A stretch of DNA of 64,000 nucleotides from contig NZ_FNSQ01000005.1 of the NCBI RefSeq assembly GCF_900105205.1, positions 1,426,001-1,490,000 on the forward strand. Reading direction: 5' to 3'. A program made the position numbers and the translations under genes. This DNA is from Microbacterium hydrocarbonoxydans. Its GTDB lineage: Bacteria; Actinomycetota; Actinomycetes; Actinomycetales; Microbacteriaceae. Under the pieces are notes generated by a model. It did no database searches. It was given only the letters and a program-made list of their open reading frames with translations, and was not told the origin of the DNA. Each line of letters begins with the position of its first letter. Positions within the stretch are counted from its first letter, which is position 1. Of this stretch, positions 1 through 64,000 are shown piece by piece.

Positions 1-530
<530 letters not shown>

Positions 531-531
<1 letters not shown>

Positions 532-3035
532 TGCGCGTCCCGCTTTCGTGGTTGCGTGAGTACGTCGATCTGGCGGCGGAGGCGACTCCCGAAGAGGTCC
601 TGGCGGCGATGGTCACCGTCGGCTTCGAAGAGGAGGACGTGCACCGCTTCGAGATCTCGGGTCCGGTCGTCGTCGGACAGGTCGTCTCGCTCGAGGCGGA
701 GCCGCAGTCGAACGGCAAGACCATCAACTGGTGCCAGGTCGATGTGGGCGAGGCCCACGGCGGCATCCGCGGCATCGTCTGCGGCGCGCACAACTTCGTC
801 GCCGGAGACAAGGTCGTCGTCACCCTGCCCGGTGCCGTGCTGCCGGGGCCGTTCCCGATCGCCGCGCGCAAGACCTACGGCCACGTGTCGGACGGCATGA
901 TCGCCTCGGCGCGCGAACTCGGACTCGGAGACGAGCACAACGGCATCCTCGTGCTCGCAGACCTCGGCATCGACGCCCCGGTGGGCACCGACGCCATCAG
1001 CCTGCTCGGCCTCGATGACGTCGCCGTCGAGATCAACGTCACGCCCGACCGCGGATACGCGTTCTCGCTGCGTGGTGTCGCCCGTGAGTACTCCCACGCC
1101 ACGGGGGCGGCCTTCCGCGACCCCGCTGAGCGCGACTTCGCCGAGCTGCAGCCGGGCACCGGTCACACGGCGATCGTCGATGATGCGGCGCCCGTCCGCG
1201 GGCGCGTCGGCGCCAGCGAGTTCGTCACGCGCGTCGTCCGAGACGTCGACCCCGCGAAGCCGACACCGCCGTGGATGATCGCGCGGCTCTCCCTCGCGGG
1301 CATGCGCTCGCTGGGGATCCTGATCGACATCACGAACTACGTCATGCTCGAGCTGGGGCAGCCGCTGCACGGCTACGACCTCGACAAGCTCGCCGGCGGC
1401 ATCACCGTGCGTCGCGCGACGCCCGGTGAGAAGATGACGACGCTCGACGGACAGGAGCGCACGCTCCACGCCGAGGATCTCCTCATCACCGACGAGTCGG
1501 GGCCCATCGGCCTCGCCGGGGTCATGGGCGGCGGCACCACCGAGATGAGTGACACCACCCGCAACGTGCTGATCGAGGCGGCCACGTTCGACCCGGTGAC
1601 GATCGCCCGGACCGCGCGGCGGCACAAGCTGCCCAGCGAGGCCTCCAAGCGCTTCGAGCGCGGTGTCGACCCGCTCGTGCCGTTCGTCGCCGCCCGCCGT
1701 GCCGCTGACCTGATGGTCGAGTTCGCCGGAGGGACGCTCACCGACGAGGGCGGCGCGCTGTTCGCCGAGGTCTTCGTCGCCGACATCGAGCTGCCGAAGG
1801 GATTCGTGCAGGGACTCATCGGCGTCGACTACACCGACGAGGAGATCGTCGGCGCGCTCACGACGATCGGCGGAGAGGTCACGGCGACGGATGCCGGCTG
1901 GACCGTCATCCCGCCGACCTGGCGCCCGGACATCACCGACAAGTGGTCGCTCGCCGAAGAGGTCGCCCGCATCCACGGTCTCGACCGCATCCCCTCCGTG
2001 CTGCCTACCCCGCCGTCCGGACGCGGTCTCACCGCTCACCAGCAGGGCCGCCGTCGCGTGGCCGACGCGCTGGCTGCTGCGGGCCTCGTCGAGACCCCGT
2101 CGTTCCCCTTCACGACCGAGGCGGAGAACGATCAGCACGGATCGGCATCCGGGGCGCATCTGCCCAGCATCCGCCTGGCGAACCCGCTCGACGGCTCCGC
2201 ACCGTTCCTGCGCCGCTCGCTCATCCCGGGGCTCCTGCAGATCGCGCACCGCAACATCTCGCGCGGTCTCACCGACCTCGCGCTGTTCGAGACCGGTGTT
2301 GTGTTCCTTCCCGAGCCCGGTGTCGAGTACGGCACCGATGAGGTCCCGCCGCTCGGCATCCGCCCCTCCGACGAGACGCTCGAGGCGCTGAACGCATCGA
2401 TCCCGCCGCAGCACCGCCACGTCGCGGCGCTGTTCACCGGGAACGTCGTCGCACGCCAGCCGGGACGCGCCGCCGAGCCCGCCGGGCTGCCCGAAGCCCT
2501 CGATGCCGTGCGAGTGATCGCGGCGGCGGCCGGCGTCGACATCGACGTGGCGCAGGGGCAGCGTGCCGCGCTGCACCCTGGACGCACCGGCGTGCTGTCG
2601 GTCGGCGGAGTCGAGGTCGGATACGTCGGCGAAGTGCACCCGGAGGTCGCAGCGGCGGCCGATCTTCCGGGACGAGCGACCGTGCTCGAGCTCGATCTCG
2701 ACGGCATCCTCACGCTCGCGAGGCCTCGGGCCGTGGCGGCATCGCTGTCGACCTACCCCGCGGCGACGCAGGACGTGTCGCTCGTCGTCCGCGCCGACGT
2801 CCCCGCAGGCGATGTGCGCGCTGCGCTGTCCGACGGGGCGGGCGCGCTTCTCGAGTCCATCCGACTCGTCGACGACTACCGCGGCGAGGGTGTTGCCGAC
2901 GGACAGAAGAGCCTGACGTTCGCGCTGCGCTTCCGCGCCGACGACCGTACGCTCACCGCCGCGGAAGCCACCGAGGCGAAGCTCGCCGGAGTCGCCGTCG
3001 CCGCCGAGCGCTTCGGAGCCGTCATCCGCGACTGA
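531..3035 (+). CDS. pheT: Phenylalanyl-tRNA synthetase beta subunit
   Basis: 834 residues, the normal bacterial PheT length. The beta subunit recognises tRNA-Phe and edits mischarged Tyr-tRNA. In order it shows an OB-fold tRNA-binding domain (about residues 40-150), the B3/B4 editing region, the B5 domain around residues 400-480, and a C-terminal anticodon-binding FDX-ACB domain (STYPAATQDVSLVV, about residue 740 onward). The ATG at 531 overlaps the pheS stop by one base and begins with the family-typical MRVPLSWLREYVD. An in-frame ATG farther upstream, inside pheS, would only add unrelated sequence and was rejected. Essential housekeeping gene. Confidence 0.98.
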
Positions 3036-3042
3036 CGCCGGA

Positions 3043-3081
3043 TGCGTGAACTGCATCCCGATTCGGCATGCAGTTCACGCA
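3043..3081 (+). terminator. Hairpin after pheST
   Basis: A perfect 14-bp inverted repeat (3043-3056 with 3068-3081) with an 11-base loop lies 8 bases after the pheT stop. No T-run follows, which is common in high-GC actinobacteria. It probably ends the pheST transcript; that is inferred from position and stem strength only. Confidence 0.6.
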
Positions 3082-3171
3082 CGGGCGAAGGCCGATCGCC
3101 GCGCGCGGGGTGTAGGCGAACCACCGCCGTGCCGTCCTGGGCCCGGCGACGCTGCGAGGTACCGTGGCGAG

Positions 3172-3888
3172 GTGAGCATCCTTCCCCACAGCACGCCCGC
3201 GGCGGTGCCGGATGGTGTCCGCCCGATGGGCGAGGCTCCATTCCTCCGGCCGGGTGATCAGATCTCCTGGCACTACCGCAAACCGGGCTGGCAGCCGGGT
3301 GATGCCTCGACGATCACGCCGATGCGCGTCGTCCGGGACGACGAACGCGGGTTGATCGCCTGGCTCGCACCGGGAACGCTGCAGGAGGGGCAGGGCACGC
3401 CCGCAGGTGAACGCATTCGGACGGTACCGCTCGAGCGCCGTTGGCTCGACCCGCGCACCCGGATCGTGGAGGAGTGGTGGGGCCATGGCATCCTTCGCAT
3501 CGCACCGGCGGGAGCCGCCTGGTCGGTGTGGCTGTTCTGGAGCGAAGTCGACGGCACGCGGTGGGAGTTCGCGGGGTGGTACGTGAATCTCGAGAACGCG
3601 CATCTGCGGACCGACCATGACACCTACTCGTCCGATCACATCCTCGACGTGGAGATCGAGGCGGACGGCCAGGTGCACCTGAAGGATGAGGACGAGCTGA
3701 TCGCCGCGATCGAGCAGGGCCGCCTCACCAGTGAGCAGGCCGCGCAGATCGAACGTCACGCCGACGCGGCGATCGCGTCGTTCCGCGCGGGGGAATGGCC
3801 CTTCGATCCGGAATGGCAGAACTGGCGCCCCGACCCGACCTGGAAGGTGCCGGTGCTCGACGGGCTCGCGGACCTGCAGAAGGACTGA
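3172..3888 (+). CDS. DUF402 (FomD-like) family protein
   Basis: About 238 residues from the GTG at 3172; an ATG at 3226 is an alternative start 18 codons downstream. The conserved core of DUF402 proteins is recognisable: a run of Trp-rich strands (WSVWLFW, FAGWYVNLE), the acidic DHILDVEIEADG segment, KDEDEL, and the terminal EWPFDPEWQNWRPDPTW. Characterised members such as FomD hydrolyse nucleotide derivatives with divalent metal, so a nucleoside phosphate hydrolase is plausible, but the substrate here is unknown. It stands alone between the pheT hairpin and the epimerase gene. Family assignment is fairly sure, function is inference. Confidence 0.75.
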   Translation: MSILPHSTPAAVPDGVRPMGEAPFLRPGDQISWHYRKPGWQPGDASTITPMRVVRDDERGLIAWLAPGTLQEGQGTPAGERIRTVPLERRWLDPRTRIVEEWWGHGILRIAPAGAAWSVWLFWSEVDGTRWEFAGWYVNLENAHLRTDHDTYSSDHILDVEIEADGQVHLKDEDELIAAIEQGRLTSEQAAQIERHADAAIASFRAGEWPFDPEWQNWRPDPTWKVPVLDGLADLQKD

Positions 3889-3953
3889 GTGCCGTCTCTG
3901 CCTTGAGCGGAAGCCCCTTCCGCTCAGCCTCGGGCGCGTGGTGGCATGAGGGC

Positions 3954-4919
3954 ATGACGAACGTACTGATCCTCGGCGGCACGGGGTGGCTGTCCGGCCG
4001 CATCGCCAGACGACTGCTCGTGAACGGAGCGACGGTGATGTGTCTCGCCCGGGGCGGGCGGCCGTCGCCGGACGGGGCGAGCCTGGTGCTCGCAGACCGG
4101 GACGACGATGACGCGTACGACGCGGTCTCCGGTCGGGAGTGGGATCACGTGATCGACGTCTCGTCGACGGCCGCCCATGTCGAGGCTGCGGTGGCGGCGC
4201 TCGGGTCTCAAGCCGCACGGTGGACGTACGTCTCGTCGATGTCGGCGTACTCCGACGACAAGACGATCGGGGCGGACGAGACGGCTGCGCTGCACGATGC
4301 GGCCGCCCCCGGCGACGAGTACGAGTACGGGCCGCAGAAGGTCGCAGCCGAGAACGCGGTGCGCTCGCTCGACGACCGGGCGCTGATCGTGCGGCCAGGG
4401 CTGATCGCGGGGGAGGGGGATCCCAGCGATCGATTCGGATACTGGGCAGCCGCCTTCCTGCGCGCCGAGGGTGGGCCGGTCCTGCTGCCGCCCACGGAGG
4501 GGCGCGACCTGCAGATCATCGACGTCGACGACCTGGTGGAGTTCATCATCACCACGGATGCGACGGGAACGGTCAACACGATCGGGGACCGGCATCCGCT
4601 TGCCGATGTCCTGAGTGTCGTGCGCGAGCACGCCGGACACGCCGGGGAGGTCGTCTCCGCCACCGAGGAATGGCTCGGCGCGAACGGCGTGGAGTACTGG
4701 GCAGGGGAGAGGTCGCTGCCCCTGTGGCTGCCCGCGGAGATGACCGGGTTCATGTCGCGATCGAACGCCCGCTACCGCGCGGCCGGCGGGGAGTTGAGGC
4801 GCCTCGAGGACACGATCGCCACGGTGATCCGCGATGAGCAGGAGCGCGGCGTCGACCGGGATCGTCGGGCCGGCCTCACTCGCACCGACGAGCTCGCACT
4901 GCTGCGGCTCCTCGCCTGA
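3954..4919 (+). CDS. NAD-dependent epimerase/dehydratase family protein
   Basis: 321 residues from the ATG at 3954, chosen because MTNVLILGGTGWLSG places the Rossmann glycine motif (G8-G9-T10-G11-W12) at the normal N-terminal position. This is an extended short-chain dehydrogenase fold. The segment TYVSSMSAYSD followed by EYEYGPQKVAAENAV supplies the Ser and Tyr-x3-Lys-like active-site elements, although here the motif reads Y-G-P-Q-K. Related actinobacterial proteins are annotated as reductases or epimerases of unknown substrate. No pathway partner is adjacent. The upstream extension of the open frame overlaps the DUF402 gene and was not used. Confidence 0.75.
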   Translation: MTNVLILGGTGWLSGRIARRLLVNGATVMCLARGGRPSPDGASLVLADRDDDDAYDAVSGREWDHVIDVSSTAAHVEAAVAALGSQAARWTYVSSMSAYSDDKTIGADETAALHDAAAPGDEYEYGPQKVAAENAVRSLDDRALIVRPGLIAGEGDPSDRFGYWAAAFLRAEGGPVLLPPTEGRDLQIIDVDDLVEFIITTDATGTVNTIGDRHPLADVLSVVREHAGHAGEVVSATEEWLGANGVEYWAGERSLPLWLPAEMTGFMSRSNARYRAAGGELRRLEDTIATVIRDEQERGVDRDRRAGLTRTDELALLRLLA

Positions 4920-4997
4920 CGAGCGGCCGCGCTCCCGCCCCGTCCCTCCTCGTCCCTCCTCGTCCCGATCCGTCCCTCTCCGTCCCGTCCCTGGCGT

Positions 4998-5121
4998 GGT
5001 CGATAACGCATCCGAAACGGGGCTGAGGGATGCGAAAGTGACCACCGCTGTCTGCGCATGCCAGGCGGGGTCGATAACGCATCCGAAACGGGGCTGAGGG
5101 ATGCGAAAGTGACCACCGCTG
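4998..5121. repeat. Tandem duplication upstream of the TPP riboswitch
   Basis: A 53-base segment (4998-5050) is repeated exactly at 5069-5121, a period of 71 bases. Each copy contains the inverted pair CGCATCC/GGATGCG around a 14-base spacer. The preceding 60 bases are a low-complexity run of CGTCCCT-like units. No gene is evident between 4920 and 5258; the rest of that gap is the riboswitch. Confidence 0.85.
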
Positions 5122-5164
5122 CCCGCATAGACCGGGGAGCGAGGGCCGAGAGGGGGCGCATCGC

Positions 5165-5256
5165 TAGACTGCCAGCAGTGACACGGGGTGCCGCATCGGC
5201 GGCTGAGAACAGACCCGTCGAACCTGATCTAGTTCGTACTAGCGAAGGGATGTCGC
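5165..5256 (+). promoter_or_regulatory. TPP (THI element) riboswitch with upstream -10
   Basis: The conserved blocks of a thiamine pyrophosphate riboswitch are all present in order: CGGGGTGCC, GGCTGAGA, ACCCGTCGAACCTGATCTAG and CGAAGGGA. The outer helix can pair GACA (5180-5183) with TGTC (5251-5254). A TAGACT -10 hexamer sits at 5165-5170, so transcription should start just before the aptamer. The terminal GAAGGGA (about 5244-5250) is also the ribosome binding site of thiM, so ligand binding probably hides it and represses translation when TPP is plentiful. Confidence 0.95.
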
Positions 5257-5258
5257 CC

Positions 5259-6107
5259 ATGAGCGATCGTCTGCGTCCAGAATCCGATCCGACCCTCGCG
5301 GCCTCAGCCGCGGAGCTCCTCTCCGCGCTGCGTGGCGCCCCGCCGCTCACGCACTGCATCACGAACAGCGTCGTCACCGGCTTCACGGCGAACGTTCTGC
5401 TGGCCCTCGGCGCCGCGCCCGCGATGGTCGACATCGTCGACGAGGCGGGACTCTTCGCCGGCGTCGCATCCGGGATGCTGATGAACCTCGGGACGCCTAC
5501 CCCCGAACAGCGCGCGGCGAGCAGAGAGGCGGTCGCCGGAGCCACGGCATCCGGCACGCCCTGGGTGCTCGACCCGGTGGCGATCGGCGTGCTCCCGGTC
5601 CGGACCGCACTCGCGCAGGAACTCGCCGCCGCCCGCCCGACGGCGATCCGGGGAAACGCCTCCGAGATCCTCGCCCTGGCCGGCCAGAGTGCGGGCGGAC
5701 GCGGGGTGGATGCGACCGATGCGACGGATGCGGCCGCCGATGCCGCGATCGCGCTCGCCGCCCGCCATGGTGCGGTCGTCGCGGTGTCGGGACCCGTCGA
5801 CCTGATCACCGATGGACGCCGTGTCATCCGCCTCGCGAACGGCGATGAACTGCTGACCCGCGTCACCGGTGGCGGGTGCGCCCTGGGAGCTGTGATGGCC
5901 GCGTTCCTCGGTGCAGCACGGGTGGGCGGCGTCGACCCGCTCACCGCGGTGGCCGCAGCGACCCTCGTCTACACGGTCGCCGCCGAGCACGCGGCGGCTC
6001 AGGCATCCGGTCCGGGCAGCTTCGCCGTCGCATTCCTCGATGCGCTCGCCGCGATCCAGCCGCACGACCTCGCGCCCGCAGCGCGAGTCGAGGAGCGCGC
6101 GCTGTGA
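5259..6107 (+). CDS. thiM: Hydroxyethylthiazole kinase
   Basis: 282 residues. ThiM phosphorylates 4-methyl-5-hydroxyethylthiazole, salvaging the thiazole half of thiamine. Typical segments are [26 protein letters not shown] near the N-terminus, [25 protein letters not shown], and the ATP-site [10 protein letters not shown] with the catalytic Cys. The ATG at 5259 lies 9 bases after the AAGGG site; the earlier ATG at 5250 is inside the riboswitch P1 helix and is less likely. Overlaps the next gene by four bases (GTGA). Controlled by the TPP riboswitch just upstream. Confidence 0.96.
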
Positions 6108-8254
6108 TCGCCGACCTCTCTCTGTACCTCGTCACCGATCCCGACCTGTGCGGCGCGCGCGGCGTCGTCGAGACCGTTCGGCAGGCCGTGGACGGGGGAG
6201 TGCGCATCGTGCAGCTGCGAGACAAGGCGGCCACGGATGCCGACACGACCGCACTGCTCATCGAGCTCTCGCGCGTGATCGACGGGCGCGCGCTGCTCGT
6301 GGTGAACGATCGGCTCGATGCCGCGCTCGCCGCACGGGAGCAGGGAGCACGCGTCGATGGTGTCCATCTCGGCCAGGGAGACGCATCGGTGCTCCGCGCC
6401 AGGGAGGTGCTCGGTCCCGACGCGATCATCGGACTGACGGCGAACACCCCCGAGCACCTGCAGGGGGTGCTCGCCCTCCCGGAGGGGACCGTCGACTACC
6501 TCGGGGTCGGGGTCATCCGCCCCACGGCCACCAAGCCGGATCATCCTCCGGCACTCGGCATCGATGGATTCGAGGCGCTCGCCGCTGCCAGCCCGGTCCC
6601 CTGCGCGGCCATCGGCGGCGTGCGCATCGACGACACCGAGGCGCTTCGTGCCGCAGGGGCCGCGGGGCTCGCGGTCGTCTCCGCACTCTGCGCGGCCGAT
6701 GATCCTGCAGCCACCGCACAGGAGTTCGTCCATCGATGGCGGGGAGCCGGCGCGCCGCGGGTGCTGAGCATCGCCGGCAGCGACCCGTCAGGAGGCGCAG
6801 GCATCCAAGCCGACCTCAAGTCGATCGCCGCGAACGGCGGATACGGCATGGCGGTGCTCACCGCCCTCACGGCGCAGAACACGTGTGGCGTGCGTGCGGT
6901 CCACGTCCCGCCGCCCGAGTTCCTGCGCGCTCAACTCGACGCGATCTCCGACGACATCGTCGTCGATGCGGTGAAGATCGGGATGCTCGCGGATGCCGAC
7001 GTCATCCGCACCGTCGCCGACTGGCTCGACGAGGTCCGGCCGCCGATCGTCGTGCTCGATCCCGTCATGGTCGCCACCAGCGGCGACCGTCTGCTCGATC
7101 CGGATGCCGAATCCGCGCTGCTCGGGCTGCTCGGTCACGCCGATATCGTCACCCCGAATCTCGCAGAGCTCGCGGTCCTCACGGGGCAGGACGTCGATGA
7201 CTGGGAGGCCGCGCTCGCCGCAGCCGATGTCCTGTCCGAGCGCTTCGGGGTCGCGGTGCTGGTGAAGGGCGGGCACCTCGACGGAGATGAGGTCCCCGAC
7301 GCTCTGGTCGACTCGGCCGGCGGGCTGCGCCACGGGTATCCGGGTGCCCGGATCGCGACAGCGCACACGCACGGCACGGGATGCTCGCTCTCCTCCGCGC
7401 TCGCGACTCAGCTGGCCCGAGGGCTCACCCCCGTCGAGGCGGTGGCGGCCGCCCGTGCGTGGCTGCGGGAGTCTCTCCGAGCGGGCGGGGCGCTCCAGGT
7501 CGGACAAGGGAGGGGGCCCGTCAGCCATCTCGCCGGACTCTGGCGACGAGGTGGCCTGGACACGGCCGCGGCCGCTGAGGAGATCCGAGAGGACTGGTGG
7601 GAGCGCATCGCCTCCGTGCGAGCGGACATCGACGAGCTGCCGTTCATCACGGCGCTCGCGGACGGCACGCTCGCGCGCGACTTGTTCCTCTTCTACCTCG
7701 GCCAGGATGCGCTCTACCTCAGGGACTACGCCAGGGTGCTCGCAGAGGCCGCGCGACTGGCCCCCACCTCGCACGAGCAGGCCTTCTGGGCGCACTCGGC
7801 GCACGGGGCGATCGTCGGCGAGCTCGAACTCCACGCGTCCTGGCTCGCACCCGCGGGCGGTGGAGACGCCCGCACCTTCGCCGCGACGCCCGCCCCGGCC
7901 ACCGTCGCCTACCTCGATCATCTGCGATCCGTGGCCTTCGGCGGCGACTACGACGAGTTGATCGCCGCACTGCTGCCGTGCTTCTGGCTGTACACCGACC
8001 TCGGCGGGCGCCTGCATGCGGGGGAGTTGGACGCGTTCGCGCGCGACCCGCGGCATCCGTACGCGTCGTGGCTCGAGACGTATGCCGACCCCGCCTTCGC
8101 CGCGGCCACGGAGGAGGCGATCGACCACGTCATGGCCGCAGCACACCGGACGGACGCCGCGGGGCGACAGCGGATGCTGCGCGCCTTCACCGTATCGAGC
8201 GAGCACGAGCGGGCGTTCTTCGCGGCCGCGGAATCGCCCGCACCCACCACATGA
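6104..8254 (+). CDS. thiED: Trifunctional thiamine enzyme ThiE-ThiD-TenA
   Basis: One frame of 716 residues from the GTG at 6104 joins three enzymes. Residues about 1-210 are thiamine-phosphate synthase (VQLRDK at 36-41, then [28 protein letters not shown]). Residues about 220-475 are HMP/HMP-P kinase ([36 protein letters not shown], and [12 protein letters not shown] with the anion-hole Cys). Residues about 497-716 are a TenA/thiaminase II domain ([14 protein letters not shown] and PCFWLY with the likely nucleophile Cys). Together with ThiM it salvages and joins both thiamine halves and recycles degraded thiamine. ThiED fusions are known in corynebacteria. The four-base overlap with thiM puts it under the same riboswitch. 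Confidence 0.95.
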
Positions 8255-8264
8255 CGCGCCGGAT

Positions 8265-8294
8265 TTGCGCATGCCGCGACGAGCGCGCTATCGT
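8265..8294 (+). promoter_or_regulatory. Candidate promoter of the arg leader ORF
   Basis: TTGCGC (8265-8270) and TATCGT (8289-8294) are spaced by 18 bases. The -10 ends six bases before the ATG at 8301, which is the geometry of a leaderless actinobacterial transcript starting at the ATG itself. Seen in sequence; activity is inferred. Confidence 0.6.
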
Positions 8295-8304
8295 CGCGGC
8301 ATGC
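8269..8304. repeat. Perfect 14-bp inverted repeat over the leader promoter
   Basis: The arms 8269-8282 and 8291-8304 are exact reverse complements with an 8-base loop. The element starts at the -35 edge and runs through the -10 and the leader ATG. It could be an operator for a dimeric repressor such as ArgR encoded elsewhere, or a terminator hairpin for the thiamine operon that ends 15 bases before it. Confidence 0.75.
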
Positions 8305-8384
8305 CTTCGGCCGCCACTGCCCCTCTGACGCTCGCTCCGAGCGTCATCGCCGTGCGCCGACGCCGCAGCGACCGCCGACTCTAG
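8301..8384 (+). CDS. Putative arginine leader peptide
   Basis: A 27-residue ORF, ATG to TAG, lies 113 bases upstream of argC. Its last ten residues are VRRRRSDRRL, that is six Arg codons in ten, including four in a row, all CGC or CGA. This is what a ribosome-sensing leader would look like in front of an arginine operon: scarce Arg-tRNA would stall the ribosome near 8355-8380. It has a leaderless-type promoter exactly in front of its ATG. Arg-rich runs also arise by chance in GC-rich DNA, so the call depends on the combination of position, promoter and downstream foldable RNA. No homologue is recognised. Confidence 0.5.
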   Translation: MPSAATAPLTLAPSVIAVRRRRSDRRL

Positions 8385-8427
8385 GCGACCCTGCGCTTCT
8401 GCCTGCTCACGCACGGCTGTCGAGTGC

Positions 8428-8491
8428 CGGCGTCGCCGCCCCGGTCCCGACACAGCACCCCGCGTTCGACGAGGGGTCCGACCGTTAAGGT
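8428..8491 (+). promoter_or_regulatory. Candidate attenuator and argC start region
   Basis: CGGCGTCG (8428-8435) can pair with CGACGCCG inside the leader's Arg codons (8358-8365). Downstream, CGGTC (8442-8446) with GACCG (8480-8484) and ACCCC (8457-8461) with GGGGT (8473-8477) form a nested hairpin just before the argC AAGG site (8487-8490). The two structures could alternate. TAAGGT at 8486-8491 also sits at -10 distance from the argC ATG, so argC may have its own leaderless start. All functional reading is inference. Confidence 0.4.
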
Positions 8492-8497
8492 AGAAGC

Positions 8498-9550
8498 ATG
8501 ACGTACTCCGTCGCCGTCTCCGGCGCATCCGGCTACGCGGGCGGCGAGATCCTGCGCCTTCTCGCCTCGCATCCCGACATCGAGATCCGCACCGTCACCG
8601 CCCACTCGAACGCCGGGCAGCCGCTCGTGCAGCATCGGCCGCACCTGCGCTCGCTCGCCCATCTGACTCTGCAGGACACCACGCCCGAGACGCTCGCGGG
8701 GCACGACATCGTCTTCCTCGCCCTGCCGCACGGGCAGTCGGGGCAGTACACCGATGCCCTCGGCGACACCCCGCTCGTGATCGACGCGGGAGCAGACCAC
8801 CGCCTCACCTCAGCGGACTCATGGGACGCCTTCTACGGCGGAGACTTCCACGAGCCGTGGGCGTACGGCGTCCCGGAGCTGCTGGTCGGCGGTGCCAAGC
8901 AGCGCGAGACGCTCCGCAGCGCGACGCGGATCGCCGCCCCGGGCTGCAACGCGTCGACGGTGAGCCTGAGTCTCGCCCCCGGAGTCGCCGCGGGCGTGAT
9001 CGATCCGGGAGACATCGTCTCGGTCCTCGCCGTCGGGCCGTCCGGCGCCGGCAAGAGCCTCAAGACCAACCTGCTCGCCAGCGAGATCCTCGGCAGCGCC
9101 AACCCGTATGCGGTCGGCGGCACGCATCGGCACATCCCCGAGATCCGCCAGGCCCTCGCCGCCGCATCGGGCACCGCGGGCGACAGCATCCGCATCTCCT
9201 TCACCCCGGTCCTCGTCCCGATGTCACGCGGCATCCTCGCCACGTCGACGGCTCCCATCGTCGGCGATGTCAGCGACGCTGAGATCCGGGACGCCTGGGA
9301 ACATGCGTACGGCGACGAGACCTTCGTGCAGCTTCTCCCCGTCGGGCAGTTCCCTCGGACGGCCGACGTACTGGGCGCCAACACGGCGCTCATCGGTCTC
9401 GCCATCGATCGGTCGGCGAACCGCGTCACCGTCGTGACGGCGGTCGACAACCTCGTCAAGGGCACCGCAGGCGCTGCCATCCAGTCCATGAACCTCGCGC
9501 TGGGACTGCCAGAGTCCCGCGCCCTCTCAGTGAACGGAGTCGCGCCGTGA
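8498..9550 (+). CDS. argC: N-acetyl-gamma-glutamyl-phosphate reductase
   Basis: 350 residues. ArgC reduces N-acetylglutamyl phosphate to the semialdehyde with NADPH, step three of arginine synthesis. The N-terminus has the Rossmann motif [15 protein letters not shown]. The catalytic cysteine is Cys150 in AAPGCNAST, and [10 protein letters not shown] carries the conserved active-site His region. First gene of an operon in which every following gene overlaps its predecessor. AAGG at 8487-8490 is an adequate ribosome binding site. Confidence 0.98.
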
Positions 9551-10704
9551 GCGTCACCGCACCCGCAGGATTCGAAGCCGCCGGCGTCGCGGCCGGACTC
9601 AAGACGACCGGCAAGCCGGATGTCGCCGTCGTCGTGAACCGCGGCCCCCGCAAGGTCGGCGCCGCGGTGTTCACCAGCAACCGCGCGAAGGCCAACCCGA
9701 TCATCTGGTCGCAGCAGGCCGCCGCCGACCGCGTCGTCGAGGCCGTCGTGCTGAACTCCGGCGGTGCGAACTGCTTCACCGGGAGCTTCGGATTCCAGAC
9801 CACGCACCAGACCGCTGAGAAGGCGGCTGAGCTGCTCGGAGTGAGTGCGGGAGACATCCTCGTCTGCTCGACCGGGTTGATCGGAGTCGGCGACGAGGTG
9901 TTCAGGGGCAAGGTCCTCTCGGGCACCGAACAGGCGATCGCGGCTCTGTCGACCGACGGCGGCCAGGTCGCCGCCGAAGCCATCATGACCACCGACAGCG
10001 TGTCGAAGACCGCCGTCGTCACCCGCGACGGCTGGACCATCGGCGGCATGGCCAAGGGCGCCGGCATGCTCGCACCGGGTCTCGCGACGATGCTGGTCGT
10101 CATCACGACCGATGCGGTCCTCGAGCCCCTCGAAGCGGATGCCGCGCTGCGCGCCGCGACCGGGAGGACCTTCGACCGCCTCGACTCGGACGGCTGCATG
10201 TCGACGAACGACCAGGTCACCCTGCTGGCGAACGGCGCATCCGGCATCGCGCCCGGCGTCGAGGAGTTCACGGCGGCACTCGCCGAGCTGAGCCAGGAGC
10301 TCGCGGTGAAGCTCCAGGGCGACGCCGAGGGAGCCAGCCACGACATCACCATCGAGGTGCAGCACGCGGCGACCGAAGCGGAAGCCGTGGAGGTGGGCCG
10401 CTCGGTCGCTCGCAACAACCTGTTCAAGGCCGCCATCTTCGGCAACGACCCCAACTGGGGCAGGGTGCTGGCGGCGATCGGCACCACGAGCGCGCAGTTC
10501 GACCCCTACGACGTCGACGTCTGGATGAACGGCGTGCGCGTGTGCAGCGAGGGCGGCCCCGATCGCCCCCGCGAGGAGGTCGACCTCACCCCTCGCGCGA
10601 CCCATCTCGTGATCGACCTCAAGGTCGGCGAGGCCACAGCGACGATCCTCACCAACGACCTGACCCACGACTACGTGCACGAGAACAGCGCCTACGCCTC
10701 ATGA
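9547..10704 (+). CDS. argJ: Bifunctional ornithine acetyltransferase / N-acetylglutamate synthase
   Basis: 385 residues. ArgJ transfers the acetyl group from N-acetylornithine to glutamate, making the pathway cyclic, and may also use acetyl-CoA. The precursor self-cleaves before a threonine; here the motif [16 protein letters not shown] places that residue at Thr181. Other family blocks are [12 protein letters not shown] near residue 75 and the C-terminal [14 protein letters not shown]. The GTG start overlaps the argC stop by four bases. Because ArgJ is present, no separate ArgE is needed in this cluster. Confidence 0.98.
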
Positions 10705-11618
10705 CCGACATCCAGGACACCACGCCCGACGTCGCCGCCGTCAAGGCAGCGACGCTCATCGAGTCGCTCCCGTGGCTGAAGAAGTTCCGTGACCAGATCG
10801 TCGTGGTCAAGTACGGCGGCAACGCCATGGTCTCGGACGAGCTGCAGGAGGCGTTCGCGCAGGACATCGCCTACCTCCGCTATGTGGGCGTCCTGCCGGT
10901 CGTCGTGCACGGCGGCGGCCCGCAGATCTCCGACATGCTGCAGCGTCTCGAGATCCCGAGCGAGTTCAAGGGCGGCTACCGGGTCACGAACACCGAGGCG
11001 ATCAGCGTCGTCCGCATGGTCCTGACCGGTCAGGTGAACCCTCAGCTCGTGTCGAAGATCAACTCCCACGGCCCCATCGCGACCGGGCTCAGCGGTGAGG
11101 ACGCCGGACTGTTCGGTGGACGCCGCCGCGGCGTCGTGATCGACGGCGAGGAGATCGACCTCGGCCGCGTCGGCGACGTCGTGGAGGTGGATCCGACCCC
11201 CGTGCTCGACCACCTCGCCGCCGGACGCGTCCCGGTCGTGTCGAGCATCGCGCCCGACCTCGATCACCCCGGTCAGTCGCTCAACGTGAACGCGGATGCC
11301 GCAGCCGCCGCCCTCGCGGTGTCGCTCAACGCCCGCAAGCTGGTGATCCTCACGGATGTGCCGGGGCTCTACGCCGACTGGCCGAATCGCGACTCGCTCG
11401 TCTCGCACCTCACCTCGGACGCTCTCATCGAGATGCTGCCGACTCTCGAGTCCGGCATGATCCCCAAGATGAAGGCGTGCCTGGATGCGATCGAGGGCGG
11501 CGTCGACGCGGCAGCCATCATCGACGGACGCGTGCCGCACTCGGTGCTCGTCGAGCTCTTCACGAGCAAGGGAATCGGAACAGAAGTGGTCTTGGGAACA
11601 GCGGGGACGAACGCATGA
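10701..11618 (+). CDS. argB: Acetylglutamate kinase
   Basis: 305 residues from the ATG at 10701, which overlaps the argJ stop (ATGA). ArgB phosphorylates N-acetylglutamate and is the usual feedback target of arginine. Substrate and ATP motifs are visible: VVKYGGNAM with Lys37, [15 protein letters not shown]-like [10 protein letters not shown], and the C-terminal [18 protein letters not shown]. That last segment and the N-terminal helix before VVKYGG are typical of arginine-sensitive kinases, so feedback inhibition is likely. The longer upstream open frame lies inside argJ and was rejected. Confidence 0.98.
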
Positions 11619-12822
11619 GCAACTGGCAGGATGACGCCGCGAACCACCTGGTCCTGAACGCGGGCCCGCGACTGGCGATGCTGACCCGCGGGGAGGGCTC
11701 CTACCTCTGGGACTCCGAGGGCAAGCGCCACCTCGACTTCCTGGCCGGCATCGCGGTGACCTCGCTCGGTCACGCGCATCCGGTCTTCGTGGAGGCCGTG
11801 TCCAGGCAGGCTGCGACCCTCGCTCATGTCTCGAACTACTTCGCGACCCCGTCGCAGCTCGCGCTCGCCGCGAGGCTGAAGCGCCTCGCGGGTGCCGGCA
11901 TCGACGGCCGCGTGTTCTTCTCGAACTCCGGAGCCGAGGCGAACGAGGCGGCCTTCAAGCTCGCCCGCCTGCACGGCGGGACCGAGAAGCCCCGCATCCT
12001 CGCACTGGAGAACGGCTTCCACGGTCGCACGATGGGCTCGCTCGCACTCACGGCGAAGGCCTCGATGCGTGCCCCGTTCGAGCCGATGCCCGGCGGGGTC
12101 GAGCACATCCCCGCCACGATCGCCGCCCTCGAGGAGGCGATCGACGACACTGTCGCGGCCGTCATCGTCGAGCCGATCCAGGGCGAGGCCGGTGTCGTCG
12201 AGCTGCCGGACGGATACCTGCAGGCGGCGCGCTCGCTGACCCTGAAGCACGGAGCGCTGCTCATCGTCGACGAGATCCAGACCGGCGCCGGACGCACCGG
12301 CGCCTGGTTCGGCTTCAGTCACGAGGGCATCACACCCGATGCCATCACGCTCGCGAAGGGCATCGGCGGCGGTTTCCCGATCGGCGCCCTCGTGACCTAC
12401 GGCGCGGCCAGTGCCCTGTTCACACCCGGGTCGCACGGCTCGACCTTCGGTGGAAATCCGCTGGCGACGGCCGTGGCCGACGCCGTGCTCGCGGAGATCG
12501 AGAGCGCGGGCCTCGTCGACAACGCGGCGCGTCGAGGCGAGGAACTCCGTGAGATCATCACCGGTCTGGAGTCGCCTCTCGTCACCGGCGTGCGCGGTCG
12601 AGGCCTGCTGATCGGCGTCGCGCTGAGCGCGCCGGTCGCGAACGATGTGGTCGCCGCCGCACAGGAGCGCGGGCTCATCGTGAACGCCGCCAACCCCGAG
12701 ACCGTGCGCATCGCGCCCGCCCTCACCATCGGAGACGCCGAGCTCGCCGAGTTCCGTGAGCTCTTCGCCGCCTCGCTCGCCGACGTGCAGGCATCCCTCA
12801 CCGAATCCGGAAAGGCCCTCGC

Positions 12823-12826
<4 letters not shown>
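11615..12826 (+). CDS. argD: Acetylornithine aminotransferase
   Basis: 403 residues from the ATG at 11615, overlapping argB by four bases. A class III PLP-dependent aminotransferase that turns N-acetylglutamate semialdehyde into N-acetylornithine. The PLP-binding lysine is Lys248 in [33 protein letters not shown] and the Asp in [15 protein letters not shown] are also characteristic. Position in the operon distinguishes it from the related gamma-aminobutyrate and ornithine transaminases. Confidence 0.97.
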
Positions 12827-15182
<2,356 letters not shown>

Positions 15183-15187
15183 CCGCG

Positions 15188-15775
15188 TCAGTGCAGTTCG
15201 GCGTCCGCGGCCGACCTCGTCCAGCGGGTGAATCGCACGACGAGTCCCGCGCGGGTGGGTGCGGCGAGGAACGGTCCGGCGGATGCGGCGGCATCCCCGT
15301 CGAACGGCGCGACGCGGACGAGTCGCCACTCTCCGTCGTCCGCGCGGGCACGAACGATGACGGCATCCTGCCAGCGGCTCACCCGGACCGTGATCTCGCT
15401 GCCGTGCCACTCGTCGACGTACCCCACCGACCAGTCAGAGCGGATGTCGGTGACCACTGCCCCGAGCCCGAGATGGCCGTCGGCGTACTCGACCCCCGCC
15501 TTGATCCAATGCTCCTCGTCGATCTGCACGAAGATCCCGGCCTGGTCGAACTGGCCGTCCCAGGGAGCGCGGAAGGAGACGTCCATCGCCTCGCCGACCG
15601 TCAGGGGAGCGAGCAGGGCGTGCTCGGTGTCGTGCACGAACCCGTAGGCGGTGTGACGCCAGGCGTCGCTGCTCTCGACAGCGGTGACGTCGAGGTGATC
15701 CGCGGACGTCGCTACTGCGGCGGGCTCGTGGGTCCAGGCCCCGTCGGTCCAGGAGATGATGTCTGATTCAGGCAT
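15188..15775 (-). CDS. DUF1349 family protein
   Basis: 195 residues with the concanavalin-like beta-sandwich signature of DUF1349: DGQFDQAGIFVQIDEEHWIKAGVEY in the middle and VVTDIRSDWSV afterwards. The start ATG at 15775 is preceded on its strand by TATAGT eight bases away, so the transcript is probably leaderless or nearly so. No signal peptide is seen, so the protein is likely cytoplasmic. Function of the family is not established, although a sugar-binding fold is suggested by the related lectin-like structure. It is divergent from satD across 59 AT-rich bases. Confidence 0.85.
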   Translation of the reverse strand: MPESDIISWTDGAWTHEPAAVATSADHLDVTAVESSDAWRHTAYGFVHDTEHALLAPLTVGEAMDVSFRAPWDGQFDQAGIFVQIDEEHWIKAGVEYADGHLGLGAVVTDIRSDWSVGYVDEWHGSEITVRVSRWQDAVIVRARADDGEWRLVRVAPFDGDAAASAGPFLAAPTRAGLVVRFTRWTRSAADAELH

Positions 15776-15834
15776 ATCTCGAGACTATAACCAAATAAGG
15801 CATAAAGCCAAGTTATTCATGATACGGTTATGAC
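15776..15834. promoter_or_regulatory. AT-rich divergent promoter region with nested inverted repeats
   Basis: This short gap is much richer in A and T than its surroundings. TATAGT on the minus strand (15784-15789) serves the DUF1349 gene; TACGGT (15823-15828) lies six bases before the satD ATG. ATAACC (15787-15792) is inverted as GGTTAT (15826-15831), and AATAAGGC (15794-15801) is inverted imperfectly at 15807-15817. The symmetry between two divergent starts suggests a shared operator. Confidence 0.6.
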
Positions 15835-16479
15835 ATGGTCATCGCCGTACTCGCCGACATCGTGGGCTCCCGCCAGCTCGACGATCGCACAGCGGCGCAG
15901 CGCGTCCTCGATGAGACCATCGCGCAGGTCGAGGGCGAGCTCCCTCTCGCACAGCAGCCCCTCACCCCGACGGTGGGCGACGAGCAGCAGGGCGTCTACC
16001 GCAGCCTCGAGGATGCGATGGTCTCGCTCCTGATGATCCAGCTCCGGCTGCCGGACGGCATCGCGTTCCGGTTCGGCATCGGCGTCGGAGCCGTCAGCGC
16101 GGTCGACTCCGTGCACGGCGAGCTGGCGGACGGCCCCGGCTGGTACGCCGCCCGGGCGGCCATCGAGACCGTGCACGCCAGGGAAGGTCGCGCCATACCG
16201 CGCACACGGACCTGGATTGTCGGTGCCCCGGGGCAGGATGAGGTCATGGAGAGCACGATCGCGGCATCGAACGCCTACCTCCTCGTCCGTGACGAGCTGG
16301 TCGGAGCGATGAACGAGCGCGAGCGCCGCCTGACGTACGGGCGGCTGGTCGGTCGATCCCAGCATGAGCTCGCTGCCGAAGAGGGCATCTCGCAGCCGAG
16401 CGTCTCGAAGTCGCTGCGCAATGCCGGCAGCGCGGCCCTCCTCGAAGGACTCGCCGCGCTGAGAGGATCGAACGCATGA
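15835..16479 (+). CDS. SatD family protein
   Basis: 214 residues. The opening MVIAVLADIVGSRQLDD and the region EQQGVYRSLEDAM are typical of the SatD family, which is named after a gene of the Streptococcus mutans sat operon; its molecular role is unknown. The last 50 residues (about 165-212: LTYGRLVGRSQHELAAEEGISQPSVSKSLRNAG) form a helix-turn-helix, so the protein can probably bind DNA, perhaps the palindromes in front of its own gene. It overlaps the following membrane protein gene by four bases, so the two are made together. The ATG fits a leaderless promoter. Confidence 0.8.
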   Translation: MVIAVLADIVGSRQLDDRTAAQRVLDETIAQVEGELPLAQQPLTPTVGDEQQGVYRSLEDAMVSLLMIQLRLPDGIAFRFGIGVGAVSAVDSVHGELADGPGWYAARAAIETVHAREGRAIPRTRTWIVGAPGQDEVMESTIAASNAYLLVRDELVGAMNERERRLTYGRLVGRSQHELAAEEGISQPSVSKSLRNAGSAALLEGLAALRGSNA

Positions 16480-17363
16480 TCGTCGCCGGCTTCCTCCTCC
16501 TCGCGGTCGGCGCTGCCGATCTCGTGCGTCAGTTCGCCCCGCGCCGCTGGGTCGGCTACCTCACGGTCGCGATCATCCTCCTGCTGTTGGGCAGCGTCAG
16601 CGACGCGCTGCTGCCGATGCTGCTCGGGCTCGTCGTCGGTGCGCTCTGGGTGTGGTGCATGCCGTCCGAGAAGACCGCGCCGTTGGGCTTCTGGCCCGCA
16701 GTCCTCCTCGGGGTGCTCGCGATCGGAGCCGTCGTCTGGCTCGGTGCGCGTACCGATGCCGGACTGATCGGCGGTGTGTGGAACCTGCGCTCCCCGTTCG
16801 GGGATGTGCCGTTCGACCTCGCGCTGCTGACCCTGGGCACGGGGGTCTTCCTCCTCGAGTCCGCGAACCTCGTGGTGCGCGCGGCGCTCGACGGCGAGCA
16901 CACCTGGCGACCCGCCGAGCGGGCCACCGCCGCGCCGGCCGTCGAGAGCCCTGCTGTCGAGAGCCCTGCTGTCGAGAACCCTGTTGCCGAGAGCCCTGGT
17001 GCCGAGAGCCCTGGTGCCGAGAGCCCTGGTGCCGAGACTTCTGCCGTGGAGAGCTCTCCCGTCGAGACAGCACCAGGGGACGCGACGTCAGGGGCTGCGA
17101 CCCCCCGCGACCCCCGTGCCGGATTCCAGGGCGGTCGGCTGATCGGTCCGCTCGAGCGCATCCTCGTGATGATCCTGACACTCGCCGCCGCTTATCCGAT
17201 CCTCGCGGCGATGCTGGCGGCCAAGGGGATCGTGCGGTTCCCGGAGATCTCGCGCGACGGAGAGACGGGGGCGCGCGCCGAGTACTTCCTCGTCGGCAGC
17301 CTCGTCAGCTGGGTGATCGGTCTGGGCGCCGCGTTCCTCGTGTGGTGGGCAGCGCACAGCTGA
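16476..17363 (+). CDS. Membrane protein with a Ser/Pro/Glu repeat linker
   Basis: 295 residues, not assigned to a named family. Five hydrophobic segments occupy about residues 1-20, 28-60 (two spans), 68-90 and 110-135. Then comes a hydrophilic linker built of pentapeptide repeats such as VESPA and AESPG (residues 156-190), and two more spans near 228-250 and 268-292. It starts inside the satD stop (ATGA), and SatD-linked membrane proteins of this type are common, so the pair probably acts together. The repeat linker is likely cytoplasmic and disordered, and its length may vary between strains. Confidence 0.75.
   Translation: MIVAGFLLLAVGAADLVRQFAPRRWVGYLTVAIILLLLGSVSDALLPMLLGLVVGALWVWCMPSEKTAPLGFWPAVLLGVLAIGAVVWLGARTDAGLIGGVWNLRSPFGDVPFDLALLTLGTGVFLLESANLVVRAALDGEHTWRPAERATAAPAVESPAVESPAVENPVAESPGAESPGAESPGAETSAVESSPVETAPGDATSGAATPRDPRAGFQGGRLIGPLERILVMILTLAAAYPILAAMLAAKGIVRFPEISRDGETGARAEYFLVGSLVSWVIGLGAAFLVWWAAHS
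16941..17045 (+). repeat. Seven 15-bp coding tandem repeats
   Basis: Seven consecutive 15-base units, GTCGAGAGCCCTGCT and close variants such as GCCGAGAGCCCTGGT, encode the pentapeptide linker of the membrane protein. Units keep the reading frame, so slippage would change linker length without breaking the gene. Confidence 0.9.
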
Positions 17364-17436
17364 CCTGTCGCGGACGGCGACAGGCCGCCCACGCCGGCGC
17401 GAATCGCCGATGCCGACCGCTGATAGCCTGGAGCGC

Positions 17437-18738
17437 GTGTCGAATCCCGCTCTGACGACCGCCCCGCCGGCGATCGACCCCACGTTCGAGAACGTGTGGG
17501 ACGAACTGCTGTGGCGCGGCCTCGTCCATGTGTCCACTGACCAGGAGGCGCTGCGCGCCCTTCTCGCCGGGGACCCGATCACGTATTACTGCGGCTTCGA
17601 CCCGACGGCTCCCAGCCTGCACCTCGGAAACCTGGTGCAGCTGCTGACGCTGCGGCGCATCCAGCTCGCCGGTCACAAGCCGCTCGGACTCGTCGGAGGA
17701 TCGACCGGTCTGATCGGTGACCCCCGTCCCACGGCCGAGCGCACGCTCAACACGCGAGAGACGGTCGAGGAATGGGTGGGGCGCCTGCGGACGCAGGTCG
17801 AGCGCTACCTGAGCTTCGAGGGCGACAACGCCGCCCGCATCGTCAACAACCTCGACTGGACGGCGCCGCTGTCGGCGATCGACTTCCTGCGCGAGATCGG
17901 CAAGCACTACCGCGTCGGCACGATGCTGAAGAAGGATGCGGTCGCTGCGCGCCTGAACTCGGACGAGGGCATCAGCTACACCGAGTTCAGCTACCAGATC
18001 CTGCAGGGGATGGACTTCCTCGAGCTCTACCGCCAGTACGACTGTGTGCTGCAGACCGGTGGGTCGGACCAGTGGGGAAATCTGACCAGCGGTACGGATC
18101 TGATCCGTCGTGCCGAGGGGGTCTCCGCGCATGCGATCGGCACGCCGCTGATCACGAACAGCGATGGCACCAAGTTCGGCAAGAGCGAGGGCAACGCGAT
18201 CTGGCTCGACGCCGACATGTGCAGCCCGTACCGGATGTACCAGTTCTGGCTGAGCACGACGGATGCCGACGTCATCGACCGGTTGAAGGTCTTCACCTTC
18301 CTCACCAGGGCCGAGATCGAGGAGTACGCGGCTTTGGTCGAGGCCGAGCCGTTCCGTCGTGCAGCGCAGAAGCGTCTCGCGCTGGAGGTCGTCGCCACGG
18401 TGCACGGCGTCGATGCCGCGGCCGCGGTGATCGCGGCATCCGAGGCGCTGTTCGGACAGGGCGACCTGACCGCGCTCGACGCGGCGACGCTGCGGACGGC
18501 CATCGAGGAGCTGCCTCACACGACTGTCGCGGCGGGAGCGCCGGTGGTCGAGGCGCTCGTGACGACCGGCCTCGTGTCCAGTCTGTCCGAAGCGCGCCGT
18601 GCGATCAGCCAGGGTGGGGTGTCGCTCGACGGAGAACGCGTCGAAGACGAGACCGCCACTGTCGCGGGCACGCTGCCCGGCGGAGTGTCTGTCCTGCGGC
18701 GCGGCAAGAAGACCCTCGCCGGGGTCTTCATCGCCTGA
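17437..18738 (+). CDS. tyrS: Tyrosyl-tRNA synthetase
   Basis: 433 residues from the GTG at 17437. This start is preferred to the ATG at 17410 because TAGCCT at 17424-17429 lies seven bases before the GTG and would be a leaderless -10 inside the longer version. Class I signatures are HLGN (His62, in PTAPSLHLGNLV) and KFGKS (residues 246-250, the KMSKS loop). The C-terminus is an S4 RNA-binding domain (ARRAISQGGVSLDGERV). Charges tRNA-Tyr in the cytoplasm. The intergenic stretch before it contains no other gene. Confidence 0.97.
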   Translation: MSNPALTTAPPAIDPTFENVWDELLWRGLVHVSTDQEALRALLAGDPITYYCGFDPTAPSLHLGNLVQLLTLRRIQLAGHKPLGLVGGSTGLIGDPRPTAERTLNTRETVEEWVGRLRTQVERYLSFEGDNAARIVNNLDWTAPLSAIDFLREIGKHYRVGTMLKKDAVAARLNSDEGISYTEFSYQILQGMDFLELYRQYDCVLQTGGSDQWGNLTSGTDLIRRAEGVSAHAIGTPLITNSDGTKFGKSEGNAIWLDADMCSPYRMYQFWLSTTDADVIDRLKVFTFLTRAEIEEYAALVEAEPFRRAAQKRLALEVVATVHGVDAAAAVIAASEALFGQGDLTALDAATLRTAIEELPHTTVAAGAPVVEALVTTGLVSSLSEARRAISQGGVSLDGERVEDETATVAGTLPGGVSVLRRGKKTLAGVFIA

Positions 18739-18837
18739 GCGGCGAACGACGTCCGATAGCGAAGCGGCGGCTGACCGAGGCCCACTCGGACAGCCGCCGC
18801 CACGCCTCTCGATCGCCCGGTCCGACAGGAGACACCG

Positions 18838-19635
18838 ATGCCGTTCACCCCGAGCCACGCTCTGGTCGCTCTGCCGTTCATCCGCACTCCGCTGGTGCCG
18901 TCGGCGATCGCGATCGGAGCGATGACCCCCGACCTTCCACTGTTCGTCCGGGGCCTCGGACTCCAGTACTCGTTCACGCACACCTTCGGAAACGTCGTGT
19001 GGACGGCGCTGGTCGCATTCGTGCTCTTCCTCGTCTGGCGGGTCGTGCTGCGTCCGGCGGTCGGAGAACTCACGCCGCTCTGGATCGCGCGGCGTCTGCC
19101 CGACGGATGGAAGCGCTCAGGCGTCGCGGCCGCCGGCGAAGCGGTCGGCGTGGGTCTCGGGCGACCGGCCTATCCCGTTCTGCTCGCCGTGTCGCTGATC
19201 CTGGGCGTGCTGACGCACATCGTGTGGGATCTCTTCACGCATGAGGGGCGCTGGGGCGTCGAGATCTTCCCGGCGCTCGAGCAGATGTGGGGACCGCTGA
19301 GCGGCTACAAGTGGCTGCAGCACGGGTCGAGTGTGATCGGGCTCCTCGGCCTCGGCACCTGGGCGATCCTCCGCTGGAACCGGCAGGAACCCCGAGCCGG
19401 CGACGACCGGTTCCTCCCTGCAGCGGTGCGCATCGCCTGGTGGCTCTCGCTGCCTGCGGTGCTGGTGACTGCCTGCATCGTCGGCTACCTGGCGTACGGC
19501 CCGTTCACCGCCGAGTTCACGTATCAGCACCTGGCCTATCGGATGCTCCCGCCGGCCTGTGCGCTGTGGGGCGCGCTCACGCTGGTGCTCTGCCTCGCAC
19601 TTCCCGCCTTCCGGCGGCGTCACCACGCGGGCTGA
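18838..19635 (+). CDS. DUF4184 family membrane protein
   Basis: 265 residues beginning MPFTPSHALVALPFI, the hallmark of DUF4184, with conserved His and Asp residues (PSHA, MTPDLP, HTFGN, HIVWDLFTHEGRWG) arranged as in small integral-membrane metal-dependent hydrolases of the YdjM type. About five hydrophobic spans are visible (for example TALVAFVLFLVWRVVL and LSLPAVLVTACIVGYLAYG). An AGGAG site precedes the ATG by eight bases. The last 16 bases overlap the convergent CoA-transferase gene. A membrane hydrolase role is an inference from the conserved acidic and His residues. Confidence 0.82.
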   Translation: MPFTPSHALVALPFIRTPLVPSAIAIGAMTPDLPLFVRGLGLQYSFTHTFGNVVWTALVAFVLFLVWRVVLRPAVGELTPLWIARRLPDGWKRSGVAAAGEAVGVGLGRPAYPVLLAVSLILGVLTHIVWDLFTHEGRWGVEIFPALEQMWGPLSGYKWLQHGSSVIGLLGLGTWAILRWNRQEPRAGDDRFLPAAVRIAWWLSLPAVLVTACIVGYLAYGPFTAEFTYQHLAYRMLPPACALWGALTLVLCLALPAFRRRHHAG

Positions 19636-20948
19636 TCAGAGCCCCATCGGTGCGGAGCCGCGAAAGCGAGTCCCGGCAGTGCGGGACCGGCGGTGATGAG
19701 CGTCGTCCCGTCGACATCGAAGGACGCGGTGTGCGCCGACGGATCCATCGTCTGCTCCGGCTCGGGCTCGCTCGCGCGCGGCATCCCGAGCAGTTCGGCG
19801 GCGATACGCCGGAGCGAGGTGCGGATGATCCAGGTGCCGCCTTCGCGTCGACGACGCCGGAGCAGCCCCGTGATCGCGGCGGCGAGCAGGTAGCCCGCGC
19901 TGTGGTCGAGCGCTTGCGCGGGTAGCGTGCCAGGACGATCCCCGTCGGGTGACTCGATCAGCGCGATTCCGGACTCCGCCTGCACGAGACTGTCGAATCC
20001 GGCCCGCCCTGGTGCGTCGGCACCCCAGGCGCTCAGCTGTGCGATCACGAGCCCGGGATGCCGGGCGGCGAGGGCATCGGGGGAGATGCCGAGCGTCGCC
20101 AGTGACGACGGGCGGTAGCCGAGCACGACGACGTCGGCACGGTCGAGCAGCTCCTGGAACCGGCCGGTGCGTGCATCGAGAAGGATGGAGCGCTTGCCGT
20201 GGCCGGTGTCGAGATGCTGCCAGTCGGGTTCGTCCAGGTGGGGAGGATCGACCCGCAGCACGTCCGCCCCCAGGAGGGCGAGGGTCCGGGTGCAGACCGG
20301 CCCCGCGATGACGCGAGTGAGATCAAGGACGCGGATACCGGCGAGAGGCCGACTCCCGTGGTCCTGATCCCTCGCCGCTGGGGGAGCGGCGTCCGCTCCG
20401 CCGGAGCGGATGACCTCGAGGAGCGGGGTGGCGCGCAGCCTCGCATTCGTGCGTGGGGACTCGGGGAGCACGGGGACCGCGAGCCCGCCGGTCGCGGTGA
20501 TCGTCGCCACAGCCTCGGAAGTCGTCGTGCCGGCGATGACGGCTGCCACGTCGGCGGCGCCCGAGCCTGCGGCCAGATCGAGCCCGGCCAGCAATCGCGC
20601 CGCGTGGTGCGCGTAATTGCCATGCGTGCGCACCCAGCCGTCACGCGAGCGCCAGAATCCGGAGAAGGGCGACCAGACATCGGGCGCGACGCCGTCGACG
20701 GTGAGCATACGGTCGCTGCGATAGGCGGCGGCGATGCGGACGGGGTCCGGGGGAGTGCCGATGCCGGCGGCGAGACCCGCGGCGCGCACGCTCGCCCAGG
20801 CCAGATCCGAGACGGCGAGGCGAGAGGGCAGTGGCACCGCACGAGGTGACGACGCGGCGATCTCGTCGTCGTCCCAGTCGATGCCGATCTCCGTCCGCAC
20901 GCGGTCGAGGAGGGCAGCGGCGGGGGAGCAGATCGGAGGCTGGCGCAC
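19620..20948 (-). CDS. CaiB/BaiF family (family III) CoA-transferase
   Basis: 442 residues from the GTG at 20948. TACGAT on the minus strand ends six bases before this GTG, so the transcript is probably leaderless and the longer open frame toward 21098 is not coding. The family signature is LAGIRVLDLTRVIAGPVCTR... followed by ALLGADVLRVDPP, and AGFDSLVQAESGIA, where the Asp is the expected acyl carrier. These enzymes move CoA between carboxylic acids such as formate/oxalate or carnitine. Two half-domains seem present, the N-terminal one being degenerate. No substrate can be named from the context. Confidence 0.85.
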   Translation of the reverse strand: MRQPPICSPAAALLDRVRTEIGIDWDDDEIAASSPRAVPLPSRLAVSDLAWASVRAAGLAAGIGTPPDPVRIAAAYRSDRMLTVDGVAPDVWSPFSGFWRSRDGWVRTHGNYAHHAARLLAGLDLAAGSGAADVAAVIAGTTTSEAVATITATGGLAVPVLPESPRTNARLRATPLLEVIRSGGADAAPPAARDQDHGSRPLAGIRVLDLTRVIAGPVCTRTLALLGADVLRVDPPHLDEPDWQHLDTGHGKRSILLDARTGRFQELLDRADVVVLGYRPSSLATLGISPDALAARHPGLVIAQLSAWGADAPGRAGFDSLVQAESGIALIESPDGDRPGTLPAQALDHSAGYLLAAAITGLLRRRRREGGTWIIRTSLRRIAAELLGMPRASEPEPEQTMDPSAHTASFDVDGTTLITAGPALPGLAFAAPHRWGSDQPAW

Positions 20949-21163
20949 GCTGCGATCGTACCCGTGCGGCGGATCCCGATGCTTTAGTGGCGCTGGACTG
21001 GGTATTCCTGATCGCGGGCCGCCTGCGACACGCCCGGGGTGCCGCCCCGATTCGCCAGATCCCTGGAATCCACGTAACTTATTACTTGTTCGCCCCACAG
21101 GGAAGCGGAGAGGCCGAGAGCTTCACCCCCCTCAAGCGGAGAACAACCTCCCACTCCTCTCAC

Positions 21164-21192
21164 TTGTGAGATCAGGCGCGTGCGTCTAGGAT
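21164..21192 (+). promoter_or_regulatory. rrn promoter P1
   Basis: TTGTGA (21164-21169) and TAGGAT (21187-21192) with a 17-base spacer, about 350 bases upstream of 16S. The stretch 20949-21163 holds no gene that I can support. Confidence 0.65.
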
Positions 21193-21261
21193 GGGAGATC
21201 CACCCCATCTGCGGCTGTCACAGGCTGCGCACCGGATCCAAGATCCGCGCGGCGCGCTGAT

Positions 21262-21289
21262 TTGACAAGCGAGACAGGGTGGCTAAGAT
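21262..21289 (+). promoter_or_regulatory. rrn promoter P2
   Basis: A consensus -35 TTGACA (21262-21267) and TAAGAT (21284-21289) separated by 16 bases. This is the best promoter match in the window and probably the main rrn promoter. Confidence 0.8.
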
Positions 21290-21344
21290 TGAGAAGTTGC
21301 CCTTCGGGCCTGGTTGTGATGACTGGGTCGGGGGAGCGTCCGAT

Positions 21345-21368
21345 CCTTGAGAACTCAACAGCGTGCAC
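21345..21368 (+). promoter_or_regulatory. rrn leader box
   Basis: The leader element containing TTGAGAACTCAACAG recurs in modified form in the 16S-23S spacer (TTGAGAACTACACAG at about 23341). Such boxes in actinobacterial rrn leaders take part in antitermination and RNase III processing. Confidence 0.6.
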
Positions 21369-21541
21369 TTGTCAAATGCCAAATAACCTCGATTCAGCTT
21401 CGGCTGGATGAGATTCCTTTGGATCAAAGACCAACCTCCTTGTGGGGTTGGCATTCGGATGAAGTCAGCAATGAATTTGTCTCTTTGGTCAGCATCAAAC
21501 TCGCTGCGTCATCGTTTTCCCGGTGTCGTATGCATTTCTTT

Positions 21542-26580
<5,039 letters not shown>

Positions 26581-26683
26581 CACCGTTTGTTGGTGCTACG
26601 CGTCCACTGAGTGGTTCTCGATGTACGGTCGAGAACCGCATGACAATGACTTTGTTATGTGTTTGATTGAAACATCAATAGTG

Positions 26684-26801
26684 TTTCGGCGGCCATAGCG
26701 TGAGGGAAACGCCCGGTTACATTCCGAACCCGGAAGCTAAGCCTCACAGCGCCGATGGTACTGCAGGGGGGACCCTGTGGGAGAGTAGGACACCGCCGGA
26801 C
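26684..26801 (+). rRNA. rrf: 5S ribosomal RNA
   Basis: About 118 bases, from TTTCGGCGGCCATAGCG to CACCGCCGGAC, whose ends pair as the 5S helix I. The inner CCCGGTTACATTCCGAACCC and GGGAGAGTAGG blocks are typical. Confidence 0.95.
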
Positions 26802-26812
26802 TTCTTTTAAGC

Positions 26813-26843
26813 AAATGGCCACCCATCGTTGGGTGGCCATTTT
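26813..26843 (+). terminator. rrn operon terminator
   Basis: A perfect 13-bp stem (26813-26825 with 26830-26842), a TCGT loop and a short T-run ending near 26843. It ends the rrn transcript 30 bases before the next gene's ATG. Confidence 0.93.
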
Positions 26844-26873
26844 GCGTTAACAACATCGAGAACAGGGAGCATC

Positions 26874-29228
26874 ATGCCGGAAGAGGAAGAGCGCCGTCCG
26901 CGTCGCAACGACGACAATGGATCGCGCGGTCAGCGCCCCTCCGGAGGACGTCCCGATCAGAACCGCACGGGAGGGCCGCGTCGCGACGGCGGCGCACCCC
27001 GTACGGGTGGCTACAACCGTGACAACCGTGATGGTGGCGCTCCGCGTTCGGGTGGTTACAACCGCGACAACCGTGATGGTGGCGCTCCGCGCACTGGCGT
27101 CTACAACCGTGATGGTGGCGCTCCGCGCTCGGGTGGTTACAACCGTGATGGTGGCGCTCCGCGCTCGGGTGGTTACAACCGTGACAGCCGTGACGGTGGC
27201 GCTCCGCGTTCGGGTGGCTACAACCGTGACAACCGTGATGGTGCCGCACCGCGCACTGGTGGCTACAACCGTGATGGTGGTGCTCCTCGCTCGGGTGGTT
27301 ACAACCGTGACAACCGTGATGGTGGTGCTCCGCGTTCGGGTGGTTACAACCGTGACAGCCGTGACGGTGGCGCTCCGCGTTCGGGTGGCTACAACCGTGA
27401 CAACCGTGATGGTGCCGCACCCCGCACTGGTGGCTACAACCGTGACGGTGGCGCTCCGCGCTCGGGTGGCTACAACCGCGACAGCCGTGACGGAGGTGCT
27501 CCTCGCTCGGGTGGCTACAACCGCGACAGCCGTGACGGTGGTGCTCCGCGCTCGGGTGGCTACAACCGCGACGGTGGCGCTCCGCGCTCGGGCCGTGACA
27601 ACCGTGACGGTGGCGCACCCCGCACTGGCGGGTACAACCGTGACAACCGTGACGGTGGCGCACCCCGCACTGGCGGGTACAACCGCGACAACCGCGATGG
27701 CGGCGCACCCCGCACTGGCGGGTACAACCGTGACAACCGTGACGGTGGTGCTCCGCGTTCGGGTGGGTACAACCGTGACAACCGTGACGGTGGTGCTCCG
27801 CGTTCGGGTGGGTACAACCGTGACAACCGTGACGGTGGTGCTCCGCGCACTGGTGGGTACAACCGCGACAGCCGTGACGGTGGTGCTCCGCGCTCGGGTG
27901 GCTACAACCGTGACAGCCGTGACGGTGGTGCTCCGCGCTCGGGTGGCTACAACCGTGACAGCCGTGACGGTGGTGCTCCCCGCACCGGTGGCTACAACCG
28001 TGACAGCCGTGATGGTGGCGCTCCCCGCACCGGTGGCTACAACCGCGACAACCGCGATTCCCGTGGTGGCGCTCCGGAACGTGGCTCGTCCCGCTCCTAC
28101 CCGCAGCGCGGGGGAGAGGGTCGCGAGCGGCCCATTCAGGCATCCGGCGATCGCCCGCGCTTCAATGACCCGCACATCCCTGACGAGGTCACGGCACGCG
28201 ATCTGCACACGTCTGCGCGTAACGAGCTGAAGACGCTCAGCAAGGAGAACGCCGAACTGGTCGCACGTCATCTCGCGATGGCATCACGTCTGATCGACGA
28301 GGATCCCGCACTGGCGCATGAGCACGCCCTCGCAGCATCCCGTCGCGCCGGCCGTATCGCCATCGTGCGCGAGACGCTGGGAATCACCGCTTACGCCACG
28401 GAGGACTTCGCACTTGCGCTGCGCGAGCTGCGTACCTACCGTCGCATCTCGGGCAAGGACGACCAGATCGCACTGATGGTCGACAGCGAGCGCGGTATCG
28501 GGCGTCCCGACCGTGCCCTGGAGACGGGTCGTGCGGTCGATCGCACAACGCTGCCGACACCGGTCCGTGTGTCCCTCGCGATCGCGATGTCCGGAGCGCG
28601 GCTCGACCAGGGCGACCTCGAACTCGCGCTCGGCGAGCTCGAGATCCCCGAGCTCGATCCGGACCGCGCTTTCGAGTGGAGCCCGGCGCTGTTCGCGGCC
28701 CGCGCTGCCGTGCTCGAGGATCTCGGACGCACCGACGAGGCCGAGTTCTGGGCACACCGTGCCGAGGTCGCCGCGGAGGCGCTCGGCGTCGACGAGGCAG
28801 GCGACGAGGAGATCATCATCGAGGACGGCCTGATCGAGGGCGAGTCCGACGATGAGACCGAGGGCGTTGAGCCGGCCGCGGATGGCAACCGTATCGAGAC
28901 GCTCGACGCAGATGCCGCAGATGACGCAGACGACGCATCCGATGCCCCCGATGCCGCCGACGCAGACGACGCAGACGACGCCGACGACGCGAGCGACGCC
29001 GACGGTGCGCCGGTCGCCGCCGAGGGCGCTGAAGCGGTCGATGCTCCCGAGGACGCAATCGAGGCGGAGCCCTCGATCGAGTCCGAGCCGTCGATCGACG
29101 ACGAGGTGCGCGAACTGCTGGGCGAAGACGTCTACGAGGCGGCCACCGAGGACAGCGCTGACAGCACCGACAGCACCGACAGCACCGACGGTGACCGTCG
29201 CGCTTCGGGTACGTCCGAGGAGGCGTAG
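26874..29228 (+). CDS. TPR-like protein with an Arg/Gly/Tyr/Asn repeat domain
   Basis: 784 residues from the ATG at 26874 (AGGGAG site 5 bases upstream). Residues 1-38 are charged; residues 39-395 consist of 25 repeats of GGAPR(S/T)GGYNRDNRD or the 12-residue form without the second NRD/SRD; residues about 425-640 are an alpha-helical TPR-like region (HTSARNELKTLSKENAELVA, ALALRELRTYRR, LGRTDEAEFWAHRAE); the tail, about 655-784, is rich in Asp, Ala and Glu. The gene lies between tyrS and the HAD gene, the place of the TPR protein Rv1691 in M. tuberculosis, so the C-terminal part is probably its orthologue and the repeats an added domain. The repeats resemble RGG-type RNA-binding, condensate-forming segments. 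Some annotations call such proteins primosomal; I see no support. Confidence 0.85.
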   Translation: MPEEEERRPRRNDDNGSRGQRPSGGRPDQNRTGGPRRDGGAPRTGGYNRDNRDGGAPRSGGYNRDNRDGGAPRTGVYNRDGGAPRSGGYNRDGGAPRSGGYNRDSRDGGAPRSGGYNRDNRDGAAPRTGGYNRDGGAPRSGGYNRDNRDGGAPRSGGYNRDSRDGGAPRSGGYNRDNRDGAAPRTGGYNRDGGAPRSGGYNRDSRDGGAPRSGGYNRDSRDGGAPRSGGYNRDGGAPRSGRDNRDGGAPRTGGYNRDNRDGGAPRTGGYNRDNRDGGAPRTGGYNRDNRDGGAPRSGGYNRDNRDGGAPRSGGYNRDNRDGGAPRTGGYNRDSRDGGAPRSGGYNRDSRDGGAPRSGGYNRDSRDGGAPRTGGYNRDSRDGGAPRTGGYNRDNRDSRGGAPERGSSRSYPQRGGEGRERPIQASGDRPRFNDPHIPDEVTARDLHTSARNELKTLSKENAELVARHLAMASRLIDEDPALAHEHALAASRRAGRIAIVRETLGITAYATEDFALALRELRTYRRISGKDDQIALMVDSERGIGRPDRALETGRAVDRTTLPTPVRVSLAIAMSGARLDQGDLELALGELEIPELDPDRAFEWSPALFAARAAVLEDLGRTDEAEFWAHRAEVAAEALGVDEAGDEEIIIEDGLIEGESDDETEGVEPAADGNRIETLDADAADDADDASDAPDAADADDADDADDASDADGAPVAAEGAEAVDAPEDAIEAEPSIESEPSIDDEVRELLGEDVYEAATEDSADSTDSTDSTDGDRRASGTSEEA
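26988..28058 (+). repeat. 25-unit coding tandem repeat (45/36 bp)
   Basis: Nineteen 45-base and six 36-base units in frame, 1071 bases in all. Units differ mainly at synonymous positions and by S/T and N/S swaps. Two units begin GAAPR and one has the aberrant end SGRDNRD. The tandem structure allows in-frame expansion and contraction. Confidence 0.95.
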
Positions 29229-30265
29229 TGGGGCTGTTCTCCAAGAAGGCCATGGCGTCGACTCCGCTCGACGGAGTCGACGCCGTCCTGGCCGATCTCG
29301 ACGGTGTCGTATACGCGGGTCCCGGTGCCCTGCCCCACGCGGTGGAGAGCCTGAATGCGGCCGCCGTCACGGCACGGCTGGGCTACATCACGAACAACGC
29401 GTCGCGCACGGATGCCTCCGTCGCCGAGCATCTCACGAGTCTCGGTCTGGACGTCGCACCGGCGGATGTCATCACGAGCCCCCAGGCGGCCATGCGGCTG
29501 CTGGCAGACATCGTGCCGCCGCCTGCGACGCTGCTCATCGTCGGTGGCGCCGGCCTCGTCGACGAGGCGGAGAAGGCGGGATACACCGTCACCCGCAGTG
29601 CCGATGATGCTCCGGATGCCGTGGTGCAGGGTTTCGCCCCCGAAGTGGCCTGGACCGACCTCGCCGAGGCGGCGTTCGCGCTGAAGGTCCCGGAAGAAGA
29701 GGGTGGCATCCCCTGGATCGCGACCAACACCGACTGGACGATCCCTCGCGAGCGTGGCGTCGCGCCGGGCAACGGCACACTCGTCTCCGCTGTGCACACG
29801 GCCATCGGCCGACTGGCCACGGTGGCGGGCAAGCCGGAGACGCCGATCTTCGAGGAGGCGACGGAACGCTTCGGCGCTCGGAAGCCGCTCTTCATCGGCG
29901 ACCGCCTCGACACCGACATCCTCGGCGCCGTGCGGGCGGGGATCGACTCGGCATTGGTGCTCACGGGCATCGACCGGCCGAAGCACGTCCTGGCGGCGCC
30001 CGAGGGCTCGCGTCCCACGTACATCCTCAGCGACCTGCGTGAGCTCCATGAGCCATACCCGACGGTCACCGTCAAGGACGGCGTGCATTCGGTCAACGGC
30101 GCGGCGGTGCGAGTATCCGGTGCCGATGTCGAGATCGTCGCCGAGGGTGACTCGCAGATCGACCTCCTCCGTGCGGGAGCGGCCGCGATCTGGGCGTCGG
30201 GTACGCCGGTTTTCGTGCTGCGCGTCCCCGAACGGCTCTACGACGACCCCTTCCACCGTCCCTGA
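29228..30265 (+). CDS. HAD-superfamily (IIA) hydrolase
   Basis: 345 residues. The GTG start shares a base with the stop of the TPR gene (TAGTG). HAD motif I is LADLDGVVYAG with nucleophile Asp23 and general acid Asp25; motif II lies in YITNNASRT, and motif III/IV in KPLFIGDRLDTDILGA. The cap and size fit the NagD/PGP-like IIA subfamily, which dephosphorylates small metabolites such as p-nitrophenyl phosphate, glycerol phosphate or nucleotides. The order with tlyA downstream is conserved in actinobacteria (Rv1692-Rv1694). Real substrate unknown. Confidence 0.92.
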   Translation: MGLFSKKAMASTPLDGVDAVLADLDGVVYAGPGALPHAVESLNAAAVTARLGYITNNASRTDASVAEHLTSLGLDVAPADVITSPQAAMRLLADIVPPPATLLIVGGAGLVDEAEKAGYTVTRSADDAPDAVVQGFAPEVAWTDLAEAAFALKVPEEEGGIPWIATNTDWTIPRERGVAPGNGTLVSAVHTAIGRLATVAGKPETPIFEEATERFGARKPLFIGDRLDTDILGAVRAGIDSALVLTGIDRPKHVLAAPEGSRPTYILSDLRELHEPYPTVTVKDGVHSVNGAAVRVSGADVEIVAEGDSQIDLLRAGAAAIWASGTPVFVLRVPERLYDDPFHRP

Positions 30266-30267
30266 TC

Positions 30268-30296
30268 CCGCTCTTCCCGGATAACCCGGGGAGCGG
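30268..30296 (+). terminator. Hairpin after the HAD gene
   Basis: CCGCTC (30268-30273) pairs with GAGCGG (30291-30296), and CCCGG with CCGGG inside, two bases after the stop codon. Likely a terminator; no T-run. Confidence 0.55.
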
Positions 30297-30429
30297 TGAA
30301 CGGGGGGTGCAGGCTGCCTCCCTGGGCAAGTGACGCCGGCTGCGCCGGACCGCGCACCACGCGATGCGAGCACGCGCGCGTGCGCCGTGGCTCCGCCGAC
30401 GCGTCGGCCCCGCCGCGTACAGTAGAACC

Positions 30430-30606
30430 GTGAGCGAAGAGACGACGAACGCACCGACCGACGGTCTGTGGAGTCGGCTGCGCCTGATCGAGGGGCAGCC
30501 GCTCGCTGCCAGAGCAGGCGCGTACTCCGGACTGCACGACGAGCTCTCCCGCCGCCTCGACAGCGGAGCCAAGCTCGACCAGCGCGACGCGCCGGGCGCC
30601 CGATGA
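30430..30606 (+). CDS. Small conserved-position protein upstream of tlyA
   Basis: 58 residues from the GTG at 30430. TACAGT at 30418-30423 sits six bases before it, a leaderless promoter. The sequence is hydrophilic, with a predicted helix around LRLIEGQPLAARAGAYSGLHDELSRRL. No domain is recognised. Its overlap with tlyA (ATGA) and its place between the HAD gene and tlyA match the small gene Rv1693 of M. tuberculosis, which supports it as real. Confidence 0.75.
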   Translation: MSEETTNAPTDGLWSRLRLIEGQPLAARAGAYSGLHDELSRRLDSGAKLDQRDAPGAR

Positions 30607-31400
30607 CACGACTCGATGCCGCCCTCGCCGCGCGAGGACTCGCCCGTTCGCGCACCCATGCGGCCACACTCATCGCCGACGGACTGGTGAGCGTCGACGG
30701 GCGACCGGTCGTGAAGGCATCCACCTCCGTCGCCGACACCTCGGAGCTCAGCGTCGCGGGGGCCGATCACTACGTCGGACGAGGCGCGCACAAGCTGATC
30801 GCCGCGCTCGACGGTTTCGCCGTCCCGGTCGAGGGGCGCCTCGCCCTGGACATGGGGGCGTCCACCGGCGGCTTCACGCAGGTGCTCCGCGAACGGGGCG
30901 CGCGTCGTGTGCTGGCCGTCGACGTGGGTCATGACCAGATGGCACCGGCCGTCGCAGCCGACCCCGCCGTGGTGGTCGTCGAAGGCTTCAATGTCCGCCA
31001 CATGACGCCCGAGAATCTGCAGAGCGTCACCGGTGAGGCTTCGGCCCCCGAACTCGTGGTCGGCGACCTCTCGTTCATCTCCCTCGAACTCGTGCTCCCC
31101 GCCATCGCGAGCGTCGCGGCGCCCGGCGCCGACATCATCCTGCTCGTGAAGCCTCAGTTCGAGGTGGGGCGAACCGCGGTGCGCGGCGGCCTCGTCACCG
31201 ACCCGGCCACGCGCGCCGACGCCGTCGCCCGCACCGCGTGGAGCGCCTGGGACGCGGGACTCGGGATGCTCGGAATCCTCGCATCGCCGATCCTCGGCAC
31301 GCACGGCAACTCGGAGTATCTCCTGCACCTCGCGCCGGGACGCGGCAGTGATCCGTCAGAATGGTCGGACCGCATCAACGCACTGGCAGGGAGACGATGA
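30603..31400 (+). CDS. tlyA: 16S/23S rRNA 2'-O-methyltransferase TlyA
   Basis: 265 residues from the ATG at 30603. TlyA methylates ribose of 16S C1409 and 23S C1920 (E. coli numbering), and its loss gives capreomycin/viomycin resistance in mycobacteria. Residues 1-62 form an S4 domain ([20 protein letters not shown]); the rest is an FtsJ-type SAM methyltransferase with LDMGASTGGFTQVL at about 82-95 and the Lys-Asp-Lys-Glu elements spread over DHYVGRGAHKL, DVGHDQM and LLVKPQFEVG. Coupled by overlaps to the genes on both sides. Confidence 0.95.
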   Translation: MTRLDAALAARGLARSRTHAATLIADGLVSVDGRPVVKASTSVADTSELSVAGADHYVGRGAHKLIAALDGFAVPVEGRLALDMGASTGGFTQVLRERGARRVLAVDVGHDQMAPAVAADPAVVVVEGFNVRHMTPENLQSVTGEASAPELVVGDLSFISLELVLPAIASVAAPGADIILLVKPQFEVGRTAVRGGLVTDPATRADAVARTAWSAWDAGLGMLGILASPILGTHGNSEYLLHLAPGRGSDPSEWSDRINALAGRR

Positions 31401-32311
31401 ACGAGCGCAACATCCTGGTCGTCGCTCACGCCGGCCGGGACGAGACCGTGGCCGCAGCCAGACGCGTGGTCGACGAACTGCGCAGCGCCGGCGCACGCCC
31501 GGTCCTCGCCGCCGACGACAGTCTCGACCTGCAGGCCGTCGATGCGCACTTCGCCGATGTCGACGTGCTCGGCGACACCGTGCAGCAGGAGGAGCTCGAA
31601 CTCGCGATCGTGCTCGGCGGCGACGGCACGATCCTCCGCGCGGCAGAGCTGGTGCGCGGCTGCGCGGCGCCGGTGCTCGGCATCAACATGGGGCACGTCG
31701 GATTCCTCGCCGAGATCGATCGCGATGACATGGATGCCGCTGTGCGCCGGGTCATCGCCCGCGACTACACGGTCGAGGAGCGGCTGGCCCTGTCCGTGCG
31801 CGTCAAGGACGTCGACGGCACCGTCGTCTACGAGACCTTCGCGCTGAACGAGGCGACCGTCGAGAAGGCCAGCCGCGAGCGCATGATCGAGATCGTCCTC
31901 GAGATCGACGGACTGCCGCTGTCGAGCTTCGGCTGCGACGGCATGGTCGTCTCCACGCCGACCGGCTCCACGGCCTACAACTTCTCGGCGGGCGGACCCG
32001 TCATCTGGCCGCGCGTCGAAGCGATCGCCGTCGTCCCGCTGTCGGCCCATGCGCTCTTCGCGAAGCCGCTCGTCGTGAGTCCGGACGCCGCAGTCGCCAT
32101 CGAGATGCTCGAGGGCACCTCCGGTGCGGGCATCCTCTGGTGCGACGGTCGACGGTCACACGATCTTCCTCCCGGTGCGCGCGTCGTGGTGCGACGCTCG
32201 TCGCGCCCGGTGCGGCTCGCACGCCTGCATCCGACCGCCTTCACCAACCGCCTGGTGCGCAAGTTCCAACTGCCGGTCGCCGGGTGGCGCGGGCAGGGGG
32301 CGACGTCATGA
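31397..32311 (+). CDS. nadK: NAD kinase
   Basis: 304 residues from the ATG at 31397, which overlaps the tlyA stop. Phosphorylates NAD to NADP with ATP or polyphosphate. The GGDGT motif is at about residues 74-78 (IVLGGDGTILRAAEL) and the NAD-binding NEATVEK and TPTGSTAYNFSAGGPV blocks follow. The latter contains the conserved GGP segment. The position between tlyA and recN is conserved across actinobacteria. Confidence 0.97.
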   Translation: MNERNILVVAHAGRDETVAAARRVVDELRSAGARPVLAADDSLDLQAVDAHFADVDVLGDTVQQEELELAIVLGGDGTILRAAELVRGCAAPVLGINMGHVGFLAEIDRDDMDAAVRRVIARDYTVEERLALSVRVKDVDGTVVYETFALNEATVEKASRERMIEIVLEIDGLPLSSFGCDGMVVSTPTGSTAYNFSAGGPVIWPRVEAIAVVPLSAHALFAKPLVVSPDAAVAIEMLEGTSGAGILWCDGRRSHDLPPGARVVVRRSSRPVRLARLHPTAFTNRLVRKFQLPVAGWRGQGATS

Positions 32312-33999
32312 TCGAGGAGATGCGGATGCAGGGCCTCGGCGTCATCGCCGACGCCGTGCTGCCCCTCGGCGCGGGGTTCACCGCCATCACGGGTGAGACC
32401 GGCGCCGGCAAGACCATGGTGGTCACGGGACTCGGACTGCTGCTCGGCCAGCGTGCCGATTCGGGCGCGGTGCGAGCCGGTGCGAACCAGGCCTCGGTCG
32501 CCGGCGTGTGGATCGTCCCGGAGACGGGGGACGTCGCCGACATCGTCTCCGATGCCGGGGGAGAGCTGGAGCCCGCAGGCTCGGGCTCTGCCGAGCTCTA
32601 CGTCTCGCGCACGCTCAGCGCCGAAGGCCGCAGCCGCGCCAGCGTCGGTGGCCGCGCTGCTCCCGCCGGCGTGCTGTCCGCCCTCGCTGAGGAGCTCGTC
32701 GTCGTGCACGGGCAGTCCGAGCAGCTCCGCCTGCGCTCCTCTGCCGCACAGCGCGACGCCCTCGACCGCTTCGGCGGGGCTCCCATCGCGTCGGCGCTGG
32801 AGGCGTACGGAGCGGCGTTCGAGCGGTGGCGTGCGCTGGACGCCGAGATCACCGACATCACCGAGAACCGTGATCGCCGTGCCGAGGAGGCGACCCGGTT
32901 GCGCGAGGCATTGGCGCTCATCGAGGCCGCCGCACCGGAGCCCGGCGAAGACGTCGCACTCGCCGCGCGTGCCGAGCGCCTCGCGAACGCCGAGGAGCTA
33001 CGGCTCGCCGCCTCCCTCGCCCACGGCGCGCTGTCGAACGAAGAGGGCGAACCGGATGCCTCCGTACTCGTCGCCGAGGCCCGCCGCGCGCTCGAGCGCG
33101 TCTCGGATGCATCCCTGACCGAGGTCTCGGAGACGCTCGCCGACATCGGCTATCGCATCGCCGACGTCGCGGTGCAGCTGTCGACCTACCTCGCCGACCT
33201 CGACGAGTCCGGCCCGCATGAACTCGCAGCAGTCGAGGAGCGCCGGGCGGCGCTCGGCACGCTGATCCGTGCCCACGGCTCGCTGGATGACGCACTGAAG
33301 CTCTGGCAGACGGGTTCGACGCGGCTCGCGGAGCTCGACGACGACGATGAGCGGCTCGTGAATCTCGAAGCCGAGCGGGATGCCGCGCGCGCCGAGCTCG
33401 ACGCGAAGGCCGACGCTCTCACGAGCGAGCGCACGGAGGCCGCCCGCCGGCTGGGCGTGGCCGTGAGCGAGGAGCTGCATGCGCTCGCGATGCCCGATGC
33501 CAGGCTCGAGGTCGCCGTCACTCCGGGATCCGAGAGCACGCATGGTCGGGACGACGTCGCGATCCTCCTCGCCCCGCACCCTGGTGCCGAGCCGCGCTCG
33601 GTCGGGAAGGGGGCATCCGGCGGAGAGCTCTCCCGGGTGATGCTCGCGATCGAGGTCGTCATCGCGGGCACCGACCCCGTGCCGACGTTCGTGTTCGACG
33701 AGGTCGACGCCGGCATCGGCGGCGCCGCTGCGATCGAGGTGGGCCGACGACTCGCCCGGCTCGCAGAGAAGTCGCAGGTCATCGCCGTGACGCATCTCGC
33801 GCAGGTCGCCGCGTTCGCCACCAATCATCTTTCGGTCGTCAAATCCAACGACGGCGCGGTCACCGCATCCAGTGTCCGCCGTCTGGACGGCCCCGAACGC
33901 GAGGCCGAGATGGCTCGTCTGCTCTCGGGACTCGCCGATTCGGATGCTGCTCTCACCCACGCCAGGGAACTTCTCACCCTCGGCACCTCCGGCGACTGA
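32308..33999 (+). CDS. recN: DNA repair ATPase RecN
   Basis: 563 residues from the ATG at 32308 inside the nadK stop; the longer frame beginning in nadK is rejected. RecN is an SMC-like ATPase that gathers broken DNA ends. Walker A GETGAGKT is at residues 29-36; the signature [14 protein letters not shown] and Walker [16 protein letters not shown] are in the last third, and the middle (about residues 170-400) is a coiled coil. No SOS box is visible immediately upstream because the gene is read through from nadK. Confidence 0.96.
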
Positions 34000-34013
34000 T
34001 AGGATCGAAGCCC

Positions 34014-35735
34014 GTGATGAACTCTTCTTCTGCGGGGCCCAAGAACGACACGACCAAGCACATCTTTGTGACGGGTGGTGTCGTTTCGTCTTTGGGTAAG
34101 GGGCTCACTGCCGCAAGCCTCGGCAACCTCCTCACCGCCCGCGGACTCCGCGTCGTGATGCAGAAGCTCGACCCGTATCTGAACGTCGATCCGGGAACGA
34201 TGAACCCGTTCCAGCACGGTGAGGTGTTCGTCACGGATGACGGAGCCGAGACCGATCTCGACATCGGCCACTACGAGCGCTTCCTCGACATCAACCTGTC
34301 CCAGGCCGCGAACGTCACGACCGGCCAGATCTACTCGCAGGTCATCGCCCGCGAACGTCGCGGCGAGTACCTCGGCGACACCGTGCAGGTCATCCCGCAC
34401 ATCACGGACGAGATCAAGCGCCGCATGCGTCTGCAGGCCACCGAGGACCCGCGCCCCGACGTCATCATCACCGAGGTCGGCGGAACCGTCGGTGACATCG
34501 AGTCGCAGCCGTTCCTCGAGTCCGCCCGCCAGCTGCGTCACGAGCTCGGCCGTGACAGCGTGTTCTTCGTCCACGTCTCGCTCGTGCCGTTCATGGGCGC
34601 GTCCGGCGAGCAGAAGACCAAGCCGACGCAGCACTCGGTCGCAGCTCTCCGCCAGGTCGGCATCCAGCCGGATGCGCTCGTGCTGCGCAGCGATCGCCCG
34701 GTCAGCGAGAGCAACCGCAACAAGATCGCCCTGATGTGCGATGTCGACGCCGAGGGCGTCATCAACACGGTCGACCTGCCGAGCATCTACGACATCCCCT
34801 CGACGCTCAACGACCAGGGCCTGGACTCGTACATCGTCCGCCGCCTCGGCCTCGACCGAAAGGCCGCGGAAGAGGTCGACTGGTCGCGCTGGAGCAAGGT
34901 CCTGCACGCGGTGCACAACCCCAAGCACGAGGTCACGATCGGACTCGTCGGCAAGTACATCGACCTCCCCGACGCCTACCTGTCGGTCACCGAGGCGCTC
35001 AAGGCCGGCGGTTTCGCGCAGGAGACCAAGGTCAACATCCGCTGGATCCCCTCTGACCGTTGCGAGACCCCGGAGGGTGCGCGCGAGCAGCTCGCCGCTC
35101 TCGACGGCATCTGCGTTCCCGGCGGCTTCGGGATCCGCGGCATCGAAGGCAAGCTGGGCGCACTGAAGTTCGCCCGCGAGCAGGGCATCCCGACCCTCGG
35201 ACTGTGCCTGGGTCTGCAGTGCATGGTCATCGAGTACGCGCGGGATGTCGCCGGCATCGCCGACGCGTCGTCGAGCGAGTTCGACCCGGAGACCACCGAG
35301 CCCGTGATCGCGACGATGGCAGAGCAGATCGAGATCCTCGACGGCGGCGACCTGGGCGGCACGATGCGCCTGGGCCTCTACCAGGCGGCCCTGGCGGAGG
35401 GTTCGCTGGCCCGCGAGCTGTACGGCGCGGCCGAGGCATCCGAGCGTCACCGTCACCGTTACGAGGTCAACAACGCCTATCGCACGCGCCTCTCCGACGC
35501 AGGGCTGGTCTTCTCGGGCCTGAACCCCGACCTCGATCTCGTCGAGTTCGTCGAGCTGCCGCGCGATGTGCACCCGTACTACATCGCGACCCAGGCCCAC
35601 CCGGAGCTGCGCTCGCGTCCGACCGACCCGCACCCGCTGTTCCGCGGCCTCGTCGGAGCCGCCATCGAGCGGCACCGTTCGAGCGAGCTGTTCGACGTCG
35701 AAGCCGATGCCGACTTCAGCGAAGCCGATGCGTGA
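34014..35735 (+). CDS. pyrG: CTP synthase
   Basis: 573 residues counting from the GTG at 34014; the adjacent ATG at 34017 is equally possible. TAGGAT at 34000-34005 fits a leaderless transcript. CTP synthase aminates UTP with glutamine ammonia. The N-terminal synthetase begins [15 protein letters not shown]; the C-terminal glutamine amidotransferase shows GGFGIRG, the nucleophile Cys398 in [16 protein letters not shown], and the His-Glu pair near the end (THPEL-like [10 protein letters not shown]). In M. tuberculosis two genes (Rv1697-Rv1698) lie between recN and pyrG; here only 14 bases do. Confidence 0.98.
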
Positions 35736-36349
35736 GTACGGCGAAGCCGATGTCTGAGTCCGACGAGCGCATGCCCGAGTTCGACGACCTGCGCGACGAG
35801 CCCTTCGACCCTGAGGTGCTCAGCAGCGAGGTCGCGTTCGAGGGCGTCGTCTGGAACGTCCGCGACGACCGAGTGCGGTACGGCGACGGAGAGATCCGTC
35901 GCCAGTACGTCGCGCACACCGGCGCGGTCGCGATCCTGGCTCTCGACGACGACGGCCGTGTGCTGCTGATCCAGCAGTACCGGCATCCGATCCGCCACCG
36001 TGACTGGGAATTGCCGGCCGGCCTGCTCGACGTCGCGGGGGAGGAGCCTGTCATGGCTGCTCAGCGCGAGCTCGCGGAGGAGGCCGACCTCGTCGCCACG
36101 CACTGGGAGCCGCTCGTATCGTCCTGGACCACCCCCGGGGGCAACGACGAGGAGATCCACATCTTCCTCGCGACCGGGATCTCCGCGGCCGACTCCGCCC
36201 ACGCCCGTGAGGACGAAGAAGCCGACATCCGCGTCGAATGGGTGCCCCTGGATGCCGCGGTGCGAGCGGTGCTCGAGGGACGGATGCGCAACGGCATCCT
36301 GAGCATCGGCGTCCTGGCGGCCGCGCAGAGGCTGCGCGACCGAGGCTGA
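35732..36349 (+). CDS. Nudix hydrolase, ADP-ribose pyrophosphatase type
   Basis: 205 residues from the GTG at 35732, which overlaps the pyrG stop (GTGA); an ATG at 35750 is an alternative. The Nudix box is at about residues 97-120 ([22 protein letters not shown]), preceded by the ADPRase-like [26 protein letters not shown] region. Likely hydrolyses ADP-ribose or related nucleotide sugars with Mg2+. The order pyrG-nudix-xerD is the same as Rv1699-Rv1701. A 12-base sequence, GCGAAGCCGATG, occurs twice around the junction. Confidence 0.93.
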
Positions 36350-36350
36350 G

Positions 36351-37253
36351 ATGCAGCTCGACCGTGCGCTGGACACGTATCTGCGCCACGTCACGATCGA
36401 GCGCGGGCTCAGCGAGCACACCATCGCCGCCTACCGTCGCGATCTCGCCGCCTACCGGGAATGGCTCGCGGCCGACGGCATCACGGACACCGCCGAGGTC
36501 ACCGCGGCGGTGGTCGGTCGCTTCATCGCCGATCGCGCCGGCGCGGAGCCCGCTCCGGCGGCCACGAGCCTGGCGCGGATGCAGTCCTCCGTGCGCGGGT
36601 GGCACCGCTTCCTCGCCAGGGAGGGCATCGAGGATGACGACCCCAGCGGCCGGCTGCGCCCGCCCAAAGCGCCGCAGCGCCTGCCCAAGGCGCTGACGAT
36701 CGACCAGGTCGAGCGGCTGCTCGCCGCGCCCTCGGCGGAGGACCCGCTGGGCATTCGGGACCGGGCCCTGCTGGAGCTGCTGTACGCGACCGGGGCGCGA
36801 GTCTCCGAGGCGGTCGGATTGGATGTCGACGACCTCGCCCACGGCGACGTGCTGCGGCTGCGAGGCAAGGGCTCGAAGGAGCGGATCGTGCCGATCGGGT
36901 CGTTCGCCCGCTCGGCCGTCGACGCCTATCTCACCCGGGTGCGTCCGGGACTCGCGGCGAAGGGGCGAGCGTCCGCGCGGCTGTTCCTCGGAGCGCGAGG
37001 AGCACCCCTGTCGCGGCAGAGCGCGTGGCTCGTGATCCGCGCGGCCGCGGAGGGTGCGCAGATCACCAGCGAGGTCTCGCCGCACACCCTTCGCCATTCG
37101 TTCGCGACACATCTGCTGCAGGGCGGCGCCGACGTGCGCGTCGTCCAGGAGCTGCTGGGGCACGCGTCGGTGGCCACCACCCAGATCTACACGCACGTCT
37201 CGGTCGACACGCTGCGCGACATCTACGCGACCTCGCATCCGCGCGCTCGCTGA
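36351..37253 (+). CDS. xerD: Tyrosine recombinase XerD
   Basis: 300 residues, normal for XerD. It resolves chromosome dimers at dif together with XerC. The N-terminal SAM-like core-binding domain starts [22 protein letters not shown]. The catalytic set is in place: Arg in [22 protein letters not shown], the second His in [17 protein letters not shown], and the nucleophile Tyr280. It begins one base after the nudix stop. Chromosomal location and length argue against a phage integrase. Confidence 0.96.
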
Positions 37254-37374
37254 GCGCCGCAGTTCGTCCTGGCACTCAGGCACGGGGCGAAAACCCGGGA
37301 TCGCCGGGCGTGAGGCGTCGATCCAGGCGGGCGATCGCTAGACTCGATCAAGCACGAAACGAGCAGGAGAATCG

Positions 37375-38265
37375 GTGGCTGAGAACGCGGCGAAGTCCAG
37401 GGCGAAGACGTCGAAGACCGACGACACCCCCATGGGACCCACCGGGCGTCCCTATCACGGCTTCGCGACCCCCGAACCGCTCGCCTCGCACGGGCCGGCC
37501 CGCATCATCGCGCTGTGCAACCAGAAGGGCGGGGTCGGGAAGACGACCACCTCGATCAACCTCGCCGCAGCCCTCGCCGAGTACGGCCGCAAGGTGCTGG
37601 CCGTCGACTTCGATCCGCAGGGTGCGCTGTCGGCCGGTCTCGGCATCCAGACGCACGACGTGCCGACGATCTACGACCTGCTCCTCGACACCAAGCGCGA
37701 CGCCCACGACGCGATCGTGCACTCCGGAGTAGAGGGCCTCGACGTGATGCCCGCGAACATCGACCTCTCCGCTGCAGAGGTGCACCTCGTCAACGAGGTC
37801 GCAAGGGAGACGATCCTCGCGCGGGTGCTCCGTCAGGTCGCGGGCGAGTACGACGTCATCCTCATCGACTGCCAGCCGTCGCTCGGCCTCCTCACGGTCA
37901 ACGCGCTCACCGCCGCCCACGGCGTGATCATCCCGCTCGAGTGCGAGTTCTTCGCCCTGCGCGGGGTCGCTCTGCTGATCGAGACCATCGACAAGGTCCG
38001 CGACCGACTCAACCCGTCGATCACGATGGACGGCCTGCTCGCCACCATGTACGACCCGCGCACGCTGCACTCGCGCGAGGTGCTGGAACGCGTGGTCGAG
38101 GCGTTCGGCGACGACGTGCTCGAGACCGTGATCGGTCGCACCGTCAAGTTCCCCGACGCATCGGTCTCCGGTGTGCCCATCACCGAGTTCGCTCCGGAGC
38201 ACGCCGCCGCCCAGGCCTACCTGCGGCTGGCGCGGGAGCTGGTAGCCCGTGGCGCTGTCGCCTGA
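37375..38265 (+). CDS. ParA-family ATPase upstream of scpAB
   Basis: 296 residues from a GTG with an AGGAGA site. The deviant Walker A box is KGGVGKT at residues 51-57, followed by LAVDFDPQGALS and VILIDCQPSLGLLTVNA. ParA/Soj proteins use ATP-driven dimerisation to position DNA or protein cargo. This copy is not next to parB but heads the scpA-scpB cluster, as Rv1708 does, so it probably works with the condensin-like ScpAB rather than as the main partition protein. TAGACT at 37339-37344 is a candidate -10. Confidence 0.93.
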   Translation: MAENAAKSRAKTSKTDDTPMGPTGRPYHGFATPEPLASHGPARIIALCNQKGGVGKTTTSINLAAALAEYGRKVLAVDFDPQGALSAGLGIQTHDVPTIYDLLLDTKRDAHDAIVHSGVEGLDVMPANIDLSAAEVHLVNEVARETILARVLRQVAGEYDVILIDCQPSLGLLTVNALTAAHGVIIPLECEFFALRGVALLIETIDKVRDRLNPSITMDGLLATMYDPRTLHSREVLERVVEAFGDDVLETVIGRTVKFPDASVSGVPITEFAPEHAAAQAYLRLARELVARGAVA

Positions 38266-39145
38266 CCTCGAGCCGTCAGAGACACCTGCTGCGGCCGTGC
38301 CGGCTGCTGAGACCGAGACTGCTGCCGAGCCTGAGACTGCTGCTGAGATCGAGTCCGCGGATGACGCCGGATTCCGGGTCTCGCTGTCGAACTTCGACGG
38401 CCCGTTCGATCTGCTGCTGACCCTCATCTCGAAGCACGAGATGGACATCACCGAGGTGTCGCTGAGCGCCGTCACGAATGAGTTCATCGCCTACCTCAAG
38501 GAGTTGGACGACGACGAGGAGCTCGATCAGGCGTCGGAGTTCCTCGTGGTCGCAGCGACTCTCCTCGACATGAAGGTCGCCGGCCTCCTGCCGCAGGGCG
38601 AGCTGGTGGATGCTGAGGCGGTCGCGCTGCTCGAGGCCCGAGACCTGCTGTTCGCGCGCCTCCTGCAGTACCGCGCCTTCAAGGAGGTCTCGGCCTGGTT
38701 CGCCCGGTGCCTGCAGCGTGAGGATCGGCGTCATGTGCGCGCGGTGCGCCTCGACGAGAAGCACCGCCGGAAGACGCCGGAGCTCGTCTGGTCGCTGAGC
38801 GTCGACGACTTCGCCGCTCTGGCTCTGCTGGCCTTCGCGCCGAAGGAGATCCCGCACGTCGGGCTCGACCACCTGCACGCACCGCTCGTCAGCATCCGCG
38901 AGCAGGCCGCCATCGTCGTGACGCTGCTGCGCACCGCCGAGTCGGTGAGCTTCCGCGAGCTGGTAGCTGGGGTGAGCGAGCCGGGGATCGTCGTGGCCCG
39001 CTTCATCTCCGTCCTGGAGCTGTACCGCCACGCGGCGCTCTCCTTCGAACAACTGGAACCCCTCGGCGAGCTGACGCTCCGCTGGGCAGCCGACTCCTGG
39101 TCGGACGAGACACTGGCATCCCTGGGAGCCGACTATGACCGATGA
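38249..39145 (+). CDS. scpA: Segregation and condensation protein A
   Basis: 298 residues from the GTG at 38249, overlapping parA by 17 bases. ScpA is the kleisin that bridges SMC heads. After a Glu/Ala-rich leader (PAAETETAAEPETAAEIES) the kleisin signature FRVSLSNFDGPFDLLLTLIS begins at about residue 41, and the C-terminal winged helix (VSFRELVAGVSEPGIVVARFISVLELYRH) ends the protein. A later internal start would remove the poorly conserved leader, so the first 40 residues are uncertain. Confidence 0.94.
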   Translation: MALSPDLEPSETPAAAVPAAETETAAEPETAAEIESADDAGFRVSLSNFDGPFDLLLTLISKHEMDITEVSLSAVTNEFIAYLKELDDDEELDQASEFLVVAATLLDMKVAGLLPQGELVDAEAVALLEARDLLFARLLQYRAFKEVSAWFARCLQREDRRHVRAVRLDEKHRRKTPELVWSLSVDDFAALALLAFAPKEIPHVGLDHLHAPLVSIREQAAIVVTLLRTAESVSFRELVAGVSEPGIVVARFISVLELYRHAALSFEQLEPLGELTLRWAADSWSDETLASLGADYDR

Positions 39146-39737
39146 CATGACAGATGTGGTTGCGGAAGAGGTCGGGCGCGAGACGCCTCTCTCCGAGCGG
39201 ATCGAAGCGATCCTGCTGATCATCGACGAGCCGATCGGCCTCGTCGCTCTCGCCGCGGCGGTGGGGTCGCCGGTCGCAGCCGTACGACAGACGATCGAGA
39301 CACTCGTCGACGACTACGACGGCAAGGGGCAGGGGCCGCGCCGCGGATTCGAGCTGCGCGAGGTCGGCGGCGGATGGCGGCTGTACGTCCGTGAGGACCA
39401 CGACGACGTGGTCGCCGAGTTCGTCGGCGGGCAGGCGCCGGCACGACTGTCGCAGGCCGCTCTCGAGACTCTCGCCGTCATCGCGTACAAGCAGCCGGTG
39501 ACGCGCAGCCAGGTGGCCTCCATCCGTGCGGTGAACGTGGACTCCGTGGTGCGCACGCTGCTCGCGCGCGGACTCATCACCGAGCTCTTCGCGGATTCCG
39601 AGACCGGCGCGATCAACTACGGCACCACCGATGCGCTGCTGCAGCACCTGGGTATCAACTCGCTCGACGAGCTGCCCCCGATCTCTCCGCTGCTCGATGA
39701 CGGCGCAGACGGCTTCGATGAGGGGACCATCCGGTGA
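39135..39737 (+). CDS. scpB: Segregation and condensation protein B
   Basis: 200 residues. ScpB dimers bind ScpA and consist of two winged helices, seen as LSERIEAILLIIDEPIGLVALAAAV and ARLSQAALETLAVIAYKQPVTRSQVASIRAVNVDSV. Overlaps scpA by 11 bases. Its last codons and stop are copied 62 bases downstream in front of rluB (see the micro-ORF). Confidence 0.96.
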   Translation: MTDDMTDVVAEEVGRETPLSERIEAILLIIDEPIGLVALAAAVGSPVAAVRQTIETLVDDYDGKGQGPRRGFELREVGGGWRLYVREDHDDVVAEFVGGQAPARLSQAALETLAVIAYKQPVTRSQVASIRAVNVDSVVRTLLARGLITELFADSETGAINYGTTDALLQHLGINSLDELPPISPLLDDGADGFDEGTIR

Positions 39738-39799
39738 GCGCGACATGCGCGCGTCCGTCCTCTCCACACTCCAGCTTCCATGAAGGGACCATCCGATGA
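39734..39799 (+). CDS. Micro-ORF bridging scpB and rluB
   Basis: A 21-residue frame starts with a GTG that overlaps the scpB stop (GTGA) and ends with a TGA that overlaps the rluB ATG (ATGA). Its last residues, HEGTIR, repeat the scpB ending DEGTIR, because about 20 bases around the scpB stop are duplicated. It may simply keep ribosomes moving from scpB to rluB. Probably not a functional peptide. Confidence 0.4.
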   Translation: MSATCARPSSPHSSFHEGTIR

Positions 39800-40584
39800 G
39801 CGGCTTCGAGGCACCTGAGGGCGTCCGCCTGCAGAAGGTACTGGCGGCGGCGGGCGTGGCTTCACGCCGCGTCGTCGAGCAGTACATCGTCGAAGGGCGC
39901 ATCCGCGTCAACGGCGAGACCGTGACGGAACTCGGGCGTCGGGTGGATCCGGAGACCGACCTGATCGATGTCGACGGCACTGCCGTGCAGCTCGACGTCT
40001 CGAAGCGCTACGTGATCCTGAACAAGCCGACCGGTGTGGTCAGCAGCATGCGGGACGAGAACGGACGGCCCGACCTCCGCGGGTTCACCGAGGACTACGA
40101 GGAGCGCCTCTACAACGTCGGCCGACTGGATGCCGAGACGAGCGGCCTGCTGGTGCTGACAAACGACGGGGAGCTCGCGCACGTGCTCGCGCATCCGTCC
40201 TTCGGGGTCACCAAGGTCTACATCGCGAAGGTCGAGGGCGCCGTCACGGCACAGACCATCTCGAAGCTCACGAAGGGCATCGAGCTCGACGACGGACCGA
40301 TCGCGGCTGACAAGGCGCGACTGCTCGACACCTCTCGCGGATCCAGCCTCGTGGAACTCACGCTGCATTCGGGCCGCAATCGCATCGTGCGCCGGATGCT
40401 CGCGGCGGTCGGTCACCCGGTCACCGAGCTCGTCCGGCGCCAGTTCGGCCCTCTCCACCTGGGAACCCTCCCGGTTGGGAAGGCCCGCGAACTGACTAAA
40501 ATCGAACTGGGCGCGCTCTTGACTCTGTCGCGCCGTGATTCCGGTGTCGCCGCGGCGCCAGGCGAGCAGCAGGAGAACGAGTGA
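39796..40584 (+). CDS. rluB: rRNA pseudouridine synthase (RluB/RsuA family)
   Basis: 262 residues. An N-terminal S4 domain (VRLQKVLAAAGVASRRVVEQYI) precedes the RsuA-type catalytic domain. The catalytic aspartate lies in VGRLDAETSGLLVLTNDG, with KPTGVVSS and GRNRIVRRMLAAVGHPV as further family motifs. Converts a specific uridine of 23S (or 16S) rRNA to pseudouridine. The scpB-rluB-cmk-der order is conserved in actinobacteria. Confidence 0.94.
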   Translation: MSGFEAPEGVRLQKVLAAAGVASRRVVEQYIVEGRIRVNGETVTELGRRVDPETDLIDVDGTAVQLDVSKRYVILNKPTGVVSSMRDENGRPDLRGFTEDYEERLYNVGRLDAETSGLLVLTNDGELAHVLAHPSFGVTKVYIAKVEGAVTAQTISKLTKGIELDDGPIAADKARLLDTSRGSSLVELTLHSGRNRIVRRMLAAVGHPVTELVRRQFGPLHLGTLPVGKARELTKIELGALLTLSRRDSGVAAAPGEQQENE

Positions 40585-41726
40585 CCGATACGACGAGTGC
40601 GCCTGCGGGCACTCCGAGTTCCGGCGCGCCCCGGATCGCCGCCCGTCTGTCCGGAACAGTCCGCGTCGTCGGCGCCGGCCTGCTGGGCGCGAGCATCGGG
40701 CATGCCCTGCGCGCCAAGGGGATCGACGTGGTCCTCGCCGACACCTCGCCCGCCCAGCTGCGTCTCGCGATCGACTACGGCGCCGGTCGCGCCGCGACGG
40801 AAGGCGATGCGCCAGCGCTGGTCGTCGTGGCCGTGCCGCCGGATGTCACCGCTGACGTCATCGAGGCGGAACTCGCTCGTTTCCCGGATGCCGTGGTCAC
40901 CGACGTGGCGAGCGTCAAGCTCGAGCCGTTCCGCACGCTGCAGAGCCGCGGCGTCGACCTCACCCGGTACATCGGCTCGCACCCCCTCGCGGGGCGTGAA
41001 CGCGGGGGAGCGATCTCGGCACGTGCCGACCTGTTCATCGGACGGCCGTGGGTCGTCTGCCGCGATGCCGAGACCACGGCATCCGATCTCTCGCTCGTCG
41101 AAGCGCTGGCGCTCGACGTCGGGGCGATGCCGCTGGAGATGACCCCGGAGGAGCACGACCGATCGGTCGCGCTGACCTCTCACGTGCCGCAGGTCGTCGC
41201 GAGCCTGCTCGCCGCACGCCTCGCCGTGGCAGATGAGGGCGCGCTGCGCCTGTCAGGGCAGGGTGTACGCGACACGACGCGCATCGCGGCATCCGCTCCC
41301 GAACTGTGGGTGCAGATCCTGGGCGCGAATGCGGAGCCGGTCGTGGAGATCCTCGATGCCCTCGCCGCCGACCTCCGCGAGGTCTCCGAGGCGCTGCGCG
41401 CACCGGAGGCGCCCGGCGCCCGGCGCGTGGTGGCCGAGACGATCAGGCAGGGCAACGACGGTGTCGAGCGGCTCCCGGGCAAGCACGGCCAGAACCAGCG
41501 GTTCGAATCGCTCGTCGTCATGGTCGACGACACGGCCGGTCAGCTCGGACGACTCTTCGGCGAACTCGGAGAGCTCGGGGTGAACGTGGAGGATCTGCGT
41601 CTCGAGCACTCGCCCGGCGCGCAGTTCGGGCTGGCTGAGATCAGCGTCGACCCTGCGGCATTGCACGGGGCGATCACCGGACTCCAGGAACGCGGATGGC
41701 GGATTGCAGGTACCACCAATGACTGA
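40581..41726 (+). CDS. tyrA: Prephenate dehydrogenase
   Basis: 381 residues from the GTG overlapping the rluB stop. Oxidatively decarboxylates prephenate to 4-hydroxyphenylpyruvate for tyrosine. The Rossmann motif is [19 protein letters not shown], and the catalytic-site His is in [17 protein letters not shown], followed by the [14 protein letters not shown] helix. The C-terminal 75 residues ([19 protein letters not shown]...) form an ACT domain, so allosteric control by an aromatic amino acid is likely. Some relatives act on arogenate instead. Confidence 0.94.
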
Positions 41727-42393
41727 CTTCATCGCGATCGACGGGCCTGCCGGTTCCGGCAAGTCGAGTGTGTCCAAGGCCGTCGCCCGCAAGCTGGGCT
41801 TCGGCTACCTCGACACCGGCTCCGCGTACCGGGCGCTGGCATGGCACGTCCTCGACCGCGGCGCCGACACGGCGGATGCCGATGCGGTGCTCGCCGCCGT
41901 CGCCGAGTTCCCCGTGCGCCTCGGCCTCGACCCCGACGACCGCACGGTCACGGTCGGAGAAGTCGACGTCACGGACGCGATCCGTGAGCCGTCGGTCTCC
42001 GGCGCCGTCAGCGGTGTCGCCCGTGTGCCCGAGGTGCGCGAGCAGGTCAACACGCTCTTCCGGTCGCTCGTCGCGGAGGCGCCCTACCCGGCCGTCGTCG
42101 TCGAGGGCCGCGACATCACCACCGTCGTTGCGCCGGATGCGCCCGTGCGCATCCTGCTCACGGCCGCACCCGAGGTGCGCGCCGCACGACGTGCCGGCGA
42201 GCTCGCCGGCGAGAACGCCGAGGCCGTCGCCGCCGCATTGCACAAGCGCGACGCATCCGACAGCGCCGTCGTCGACTTCCTGAACGCCGCGGACGGCGTC
42301 GAGGTCGTCGATTCGACGGAGCTCGATTTCACACAGACCATCGACGCCGTCCTCGCGGTGATCGAACGAATCCGAGGAGTACACCATGGCTGA
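41719..42393 (+). CDS. cmk: Cytidylate kinase
   Basis: 224 residues from the ATG at 41719, which overlaps tyrA by eight bases; the ATG at 41704 is too far inside tyrA. The P-loop is [18 protein letters not shown], followed by [12 protein letters not shown], where the usual TGxMYR reads TGSAYR, and [11 protein letters not shown]. Phosphorylates CMP and dCMP. Coupled to der by an eight-base overlap. Confidence 0.96.
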
Positions 42394-43906
42394 CGACGAA
42401 TACGAAGGCGGCCCCGACCAGCTCGCCGAGAAGATGGAGTCGCTCGACGAGCAGCTCGCCGAGGCGCGCGCGGAGACGCTGCGTGCCGGACTCGCCGACT
42501 ACGACCTGGACGACGAGGATGCCGCGCTCCTCGCCGGCATCACCATGGGCGAGGACGGGATCCAGTTCTACCCCGCTCTGCCGGTCGTGGCGATCGTCGG
42601 ACGACCGAACGTCGGCAAGTCCGCCCTCGTGAACCGCATCCTGGGCCGCCGCGAGGCCGTCGTGGAGGACACTCCCGGCGTGACGCGCGACCGCGTGACC
42701 TACAAGGCCGAGTGGGCGGACCGCCGGTTCTCGCTCGTCGACACCGGCGGCTGGGAGCCAGACGCCCGCGGCATCGACCGCTCGGTCGCCGCTCAGGCGG
42801 AGGTCGCGATCGACCTCGCCGACGTCGTGCTGTTCGTCGTCGACGCGATGGTCGGCGCGACGTCGACCGATGAGCATGTCGTCAAGCTGCTGCGCAAGAG
42901 CGGCAAGCCCGTCTTCCTTGTCGCGAACAAGATCGACGACGCCCGCCAGGAGCCCGAGGCCGCTGCACTGTGGAACCTCGGTCTCGGCGAGCCGCACCCG
43001 GTCTCCGCGATCCACGGTCGCGGCGTCGCCGACCTGCTCGATGCGCTGCTGAAGACGCTCCCCGATGTGTCTGCTGTGGCCAAGGCCGAGATCGGCGGAC
43101 CGCGTCGCGTCGCTATCCTCGGGCGTCCGAACGTCGGCAAGTCGTCGCTGCTGAACAAGGCGGCCGGCGAAGAACGCGTCGTCGTCAACGACCTCGCCGG
43201 CACCACTCGCGACCCGGTCGATGAGATCGTCGAGCTCGGCGGCAAGCTGTGGCGCCTGGTCGACACCGCCGGCATCCGTCGTCGCGTGCACATGGCGCAG
43301 GGGGCCGACTTCTACGCCTCGCTGCGCACATCGGCGGCTCTGGAGAAGGCAGAGGTCGCGGTCGTCGTGCTCGACGTCTCGGAGACCATCAGCGAGCAGG
43401 ACGTGCGGATCATCGACCTCGTCCTCGAGTCCGGTCGTGCGCTCGTCCTCGCGTTCAACAAGTGGGACCGTCTCAACGACGACGACCTCGAGAACGCCGA
43501 CCGTCGCCGGTACCTCGAGCGTGAGATCGAGCAGGACCTGGCGCATGTCGCCTGGGCCCCTCGGGTGAACATCTCGGCCAAGACCGGTCGCCACCTCGAC
43601 AAGCTCGTCCCGGCACTCGAGACCGCCATCGAGAACTGGGATCGTCGTATCCCGACCGGCAAGTTCAACGCCTTCCTGGCCGAACTCGTCGCTGAGCACC
43701 CGCATCCGCTGCGTGGAGGCAAGCAGCCGCGCATCCTGTTCGGCACCCAGGCGTCGACCCGACCGCCGACGTTCGTGCTGTTCACGACCGGCTTCCTCGA
43801 CCCGGGCTACCGCCGCTTCATCCAGCGCCGTCTGCGCGAGCTGTACGAGTTCGACGGCACGCCCATCGTCATCAACATGCGCGTGCGCGAGAAGCGCCAG
43901 CGCTGA
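42386..43906 (+). CDS. der: Ribosome assembly GTPase Der (EngA)
   Basis: 506 residues, with two tandem G domains and a C-terminal KH-like domain. The first GRPNVGKS is at about residue 72, with DTPGVTRDR and NKIDDARQE; the second is at about residue 247, with [12 protein letters not shown] and NKWDRLND. An acidic N-terminal extension of about 65 residues precedes the first G domain, as in other actinobacteria. Der helps 50S subunit maturation. A GGAG site precedes the ATG. Terminated by the hairpin at 43921. Confidence 0.97.
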
Positions 43907-43920
43907 TTCTGAGCTGAGGT

Positions 43921-43956
43921 GGCTGTGCCCGCGCGGTGATCCGTGCGGGCACAGCC
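43921..43956 (+). terminator. Terminator after der
   Basis: A perfect 12-bp stem (43921-43932 with 43945-43956), a 12-base loop and a short ATTT tail, 14 bases after the der stop. It ends the xerD-to-der group of genes. Confidence 0.88.
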
Positions 43957-43968
43957 ATTTCTGTCTGT

Positions 43969-44160
<192 letters not shown>

Positions 44161-44262
44161 CTGGGGCGCGGGTCCTGTTTCCTCCTGTTCGGGGCGGCTC
44201 CGCTGTTCCCTCGTGTGTCCCGGTCGGGTGCCGATGCCTCGAGGCTGTGACAGGCTGAGGGG

Positions 44263-45207
44263 GTGACTGTCGTACCTCCTGCTGCTGGTGAACCGCGTCG
44301 TCCGACGGGGCCGCGAAACCCGGGTGATGCCTGGGTGGTGGCGCCGTCGGGGGAGAAGTACTGGGGCCGTTTCGGTGCGGCCGGGCTGCTCGCCGTGGAT
44401 GCGGAGCGGGGCATCCTGTTGCAGCACCGGGTGTCGTGGAGCCACTTCGGCGGCACGTGGGGTCTGCCCGGGGGCGCGCTGCACGAGGGGGAGACCGCCA
44501 TCGTCGGCGCTGTGCGCGAGGCACAGGAAGAGGCTGGCGTGCCGGATGGCGCGGTGCGTCCTCGCTTCACGAGCGTCCTCGATCTGGACATCTGGTCGTA
44601 CACCACGGTGATCGCTGATGTCGTGCAGCCGTTCGAACCGGTGATCAGTGACCCCGAGAGCGTGGCTCTGGCGTGGGTCGCCGTCGACGAGGTCGACTCC
44701 CTCCCGCTGCATCCCGGCTTCTGTCGGTCCTGGCCTGTGCTGCGTGATCTTCTCGATGTTCGCCCGACACTCGTCGTGGACGCCGCCAACGTAGTCGGGT
44801 CGGTGCCCGACGGCTGGTGGAAGGACCGGGCAGGCGCGGCCTCACGGCTTGCGGCGCGACTGGATGGTGTCGCCGTGCCCGCTGCCGATCTCGAGCTCGG
44901 CGGAACCGCGTGGTTCCCCGAAGTCGCGCTCGTGGTCGAGGGGCAGGCACGTGACGTCACCGTGTCCGCGCCCGATGGAGACGCCGGAGCGCTGCCTGCA
45001 GGTGGTGTGCGAGTCGTGCGCGCTGCTGCTGCCGGAGACGACGAGATCGTGGCCGAAGTGGCGCGTCGCGTCTCGGCCGGACAACAGGTCGTCGCGGTGA
45101 CGAGCGATCGGGAACTTCAGGCTCGCGTCGCCTCGGCGGGGGCGACTCCGGTGCGTTCGGCCGGATGGCTGCTGGGCATCCTCGATGGCCATACCCGGGT
45201 CACTTGA
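44263..45207 (+). CDS. Nudix hydrolase fused to a NYN/PIN-like nuclease domain
   Basis: 314 residues from the GTG at 44263. Residues about 25-160 are a Nudix domain with its box at 71-93 ([22 protein letters not shown]). From residue 168 a different domain begins with [14 protein letters not shown], has [16 protein letters not shown], and ends near [18 protein letters not shown]; the DxxN start and TSD motif are those of YacP-like NYN nucleases (PIN fold), with Asp173 and the late Ser-Asp as likely metal ligands. Such a pairing suggests processing of RNA ends, for example removing a 5' nucleotide cap followed by cleavage, but this is inference. Coupled to the next gene by TGATG. Confidence 0.8.
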
Positions 45208-45983
45208 TGCGACGGCCGGTCCGATCTATCGCGACCGATCGCGTCGGTGACGTGGTCGGAGTCGGAGCAGCCATCGTCGGCACGATCGCCATCCATCTCG
45301 CGATCTTCGGCGGCGACCAGTACTTCCCGCTTCGCTTCCTGCTCTCTCCCGTTGACAACCCGGTCGCTTTCGGCGCGTTCTGGATCTCGCTCGTCCTGCT
45401 CGTCGTCGCCGTGGTCCGGGCTGGTCGGGCGGGTGCGTGGTCAGTGCTGACTCCGAGCAGCGCGCAGAGGGTCAAGCAGTCGAATCTGCATCCTGAGACG
45501 CAGACGGATGCGCGGTCGGCCGCATCAGCAGGGGAGCAGCCCGCTGCGCCGTCGGGGACGCAGCCCGGCGCGCAATCGGTATCCAGTCCGGACACGCCGG
45601 CGAGCGCGCACGTGCCCACGCTCCGCTTCGATATCGCCACCGGTGCGGTGACGCGGCGGGCCTTGAGGGTTGCTGCCGTCATCGCTGCGCTCAACGCGCT
45701 CTTCATGATCGTCTTCCCGATCGCGATCATCGTGGTGTTCGCGGTGATCTTCGCGATCGCCGCGGCACTGATCGGCGGCGTGTACATCGTGCTCCGCGCC
45801 GTGGCGCCGGAGCACACTCGTGTGGTCAGGCCGGGCAGCGCTCCCGCGGCTCGACCGGGCGCTGGCCAGAGTGCTCCACCGGGCGAGGGCCAGAGCGGAC
45901 CACCGGGCGAGGGCCAGAGCGGACCACCGGGCGATGGGCGTGGGCACGAATCGGGAAACGAAAACAGGTCGGACCGGGGCTGA
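45207..45983 (+). CDS. Membrane protein with Gly/Pro/Gln repeat tail
   Basis: 258 residues from the ATG at 45207, which shares a base with the preceding stop. Hydrophobic spans are at about residues 12-33, 48-72 and a long pair at 150-200 (FMIVFPIAIIVVFAVIFAIAAALIGGVYIVL). Between them lies a Ser/Ala/Gln/Pro-rich linker, and the C-terminal tail repeats GEGQSGPP (24-base units near 45880-45935). No family recognised. Tight coupling to the Nudix-NYN gene hints that the two may act together at the membrane. Confidence 0.7.
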   Translation: MRRPVRSIATDRVGDVVGVGAAIVGTIAIHLAIFGGDQYFPLRFLLSPVDNPVAFGAFWISLVLLVVAVVRAGRAGAWSVLTPSSAQRVKQSNLHPETQTDARSAASAGEQPAAPSGTQPGAQSVSSPDTPASAHVPTLRFDIATGAVTRRALRVAAVIAALNALFMIVFPIAIIVVFAVIFAIAAALIGGVYIVLRAVAPEHTRVVRPGSAPAARPGAGQSAPPGEGQSGPPGEGQSGPPGDGRGHESGNENRSDRG

Positions 45984-46037
45984 CGCTCGACGGGGTCACA
46001 AGAATCCGGTCGGACGCATCCGTTCAGACGCATCCGT

Positions 46038-47494
46038 TCAGACGAACATCACTCGACGCTGCGGTCGGTCGGCGTAGGACCTGCCGAGCGGACTGGTCCA
46101 GGTGACGGTCCCATCGGGCAGCTGCCGGGCGGACCATCGGTGACGGTCGTCGATGTCGGGATGTTTGAGCGAGTGATGGGTTCTGCAGAAGTGGCTCAGG
46201 TTGTCGACGTGCGTCCGTCCGCCACGAGCATGGTCGTGGTTGTGGTCTATCTCGCAGCGATGCACTGGCATCCTGCACCCGGGGAAGCGGCAATGCTGGT
46301 CGCGAGCGCGCAGATACCGGCGCATCGACTCCGACGGGGTGTAGGAGTCTGTCTCGCGCACGAGGCCGGTCGGCGTGAGGAAGAGCCGAGTCCATCCGCC
46401 GTTGCAGCCGGCCAGTCGCCGGGCGACCTCGGGATCGAGCGGGCCGTGGCCGTCGAGCTCGGCGGGCCGATCGTCGGCGCCGATGAGCGTGCTGGCCGCG
46501 ACCGTCACCTGGATGCGGGCCGAGACGTGCTCGAGTCCGGAGCCGTTCACTGCGCTCGGATCGGCAGCGAGCAGCAGATCGCTGAGAAGGTCTGCGCGGA
46601 TCTGGTCGAACGTGCGCTGATCGCCCGCGAGGTGTTCGATGTCGGGACTCGTCGGATCGGTCATCGGGTCGACGGGCGTGGTGAACGGATCGGTGGTGAA
46701 CGTGCCGTCCTCGCCGACGATGATGCCGCCATCGAAGTAGGCGTCGTAACGCGGGTCTTCGGGGAGAAGTCGTCGAGGTGGCGGGAGCCCTCCGGAGCAT
46801 CCGTCGGTTCGAGGACGGGCTCGCGCTCGTCGCGAGTGCGGGCCACCTGCCGCGCCATACGCGTGAGTCGATCGTGGATGGCCACTGCCACCCACTCCGG
46901 AAGGATGGCCGTGAGCACGGCGAGTCCATCCTCGACCGACCTGACGGTGACTGAACGCTCATCGGTGGCCTTGCGCTGCTTCTCGACGACGGTCAAACCG
47001 ACGAGCGCTGCAGCGGCCTTCCGCGCGCGGATCCCCGTCCGCGCGACGGTGTCCTGTTCAGCGATCACGAGAGCGGCCGTCTCATACAGGGTCATCGTGT
47101 CCGGCTCCACGCGTCCCGCCCGTACGGCGTCATCGACGATCTCGCCGGCCCGCACGATCTCACGGACGTGGCGAGCGGTGATGGCCCCCGCTTCGAACGC
47201 GGCACGCACATTCGGCATGGTCCTGTGCAGCGTTCGAGCGTCGGTGAAGCCATACTCGACGGAGCCTGTCGTCAGATGTCCGGCTGCGGAGTACTCGGCG
47301 ATCATGGATCGGTAGATCGAATCGCGATGGTGAGGGCTGTCGGACACATCGGCGTCGTGGAGGGCGATCCGCTCGACAAGGAGCCCGTACGCCTCGGCCT
47401 CGAGCACGGCGATCTGCCGCCGCTTCTCGAGCCAGTCATCGAGCAGGCGGCGGCGTTCCTCTAGGTCGAGGTCGAGATCGGTGGTCCGCGGCAT
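46038..47494 (-). pseudogene. DUF222/HNH endonuclease (13E12 family), frameshifted
   Basis: The N-terminal DUF222 part is read from the ATG at 47494 in one frame and the HNH part in another; the switch is near 46758-46764, where the natural reading would pass from HLDDFSP to EDPRYDAYFDGG. One missing G in the coding strand explains it. Together the parts give about 485 residues, the normal family length. The HNH motif is intact (CRFPGCRMPVHRCEIDHNHDHARGG, HFCRTHHSLKH, each with Cys and His ligands). TAAACT lies six bases before the ATG and an SOS box overlaps it. It could be a sequencing error, a pseudogene, or a rare frameshift. Confidence 0.85.
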
Positions 47495-47504
47495 ATCTCG
47501 AGTT

Positions 47505-47520
47505 TAGAACGTATGTTCGA
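47505..47520. promoter_or_regulatory. LexA (SOS) box upstream of the HNH gene
   Basis: TAGAACGTATGTTCGA differs at one position from the actinobacterial SOS consensus TCGAAC-N4-GTTCGA. It overlaps the minus-strand -10 (TAAACT, 47501-47506) of the DUF222/HNH gene, so LexA binding would block it. In M. tuberculosis several 13E12-family genes belong to the LexA regulon, which supports the call. Confidence 0.75.
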
Positions 47521-47532
47521 TATGTGGGAGGG

Positions 47533-47919
47533 TTAGTCCAGGTATATACCGTCATCCTCCGGGCGGCGGCCTCGCAGCCTGTCGATGTCCCGGCGTTCGC
47601 GCTTGGTCGGTCGGCCGGCCCCGCGGTCACGGAGGCCGAGAGCTGCCTGCGGCTCCCGCTCCGGCGTGCGATCCTCATATGCCAGTGCGGCGAGGGGTGC
47701 CCCCACCCTCTTGACGAGCAGCTGGCGCACGATGAGGATCCGATCGAAGCCGGCGATGCGCACGCGAAGCTCGTCGCCGATGCGGATGTGCTGCGCGGCC
47801 TTCACCTTGTCGCCGTTCACCCGTACATGCCCGGCGCGGCATGCAGTCGTCGCCGCGGAGCGCGTCTTGTACACGCGGATCGCCCATAGCCAGCTGTCGA
47901 CACGTGCGGCGTCGGCCAT
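47533..47919 (-). CDS. S4-domain RNA-binding protein (Hsp15/HslR type)
   Basis: 128 residues from the ATG at 47919 (AGGAG site seven bases away); a GTG one codon earlier is possible. Residues 4-64 are an S4 domain: ARVDSWLWAIRVYKTRSAATTACRAGHVRVNGDKV. Hsp15-like proteins bind stalled 50S subunits that carry peptidyl-tRNA and help recycle them. The C-terminal 40 residues are Arg-rich (GRPTKRERRDIDRLRGRRP), which suits RNA binding. It ends 38 bases before the HNH gene. Confidence 0.88.
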   Translation of the reverse strand: MADAARVDSWLWAIRVYKTRSAATTACRAGHVRVNGDKVKAAQHIRIGDELRVRIAGFDRILIVRQLLVKRVGAPLAALAYEDRTPEREPQAALGLRDRGAGRPTKRERRDIDRLRGRRPEDDGIYLD

Positions 47920-48042
47920 CACAAGGCTCCTCTGCGCGAGTCGCTCACGGGGCCACGCCGGAACGGTCCCGGCGAGGGAGCGATGGACGGGCGGCTGCGT
48001 TGCATCCCTCCATCGTATGGCCGCAGCATTCGACAGGGCCGC

Positions 48043-48495
48043 TCAGGATTCGACGGTGACCTGCGTGATCTGGCCGTCGGCGCCCAGATGCACCGCCGGC
48101 CAATAGCCTTCGGGGAAGTGCTCGCCGCAGGTGTCGGAGAAGTGGAGCACGATGGTCCCGTCGTCAGATGCCTCGACCGTGTCAAGGGTCAGATCGGACG
48201 CCGCGTCCTCGAGTTCGTGCGGTTCGGGCGTGCCGGTGCTGAACGCTGAGACCACGGCATACGTCGCGAGCCGTCGCAGTGCCGGGAGCGCGGTGATGGT
48301 GTCGCGGACGTGGGGGAGGAGTGTGCTCGCGTCATCGGCGTTCGTCCCCTCGATCATGAGCTCGAGCTCGGCGCCGTCGAGCTCGATGCTGCCCGCGTAC
48401 CAGTCGTGGGTGAGGATCGTGCCGTCAGACAATTCGGTCGTCGCGCGGATCAGCGTGCCGAGTTCGGGGTCGTTGATCGGGTGCTCATCGCTCAT
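48043..48495 (-). CDS. Hypothetical protein, possibly DUF2004-like
   Basis: 150 residues, acidic and soluble. I do not recognise it firmly. Visible features are TTELSDGTILTHDWYAGSIELDGAELELMIEG near the N-terminus and HFSDTCGEHFPEGYWPAVHLGADGQI at the C-terminus, which resemble small actinobacterial proteins of the DUF2004/DUF6985 kind. Codon use matches the core genes. It stands alone, with the GNAT gene upstream on the same strand. The 120 bases before the S4 gene hold nothing evident. Confidence 0.7.
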   Translation of the reverse strand: MSDEHPINDPELGTLIRATTELSDGTILTHDWYAGSIELDGAELELMIEGTNADDASTLLPHVRDTITALPALRRLATYAVVSAFSTGTPEPHELEDAASDLTLDTVEASDDGTIVLHFSDTCGEHFPEGYWPAVHLGADGQITQVTVES

Positions 48496-48537
48496 GCATC
48501 CACGCTAGTGGTCCGCACGTCGGGACAGGCGCGTCGC

Positions 48538-49116
48538 TCAGAGAGTGAGCGCCACGAGTGTGCGGCCGGGCTTCATCTCGGTCTGCACGTCGAATCCGGC
48601 CGAGAGGAAGGTGCTGAGCGTGCCGTGGAACAGATCATTCGTCCGCTTCTTCTCACCGTGGGTGTCGACCGGATAGCCCTCGATGATCCGCGCGCCGGAT
48701 GAGCGCGCGTAGTCGACAGCTGCTCGCAGCAGCACGGCGTTGAGCCCTGATCCTCGATGCTCCCGACGGACGACGAAGCATGTCACGGCCCAGACCGACT
48801 CGTCTTCGAAAGGCTCGGCGGTCGCGGCCGCGATGATGCGCGTGCGGGGGACCCGCGCATGTTTCGCACGCGGGCCGATGCGGATCCACCCCGCCGCTTC
48901 GCCGTCGACGTACACGATCAGGCCGGGCGGAGGACCCGCCGCGATCTCATCTCGCAGCATCTCCGTGCGTTGCGGAGTCGTCGTGCCGTTCCAGTCCTTG
49001 TTGCTCAGCATCGGCCAGATGCACTGGCAGCTGGCGCCGTCGCCGCCACCGGTGAGGGCATGCTGAACGTCATCCCATCGCGTGACCGTCGCCACTTCCG
49101 TCGTGATCGTCACCAT
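48538..49116 (-). CDS. GNAT family N-acetyltransferase
   Basis: 192 residues. The acetyl-CoA pyrophosphate loop is RREHRGSG at residues 117-124, preceded by the beta strand VWAVTCFVV and followed by the helix LNAVLLRAAVDYARSSGA. The N-terminal part contains CQCIWPM, seen in a subgroup often found near regulators. GNAT enzymes acetylate amines; the acceptor here cannot be told. It is the last gene before the tRNA and the likely island boundary. Confidence 0.85.
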   Translation of the reverse strand: MVTITTEVATVTRWDDVQHALTGGGDGASCQCIWPMLSNKDWNGTTTPQRTEMLRDEIAAGPPPGLIVYVDGEAAGWIRIGPRAKHARVPRTRIIAAATAEPFEDESVWAVTCFVVRREHRGSGLNAVLLRAAVDYARSSGARIIEGYPVDTHGEKKRTNDLFHGTLSTFLSAGFDVQTEMKPGRTLVALTL

Positions 49117-49234
49117 GTCTGCGACGCTACGCCGGACCTCCGACAGCCCGCAACGCCCGGCGCCCGCTCGGTTCGCGGAGCGCGGCCGGGTGGGGCTAAG
49201 ATAGGGGAGTTGCCTGCGCGAGAGTGCAGATCAA

Positions 49235-49311
<77 letters not shown>

Positions 49312-49349
49312 TTGGGCTGTTGGCATTACTGATTGCAGAACAGCTAGAG

Positions 49350-49392
49350 AAAAGGGAAGGGCACCTGCTTCGAGCAGGTGCCCTTCCCTTTT
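49350..49392. terminator. Strong bidirectional hairpin after tRNA-Pro
   Basis: A perfect 20-bp stem (49350-49369 with 49373-49392) and a TCG loop, with A-run and T-run at the ends, so it can terminate in both directions. Confidence 0.92.
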
Positions 49393-49461
49393 GTGCGTCT
49401 GTGAGATCGGATTCGAGCTCAGGTAGTCGATTCTGAGAGGCTCTGGGGACGAAAACACGAA

Positions 49462-49482
49462 CGCGCCCGGAAACCGGGCGCG
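49462..49482. terminator. Short GC-rich hairpin next to the IS
   Basis: CGCGCCCGG (49462-49470) pairs with CCGGGCGCG (49474-49482) around AAA. It may end minus-strand transcription leaving the transposase gene. Confidence 0.5.
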
Positions 49483-49489
49483 ATCGATT

Positions 49490-51537
49490 GTCCTGGTGTA
49501 GCGGGGAGCGTGCCGGGCGTGCCGCCGGCGGGCGTCGGCAGTGAGCGGAGCTGCTCAGGTACGCATCGGTGTCAGCGCGAGCTGGTCCCGTTGGTCCGCC
49601 GATGCGGTCGTCGATGACGATGTCTGCGCGCCTCGAGGGATGCTGAGGTTGCCGTTGCCCGTGGTCTTCGTGTAGCGGTTGGCCCAGACGCGGTCACGGC
49701 GACGGATGGTGTGGACGCGCGGAGTCGTGCGCGCACGTTCGATCTCCTGGTCGCTGAAGAACGCCGCGATCTTCCGGAGGTTGTGCGCAACGACGAGGAG
49801 TGTGACGAGGATCTGTGCAGCGGCGATTCCGCGGACGCGGCGGCGGCTAGCGTCTCGATGTCCGCGTCGCCCGATGTCTTGAGCTGATCGTTCCCGGACT
49901 CGACGGCGTTGCGGGCGTGGTCGTGGAAGGTCTCCCACTCTTCGGTGCCGTAGTCGAATGCCTGCTGTGGGGCCTGCATCTCGGTGAGGTCGAACGTGGC
50001 GGAATGCTTCTTGCAGATGGTGTCGAGAAACTCTTCCTCGAGGGTCTCGGGCTCGACCTCGGGGCGGGCCTTCTTGGCCGCGCTGAGCATCATCTCGCGG
50101 AGAGGGCAGGTGACGGTCGGGCTGGGGCCGAGGGCAGGGCAGCGCAGCATCACCTTTCCATCAGGCGTCTTCGCCTTGTCTTTGACGTGCAGCTGGTACG
50201 CCTTCCGCTCTTCGATGCGGGCGCGGTGCGTTTGGACGTCGATCACGTCGCCCAGACGATCCGGTGTGGCGTTCAGGAGGGCCTTCGGCGTACTCGGGCA
50301 GTACGCGTCGCCTTCGACGAATAGGGCGCCGTGCTGACCGCCCTTAACTCCCACGCGGTCGGATCGATAGTCCGTGGATGGAGTGAAGCCGGTCTTCAGC
50401 GCGGGCTTCAGGAGTCGGAAGGGCTTGGCGTTGGCCCAGTACTGCTTGTCGGCGTCGGCGATCCCGGGCGCAAGGTCGAACATCGCTGCGGCCTCGAGGA
50501 GGTGCGCGGCTTCTTCGGCGACCTCCATGTTGGGGATGCTGAGCGATGCTGCGACGACGAGGCTCGGGAATCGCTTGGAGCCGGGCTGTTCGGCGTCGAC
50601 GCGGACGGCCAGGTTCGCCACCCATCCCCAGTCGTAGTCCGCCGACTTCCCACGTTCGGGCGCGGTCTGGTCGATCTCGCCCTTCTGATTGTCGACGCGC
50701 TCAGCTTTGCCGCTCTTGACGTGCCACCCGGCGAAGGCGTCCACGGGACCTGGTGGGAGTTCGCCGAGGTTGGCGCCCTGTTCTGCTTTGACCGTGCTCG
50801 CGAGGTGCTTGCGGCTGTACCCCTTGGTGGTGGGTGTGCCGATGTAGGTCTGGTCGAAGGAAACGTCCATCTGCTTCGATGCTCGACGGATAGCCCGAGG
50901 CTGCAGCATGAAGGTCATGCGGATGAACAGGCGGGTGTACTCATCCAGGCGCGCCTTGTACTTCTCTGCACGCTCAGCGTCGTGATTGCGGAGGATCTCC
51001 TGGGTCTGGGCGTGCGTCTTGGCGGTGTACAGCTCCTGAGGGTACGGGTCCATCAGGGTCTTCATCCGGTGGAATGCGCGGATCGTGTTCGTGTACCAGC
51101 GCTTCGTCGTGGCGACGTGGGTGGCGAAGCTCGTCGGGGTCTCGGGGAGGTCGAGGAGCTCGCTCGACTTCGTGGAGAGCCTGTGCTGGAGGACGTACGC
51201 GGCTCGCCGGATGTGTAGCGGTGCCCCTTCCTGAGCAAGAAGGAGGAGGGCGGTGAGCACGGCGCGGTAGGAGATCATCGCGGGCCTGCCGCCCATGCCG
51301 TCGCGGTTCGCATCCTCCGCGGCCCAGCGGTCGAGTTGCTCGAGGATGCCGGACTGCCGGACGCGGGTTTCCGCCAAGGTCACGGTGGAGTCGTCGAACT
51401 GCTGAAGGTTGCGGCCGCGGCCGAGGACCGCACGCTCAGTGATTCCGCACTCATCGTTGTCATCGAAGGCGCGGTAGTGGTCGATGTCGACGGAGGTCAT
51501 CGTGCGACCTCCGCTCCACCAGCGCATCTACCAGGAC
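49490..51537 (-). mobile_element. Insertion sequence, probable extent
   Basis: The transposase gene is bracketed by GTCCTGGT at 49490-49497 and its inverse ACCAGGAC at 51530-51537; inner bases are only partly alike, so these may be the terminal repeats. The open frame of the neighbouring gene remnant stops exactly inside the right copy (TAG after the CCTGG), as expected if the element inserted there. No target duplication is visible. Boundaries are tentative. Confidence 0.45.
49555..51500 (-). pseudogene. DDE-type transposase, frameshifted near the 3' end
   Basis: Read from the ATG at 51500 (a possible ATG lies at 51527). The N-terminal half has SYRAVLTALLLLAQEGAPLHIRRAAYVLQ; a central MDVSFDQTYIGTP and a late HARNAVESGNDQLK look like the acidic residues of a DDE transposase, but I cannot name the IS family. 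Near 49838-49848, at a GCC/CGC repeat, the conserved C-terminus (VRGIAAAQILVTLLVVAHNLRKIAAFF) continues in another frame, to a stop at 49555. One lost base or a -1 frameshift would explain it. The uninterrupted frame to 49572 ends in nonsense. Confidence 0.75.
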
Positions 51538-51812
51538 CTTTCCATCGACGAGAACCCGGGGACGCTCAAGATCGACTGCATGTGCTGGTCAAAGAGGATG
51601 CTGAACATATAGTGCGCAACACCGTGAACTCGCTCTACTCCTGCCCTCACCGACTGTTTTAGTTGGGCAAGCAGACCCGCTGACAGGATTGACTCGTCGA
51701 TTGAGACCGGCAGCAGCATCCCAGCTGCCCTTCGCAGCTCATCATCAGCGAGCTGGTCAGCGTTGAGTCCATCGGGGAGAACGTTGCGCCTGAATCGGCC
51801 TGACTTTCGTTC
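51528..51812 (-). pseudogene. Unidentified gene remnant cut by the IS
   Basis: An open minus-strand frame reads GRFRRNVLPDGLNADQLADD and then GMLLPVSIDESILSAGLLAQLKQSVRAGVE, and runs to a stop inside the presumed IS terminal repeat. The start is not clear. It has natural-looking amphipathic composition but I recognise no family. Probably a truncated gene. Confidence 0.35.
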
Positions 51813-51920
51813 CTATCGGGAGCCTTGTCCAGCGGGTGCCGGCTGGGCTGATTCCAGGTCAGCGTAGTACCCCTCCTCGACCTCGAGTGGGGTGCGCATG
51901 TCGAGCTCGCCGTGGCCTGA
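51813..51920 (-). pseudogene. IS3-family transposase C-terminal remnant
   Basis: HGELDMRTPLEVEEGYYADL is the usual end of IS3-type transposases (the His-Gly then Pro-x-Glu, Tyr-Tyr pattern after the last catalytic Glu). Nothing of the catalytic core precedes it: the upstream frame becomes unrelated near 51920. From there to 52036 I see no gene. Confidence 0.55.
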
Positions 51921-52036
51921 ACAGGTTAGTCCGAAAACGTATCCGGCGTCAGAAATGACCGGAACAGGCTGCGCGTTCTGGCAGTGGAAACTGGCAACCG
52001 CAGACATCGGCGCAAAGCCCCGTGAGTAGCGAGTGT

Positions 52037-53533
52037 CTAGACAGGCCGGTTGTGCTCGGCGAGGTGGTCCATGGTGACGACAGGGCCCGTGCGAAGGATG
52101 AGCGCCTTCTTACGCAGGAATCGAAGAAGCCCGGCAGGTCCCATTCGGGAGCCGCCGAGCCCCGAGCTCTTGAAGGCGACCTTCTCGACGTCGCGCATGA
52201 TGCCGATCGTCAGCGATGTGTCCTGCAGGCTGATAGCGCCGGCGTCGAGACGGCGGGCCACCGCGTCGGACTCCTCCGCCGAGCCGGAGATGACCGCCCC
52301 CGAGAGGCCGAACTCTGAGTCGTTGGCGAGGTCGACGGCCTCGTCGATGCTGTCGTAGGCCATCACAGGCATCACGGGCCCGAAAGTCTCCTCCTTCATC
52401 AACCGCATCGTGTGGTCGACGTCGACGATAACGGTGGGGCGCATGTACCGGCCGCCGCCTTGCTCGATGCTCGGCCCGCCGGTCAGCAGTCGCGCGCCGT
52501 GCTTGACCGCATCTTCGAGATGGCGATCGACGATCTCGGCTTGCCGCTCGAAGATGAAGGGTCCGACGTGACCGTGCCCGGGGTCGGGGAAGCTGAGCTC
52601 GAGCGATTCCGACTGGCGCACGAGCTCCGCGACGAAGGGCTCGTAGATCGTGCGGTCGACGTAGATCCGTTCGGTCGAGAAGCAGAGCTGGCCGGTGTTG
52701 TGCACTGAACCTTTGAGGATGGCCGCGGCCGCCGACGGGACGTCCGCCGAACCGGTGACGATGGCGGCGTCCTTGCCGCCGAGCTCGAGAAAAGCCGGGA
52801 TGAAGCGCGAAGCGCAGGCCGCGGCGATGAGCCTGCCTGTCGCCACGCTCCCGGTGAAGCACAGGGCGTCGACGTTGTTGATGACGGCCTGGCCCACGTC
52901 GGCCGCTCCGGGAATGTAGGCGAACACCGCCGCGAGCTCCGGCACGGCCGCAATGGTCGCCATGACGGGCGCGATGAAGCGGGGTGTGATCTCGCTCGGC
53001 TTCACCACGACGGCGCAGCCGGCGAGGAGGGCAGGGACGGCGTCGGTCGACGATAGGAGGAAGGGGTGGTTCCAGGGGCTGATGATGCCGAGGAGGGCGT
53101 ACGGGTCGAGCTGCGTGGTGTAGGTGACGTCGTTCATCACACTGGAGCGGCCCTCCAGTGTCGCGGCTTCGATGATGCCGGGTGCCTTCGCGCACCAGTC
53201 GCGGACCGAGGCTGCCACCATGTACGGCACCTCTGCCGAGACGCGCACCCGTGCCGTGTCGGTTCCCTCGGCCTCGGCGATCAGCGCCGCATCCCTCTCG
53301 ATCGCGTCGGCCCACCGGAGCATGGCGGAGATGCGGCCGTCGAGACCGAGGTCGCGCCAGGCGCGCTGCGCCTCGCGGAGGCAAACGGCGAGGTCGGCCA
53401 CCTCGGCGGGTGTGGGCGGAACCACCATGTAGTCGACCTCGCCGGTACGCGGGTTACGCGCCCAGAGCCCGTCGGTGCTTGGCGACTCGGTGTCGCCGGG
53501 GGCGGAGGGGCGCGTCGTTGCGGAGTTCGTCAT
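52037..53533 (-). CDS. Aldehyde dehydrogenase
   Basis: 498 residues from the ATG at 53533; the longer frame upstream has no homology-like sequence. NAD(P)-dependent ALDH superfamily: the oxyanion and cofactor region is GIISPWNHPFLL and VVKPSEITP, the general base is Glu250 in FLELGGKDAAIV, and the nucleophile is Cys284 in NTGQLCFSTERI. It oxidises an aldehyde to the acid, possibly the product of the adjacent alcohol dehydrogenase. Last gene of the minus-strand catabolic group, 70 bases after the Fe-ADH stop, where a palindrome sits. Confidence 0.92.
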   Translation of the reverse strand: MTNSATTRPSAPGDTESPSTDGLWARNPRTGEVDYMVVPPTPAEVADLAVCLREAQRAWRDLGLDGRISAMLRWADAIERDAALIAEAEGTDTARVRVSAEVPYMVAASVRDWCAKAPGIIEAATLEGRSSVMNDVTYTTQLDPYALLGIISPWNHPFLLSSTDAVPALLAGCAVVVKPSEITPRFIAPVMATIAAVPELAAVFAYIPGAADVGQAVINNVDALCFTGSVATGRLIAAACASRFIPAFLELGGKDAAIVTGSADVPSAAAAILKGSVHNTGQLCFSTERIYVDRTIYEPFVAELVRQSESLELSFPDPGHGHVGPFIFERQAEIVDRHLEDAVKHGARLLTGGPSIEQGGGRYMRPTVIVDVDHTMRLMKEETFGPVMPVMAYDSIDEAVDLANDSEFGLSGAVISGSAEESDAVARRLDAGAISLQDTSLTIGIMRDVEKVAFKSSGLGGSRMGPAGLLRFLRKKALILRTGPVVTMDHLAEHNRPV

Positions 53534-53586
53534 GTCTGTCAGCCTAGGAATCGTGAATCGAGAGCACCAGCAGATAGATCGGTGCC

Positions 53587-53612
53587 ATCCGATAGCGAGA
53601 GAGCTATCGGAT
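53587..53612. promoter_or_regulatory. Palindrome between Fe-ADH and ALDH
   Basis: ATCCGATAGC (53587-53596) is exactly inverted at 53603-53612 around GAGAGA. It spans the Fe-ADH stop codon. The half-sites contain the same CTAT/ATAG core as the LysR-type sites at 59516 and 61470, so it may be an operator for ALDH; it could also act as a hairpin. Confidence 0.5.
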
Positions 53613-54758
53613 GAGCGCGGCGTGTGGTGTGTACGGCCGCATTGCGGAGCGCGCGATCCGTTCGTAGTCGGCCGCGGTGGCGTCGCCCGGGGCGGTGCGG
53701 TTGAACGCGGTGCCGGCGGCGAGCACACTGAACCCATGCAGGCGACCGGGGTCGACTCCAAGCGCCCCGAGCCCCTCCGGGAGGCCGAGCCGGGAGGTGA
53801 AAAGGGCGAGCTCTTCGGCGAGGTTCTCGGGCGTGGTGCCGAGCGCCCCGGCGACGGCCGTGATCCGCTCCATCGGCACGGCCTCGGCGAGGAAGTTGAC
53901 GGTGTGCGGCAGCAGCACACCAACGACGGTGCCGTGGTGCAGGCCCAGGTCGTCGAACGGCATCGAGAGTGCATGGGTGAGCCCGAGACCCTTCCAGGTC
54001 GTCATGGCTGCCTCGAGCGCGGCCATCATCACGTTCCACCGCGCGTCGCGATCATGGCCGTCGGCCACGGCCCGGGGCAGCCATCTGTGCATCCGGCGCA
54101 GCGCTTCGAGGGCGATGGCGTCGGCCGGCGGATTGACCGCGGGTGAGAGGTACGCCTCGAAGGCGTGGCTGAACGCGTCGACACCGGTCGCCGCGGTCAG
54201 TTGCGGCGGCAGCCCGTGGGTCAGCTCGGGGTCGCAGATCGCCACGCGTGGCACGAGGTTCGGGCCGATGAAGACCTCCTTTTCCCCGGTGGCGAGCGTG
54301 ATGCTCGCTCCGCGCCCGATCTCGCTTCCGGTTCCGGCCGTGGTAGGGATGGCCACGATCGGCGCGATGTCGCGGGTGATCCGCGCCTCCCCGCCTGTGC
54401 GGGCGAGATAGGCCTCGAGGGGTCGGTTGTGCGTGGCGAGGAGCGCGACGGCCTTGCCACAGTCCATGGGCGATCCGCCGCCCACGGCGATCACCCCGTC
54501 GCATCCGTTCTCGCGGTACACGGCCAAAGCGGCGCGCACGGCGGACTCGGTGGGATTGCTCGGCACGTCGAGGAACGAGGGGGCCTCCTCCCACCCGTCG
54601 AGTGACTCCAGCGCCGTCGCCAGCACGCCGTTCGCCTCAAGCCCCCTGTCGGATACGACCAGGGGGCGACGGATGCCAACCCGGAGGAGCTCGTCGGGGA
54701 GCGTCCGCCGGGCGCCGTCGTCGAACTGGATGCGGCCGATGTACTGGATGAGAGCCAT
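53604..54758 (-). CDS. Iron-containing alcohol dehydrogenase
   Basis: 384 residues, the standard group III ADH length. The NAD-binding glycines are in VIAVGGGSPMDCGKAVAL; IPTTAGTGSEIG follows; metal ligands are expected in DAFSHAFEAYLSP and the late LHHGTVVGVLLPHTVNF. Family members include maleylacetate reductase and lactaldehyde or propanediol dehydrogenases. In this cluster it may reduce or oxidise a side-chain alcohol or a ring-cleavage product, together with the ALDH. A GGAG site precedes the ATG. Confidence 0.9.
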   Translation of the reverse strand: MALIQYIGRIQFDDGARRTLPDELLRVGIRRPLVVSDRGLEANGVLATALESLDGWEEAPSFLDVPSNPTESAVRAALAVYRENGCDGVIAVGGGSPMDCGKAVALLATHNRPLEAYLARTGGEARITRDIAPIVAIPTTAGTGSEIGRGASITLATGEKEVFIGPNLVPRVAICDPELTHGLPPQLTAATGVDAFSHAFEAYLSPAVNPPADAIALEALRRMHRWLPRAVADGHDRDARWNVMMAALEAAMTTWKGLGLTHALSMPFDDLGLHHGTVVGVLLPHTVNFLAEAVPMERITAVAGALGTTPENLAEELALFTSRLGLPEGLGALGVDPGRLHGFSVLAAGTAFNRTAPGDATAADYERIARSAMRPYTPHAALIR

Positions 54759-54788
54759 TCGGACTCCTTCGTCGAGCTGCGGTTCAGG

Positions 54789-55730
54789 CTAGTCGAGCAC
54801 GGCCGTCGTTACGGAGAAGCCCGCGATGAACTCCTTGATCGGCCGGTAGAAACGGGTGTCGAGATGGTACGGGCCACTAGCGGCGAGCGCGGAGTACGCA
54901 GCGATCCAGGTGCGCACCTCGTGCGAGGAGTTGCCGGCGGTCTCGGTCATCCACCGCGGGGTCCAGTCGTCGAGCCGGTCGAGCTCGCCGCGTTCGATGA
55001 TGTCGAGGAATGCTTCGTCCCATTCGGGGGCGAGTTCCATGATGTCGGCCTGGCCCGCCGCGAAGGCGTGAGCCGCCGAGATCACGCGCTGCTGCCGGTC
55101 GTTGCGCGCCTCCGGGGTCAGATGTCGGCCACCGCCGAGCAGGAACTCGCGTTGCTCGCGGGTGGCGGTCGCGATGCGGGGGACCGGCGGGTCGTGCGAG
55201 AGCCCGCCCGAGGCGAGGAAGAGAACACGTTTGTCGGTGCCCTCGAAGTGGGCACCGATGGCCTTGCCGAGCGCCCGCACCCTCGAGAGCGGTGTGAACG
55301 GCGGCGCAACCGAGTTGATGAAGACGGGGATCACCGGCTTGGCGGTAATGGAGCCGTAGAGGATCTCGAGCGGCTGCACCGCCCCGTGATCCACCTCCAT
55401 CCGAAGAGAGACGGCGAGGTCGACCCCGTGGTCGAGCACCGACTCGGCCAGCTCTCGGGCGAGGTTGGTGGGCACATCGAGTGGTCCAGCCTCGCTGCCG
55501 TAGTCCCCGATGCTCACCGCTTCGTAACCGAGGCAGAACGGCGGCATCAGCTCGTAGAAGAAGCCGTTGTAGTGATCGGGCCCGAAGCTCACGACGAGCT
55601 CGGGGTCGAAGTCCGTCACGAACGCCCGGGCGGCGGCGAACGCCCCTTCGACGGCATCGGTGGTCTCTTGCCCCGGGTCGACGAGGTCGAGCAGGGGGCT
55701 GTGCGACATGGCGGCGACAGCGACCGGCAT
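54789..55730 (-). CDS. mhpB: 2,3-dihydroxyphenylpropionate 1,2-dioxygenase type
   Basis: 313 residues from the ATG at 55730, almost exactly the length of E. coli MhpB (314). A class III extradiol dioxygenase: Fe(II) opens the catechol ring next to the hydroxyls. Visible are AMSHSPLLDL near the N-terminus (metal His), SFGPDHYNGFFYELMPPFCLG, and LASGGLSHDPPVPR. Neighbouring mhpC, D, E and F support the assignment to the phenylpropionate-type meta-cleavage route, but the exact substrate may differ. GAAGGAG site before the start. Confidence 0.93.
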   Translation of the reverse strand: MPVAVAAMSHSPLLDLVDPGQETTDAVEGAFAAARAFVTDFDPELVVSFGPDHYNGFFYELMPPFCLGYEAVSIGDYGSEAGPLDVPTNLARELAESVLDHGVDLAVSLRMEVDHGAVQPLEILYGSITAKPVIPVFINSVAPPFTPLSRVRALGKAIGAHFEGTDKRVLFLASGGLSHDPPVPRIATATREQREFLLGGGRHLTPEARNDRQQRVISAAHAFAAGQADIMELAPEWDEAFLDIIERGELDRLDDWTPRWMTETAGNSSHEVRTWIAAYSALAASGPYHLDTRFYRPIKEFIAGFSVTTAVLD

Positions 55731-55744
55731 GGTGACTCCTTCGT

Positions 55745-56629
55745 CTAGTTCTTCGGTTCGGTGTTCCCGAGCAGGAAGCCGAGGTGCAAGCGGTTGAACG
55801 TTTCCGTGTCTTCGTACTGCGGCCAGTGACCGCAGTTCTCCATCACCGCGAGTCGCGCATTCGGGATGAGCGAGGCGATCCGGCGGCCCTCGTCGACAGG
55901 GCCGGAGGGATCCTTCGTCGTCCACAGCACCATGGTCGGGGCCTGGATGGCCCGCAGGTCATCGTCGGAGATCATGTTGCGGGCCCGGGTCTCCGGATCC
56001 TGAAGTGCCATGTTCATCTCGCACGCCATCAGCCAGTTGGGCTGCTCGAAGATCATCTGCCGGGTGCGGATGAGGTCGTGAGTTACCATCGTCGGGTCGG
56101 CCATCAACCACTCGAGCCGGGTGCGCACACGCTCCCAGCTCGGGTCGCGCGCCGCATCCATCGACAGGGTGTATAGCCGTTCCATCACTTTCGGGTTCGC
56201 CATCGTGCCGCCCATCGTGTTCAGCACGATGCGTTCGACCCGGTCGGGTTGCGTCTGCGCGAGCTTTGCCGTGACCCAGCCGCCGAGCGACTCCCCGGAG
56301 AACGACGCCCGCTCGGCGCCGATCGCGTCTAGGAAACCCGTGACCTGGGCGAGGTAGTGCGGTATCTCGAGCGGATGCTCCGGCTTCGCGCTGTACCCGT
56401 GCCCGATGAAGTCGATGGCCCACACGTCGAAATGCTCGGCATGTGCCTGCAGGTTGCGCACGTACGCCTCGGCGTGGCCAGTGATGCCGTGCAGCAACAC
56501 GAGCGGCGGCTTGGAGGAGTCACCGGCGTGCAGGTAGCGCGTGCGGTAACCGCCAGCGTTGATGAACCCCTGGCTGAATTCGACCTGGTTGAGGTCGCTC
56601 CAGACGCTGGTGTATGCCTGGTCTGTCAT
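55745..56629 (-). CDS. mhpC: 2-hydroxy-6-oxonona-2,4-dienedioate hydrolase type
   Basis: 294 residues. Alpha/beta hydrolase that cleaves the C-C bond of the ring-fission product, giving 2-hydroxypenta-2,4-dienoate and a dicarboxylic acid (succinate in the MhpC reaction). Oxyanion region [15 protein letters not shown], nucleophile Ser114 in [15 protein letters not shown], and the catalytic His in [10 protein letters not shown] are all present. Begins inside the mhpE stop (four-base overlap). Confidence 0.94.
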
Positions 56630-57660
56630 CGTGTCCCTGCCTTCTGTGAGTCGTGTGCGGCGGCCAGGTCGAGCGCGACGTCGACGATCATGTCCTCCTG
56701 GCCGCCGATGAGATTGCGGGCCCCGACTTCCACCAGCACGTCGCGCGCGTCGAGGCCGTATGAGGTGGCCGCCCGCTCGGAGTGCCGGAGGAAGCTGGAG
56801 TACACGCCGGCGTAGCCGAGCGTGAGGGTCTCGCGGTCGACCTGAACGGGCCTGTCCTGCAGCGGTCGTACGACGTCGTCGGCGAGATCCTGCAGCGCGA
56901 AGAGGTCGGCGGCGACCTTCCGGCCCTCAAGCCGCGCCACGGCGACAAGGGGTTCGATGGGCGTGTTGCCCGCCCCCGCCCCGAGACCGGCCAGTGAGGC
57001 ATCCACCCGCCAGGCTCCCTCCTCGACGGCGGCGAAAGAGTTGGCGACCGCCAGGGAGAGATTCTGATGCGCGTGGATGCCGATCTGGGTGGCTGGGTCG
57101 AGCATGTCACGGTAGGCGCGCACCCGCTCGCGCACACCACCCGTCGTGAGTCGCCCGCCGGAGTCGGTGACGTAGACGCAGTGCGCGCCGTATGACTCCA
57201 TGAGACGCGCCTGCTCGGCGAGCGATGCGGGGTCGCTGAGGTGCGACATCATGAGGAAACCGGAAACATCCATACCCCAGTCACGGGCGGCGGCGATGTG
57301 CTGAGCCGATACGTCGGCCTCGGTGCAATGGGTGGCCACACGCACCGACCGCACCCCGAGATCACGGGCGCGCTCGAGGTCGTGCAGGGTTCCGATGCCG
57401 GGAAGGATGAGCGTGGTGAGCACGGCGTTCTGCACGGCTCCTGCGGCTGCCTCGAGCCACTCCCAGTCGGTGTTGCTCCCGGCGCCGTACGTGAGGCTGC
57501 TTCCGCCGAGGCCGTCGCCGTGAGACACCTCGATGGCGTCGACGCCGGCGCGATCGAGCCCGCCCGCGATCTCGGCGACCTTCGCGGGCGTGATGCGGTG
57601 GCGCAGCGCGTGCATCCCGTCGCGGAGCGTGACGTCCTGGAGGTAGAACGCGGCGGTCAT
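56626..57660 (-). CDS. mhpE: 4-hydroxy-2-oxovalerate aldolase
   Basis: 344 residues. Class II pyruvate aldolase that splits 4-hydroxy-2-oxovalerate to pyruvate and acetaldehyde. [14 protein letters not shown] holds the catalytic Arg and the metal Asp, and [15 protein letters not shown] carries the two metal-binding His residues (H-x-H). In the family it forms a channelling complex with MhpF, whose gene overlaps it by four bases. The start VTAAF or MTAAF at 57660 fits. Confidence 0.96.
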
Positions 57661-58598
57661 GCGGTCACCTCGACCCGGGTGGCGACCATCCGTTCGGCCA
57701 CCCGGAGCGCCGCGGAGGTCATGATGTCGAGATTGCCGGCATAGGCGGGCAGGTAGTGGGCCGCGCCTTCGACCTCGAGGAAGACCGTCACGCGAGTGTA
57801 CTCACCGCCCCGGTGCACTTCGTCGAGGAGGCCGTCGAGCTCCGTTCCCTCGTCGCTGAACTGCACGGTCTGCTTGAGGCGGTACCCCGGCACGTACTCC
57901 GCCACCGCCGCGATCCGGTCACGTATGGCGTCGACGACGAACTCTTCCGTCTCCTCGTCCAGGCGGTTCACGATCACCTGGACCGTGTCGCGCATGATCA
58001 TCGGCGGTTCGGCGGGGTTCAACACGATGATGGCCTTGCCGCGCGCCGCGCCCCCGACGGCTTGGAGGGCACTCGCGGTGGTCTCGGTGAATTCATCGAT
58101 GTTGGCGCGGGTGCCCGGCCCCGCGGAGCGCGACGAGATGGAGGCGACGATCTCCGCATAATGCACCGGCACGACGGAGCTCACCGCGGCCACGACCGGG
58201 ATCGTCGCCTGACCGCCACAGGTGACCATGTTCAGATCGACGGCCCCCAGGTGCTCGTCGAGGTTGACACACGGCACGACATACGGGCCGATCGCCGCGG
58301 GAGTGAGGTCGACGAGTCGCTTCCCGAAGGGCAGCAGCCGACCGGCGTTGCTGCGGTGTGCGGAGGCGCTCGTGGCGTCGAACACCACCTCGATCTCGTC
58401 GAACAGCGGATGGGCCACGAGACCCTCCACCCCGTCGGAGGTGATGGAGATGCCCAGTCGCTCGGCGCGGGCGAGGCCGTCCGAAGCCGGGTCGATGCCC
58501 ACCAGCACGGCCATCTCGAGCGTCTCGCTCAGCCGCATCACCTTGAACATGAGGTCGGTGCCGATGTTGCCCGATCCGATGATCGCTACCTTCGCCAT
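57657..58598 (-). CDS. mhpF: Acetaldehyde dehydrogenase (acylating)
   Basis: 313 residues from the ATG at 58598. The longer frame upstream lies inside mhpD in another phase and is rejected. Converts acetaldehyde plus CoA and NAD to acetyl-CoA. The Rossmann motif [15 protein letters not shown] is at the N-terminus and the catalytic Cys127 is in [14 protein letters not shown]. Partner of MhpE in aldehyde channelling. Start overlaps the mhpD stop by one base. Confidence 0.96.
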
Positions 58599-59443
58599 CA
58601 GATGTCCTTTCTCTTCGGAGTCGTGGGGTTCGTCAGTGCTGCGGGGTGGCTGGCCGAGGGGGTGGAGGCCGCCGTCGATTCCGCGGCCACCGACACGGTG
58701 CCGAGGGTCGTGAGTTCGGCCTCGAAAACGTCGCCCGGCGCGACCGGCACCATCGGGCCCAGTGCGCCGGAGAGTACGATCTCGCCGGCTCTGAGTGGCC
58801 GCCCGAGCACCAGGGCGGTCTCCGCTACCCACACCAGCGCCTTCAGGGGCGACCCCAGGCAGTCGACACCCGTGCCCTGCGACACGATGTCGCCGTTCCG
58901 CCGGAGTGTCATGACGACGGTGGCCGGATCGACGTCGGCGAGGGCCGTGGCCGGCGAGCCGAGCACGAACATCCCGCTCGAGGCGTTGTCGGCGATGGTG
59001 TCGACGATCGAGATGTCCCAGCCGTCGATCCTGCTGTCGACGATCTCGAGCGCGGGGGCGACGAACGCGATCGCCCGTGCGACGGCATCCGGATGCGCGT
59101 CGACGATGTCCTCCGCCAGCACGAACGCTACCTCCGCCTCGATGCGAGGCTGCAGCAGTCGCCCGAACGGGATCGTCCCCCCATCGTCGATCCGCATGTC
59201 GGCGAGAAGCACACCGAAGTCGGGACGATCGACACCGAGCTGATGCTGCACCACGGGCGAGGTAAGTCCGACCTTGCGCCCGACGCGGGGGTTGCGCTCC
59301 GTGGCGAGCCCCGATATTACGAGCTCCTGGATCACGTAGGCGTCGTCGACCGACAGCCCGGCCAGGTGGCGTACGGGAGCGCAGGGCTCTCGGTTCGCCG
59401 CAGCGGCTCGCAGCAGATCCGCGGCTTCGTGGGTGTGTACCAC
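58598..59443 (-). CDS. mhpD: 2-keto-4-pentenoate hydratase
   Basis: 281 residues from the GTG at 59443, chosen for the AAGGAG six to seven bases upstream. Adds water to 2-hydroxypentadienoate to give 4-hydroxy-2-oxovalerate. The FAH-like fold is indicated by [17 protein letters not shown], the metal-binding acidic set in [14 protein letters not shown], and [11 protein letters not shown]. First gene of the minus-strand operon, so it directly follows the divergent promoter region shared with lysR. The C-terminal 20 residues (Ser/Pro/Thr-rich) exceed the usual length. Confidence 0.94.
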
Positions 59444-59515
59444 GATGGACTCCTTCCGTCGCGAGACGAGGTCGTCAGCGACCCAATCCACGCTACGGCG
59501 GAAGGATTGATTGAT

Positions 59516-59544
59516 CTATGACATAGTTTTCAGACGTCCGATAG
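59516..59544. promoter_or_regulatory. Candidate LysR operator between mhpD and lysR
   Basis: CTATGACATAG (59516-59526) is a perfect palindrome with a single central base, followed by a CGATAG half-site at 59539-59544, about two helical turns away. It lies in the 140-base divergent region. LysR regulators typically bind such a dyad plus an activation site. The rest of 59444-59583 holds the two promoters. Confidence 0.6.
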
Positions 59545-59583
59545 TCACTCGACTCATGGACGACATCGAAGCGAGGAGGCACC

Positions 59584-60525
59584 GTGGCACCCGATAACCG
59601 GATCTCACTGCAAAAGCTCGAGGTGTTCTGCAAGGTCGCCGAACTCGGCGGCGTGAGGCGCGCGGCCGAAGAGCTCTACATCTCGCAGCCTGTCGTGAGC
59701 GCTCACCTGCGCTCTCTGCAGGAGCGGATCGGTGCGCGGCTGTTCCACCCGGAAGGCCGTGGCATCGCACTCACCGAGGCGGGAGAGCGCGCACTGCTCT
59801 GGGCCGCTGAGGTGCTGCGCGGGCGGATGGAGCTCGACAAAGACCTGGCCGATCTCTCCGACGGGCTATCGGGTTTCGTGTCGATCGGCGCCAGCATCAC
59901 CGTCGGCAACAGCATCCTCACACCTGCCGTCATCGCCTTCAAGACCGAGAACCCAAGCGTTTCGGTGCGCTTGGAGATCTCGGCGGTCGAGACAGCCCTC
60001 GAGCAGGTCAGACTCGGCCGCCACGACTTCGCCATCGTCGCCACCGACGCCGTGCTCGACTCCAGGGCGTTCGACTCGGAACTGGTGGCGCAACCGCCGT
60101 GGGCCGTCATCGCGTCGACCACCAACACCAAGCTCCCCGACACGGTGACGCCGGCCGCGCTGGCGAAGCTGCCGTTCGTCTGCCCGCCGGGCGGGATGGC
60201 CATCCGGCGCAGCCAGGACAACGCCCTCGCGTCGATCGGCGTGACCGACCGACGGGTCGAGATCGAGCTTGGCAGTGCGGAGTCGATCAAGCAGGCCGTG
60301 GCGGCCGATCTCGGCGTGGCGATGCTTTGGCGGCAGTCTGTACAGGTCGACATCGAGGCCGGGAGTCTGCGGGAGATCACCGTCGAGGCGCCGCCGTTGC
60401 GCGACAAGCTCTTCATCGTGCGCCGCATCGGCAACCGCCTCACCCCGGTGCAGCGCCGGATGCTCGACCGCCTGCGCGCCGTCATCGACGAGCGGCTCGG
60501 CGAGAAGCATCCGGCTATCGGTTGA
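59584..60525 (+). CDS. LysR-type transcriptional regulator
   Basis: 313 residues from the GTG at 59584. Residues 7-66 are the winged helix-turn-helix (LQKLEVFCKVAELGGVRRAA, SQPVVSAHLRSLQERIGARLF); from about 90 the periplasmic-binding-like effector domain follows (SIGASITVGNSILTPAVI, FVCPPGGMAIRR). Divergent from mhpD, so it very likely controls the catabolic operon in response to an aromatic acid and itself. The classical MhpR of E. coli is an IclR-type protein, so the regulator differs from that model. Confidence 0.94.
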   Translation: MAPDNRISLQKLEVFCKVAELGGVRRAAEELYISQPVVSAHLRSLQERIGARLFHPEGRGIALTEAGERALLWAAEVLRGRMELDKDLADLSDGLSGFVSIGASITVGNSILTPAVIAFKTENPSVSVRLEISAVETALEQVRLGRHDFAIVATDAVLDSRAFDSELVAQPPWAVIASTTNTKLPDTVTPAALAKLPFVCPPGGMAIRRSQDNALASIGVTDRRVEIELGSAESIKQAVAADLGVAMLWRQSVQVDIEAGSLREITVEAPPLRDKLFIVRRIGNRLTPVQRRMLDRLRAVIDERLGEKHPAIG

Positions 60526-60601
60526 GCGTCGGAAAGCTCATGGTGCCGGTCGGGCGCGCTCTTTAGCGTGGGGACGACCGACCTGCGACAGACGAGGGAT
60601 C

Positions 60602-61480
60602 ATGAGTGAACCACGAACCACCCTGCACACCATCGACACCCATCACCATGTCGGAGAGCTCTCTCTGGGCGTCGGCGACGACGGGGCGGGAGGTGACGGC
60701 ACCGCCATCAGGCCCGTCGAGGTGCACGCCGAGATGCTCGACAGGTTCGGGTTCACCGCGGCCTGTGTGATCCCAGGGTTCCAGTACGACCGCACGTACG
60801 GCATCGCGAACACCCGCCGGGTGAACGATGGCATCGCGGCCTACCGTGACAGCATGCCCTCGCGGTTCCCGGTGGCACTCGGCACCCTGGAACCGCTGCA
60901 CACCGTCGAGGCCTGCCGCCAGGAGGCGGACCGCCTCGTGGCGGAGCTCGACATCGACGGCCTCGCCTGGCACACCCGCTACCAGGGTGTGTTCCTCTCC
61001 GATCGGCGGATGCACGCACTGGTCGACCTCGCCACGGAGCGCGGACTGCCTTGCTACGTGCATCTGTTCGCCGAGTCGGGCATGGAGGCTCCGTGGTCGC
61101 TGCTCGACCTGGCGCGAGCGCACCCGGACGCGACGATCGTGGCCCTCGACGGATTCTCGGGATCGACCCAGACTCGGTACCTGATGGACATCGCCGAGCG
61201 GTGCCCGAACGTGCTGTTCGACACCGCTATCGCGTTCCCGCTGATGCGGCCGCTCGATGCATTCGTCGATACGTTCGGGTCGGAGCGGCTACTGTTCGGA
61301 ACCGACTCGTACGCCAGGCCCGTGCCGTACAACACTCCGTCGGTGATGCACGAGCTCCGAGCTTCCACGATGCCGCAGACCGACCTCGAGAACATTCTGT
61401 GGCGCAACTTCCTGCGGCTCTTCCCACAGGCGGTAAATCGCTTGGGTTTGGCTATCGATGGCGACGCAACTATCTCATAG
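60602..61480 (+). CDS. Amidohydrolase-2 family protein (ACMSD-like)
   Basis: 292 residues from the ATG at 60602. The N-terminal metal site is HTIDTHHHVGEL (Asp12, His14 and His16); later ligands are expected in LAWHTRYQ, PCYVHLFAESG and the Asp of RLLFGTDSYARPV. Members of this family are decarboxylases of aromatic or semialdehyde acids, or hydrolases. In this cluster it may act on a carboxylated precursor or a side branch of the meta pathway. Not part of the E. coli mhp cluster. Its last codons contain the CTATCTCATAG motif of the next promoter. Confidence 0.82.
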   Translation: MSEPRTTLHTIDTHHHVGELSLGVGDDGAGGDGTAIRPVEVHAEMLDRFGFTAACVIPGFQYDRTYGIANTRRVNDGIAAYRDSMPSRFPVALGTLEPLHTVEACRQEADRLVAELDIDGLAWHTRYQGVFLSDRRMHALVDLATERGLPCYVHLFAESGMEAPWSLLDLARAHPDATIVALDGFSGSTQTRYLMDIAERCPNVLFDTAIAFPLMRPLDAFVDTFGSERLLFGTDSYARPVPYNTPSVMHELRASTMPQTDLENILWRNFLRLFPQAVNRLGLAIDGDATIS

Positions 61481-61507
61481 TGCTATCAGCCATGCCCGAC
61501 GTACCGT
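61470..61507 (+). promoter_or_regulatory. Operator and promoter of the monooxygenase gene
   Basis: CTATCTCATAG (61470-61480), with an overlapping ATAG-TG-CTAT at 61477-61486, sits about 22-30 bases upstream of TACCGT (61502-61507). That -10 ends six bases before the GTG at 61514, a leaderless arrangement. The palindrome covers the -35 region, as expected of a LysR activation site. Confidence 0.55.
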
Positions 61508-61513
61508 AACTGC

Positions 61514-63256
61514 GTGATGACAAGCCAGAACCCTCACCCGCCCATCCGCGAGCTCGACGTCGAGTCCGCCCTATCGGTCTGGGACGTCGTCGTCGTCGGA
61601 GCCGGGCCGGTCGGGATGACCCTCGCCACCGAACTCGGTCTCCGCGGCGTGAGGACGCTCGTGGTCGAGAAGGCCACCGAGACCACGACCAACCCCCGAT
61701 GCAACACCACGAACGCCCGCTCGATGGAGTACTTCCGTCGGCAGGGCAGTGCCGACCGCATCCGCCGGGCGGGTCTGCCGCTCGACCACGCCACCGACGT
61801 CGTCTACGTCACGAGCCTCGACTCCTACGAGCTCACGCGGTTCGAGTTCTCATCGAGCCAGGCGGTGCTCGACGGCACGGCGCCGGAATTCGGCGAGTGG
61901 CCGACGCCTGAGCCGCAGCACCGCATCTCCCAGATATTCCTCGAACCGCTGCTCGCCGAGCGTCTCGCCGACTTCCCCAGCGTGACTGTACTGCGCGGCT
62001 GGGAGGCGGAGTCGGCGGAGCAGGACGACGACGGCGTGTCGGTCACGATCACCGAGACGGCCACCGGAGGCCGCCGTACGGTGCGCGGCCGTTACGCCAC
62101 AGGATGCGACGGGGGAGCCAGCATGATGCGGCGCGCCATCGGCGCTCGGCTCCAGGGCGACTCCGAGGCCGCCGAGCGGAGGCTCTCCATCTACTTCCGC
62201 TCCGACGAGCTGGTCGGCCTCCTGGGTGAGAACCCGGGCTGGATGTACTGGTGGTACGGCCCGGAACTGCGCGGCTCGTTCCTGCAGCTCGACGGCTCGT
62301 CGCTGTTCCTCTGTCACGCCCGCGTGCCGGAGGGCATGGAGCCCGACGACCTCGACCCTAATCGTGTGCTCGAGGCGGCCGTGGGCCGGCACATCGAACA
62401 CGAGAAGCTACAGGTCATCCGATGGACGCCGCGGCGCCTCGTGGCCGACTCATTCCGCGACGGGAGGATCACCCTCGCCGGTGACGCAGCCCACCTCTGG
62501 TTGCCGCTCGGCGGGTTCGGCATGAACACCGGGATCGCCGACGCGGTGGGGCTCGGCTGGCGTCTGGCCGCGCTCGTCGCCGGCACCGGCGCAGATGCCC
62601 TCCTCGACGACTACGAGGCCGAACGACGATCGGTGGGCGAAGCCACGTCGCGTGCCGCACTGAAGATCGACCGCGACATGGCGGCGATCGGCCGCGACAC
62701 CGAGCTGCACGCCGACTCGCAGCGCGGGGCCGAGCTGCGCGCCGAAGCCGGCCGGTTGATCCAGATCATCGACCGCCAGCAGTGGCACAGTCAGGGGGTG
62801 CAGTTCGGTTCGCGCTACGAGCACTCCTCGGGCATCATCGCGCCCGACGAGGCCGACGCCACCGCGATCGCCGCGATCGACAGCTACACACCCTCGGTGC
62901 GAGCCGGGTCGAGGCTGCCGCACCTGTGGCGAGCCGACGGCTCGTCGCTGTTCGACGCGCTCGGGCGCGACTGGACACTGATCACCGTCGGAGAGTCGGG
63001 GCGCGCGGGGGCGGACTTCGCCCGTGCCGCGAGCGATCTGGGTCTCGACCTCACCATGGTCGAACTGACCGAGGCGGAGGCGGCGGGGGTGATCGACGAG
63101 CCCGCCGTCTTGGTGCGTCCCGACCTCTACATCGCGTTCAGTGGCGTAGCTCCAGACCCGTCGACGAGCGCCGGCTCGGCAAAGGCGATCCTCGGCGAGC
63201 TCCTCGGAGCGACAAGATCTCTGGTGGCCGCCACGGCGGGAGCCACCCGTGGCTGA
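61514..63256 (+). CDS. mhpA: FAD-dependent aromatic monooxygenase (MhpA type)
   Basis: 580 residues counting the GTG at 61514 (ATG at 61517 also possible). Class A flavoprotein hydroxylase: FAD-binding GAGPVG at residues 29-34, the NADPH/FAD DG motif in GRYATGCDGGASMMRRAIG, and the second FAD site RITLAGDAAHLWLPLGGFGMN at about 318-338. The C-terminal 130 residues form a thioredoxin-like domain usual in 3-(3-hydroxyphenyl)propionate hydroxylases. It would place the second hydroxyl needed by MhpB. The true substrate is not proven. Confidence 0.9.
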   Translation: MMTSQNPHPPIRELDVESALSVWDVVVVGAGPVGMTLATELGLRGVRTLVVEKATETTTNPRCNTTNARSMEYFRRQGSADRIRRAGLPLDHATDVVYVTSLDSYELTRFEFSSSQAVLDGTAPEFGEWPTPEPQHRISQIFLEPLLAERLADFPSVTVLRGWEAESAEQDDDGVSVTITETATGGRRTVRGRYATGCDGGASMMRRAIGARLQGDSEAAERRLSIYFRSDELVGLLGENPGWMYWWYGPELRGSFLQLDGSSLFLCHARVPEGMEPDDLDPNRVLEAAVGRHIEHEKLQVIRWTPRRLVADSFRDGRITLAGDAAHLWLPLGGFGMNTGIADAVGLGWRLAALVAGTGADALLDDYEAERRSVGEATSRAALKIDRDMAAIGRDTELHADSQRGAELRAEAGRLIQIIDRQQWHSQGVQFGSRYEHSSGIIAPDEADATAIAAIDSYTPSVRAGSRLPHLWRADGSSLFDALGRDWTLITVGESGRAGADFARAASDLGLDLTMVELTEAEAAGVIDEPAVLVRPDLYIAFSGVAPDPSTSAGSAKAILGELLGATRSLVAATAGATRG

Positions 63257-63624
63257 CCCGTCGGGCTCGACCCGCCGCCCGACCCTGCTCGTGCGGCGAG
63301 CGACGAGCAGCGACCACAGCAAGGCGCCTCAGCTGGCACTGGTCGATCGACCACGCCGACATCGCAGAAGGTTGCCGGGCATGCCCGCCTATGAGCAGGA
63401 GCACGCGGTACGGCAACTGCTGCCAAGAACGTCGGGTGATGCATCCTTCGCCGTCGATGCTCTGCGTAGCAAGGCCGGCGTTCCCGACGTCGTGACCGAG
63501 CTGCAATTCGACGACGCCGTCCTCACTCGGGAAGTGCGCATGCTCTGACTTCCCACCTTTCTTGTTCCACCCTCACGCACTCCGTGCGCCACTATCACTC
63601 ATGTAGGTCAAAGGAGATACCACA
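63257..63624 (+). other. Gap without a convincing gene
   Basis: A frame of 99 codons from a GTG at 63249 to 63548 crosses this stretch, but it is Arg-rich, overlaps mhpA and matches nothing I recognise. It may be a decayed gene or spacer. TTGTTC near 63561 and AAGGAG at 63610-63615 belong to the start of the transporter gene. Confidence 0.5.
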
Positions 63625-64000
63625 ATGAGCGTCAACAAAGCGAAGATCCCGATGTACGTCGGCAAGGACGGGCGGGAGCTCCGTCGGGTCCTCACCTCGA
63701 GCTACGTCGGCAGCATGATCGAGTACTACGACTTCGTGCTCTACGCCGCAGCCTCCGGGCTCATCTTCAACCGTCTGTTCTTCAACGACCTGCCCCCGGC
63801 GGTCGCCACCATTGCGGCCTTCGCCACCCTCGCGGTCGGCTTCGTCGTACGCCCGCTCGGCGCGATCATCTTCGGTTACTTCGGCGACCGTGTCGGCCGC
63901 AAGTCGGTGCTGGTGATCACCATGACCATGATGGGTGTGGCCACCGCCCTGATGGCCGTGTTGCCCACCCGCGATCAGGCGGGTGTCATCGCTCCGATCC
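63625..64000 (+). CDS. MHS-family (MFS) transporter, N-terminal part
   Basis: 125 residues to the window end, start ATG at 63625 with AAGGAG 9 bases upstream. The sequence SSYVGSMIEYYDFVLYAAASGLIFNRLFF and the loop GYFGDRVGRKSVLVITM (the MFS motif with Asp-Arg-x-Gly-Arg-Lys) belong to metabolite:proton symporters such as ShiA, KgtP or aromatic-acid carriers. Two to three transmembrane spans are visible. It most likely imports the aromatic acid consumed by the pathway. Confidence 0.88.
   Translation, partial: MSVNKAKIPMYVGKDGRELRRVLTSSYVGSMIEYYDFVLYAAASGLIFNRLFFNDLPPAVATIAAFATLAVGFVVRPLGAIIFGYFGDRVGRKSVLVITMTMMGVATALMAVLPTRDQAGVIAPI

Follow-up and report, generated by a model that had tools for sequence, protein, structure and literature searches.

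A TPR protein that is encoded directly behind an rRNA operon (rrn) belongs to an old, rrn-tied family whose N-terminal arm is hypervariable with a nearly fixed net charge, and this combination is the interesting part of the analysis. The gene is located in the window, which is the whole stretch of 64,000 nucleotides of Microbacterium hydrocarbonoxydans DNA that was analysed. The same-strand linkage to 5S rRNA genes across loci and the blocks in which rrn and TPR gene are duplicated together are new here. The best reading, which is held tentatively, is that the protein would be an rRNA-linked adaptor with an arm that contacts RNA.

Table. Positions of the features in the window
Feature	Position	Strand	Remarks
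16S rRNA gene (linked rrn operon)	21542..23066	+	Rfam RF00177
23S rRNA gene	23477..26579	+	Rfam RF02541
5S rRNA gene, last of the rrn operon	26685..26801	+	Rfam RF00001
rrn terminator-like hairpin	26813..26842	+	stem of 13 perfect pairs, TCGT loop, short T tail
Leader, hairpin to start codon	26843..26873	+	31 nt, AGGGAG site, no room for a full promoter
TPR protein gene with Arg-rich arm	26874..29228	+	784 aa, ATG start, open frame
Tandem repeat array	26985-28054	+	25 units, Tandem Repeats Finder score 1104, 45-nt period
TPR core	28155..28850	+	11 predicted helices, pLDDT mostly 96-99
Acidic tail	28854..29225	+	124 aa, Asp 23%, Glu 15%, Ala 23%
HAD-IIA family hydrolase	29228..30265	+	GTG start overlaps TPR stop codon
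TlyA-like rRNA methyltransferase (presumed)	30603..31400	+	taken as such from sequence and position
NAD kinase and RecN (presumed)	31397..33999	+	taken as such from sequence and position

The 784-aa protein features a 427-aa N-terminal arm, a TPR core, and an acidic tail, and the ribosome-binding site of its gene is AGGGAG. The earlier note had described 25 repeats, a TPR-like domain, and an Asp-rich tail in one protein, and all of these parts are found in the open 784-aa frame. The arm is probably disordered, judging by its composition. The core is predicted to form a helical TPR superhelix, and its TPR identity is clear from the relatives and the structure model despite a Pfam TPR score of 12.6 bits, which is under the cut-off of 27. 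The NCBIfam scan of the window protein gave no TPR match, and when the core profile was run against the sequences of solved structures, it gave one weak match only, a designed protein. The tail has a net charge of −0.35 per residue.

The core was aligned with 74 relatives, including members of the mycobacterial family f22. The homologous core and the shared order before HAD, tlyA, nadK, and recN place the window gene in the orthologue group of Rv1691/MSMEG_3754, with the names linked by position and by the mycobacterial relatives. The gene order around Rv1691 itself is presumed, and the orthologue link is made through those relatives. One of them, L188, encodes a protein (P0123) with 100% identity to a Mycolicibacterium rutilum protein, and its TPR gene starts 102 nt after the 5S of an rrn. 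The view that the mycobacterial gene lacks such repeats is correct for this orthologue, in which the arm is 38 aa compared with 427 aa in the window. Rv1691 itself is not known to have such repeats or a neighbouring rrn, and M. tuberculosis is not known to have kept the rrn copy at this locus. The available part of PMC3072309 places Rv1691 in an lprJ-recN operon. Among the titles and passages covered, the literature on Rv1691, MSMEG_3754, and MSMEG_3757 contains no description of the rrn linkage or the arm.

The repeat array occupies residues 39-397 and consists of 18 units of 15 aa, 6 units of 12 aa, and 1 unit of 17 aa, with the consensus GGAPR[S/T]GGYNRD and an optional [N/S]RD. Among the 18 long units the variability is 0.298 at codon position 3 and 0.030 and 0.033 at positions 1 and 2, and pN/pS is 0.073. 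This roughly tenfold third-position variation and the low pN/pS indicate that the array is a translated, selected peptide, and the window units are clearly under purifying selection. Long antisense ORFs overlie the array (e.g., 26847-28271); these look like by-products of the repeat, with the variation sitting at the wobble positions of the + frame, and an antisense gene in the long minus-strand ORF is unlikely as judged solely from this + frame codon variation. A mobile or genome-wide element was rejected, as a search of the genome with the repeats gave a single match at E values of up to 1. The arm contains 25.5% Gly, 20.4% Arg, 11.7% Asp, 9.1% Asn, and 5.9% Tyr, with 87 Arg and 25 Tyr residues, scarce hydrophobic residues, and no Lys, which agrees with the earlier description of an RNA-protein-like composition. 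The label "RGG-like" is loose, as the 427 aa contain only 2 RGG and 4 RG, and the motif clusters of RGG/RG-box (GAR) proteins are missing from the window protein.

The core was found in 187 of 197 genomes of the class and in 63 of the 148 genomes of a phylum sample; 47 of the 63 are outside the class and have weaker scores. The best 120 of 1731 database homologues are Microbacterium proteins, many of them named "primosomal protein" or "hypothetical". This label is all that the window protein has in common with a primosomal protein, and it has no match to a primosomal family in Pfam or NCBIfam. An SSB-like ORF follows the TPR gene in two loci (L199 and L202), and such a neighbour is perhaps, as a guess, the origin of the name.

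The TPR gene lies on the same strand as the rrn, with 72 nt between the end of the 5S rRNA gene (26801) and the ATG. Across 156 loci, a same-strand 5S is found upstream in 115, a contig edge in 34, and no 5S in 7, corresponding to 115 of 122 assessable loci. The 40 loci of the class (from 39 genomes) were chosen by hand among the matches listed, mostly for upstream DNA, and are not a random sample. The rRNA-operon neighbourhood in the earlier note is supported and is far more conserved than that note could show. The median gap between 5S and gene is 97.5 nt (n = 110), with 8 gaps over 250 nt and the longest at 3890 nt. Re-inspection of the 7 rrn-less loci left four true exceptions (L063, L065, L066, and L115), since L117 begins inside the 5S end, as seen by eye from the translation, and L114 and L141 start at contig edges. 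The rrn-less genomes are two of family f4, one of f20, and Naasia, and they count against the adaptor reading, as does the fact that f4 has a long arm without an rrn and with tyrS directly upstream. Outside the class, 24 of the 47 genomes with a match revealed a 5S within 300 nt in 12 and at 0.67-4.04 kb in 6, and the remaining 6 feature only other rrn genes (1), the end of the DNA (1), or no rrn (4). In two of these last four, tyrS adjoins the TPR gene. The arrangement with tyrS directly before the TPR gene and no rrn between occurs in L225, L227, L065, and L066, which possibly represent an empty or emptied rrn site. Linkage alone does not prove function.

Two genomes of family f81 carry two rrn+TPR copies each (L260/L261 and L256/L257). 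The copies in G265 share 99.07% identity across 6.78 kb, a stretch that begins about 420 bp ahead of the 16S and stops 7-9 nt beyond the TPR stop codon. Those in G218 share 99.22% identity across 6.68 kb, which begins about 425 bp ahead of the 16S and stops 23-26 nt short of the end of the TPR stop. One G265 copy is flanked by tyrS upstream and by HAD and tlyA downstream, and the other copy is without all three. The flanks are split in G218, where tyrS precedes one copy and HAD and tlyA follow the other, which looks as it would after recombination between the blocks. Because the 99% identity ends near the TPR stop and the flanks differ, the rrn and the TPR gene were duplicated or converted as one block. 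A third genome, G225, also has two copies, each behind a 5S, but the alignment between them is confined to the 5S regions.

Ahead of the core, 129 of 134 assessable loci encode an Arg-rich N-terminal arm of 63-593 aa; 22 of the 156 loci were dropped for a start that is not assessable, at a contig edge or with masked bases, and the other 5 of the 134, with arms under 60 aa, are left out of the arm statistics. In the class families with an assessable N-terminus, the Arg-rich arm of at least 60 aa is present in all except f20 and two of the three f22 loci, which rules out a recent graft of the repeats. The Arg-rich arm is thus a family property rather than a "grafted" domain, and only the repeat unit is local. 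The core is present in 55 of the 58 genomes of the first sample of relatives, and the sequence of the window arm can be recognised in only 4 of 28 relatives, with its own genome counted. Units in other Microbacterium species include KRDGDRKPYE, RRPYGDRDRNQSGE or DRPRYDGDRPKRSFDD, and the repeat unit turns over within the genus. Cores that are at least 88% identical carry arms of 97-427 aa (L093, L038, L003, L006, L043, L008, and the window). In other families the arms are of the RGGFRRDDR type, with 280-458 aa and a mean of 16 RGG (f21), or of the RGGDRREGGF type, with 554-593 aa and a mean of 33 RGG (f88). The three f22 loci have arms of 20, 38, and 107 aa, and the N-termini outside the class range from 18 to 317 aa and are under 60 aa in 11 of 24. 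Within the class, arms under 60 aa occur in f20 and f22.

The net charge of the 129 arms is +0.09 ± 0.024 per residue with a minimum of +0.037, in a set of sequences that are not independent, as 85 of the 129 come from one family and some records are the same genome (L040 and L118). The fraction of charged residues in the same arms varies widely, from 22 to 67%. Positive and negative fractions correlate with r = 0.89 across 27 family means, and a permutation test of the net-charge spread of these means gave 0 of 10000 permutations with a spread as small. The charge balance could serve solubility alone. Tails of at least 20 aa are acidic, with family means of −0.20 to −0.52 per residue. There is essentially no tail beyond the core in f20, f77, f80, f81, f87, and most of f22, which makes it unlikely that the acidic tail plays a general role.

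Relatives have hairpins similar to that behind the window 5S, and a distinct version is present at the genome's second rrn copy. The T run of the window hairpin is below that used in the terminator scan. In the Microbacteriaceae, in a set of 72 distinct spacers of up to 400 nt, the hairpin has a median of 16 pairs and its median distance to the start codon is 48 nt; in 34 of the 72 this distance does not exceed 45 nt. The whole spacer from 5S to start is 67-94 nt in Microbacterium loci with a sound start call, and longer spacers measure 137 nt (L111) and 170 nt (L106). TANNNT boxes are not enriched in spacers of 40-200 nt, with 44 observed and 41.6 expected. The lone sigma-70-like match in the window spacer (0.1 expected) has its −10 box at 26870-26875, overlapping the start codon, and was judged unusable. 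As an ordinary promoter would not fit into the roughly 30 nt that separate hairpin and start, read-through from the rrn is likely in the window. It is likely the simplest way to express the window gene, judging from this anatomy, and lineages with longer spacers may differ. The available part of PMC5741613 contains nothing on read-through.

The start codon of the HAD gene overlaps the TPR stop codon, and thus the two genes are likely one transcription unit. They are followed by ORFs that are taken, from sequence and position, to be a TlyA-like gene, NAD kinase, and RecN. Upstream of the window rrn (17410-18738 and 18838-21098 region) there is an ORF that presumably is tyrS, and between it and the rrn there are one + ORF and one minus-strand ORF that presumably resembles a CoA-transferase (19620-21098). 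Of 155 loci, 26 gave no HAD match downstream, with about 1.0-1.5 kb of downstream DNA covered in 25 of the 26. A lax search for HAD behind the gene in 15 loci of other families was negative and found tlyA instead in one.

In the adaptor reading, the protein would have remained linked to one rRNA operon over a large part of the evolution of actinobacteria, and its TPR core, by its fold, would bind a protein partner. The slightly positive arm, rich in Arg, Gly, Asp, and Tyr, would make weak multivalent contacts to RNA, most likely to nascent or precursor rRNA or to transcripts near RNA polymerase. Where present, the acidic tail may compete with RNA for the arm, which is the weakest step. The window gene would be transcribed mainly by RNA polymerase reading through the hairpin behind the 5S, and this would tie the dose of the TPR protein, and probably that of HAD and TlyA, to rRNA synthesis. 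The short f22 arms and the short N-termini outside the class count against this reading. The best guess is that the protein would act on rRNA or at the transcribing polymerase.

The linkage may instead be an inherited order of tyrS-rrn-TPR-HAD-tlyA, with the gene under its own promoter and the protein unrelated to rRNA, which is somewhat unlikely. The wider locus is conserved, with tyrS upstream of the 16S in 10 of the 29 loci that have over 1 kb there and matches for tlyA, nadK, and recN in 105, 103, and 101 of the 111 loci with enough DNA. The mycobacterial rrnB is also located downstream of tyrS in the available part of PMC10218544, which does not name the gene after it. However, an rrn is upstream in 22 of the 26 loci without a detected HAD (the other 4 end at a contig edge), so the rrn side outlasts changes on the other side, and the duplicate blocks stop near the end of the TPR gene. 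Spacers over 150 nt, which could hold a promoter, occur in 11 of the 72 Microbacteriaceae spacers, whereas the window spacer has no room for one. A factor of the transcription complex that travels with RNA polymerase, perhaps where rrn or other loci are strongly transcribed, with the arm touching nascent RNA or the polymerase, is an unlikely alternative that overlaps with the adaptor explanation. Co-purification with RNA polymerase beta in M. smegmatis, with no DNA recovery, points to such a factor, but this is one bulk AP-MS data set in which the protein is one of 275, and the association could be indirect. The available part of PMC10433963 also lists MSMEG_3754 in the ClpC1 interactome, so this protein may turn up in many pull-downs.

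It is very unlikely that the TPR core alone matters and that the arm, a GC-rich repeat expansion, is merely tolerated and has no specific function. The unit and the length vary freely between the close relatives, and arms under 60 aa exist inside and outside the class, as this would require; however, the strong purifying selection among the window units and the narrow net charge over the 27 family means argue against it. A more elaborate reading, which is distinctly unlikely, is a scaffold of the Actinomycetota, encoded in cis with one rRNA operon, that would gather nascent pre-rRNA, RNA polymerase, and assembly enzymes such as TlyA into a nucleolus-like condensate, with its dose set via read-through and the repeat turnover of its arm under selection for bulk charge rather than exact sequence. 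The presence of the core in nearly all sampled genomes of the class and the duplication or homogenisation of operon and gene as one block in two genomes make the family a strong lead towards a factor in rRNA synthesis or ribosome assembly that has been overlooked in this phylum, which includes pathogens and producers of drugs. The 27 families are also a natural experiment on low-complexity regions, in which arms differ in unit and length and keep one net charge.

Nucleolar GAR/RGG proteins such as fibrillarin and nucleolin feature an Arg/Gly arm beside a folded domain, some with an acidic stretch. The window protein is alike in its Arg/Gly-rich arm, folded domain, and rRNA setting, with no homology claimed, but differs by its two RGG only, its TPR core, and its polyampholyte arm. 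In the available part of PMC13269538, a disordered region of the Bacteroides Rho (BtRho) drives RNA-dependent condensation. BtRho is likewise a bacterial protein with a charged low-complexity region beside a folded core and a link to transcription; however, it is an enzyme of known activity with a KE-rich subdomain as the driver, whereas the window protein has RD/GY-rich repeats and a TPR core. The Rho of the same genome (L222) features an Ala-rich stretch and then one rich in Arg, Asn, Gly, and Gln before the catalytic part, but it is Ala-rich and near-neutral with no match to the window arm at E up to 1, and the likeness was set aside as weak. Elsewhere in the window, a TPP riboswitch is located at 5174-5267 (Rfam).
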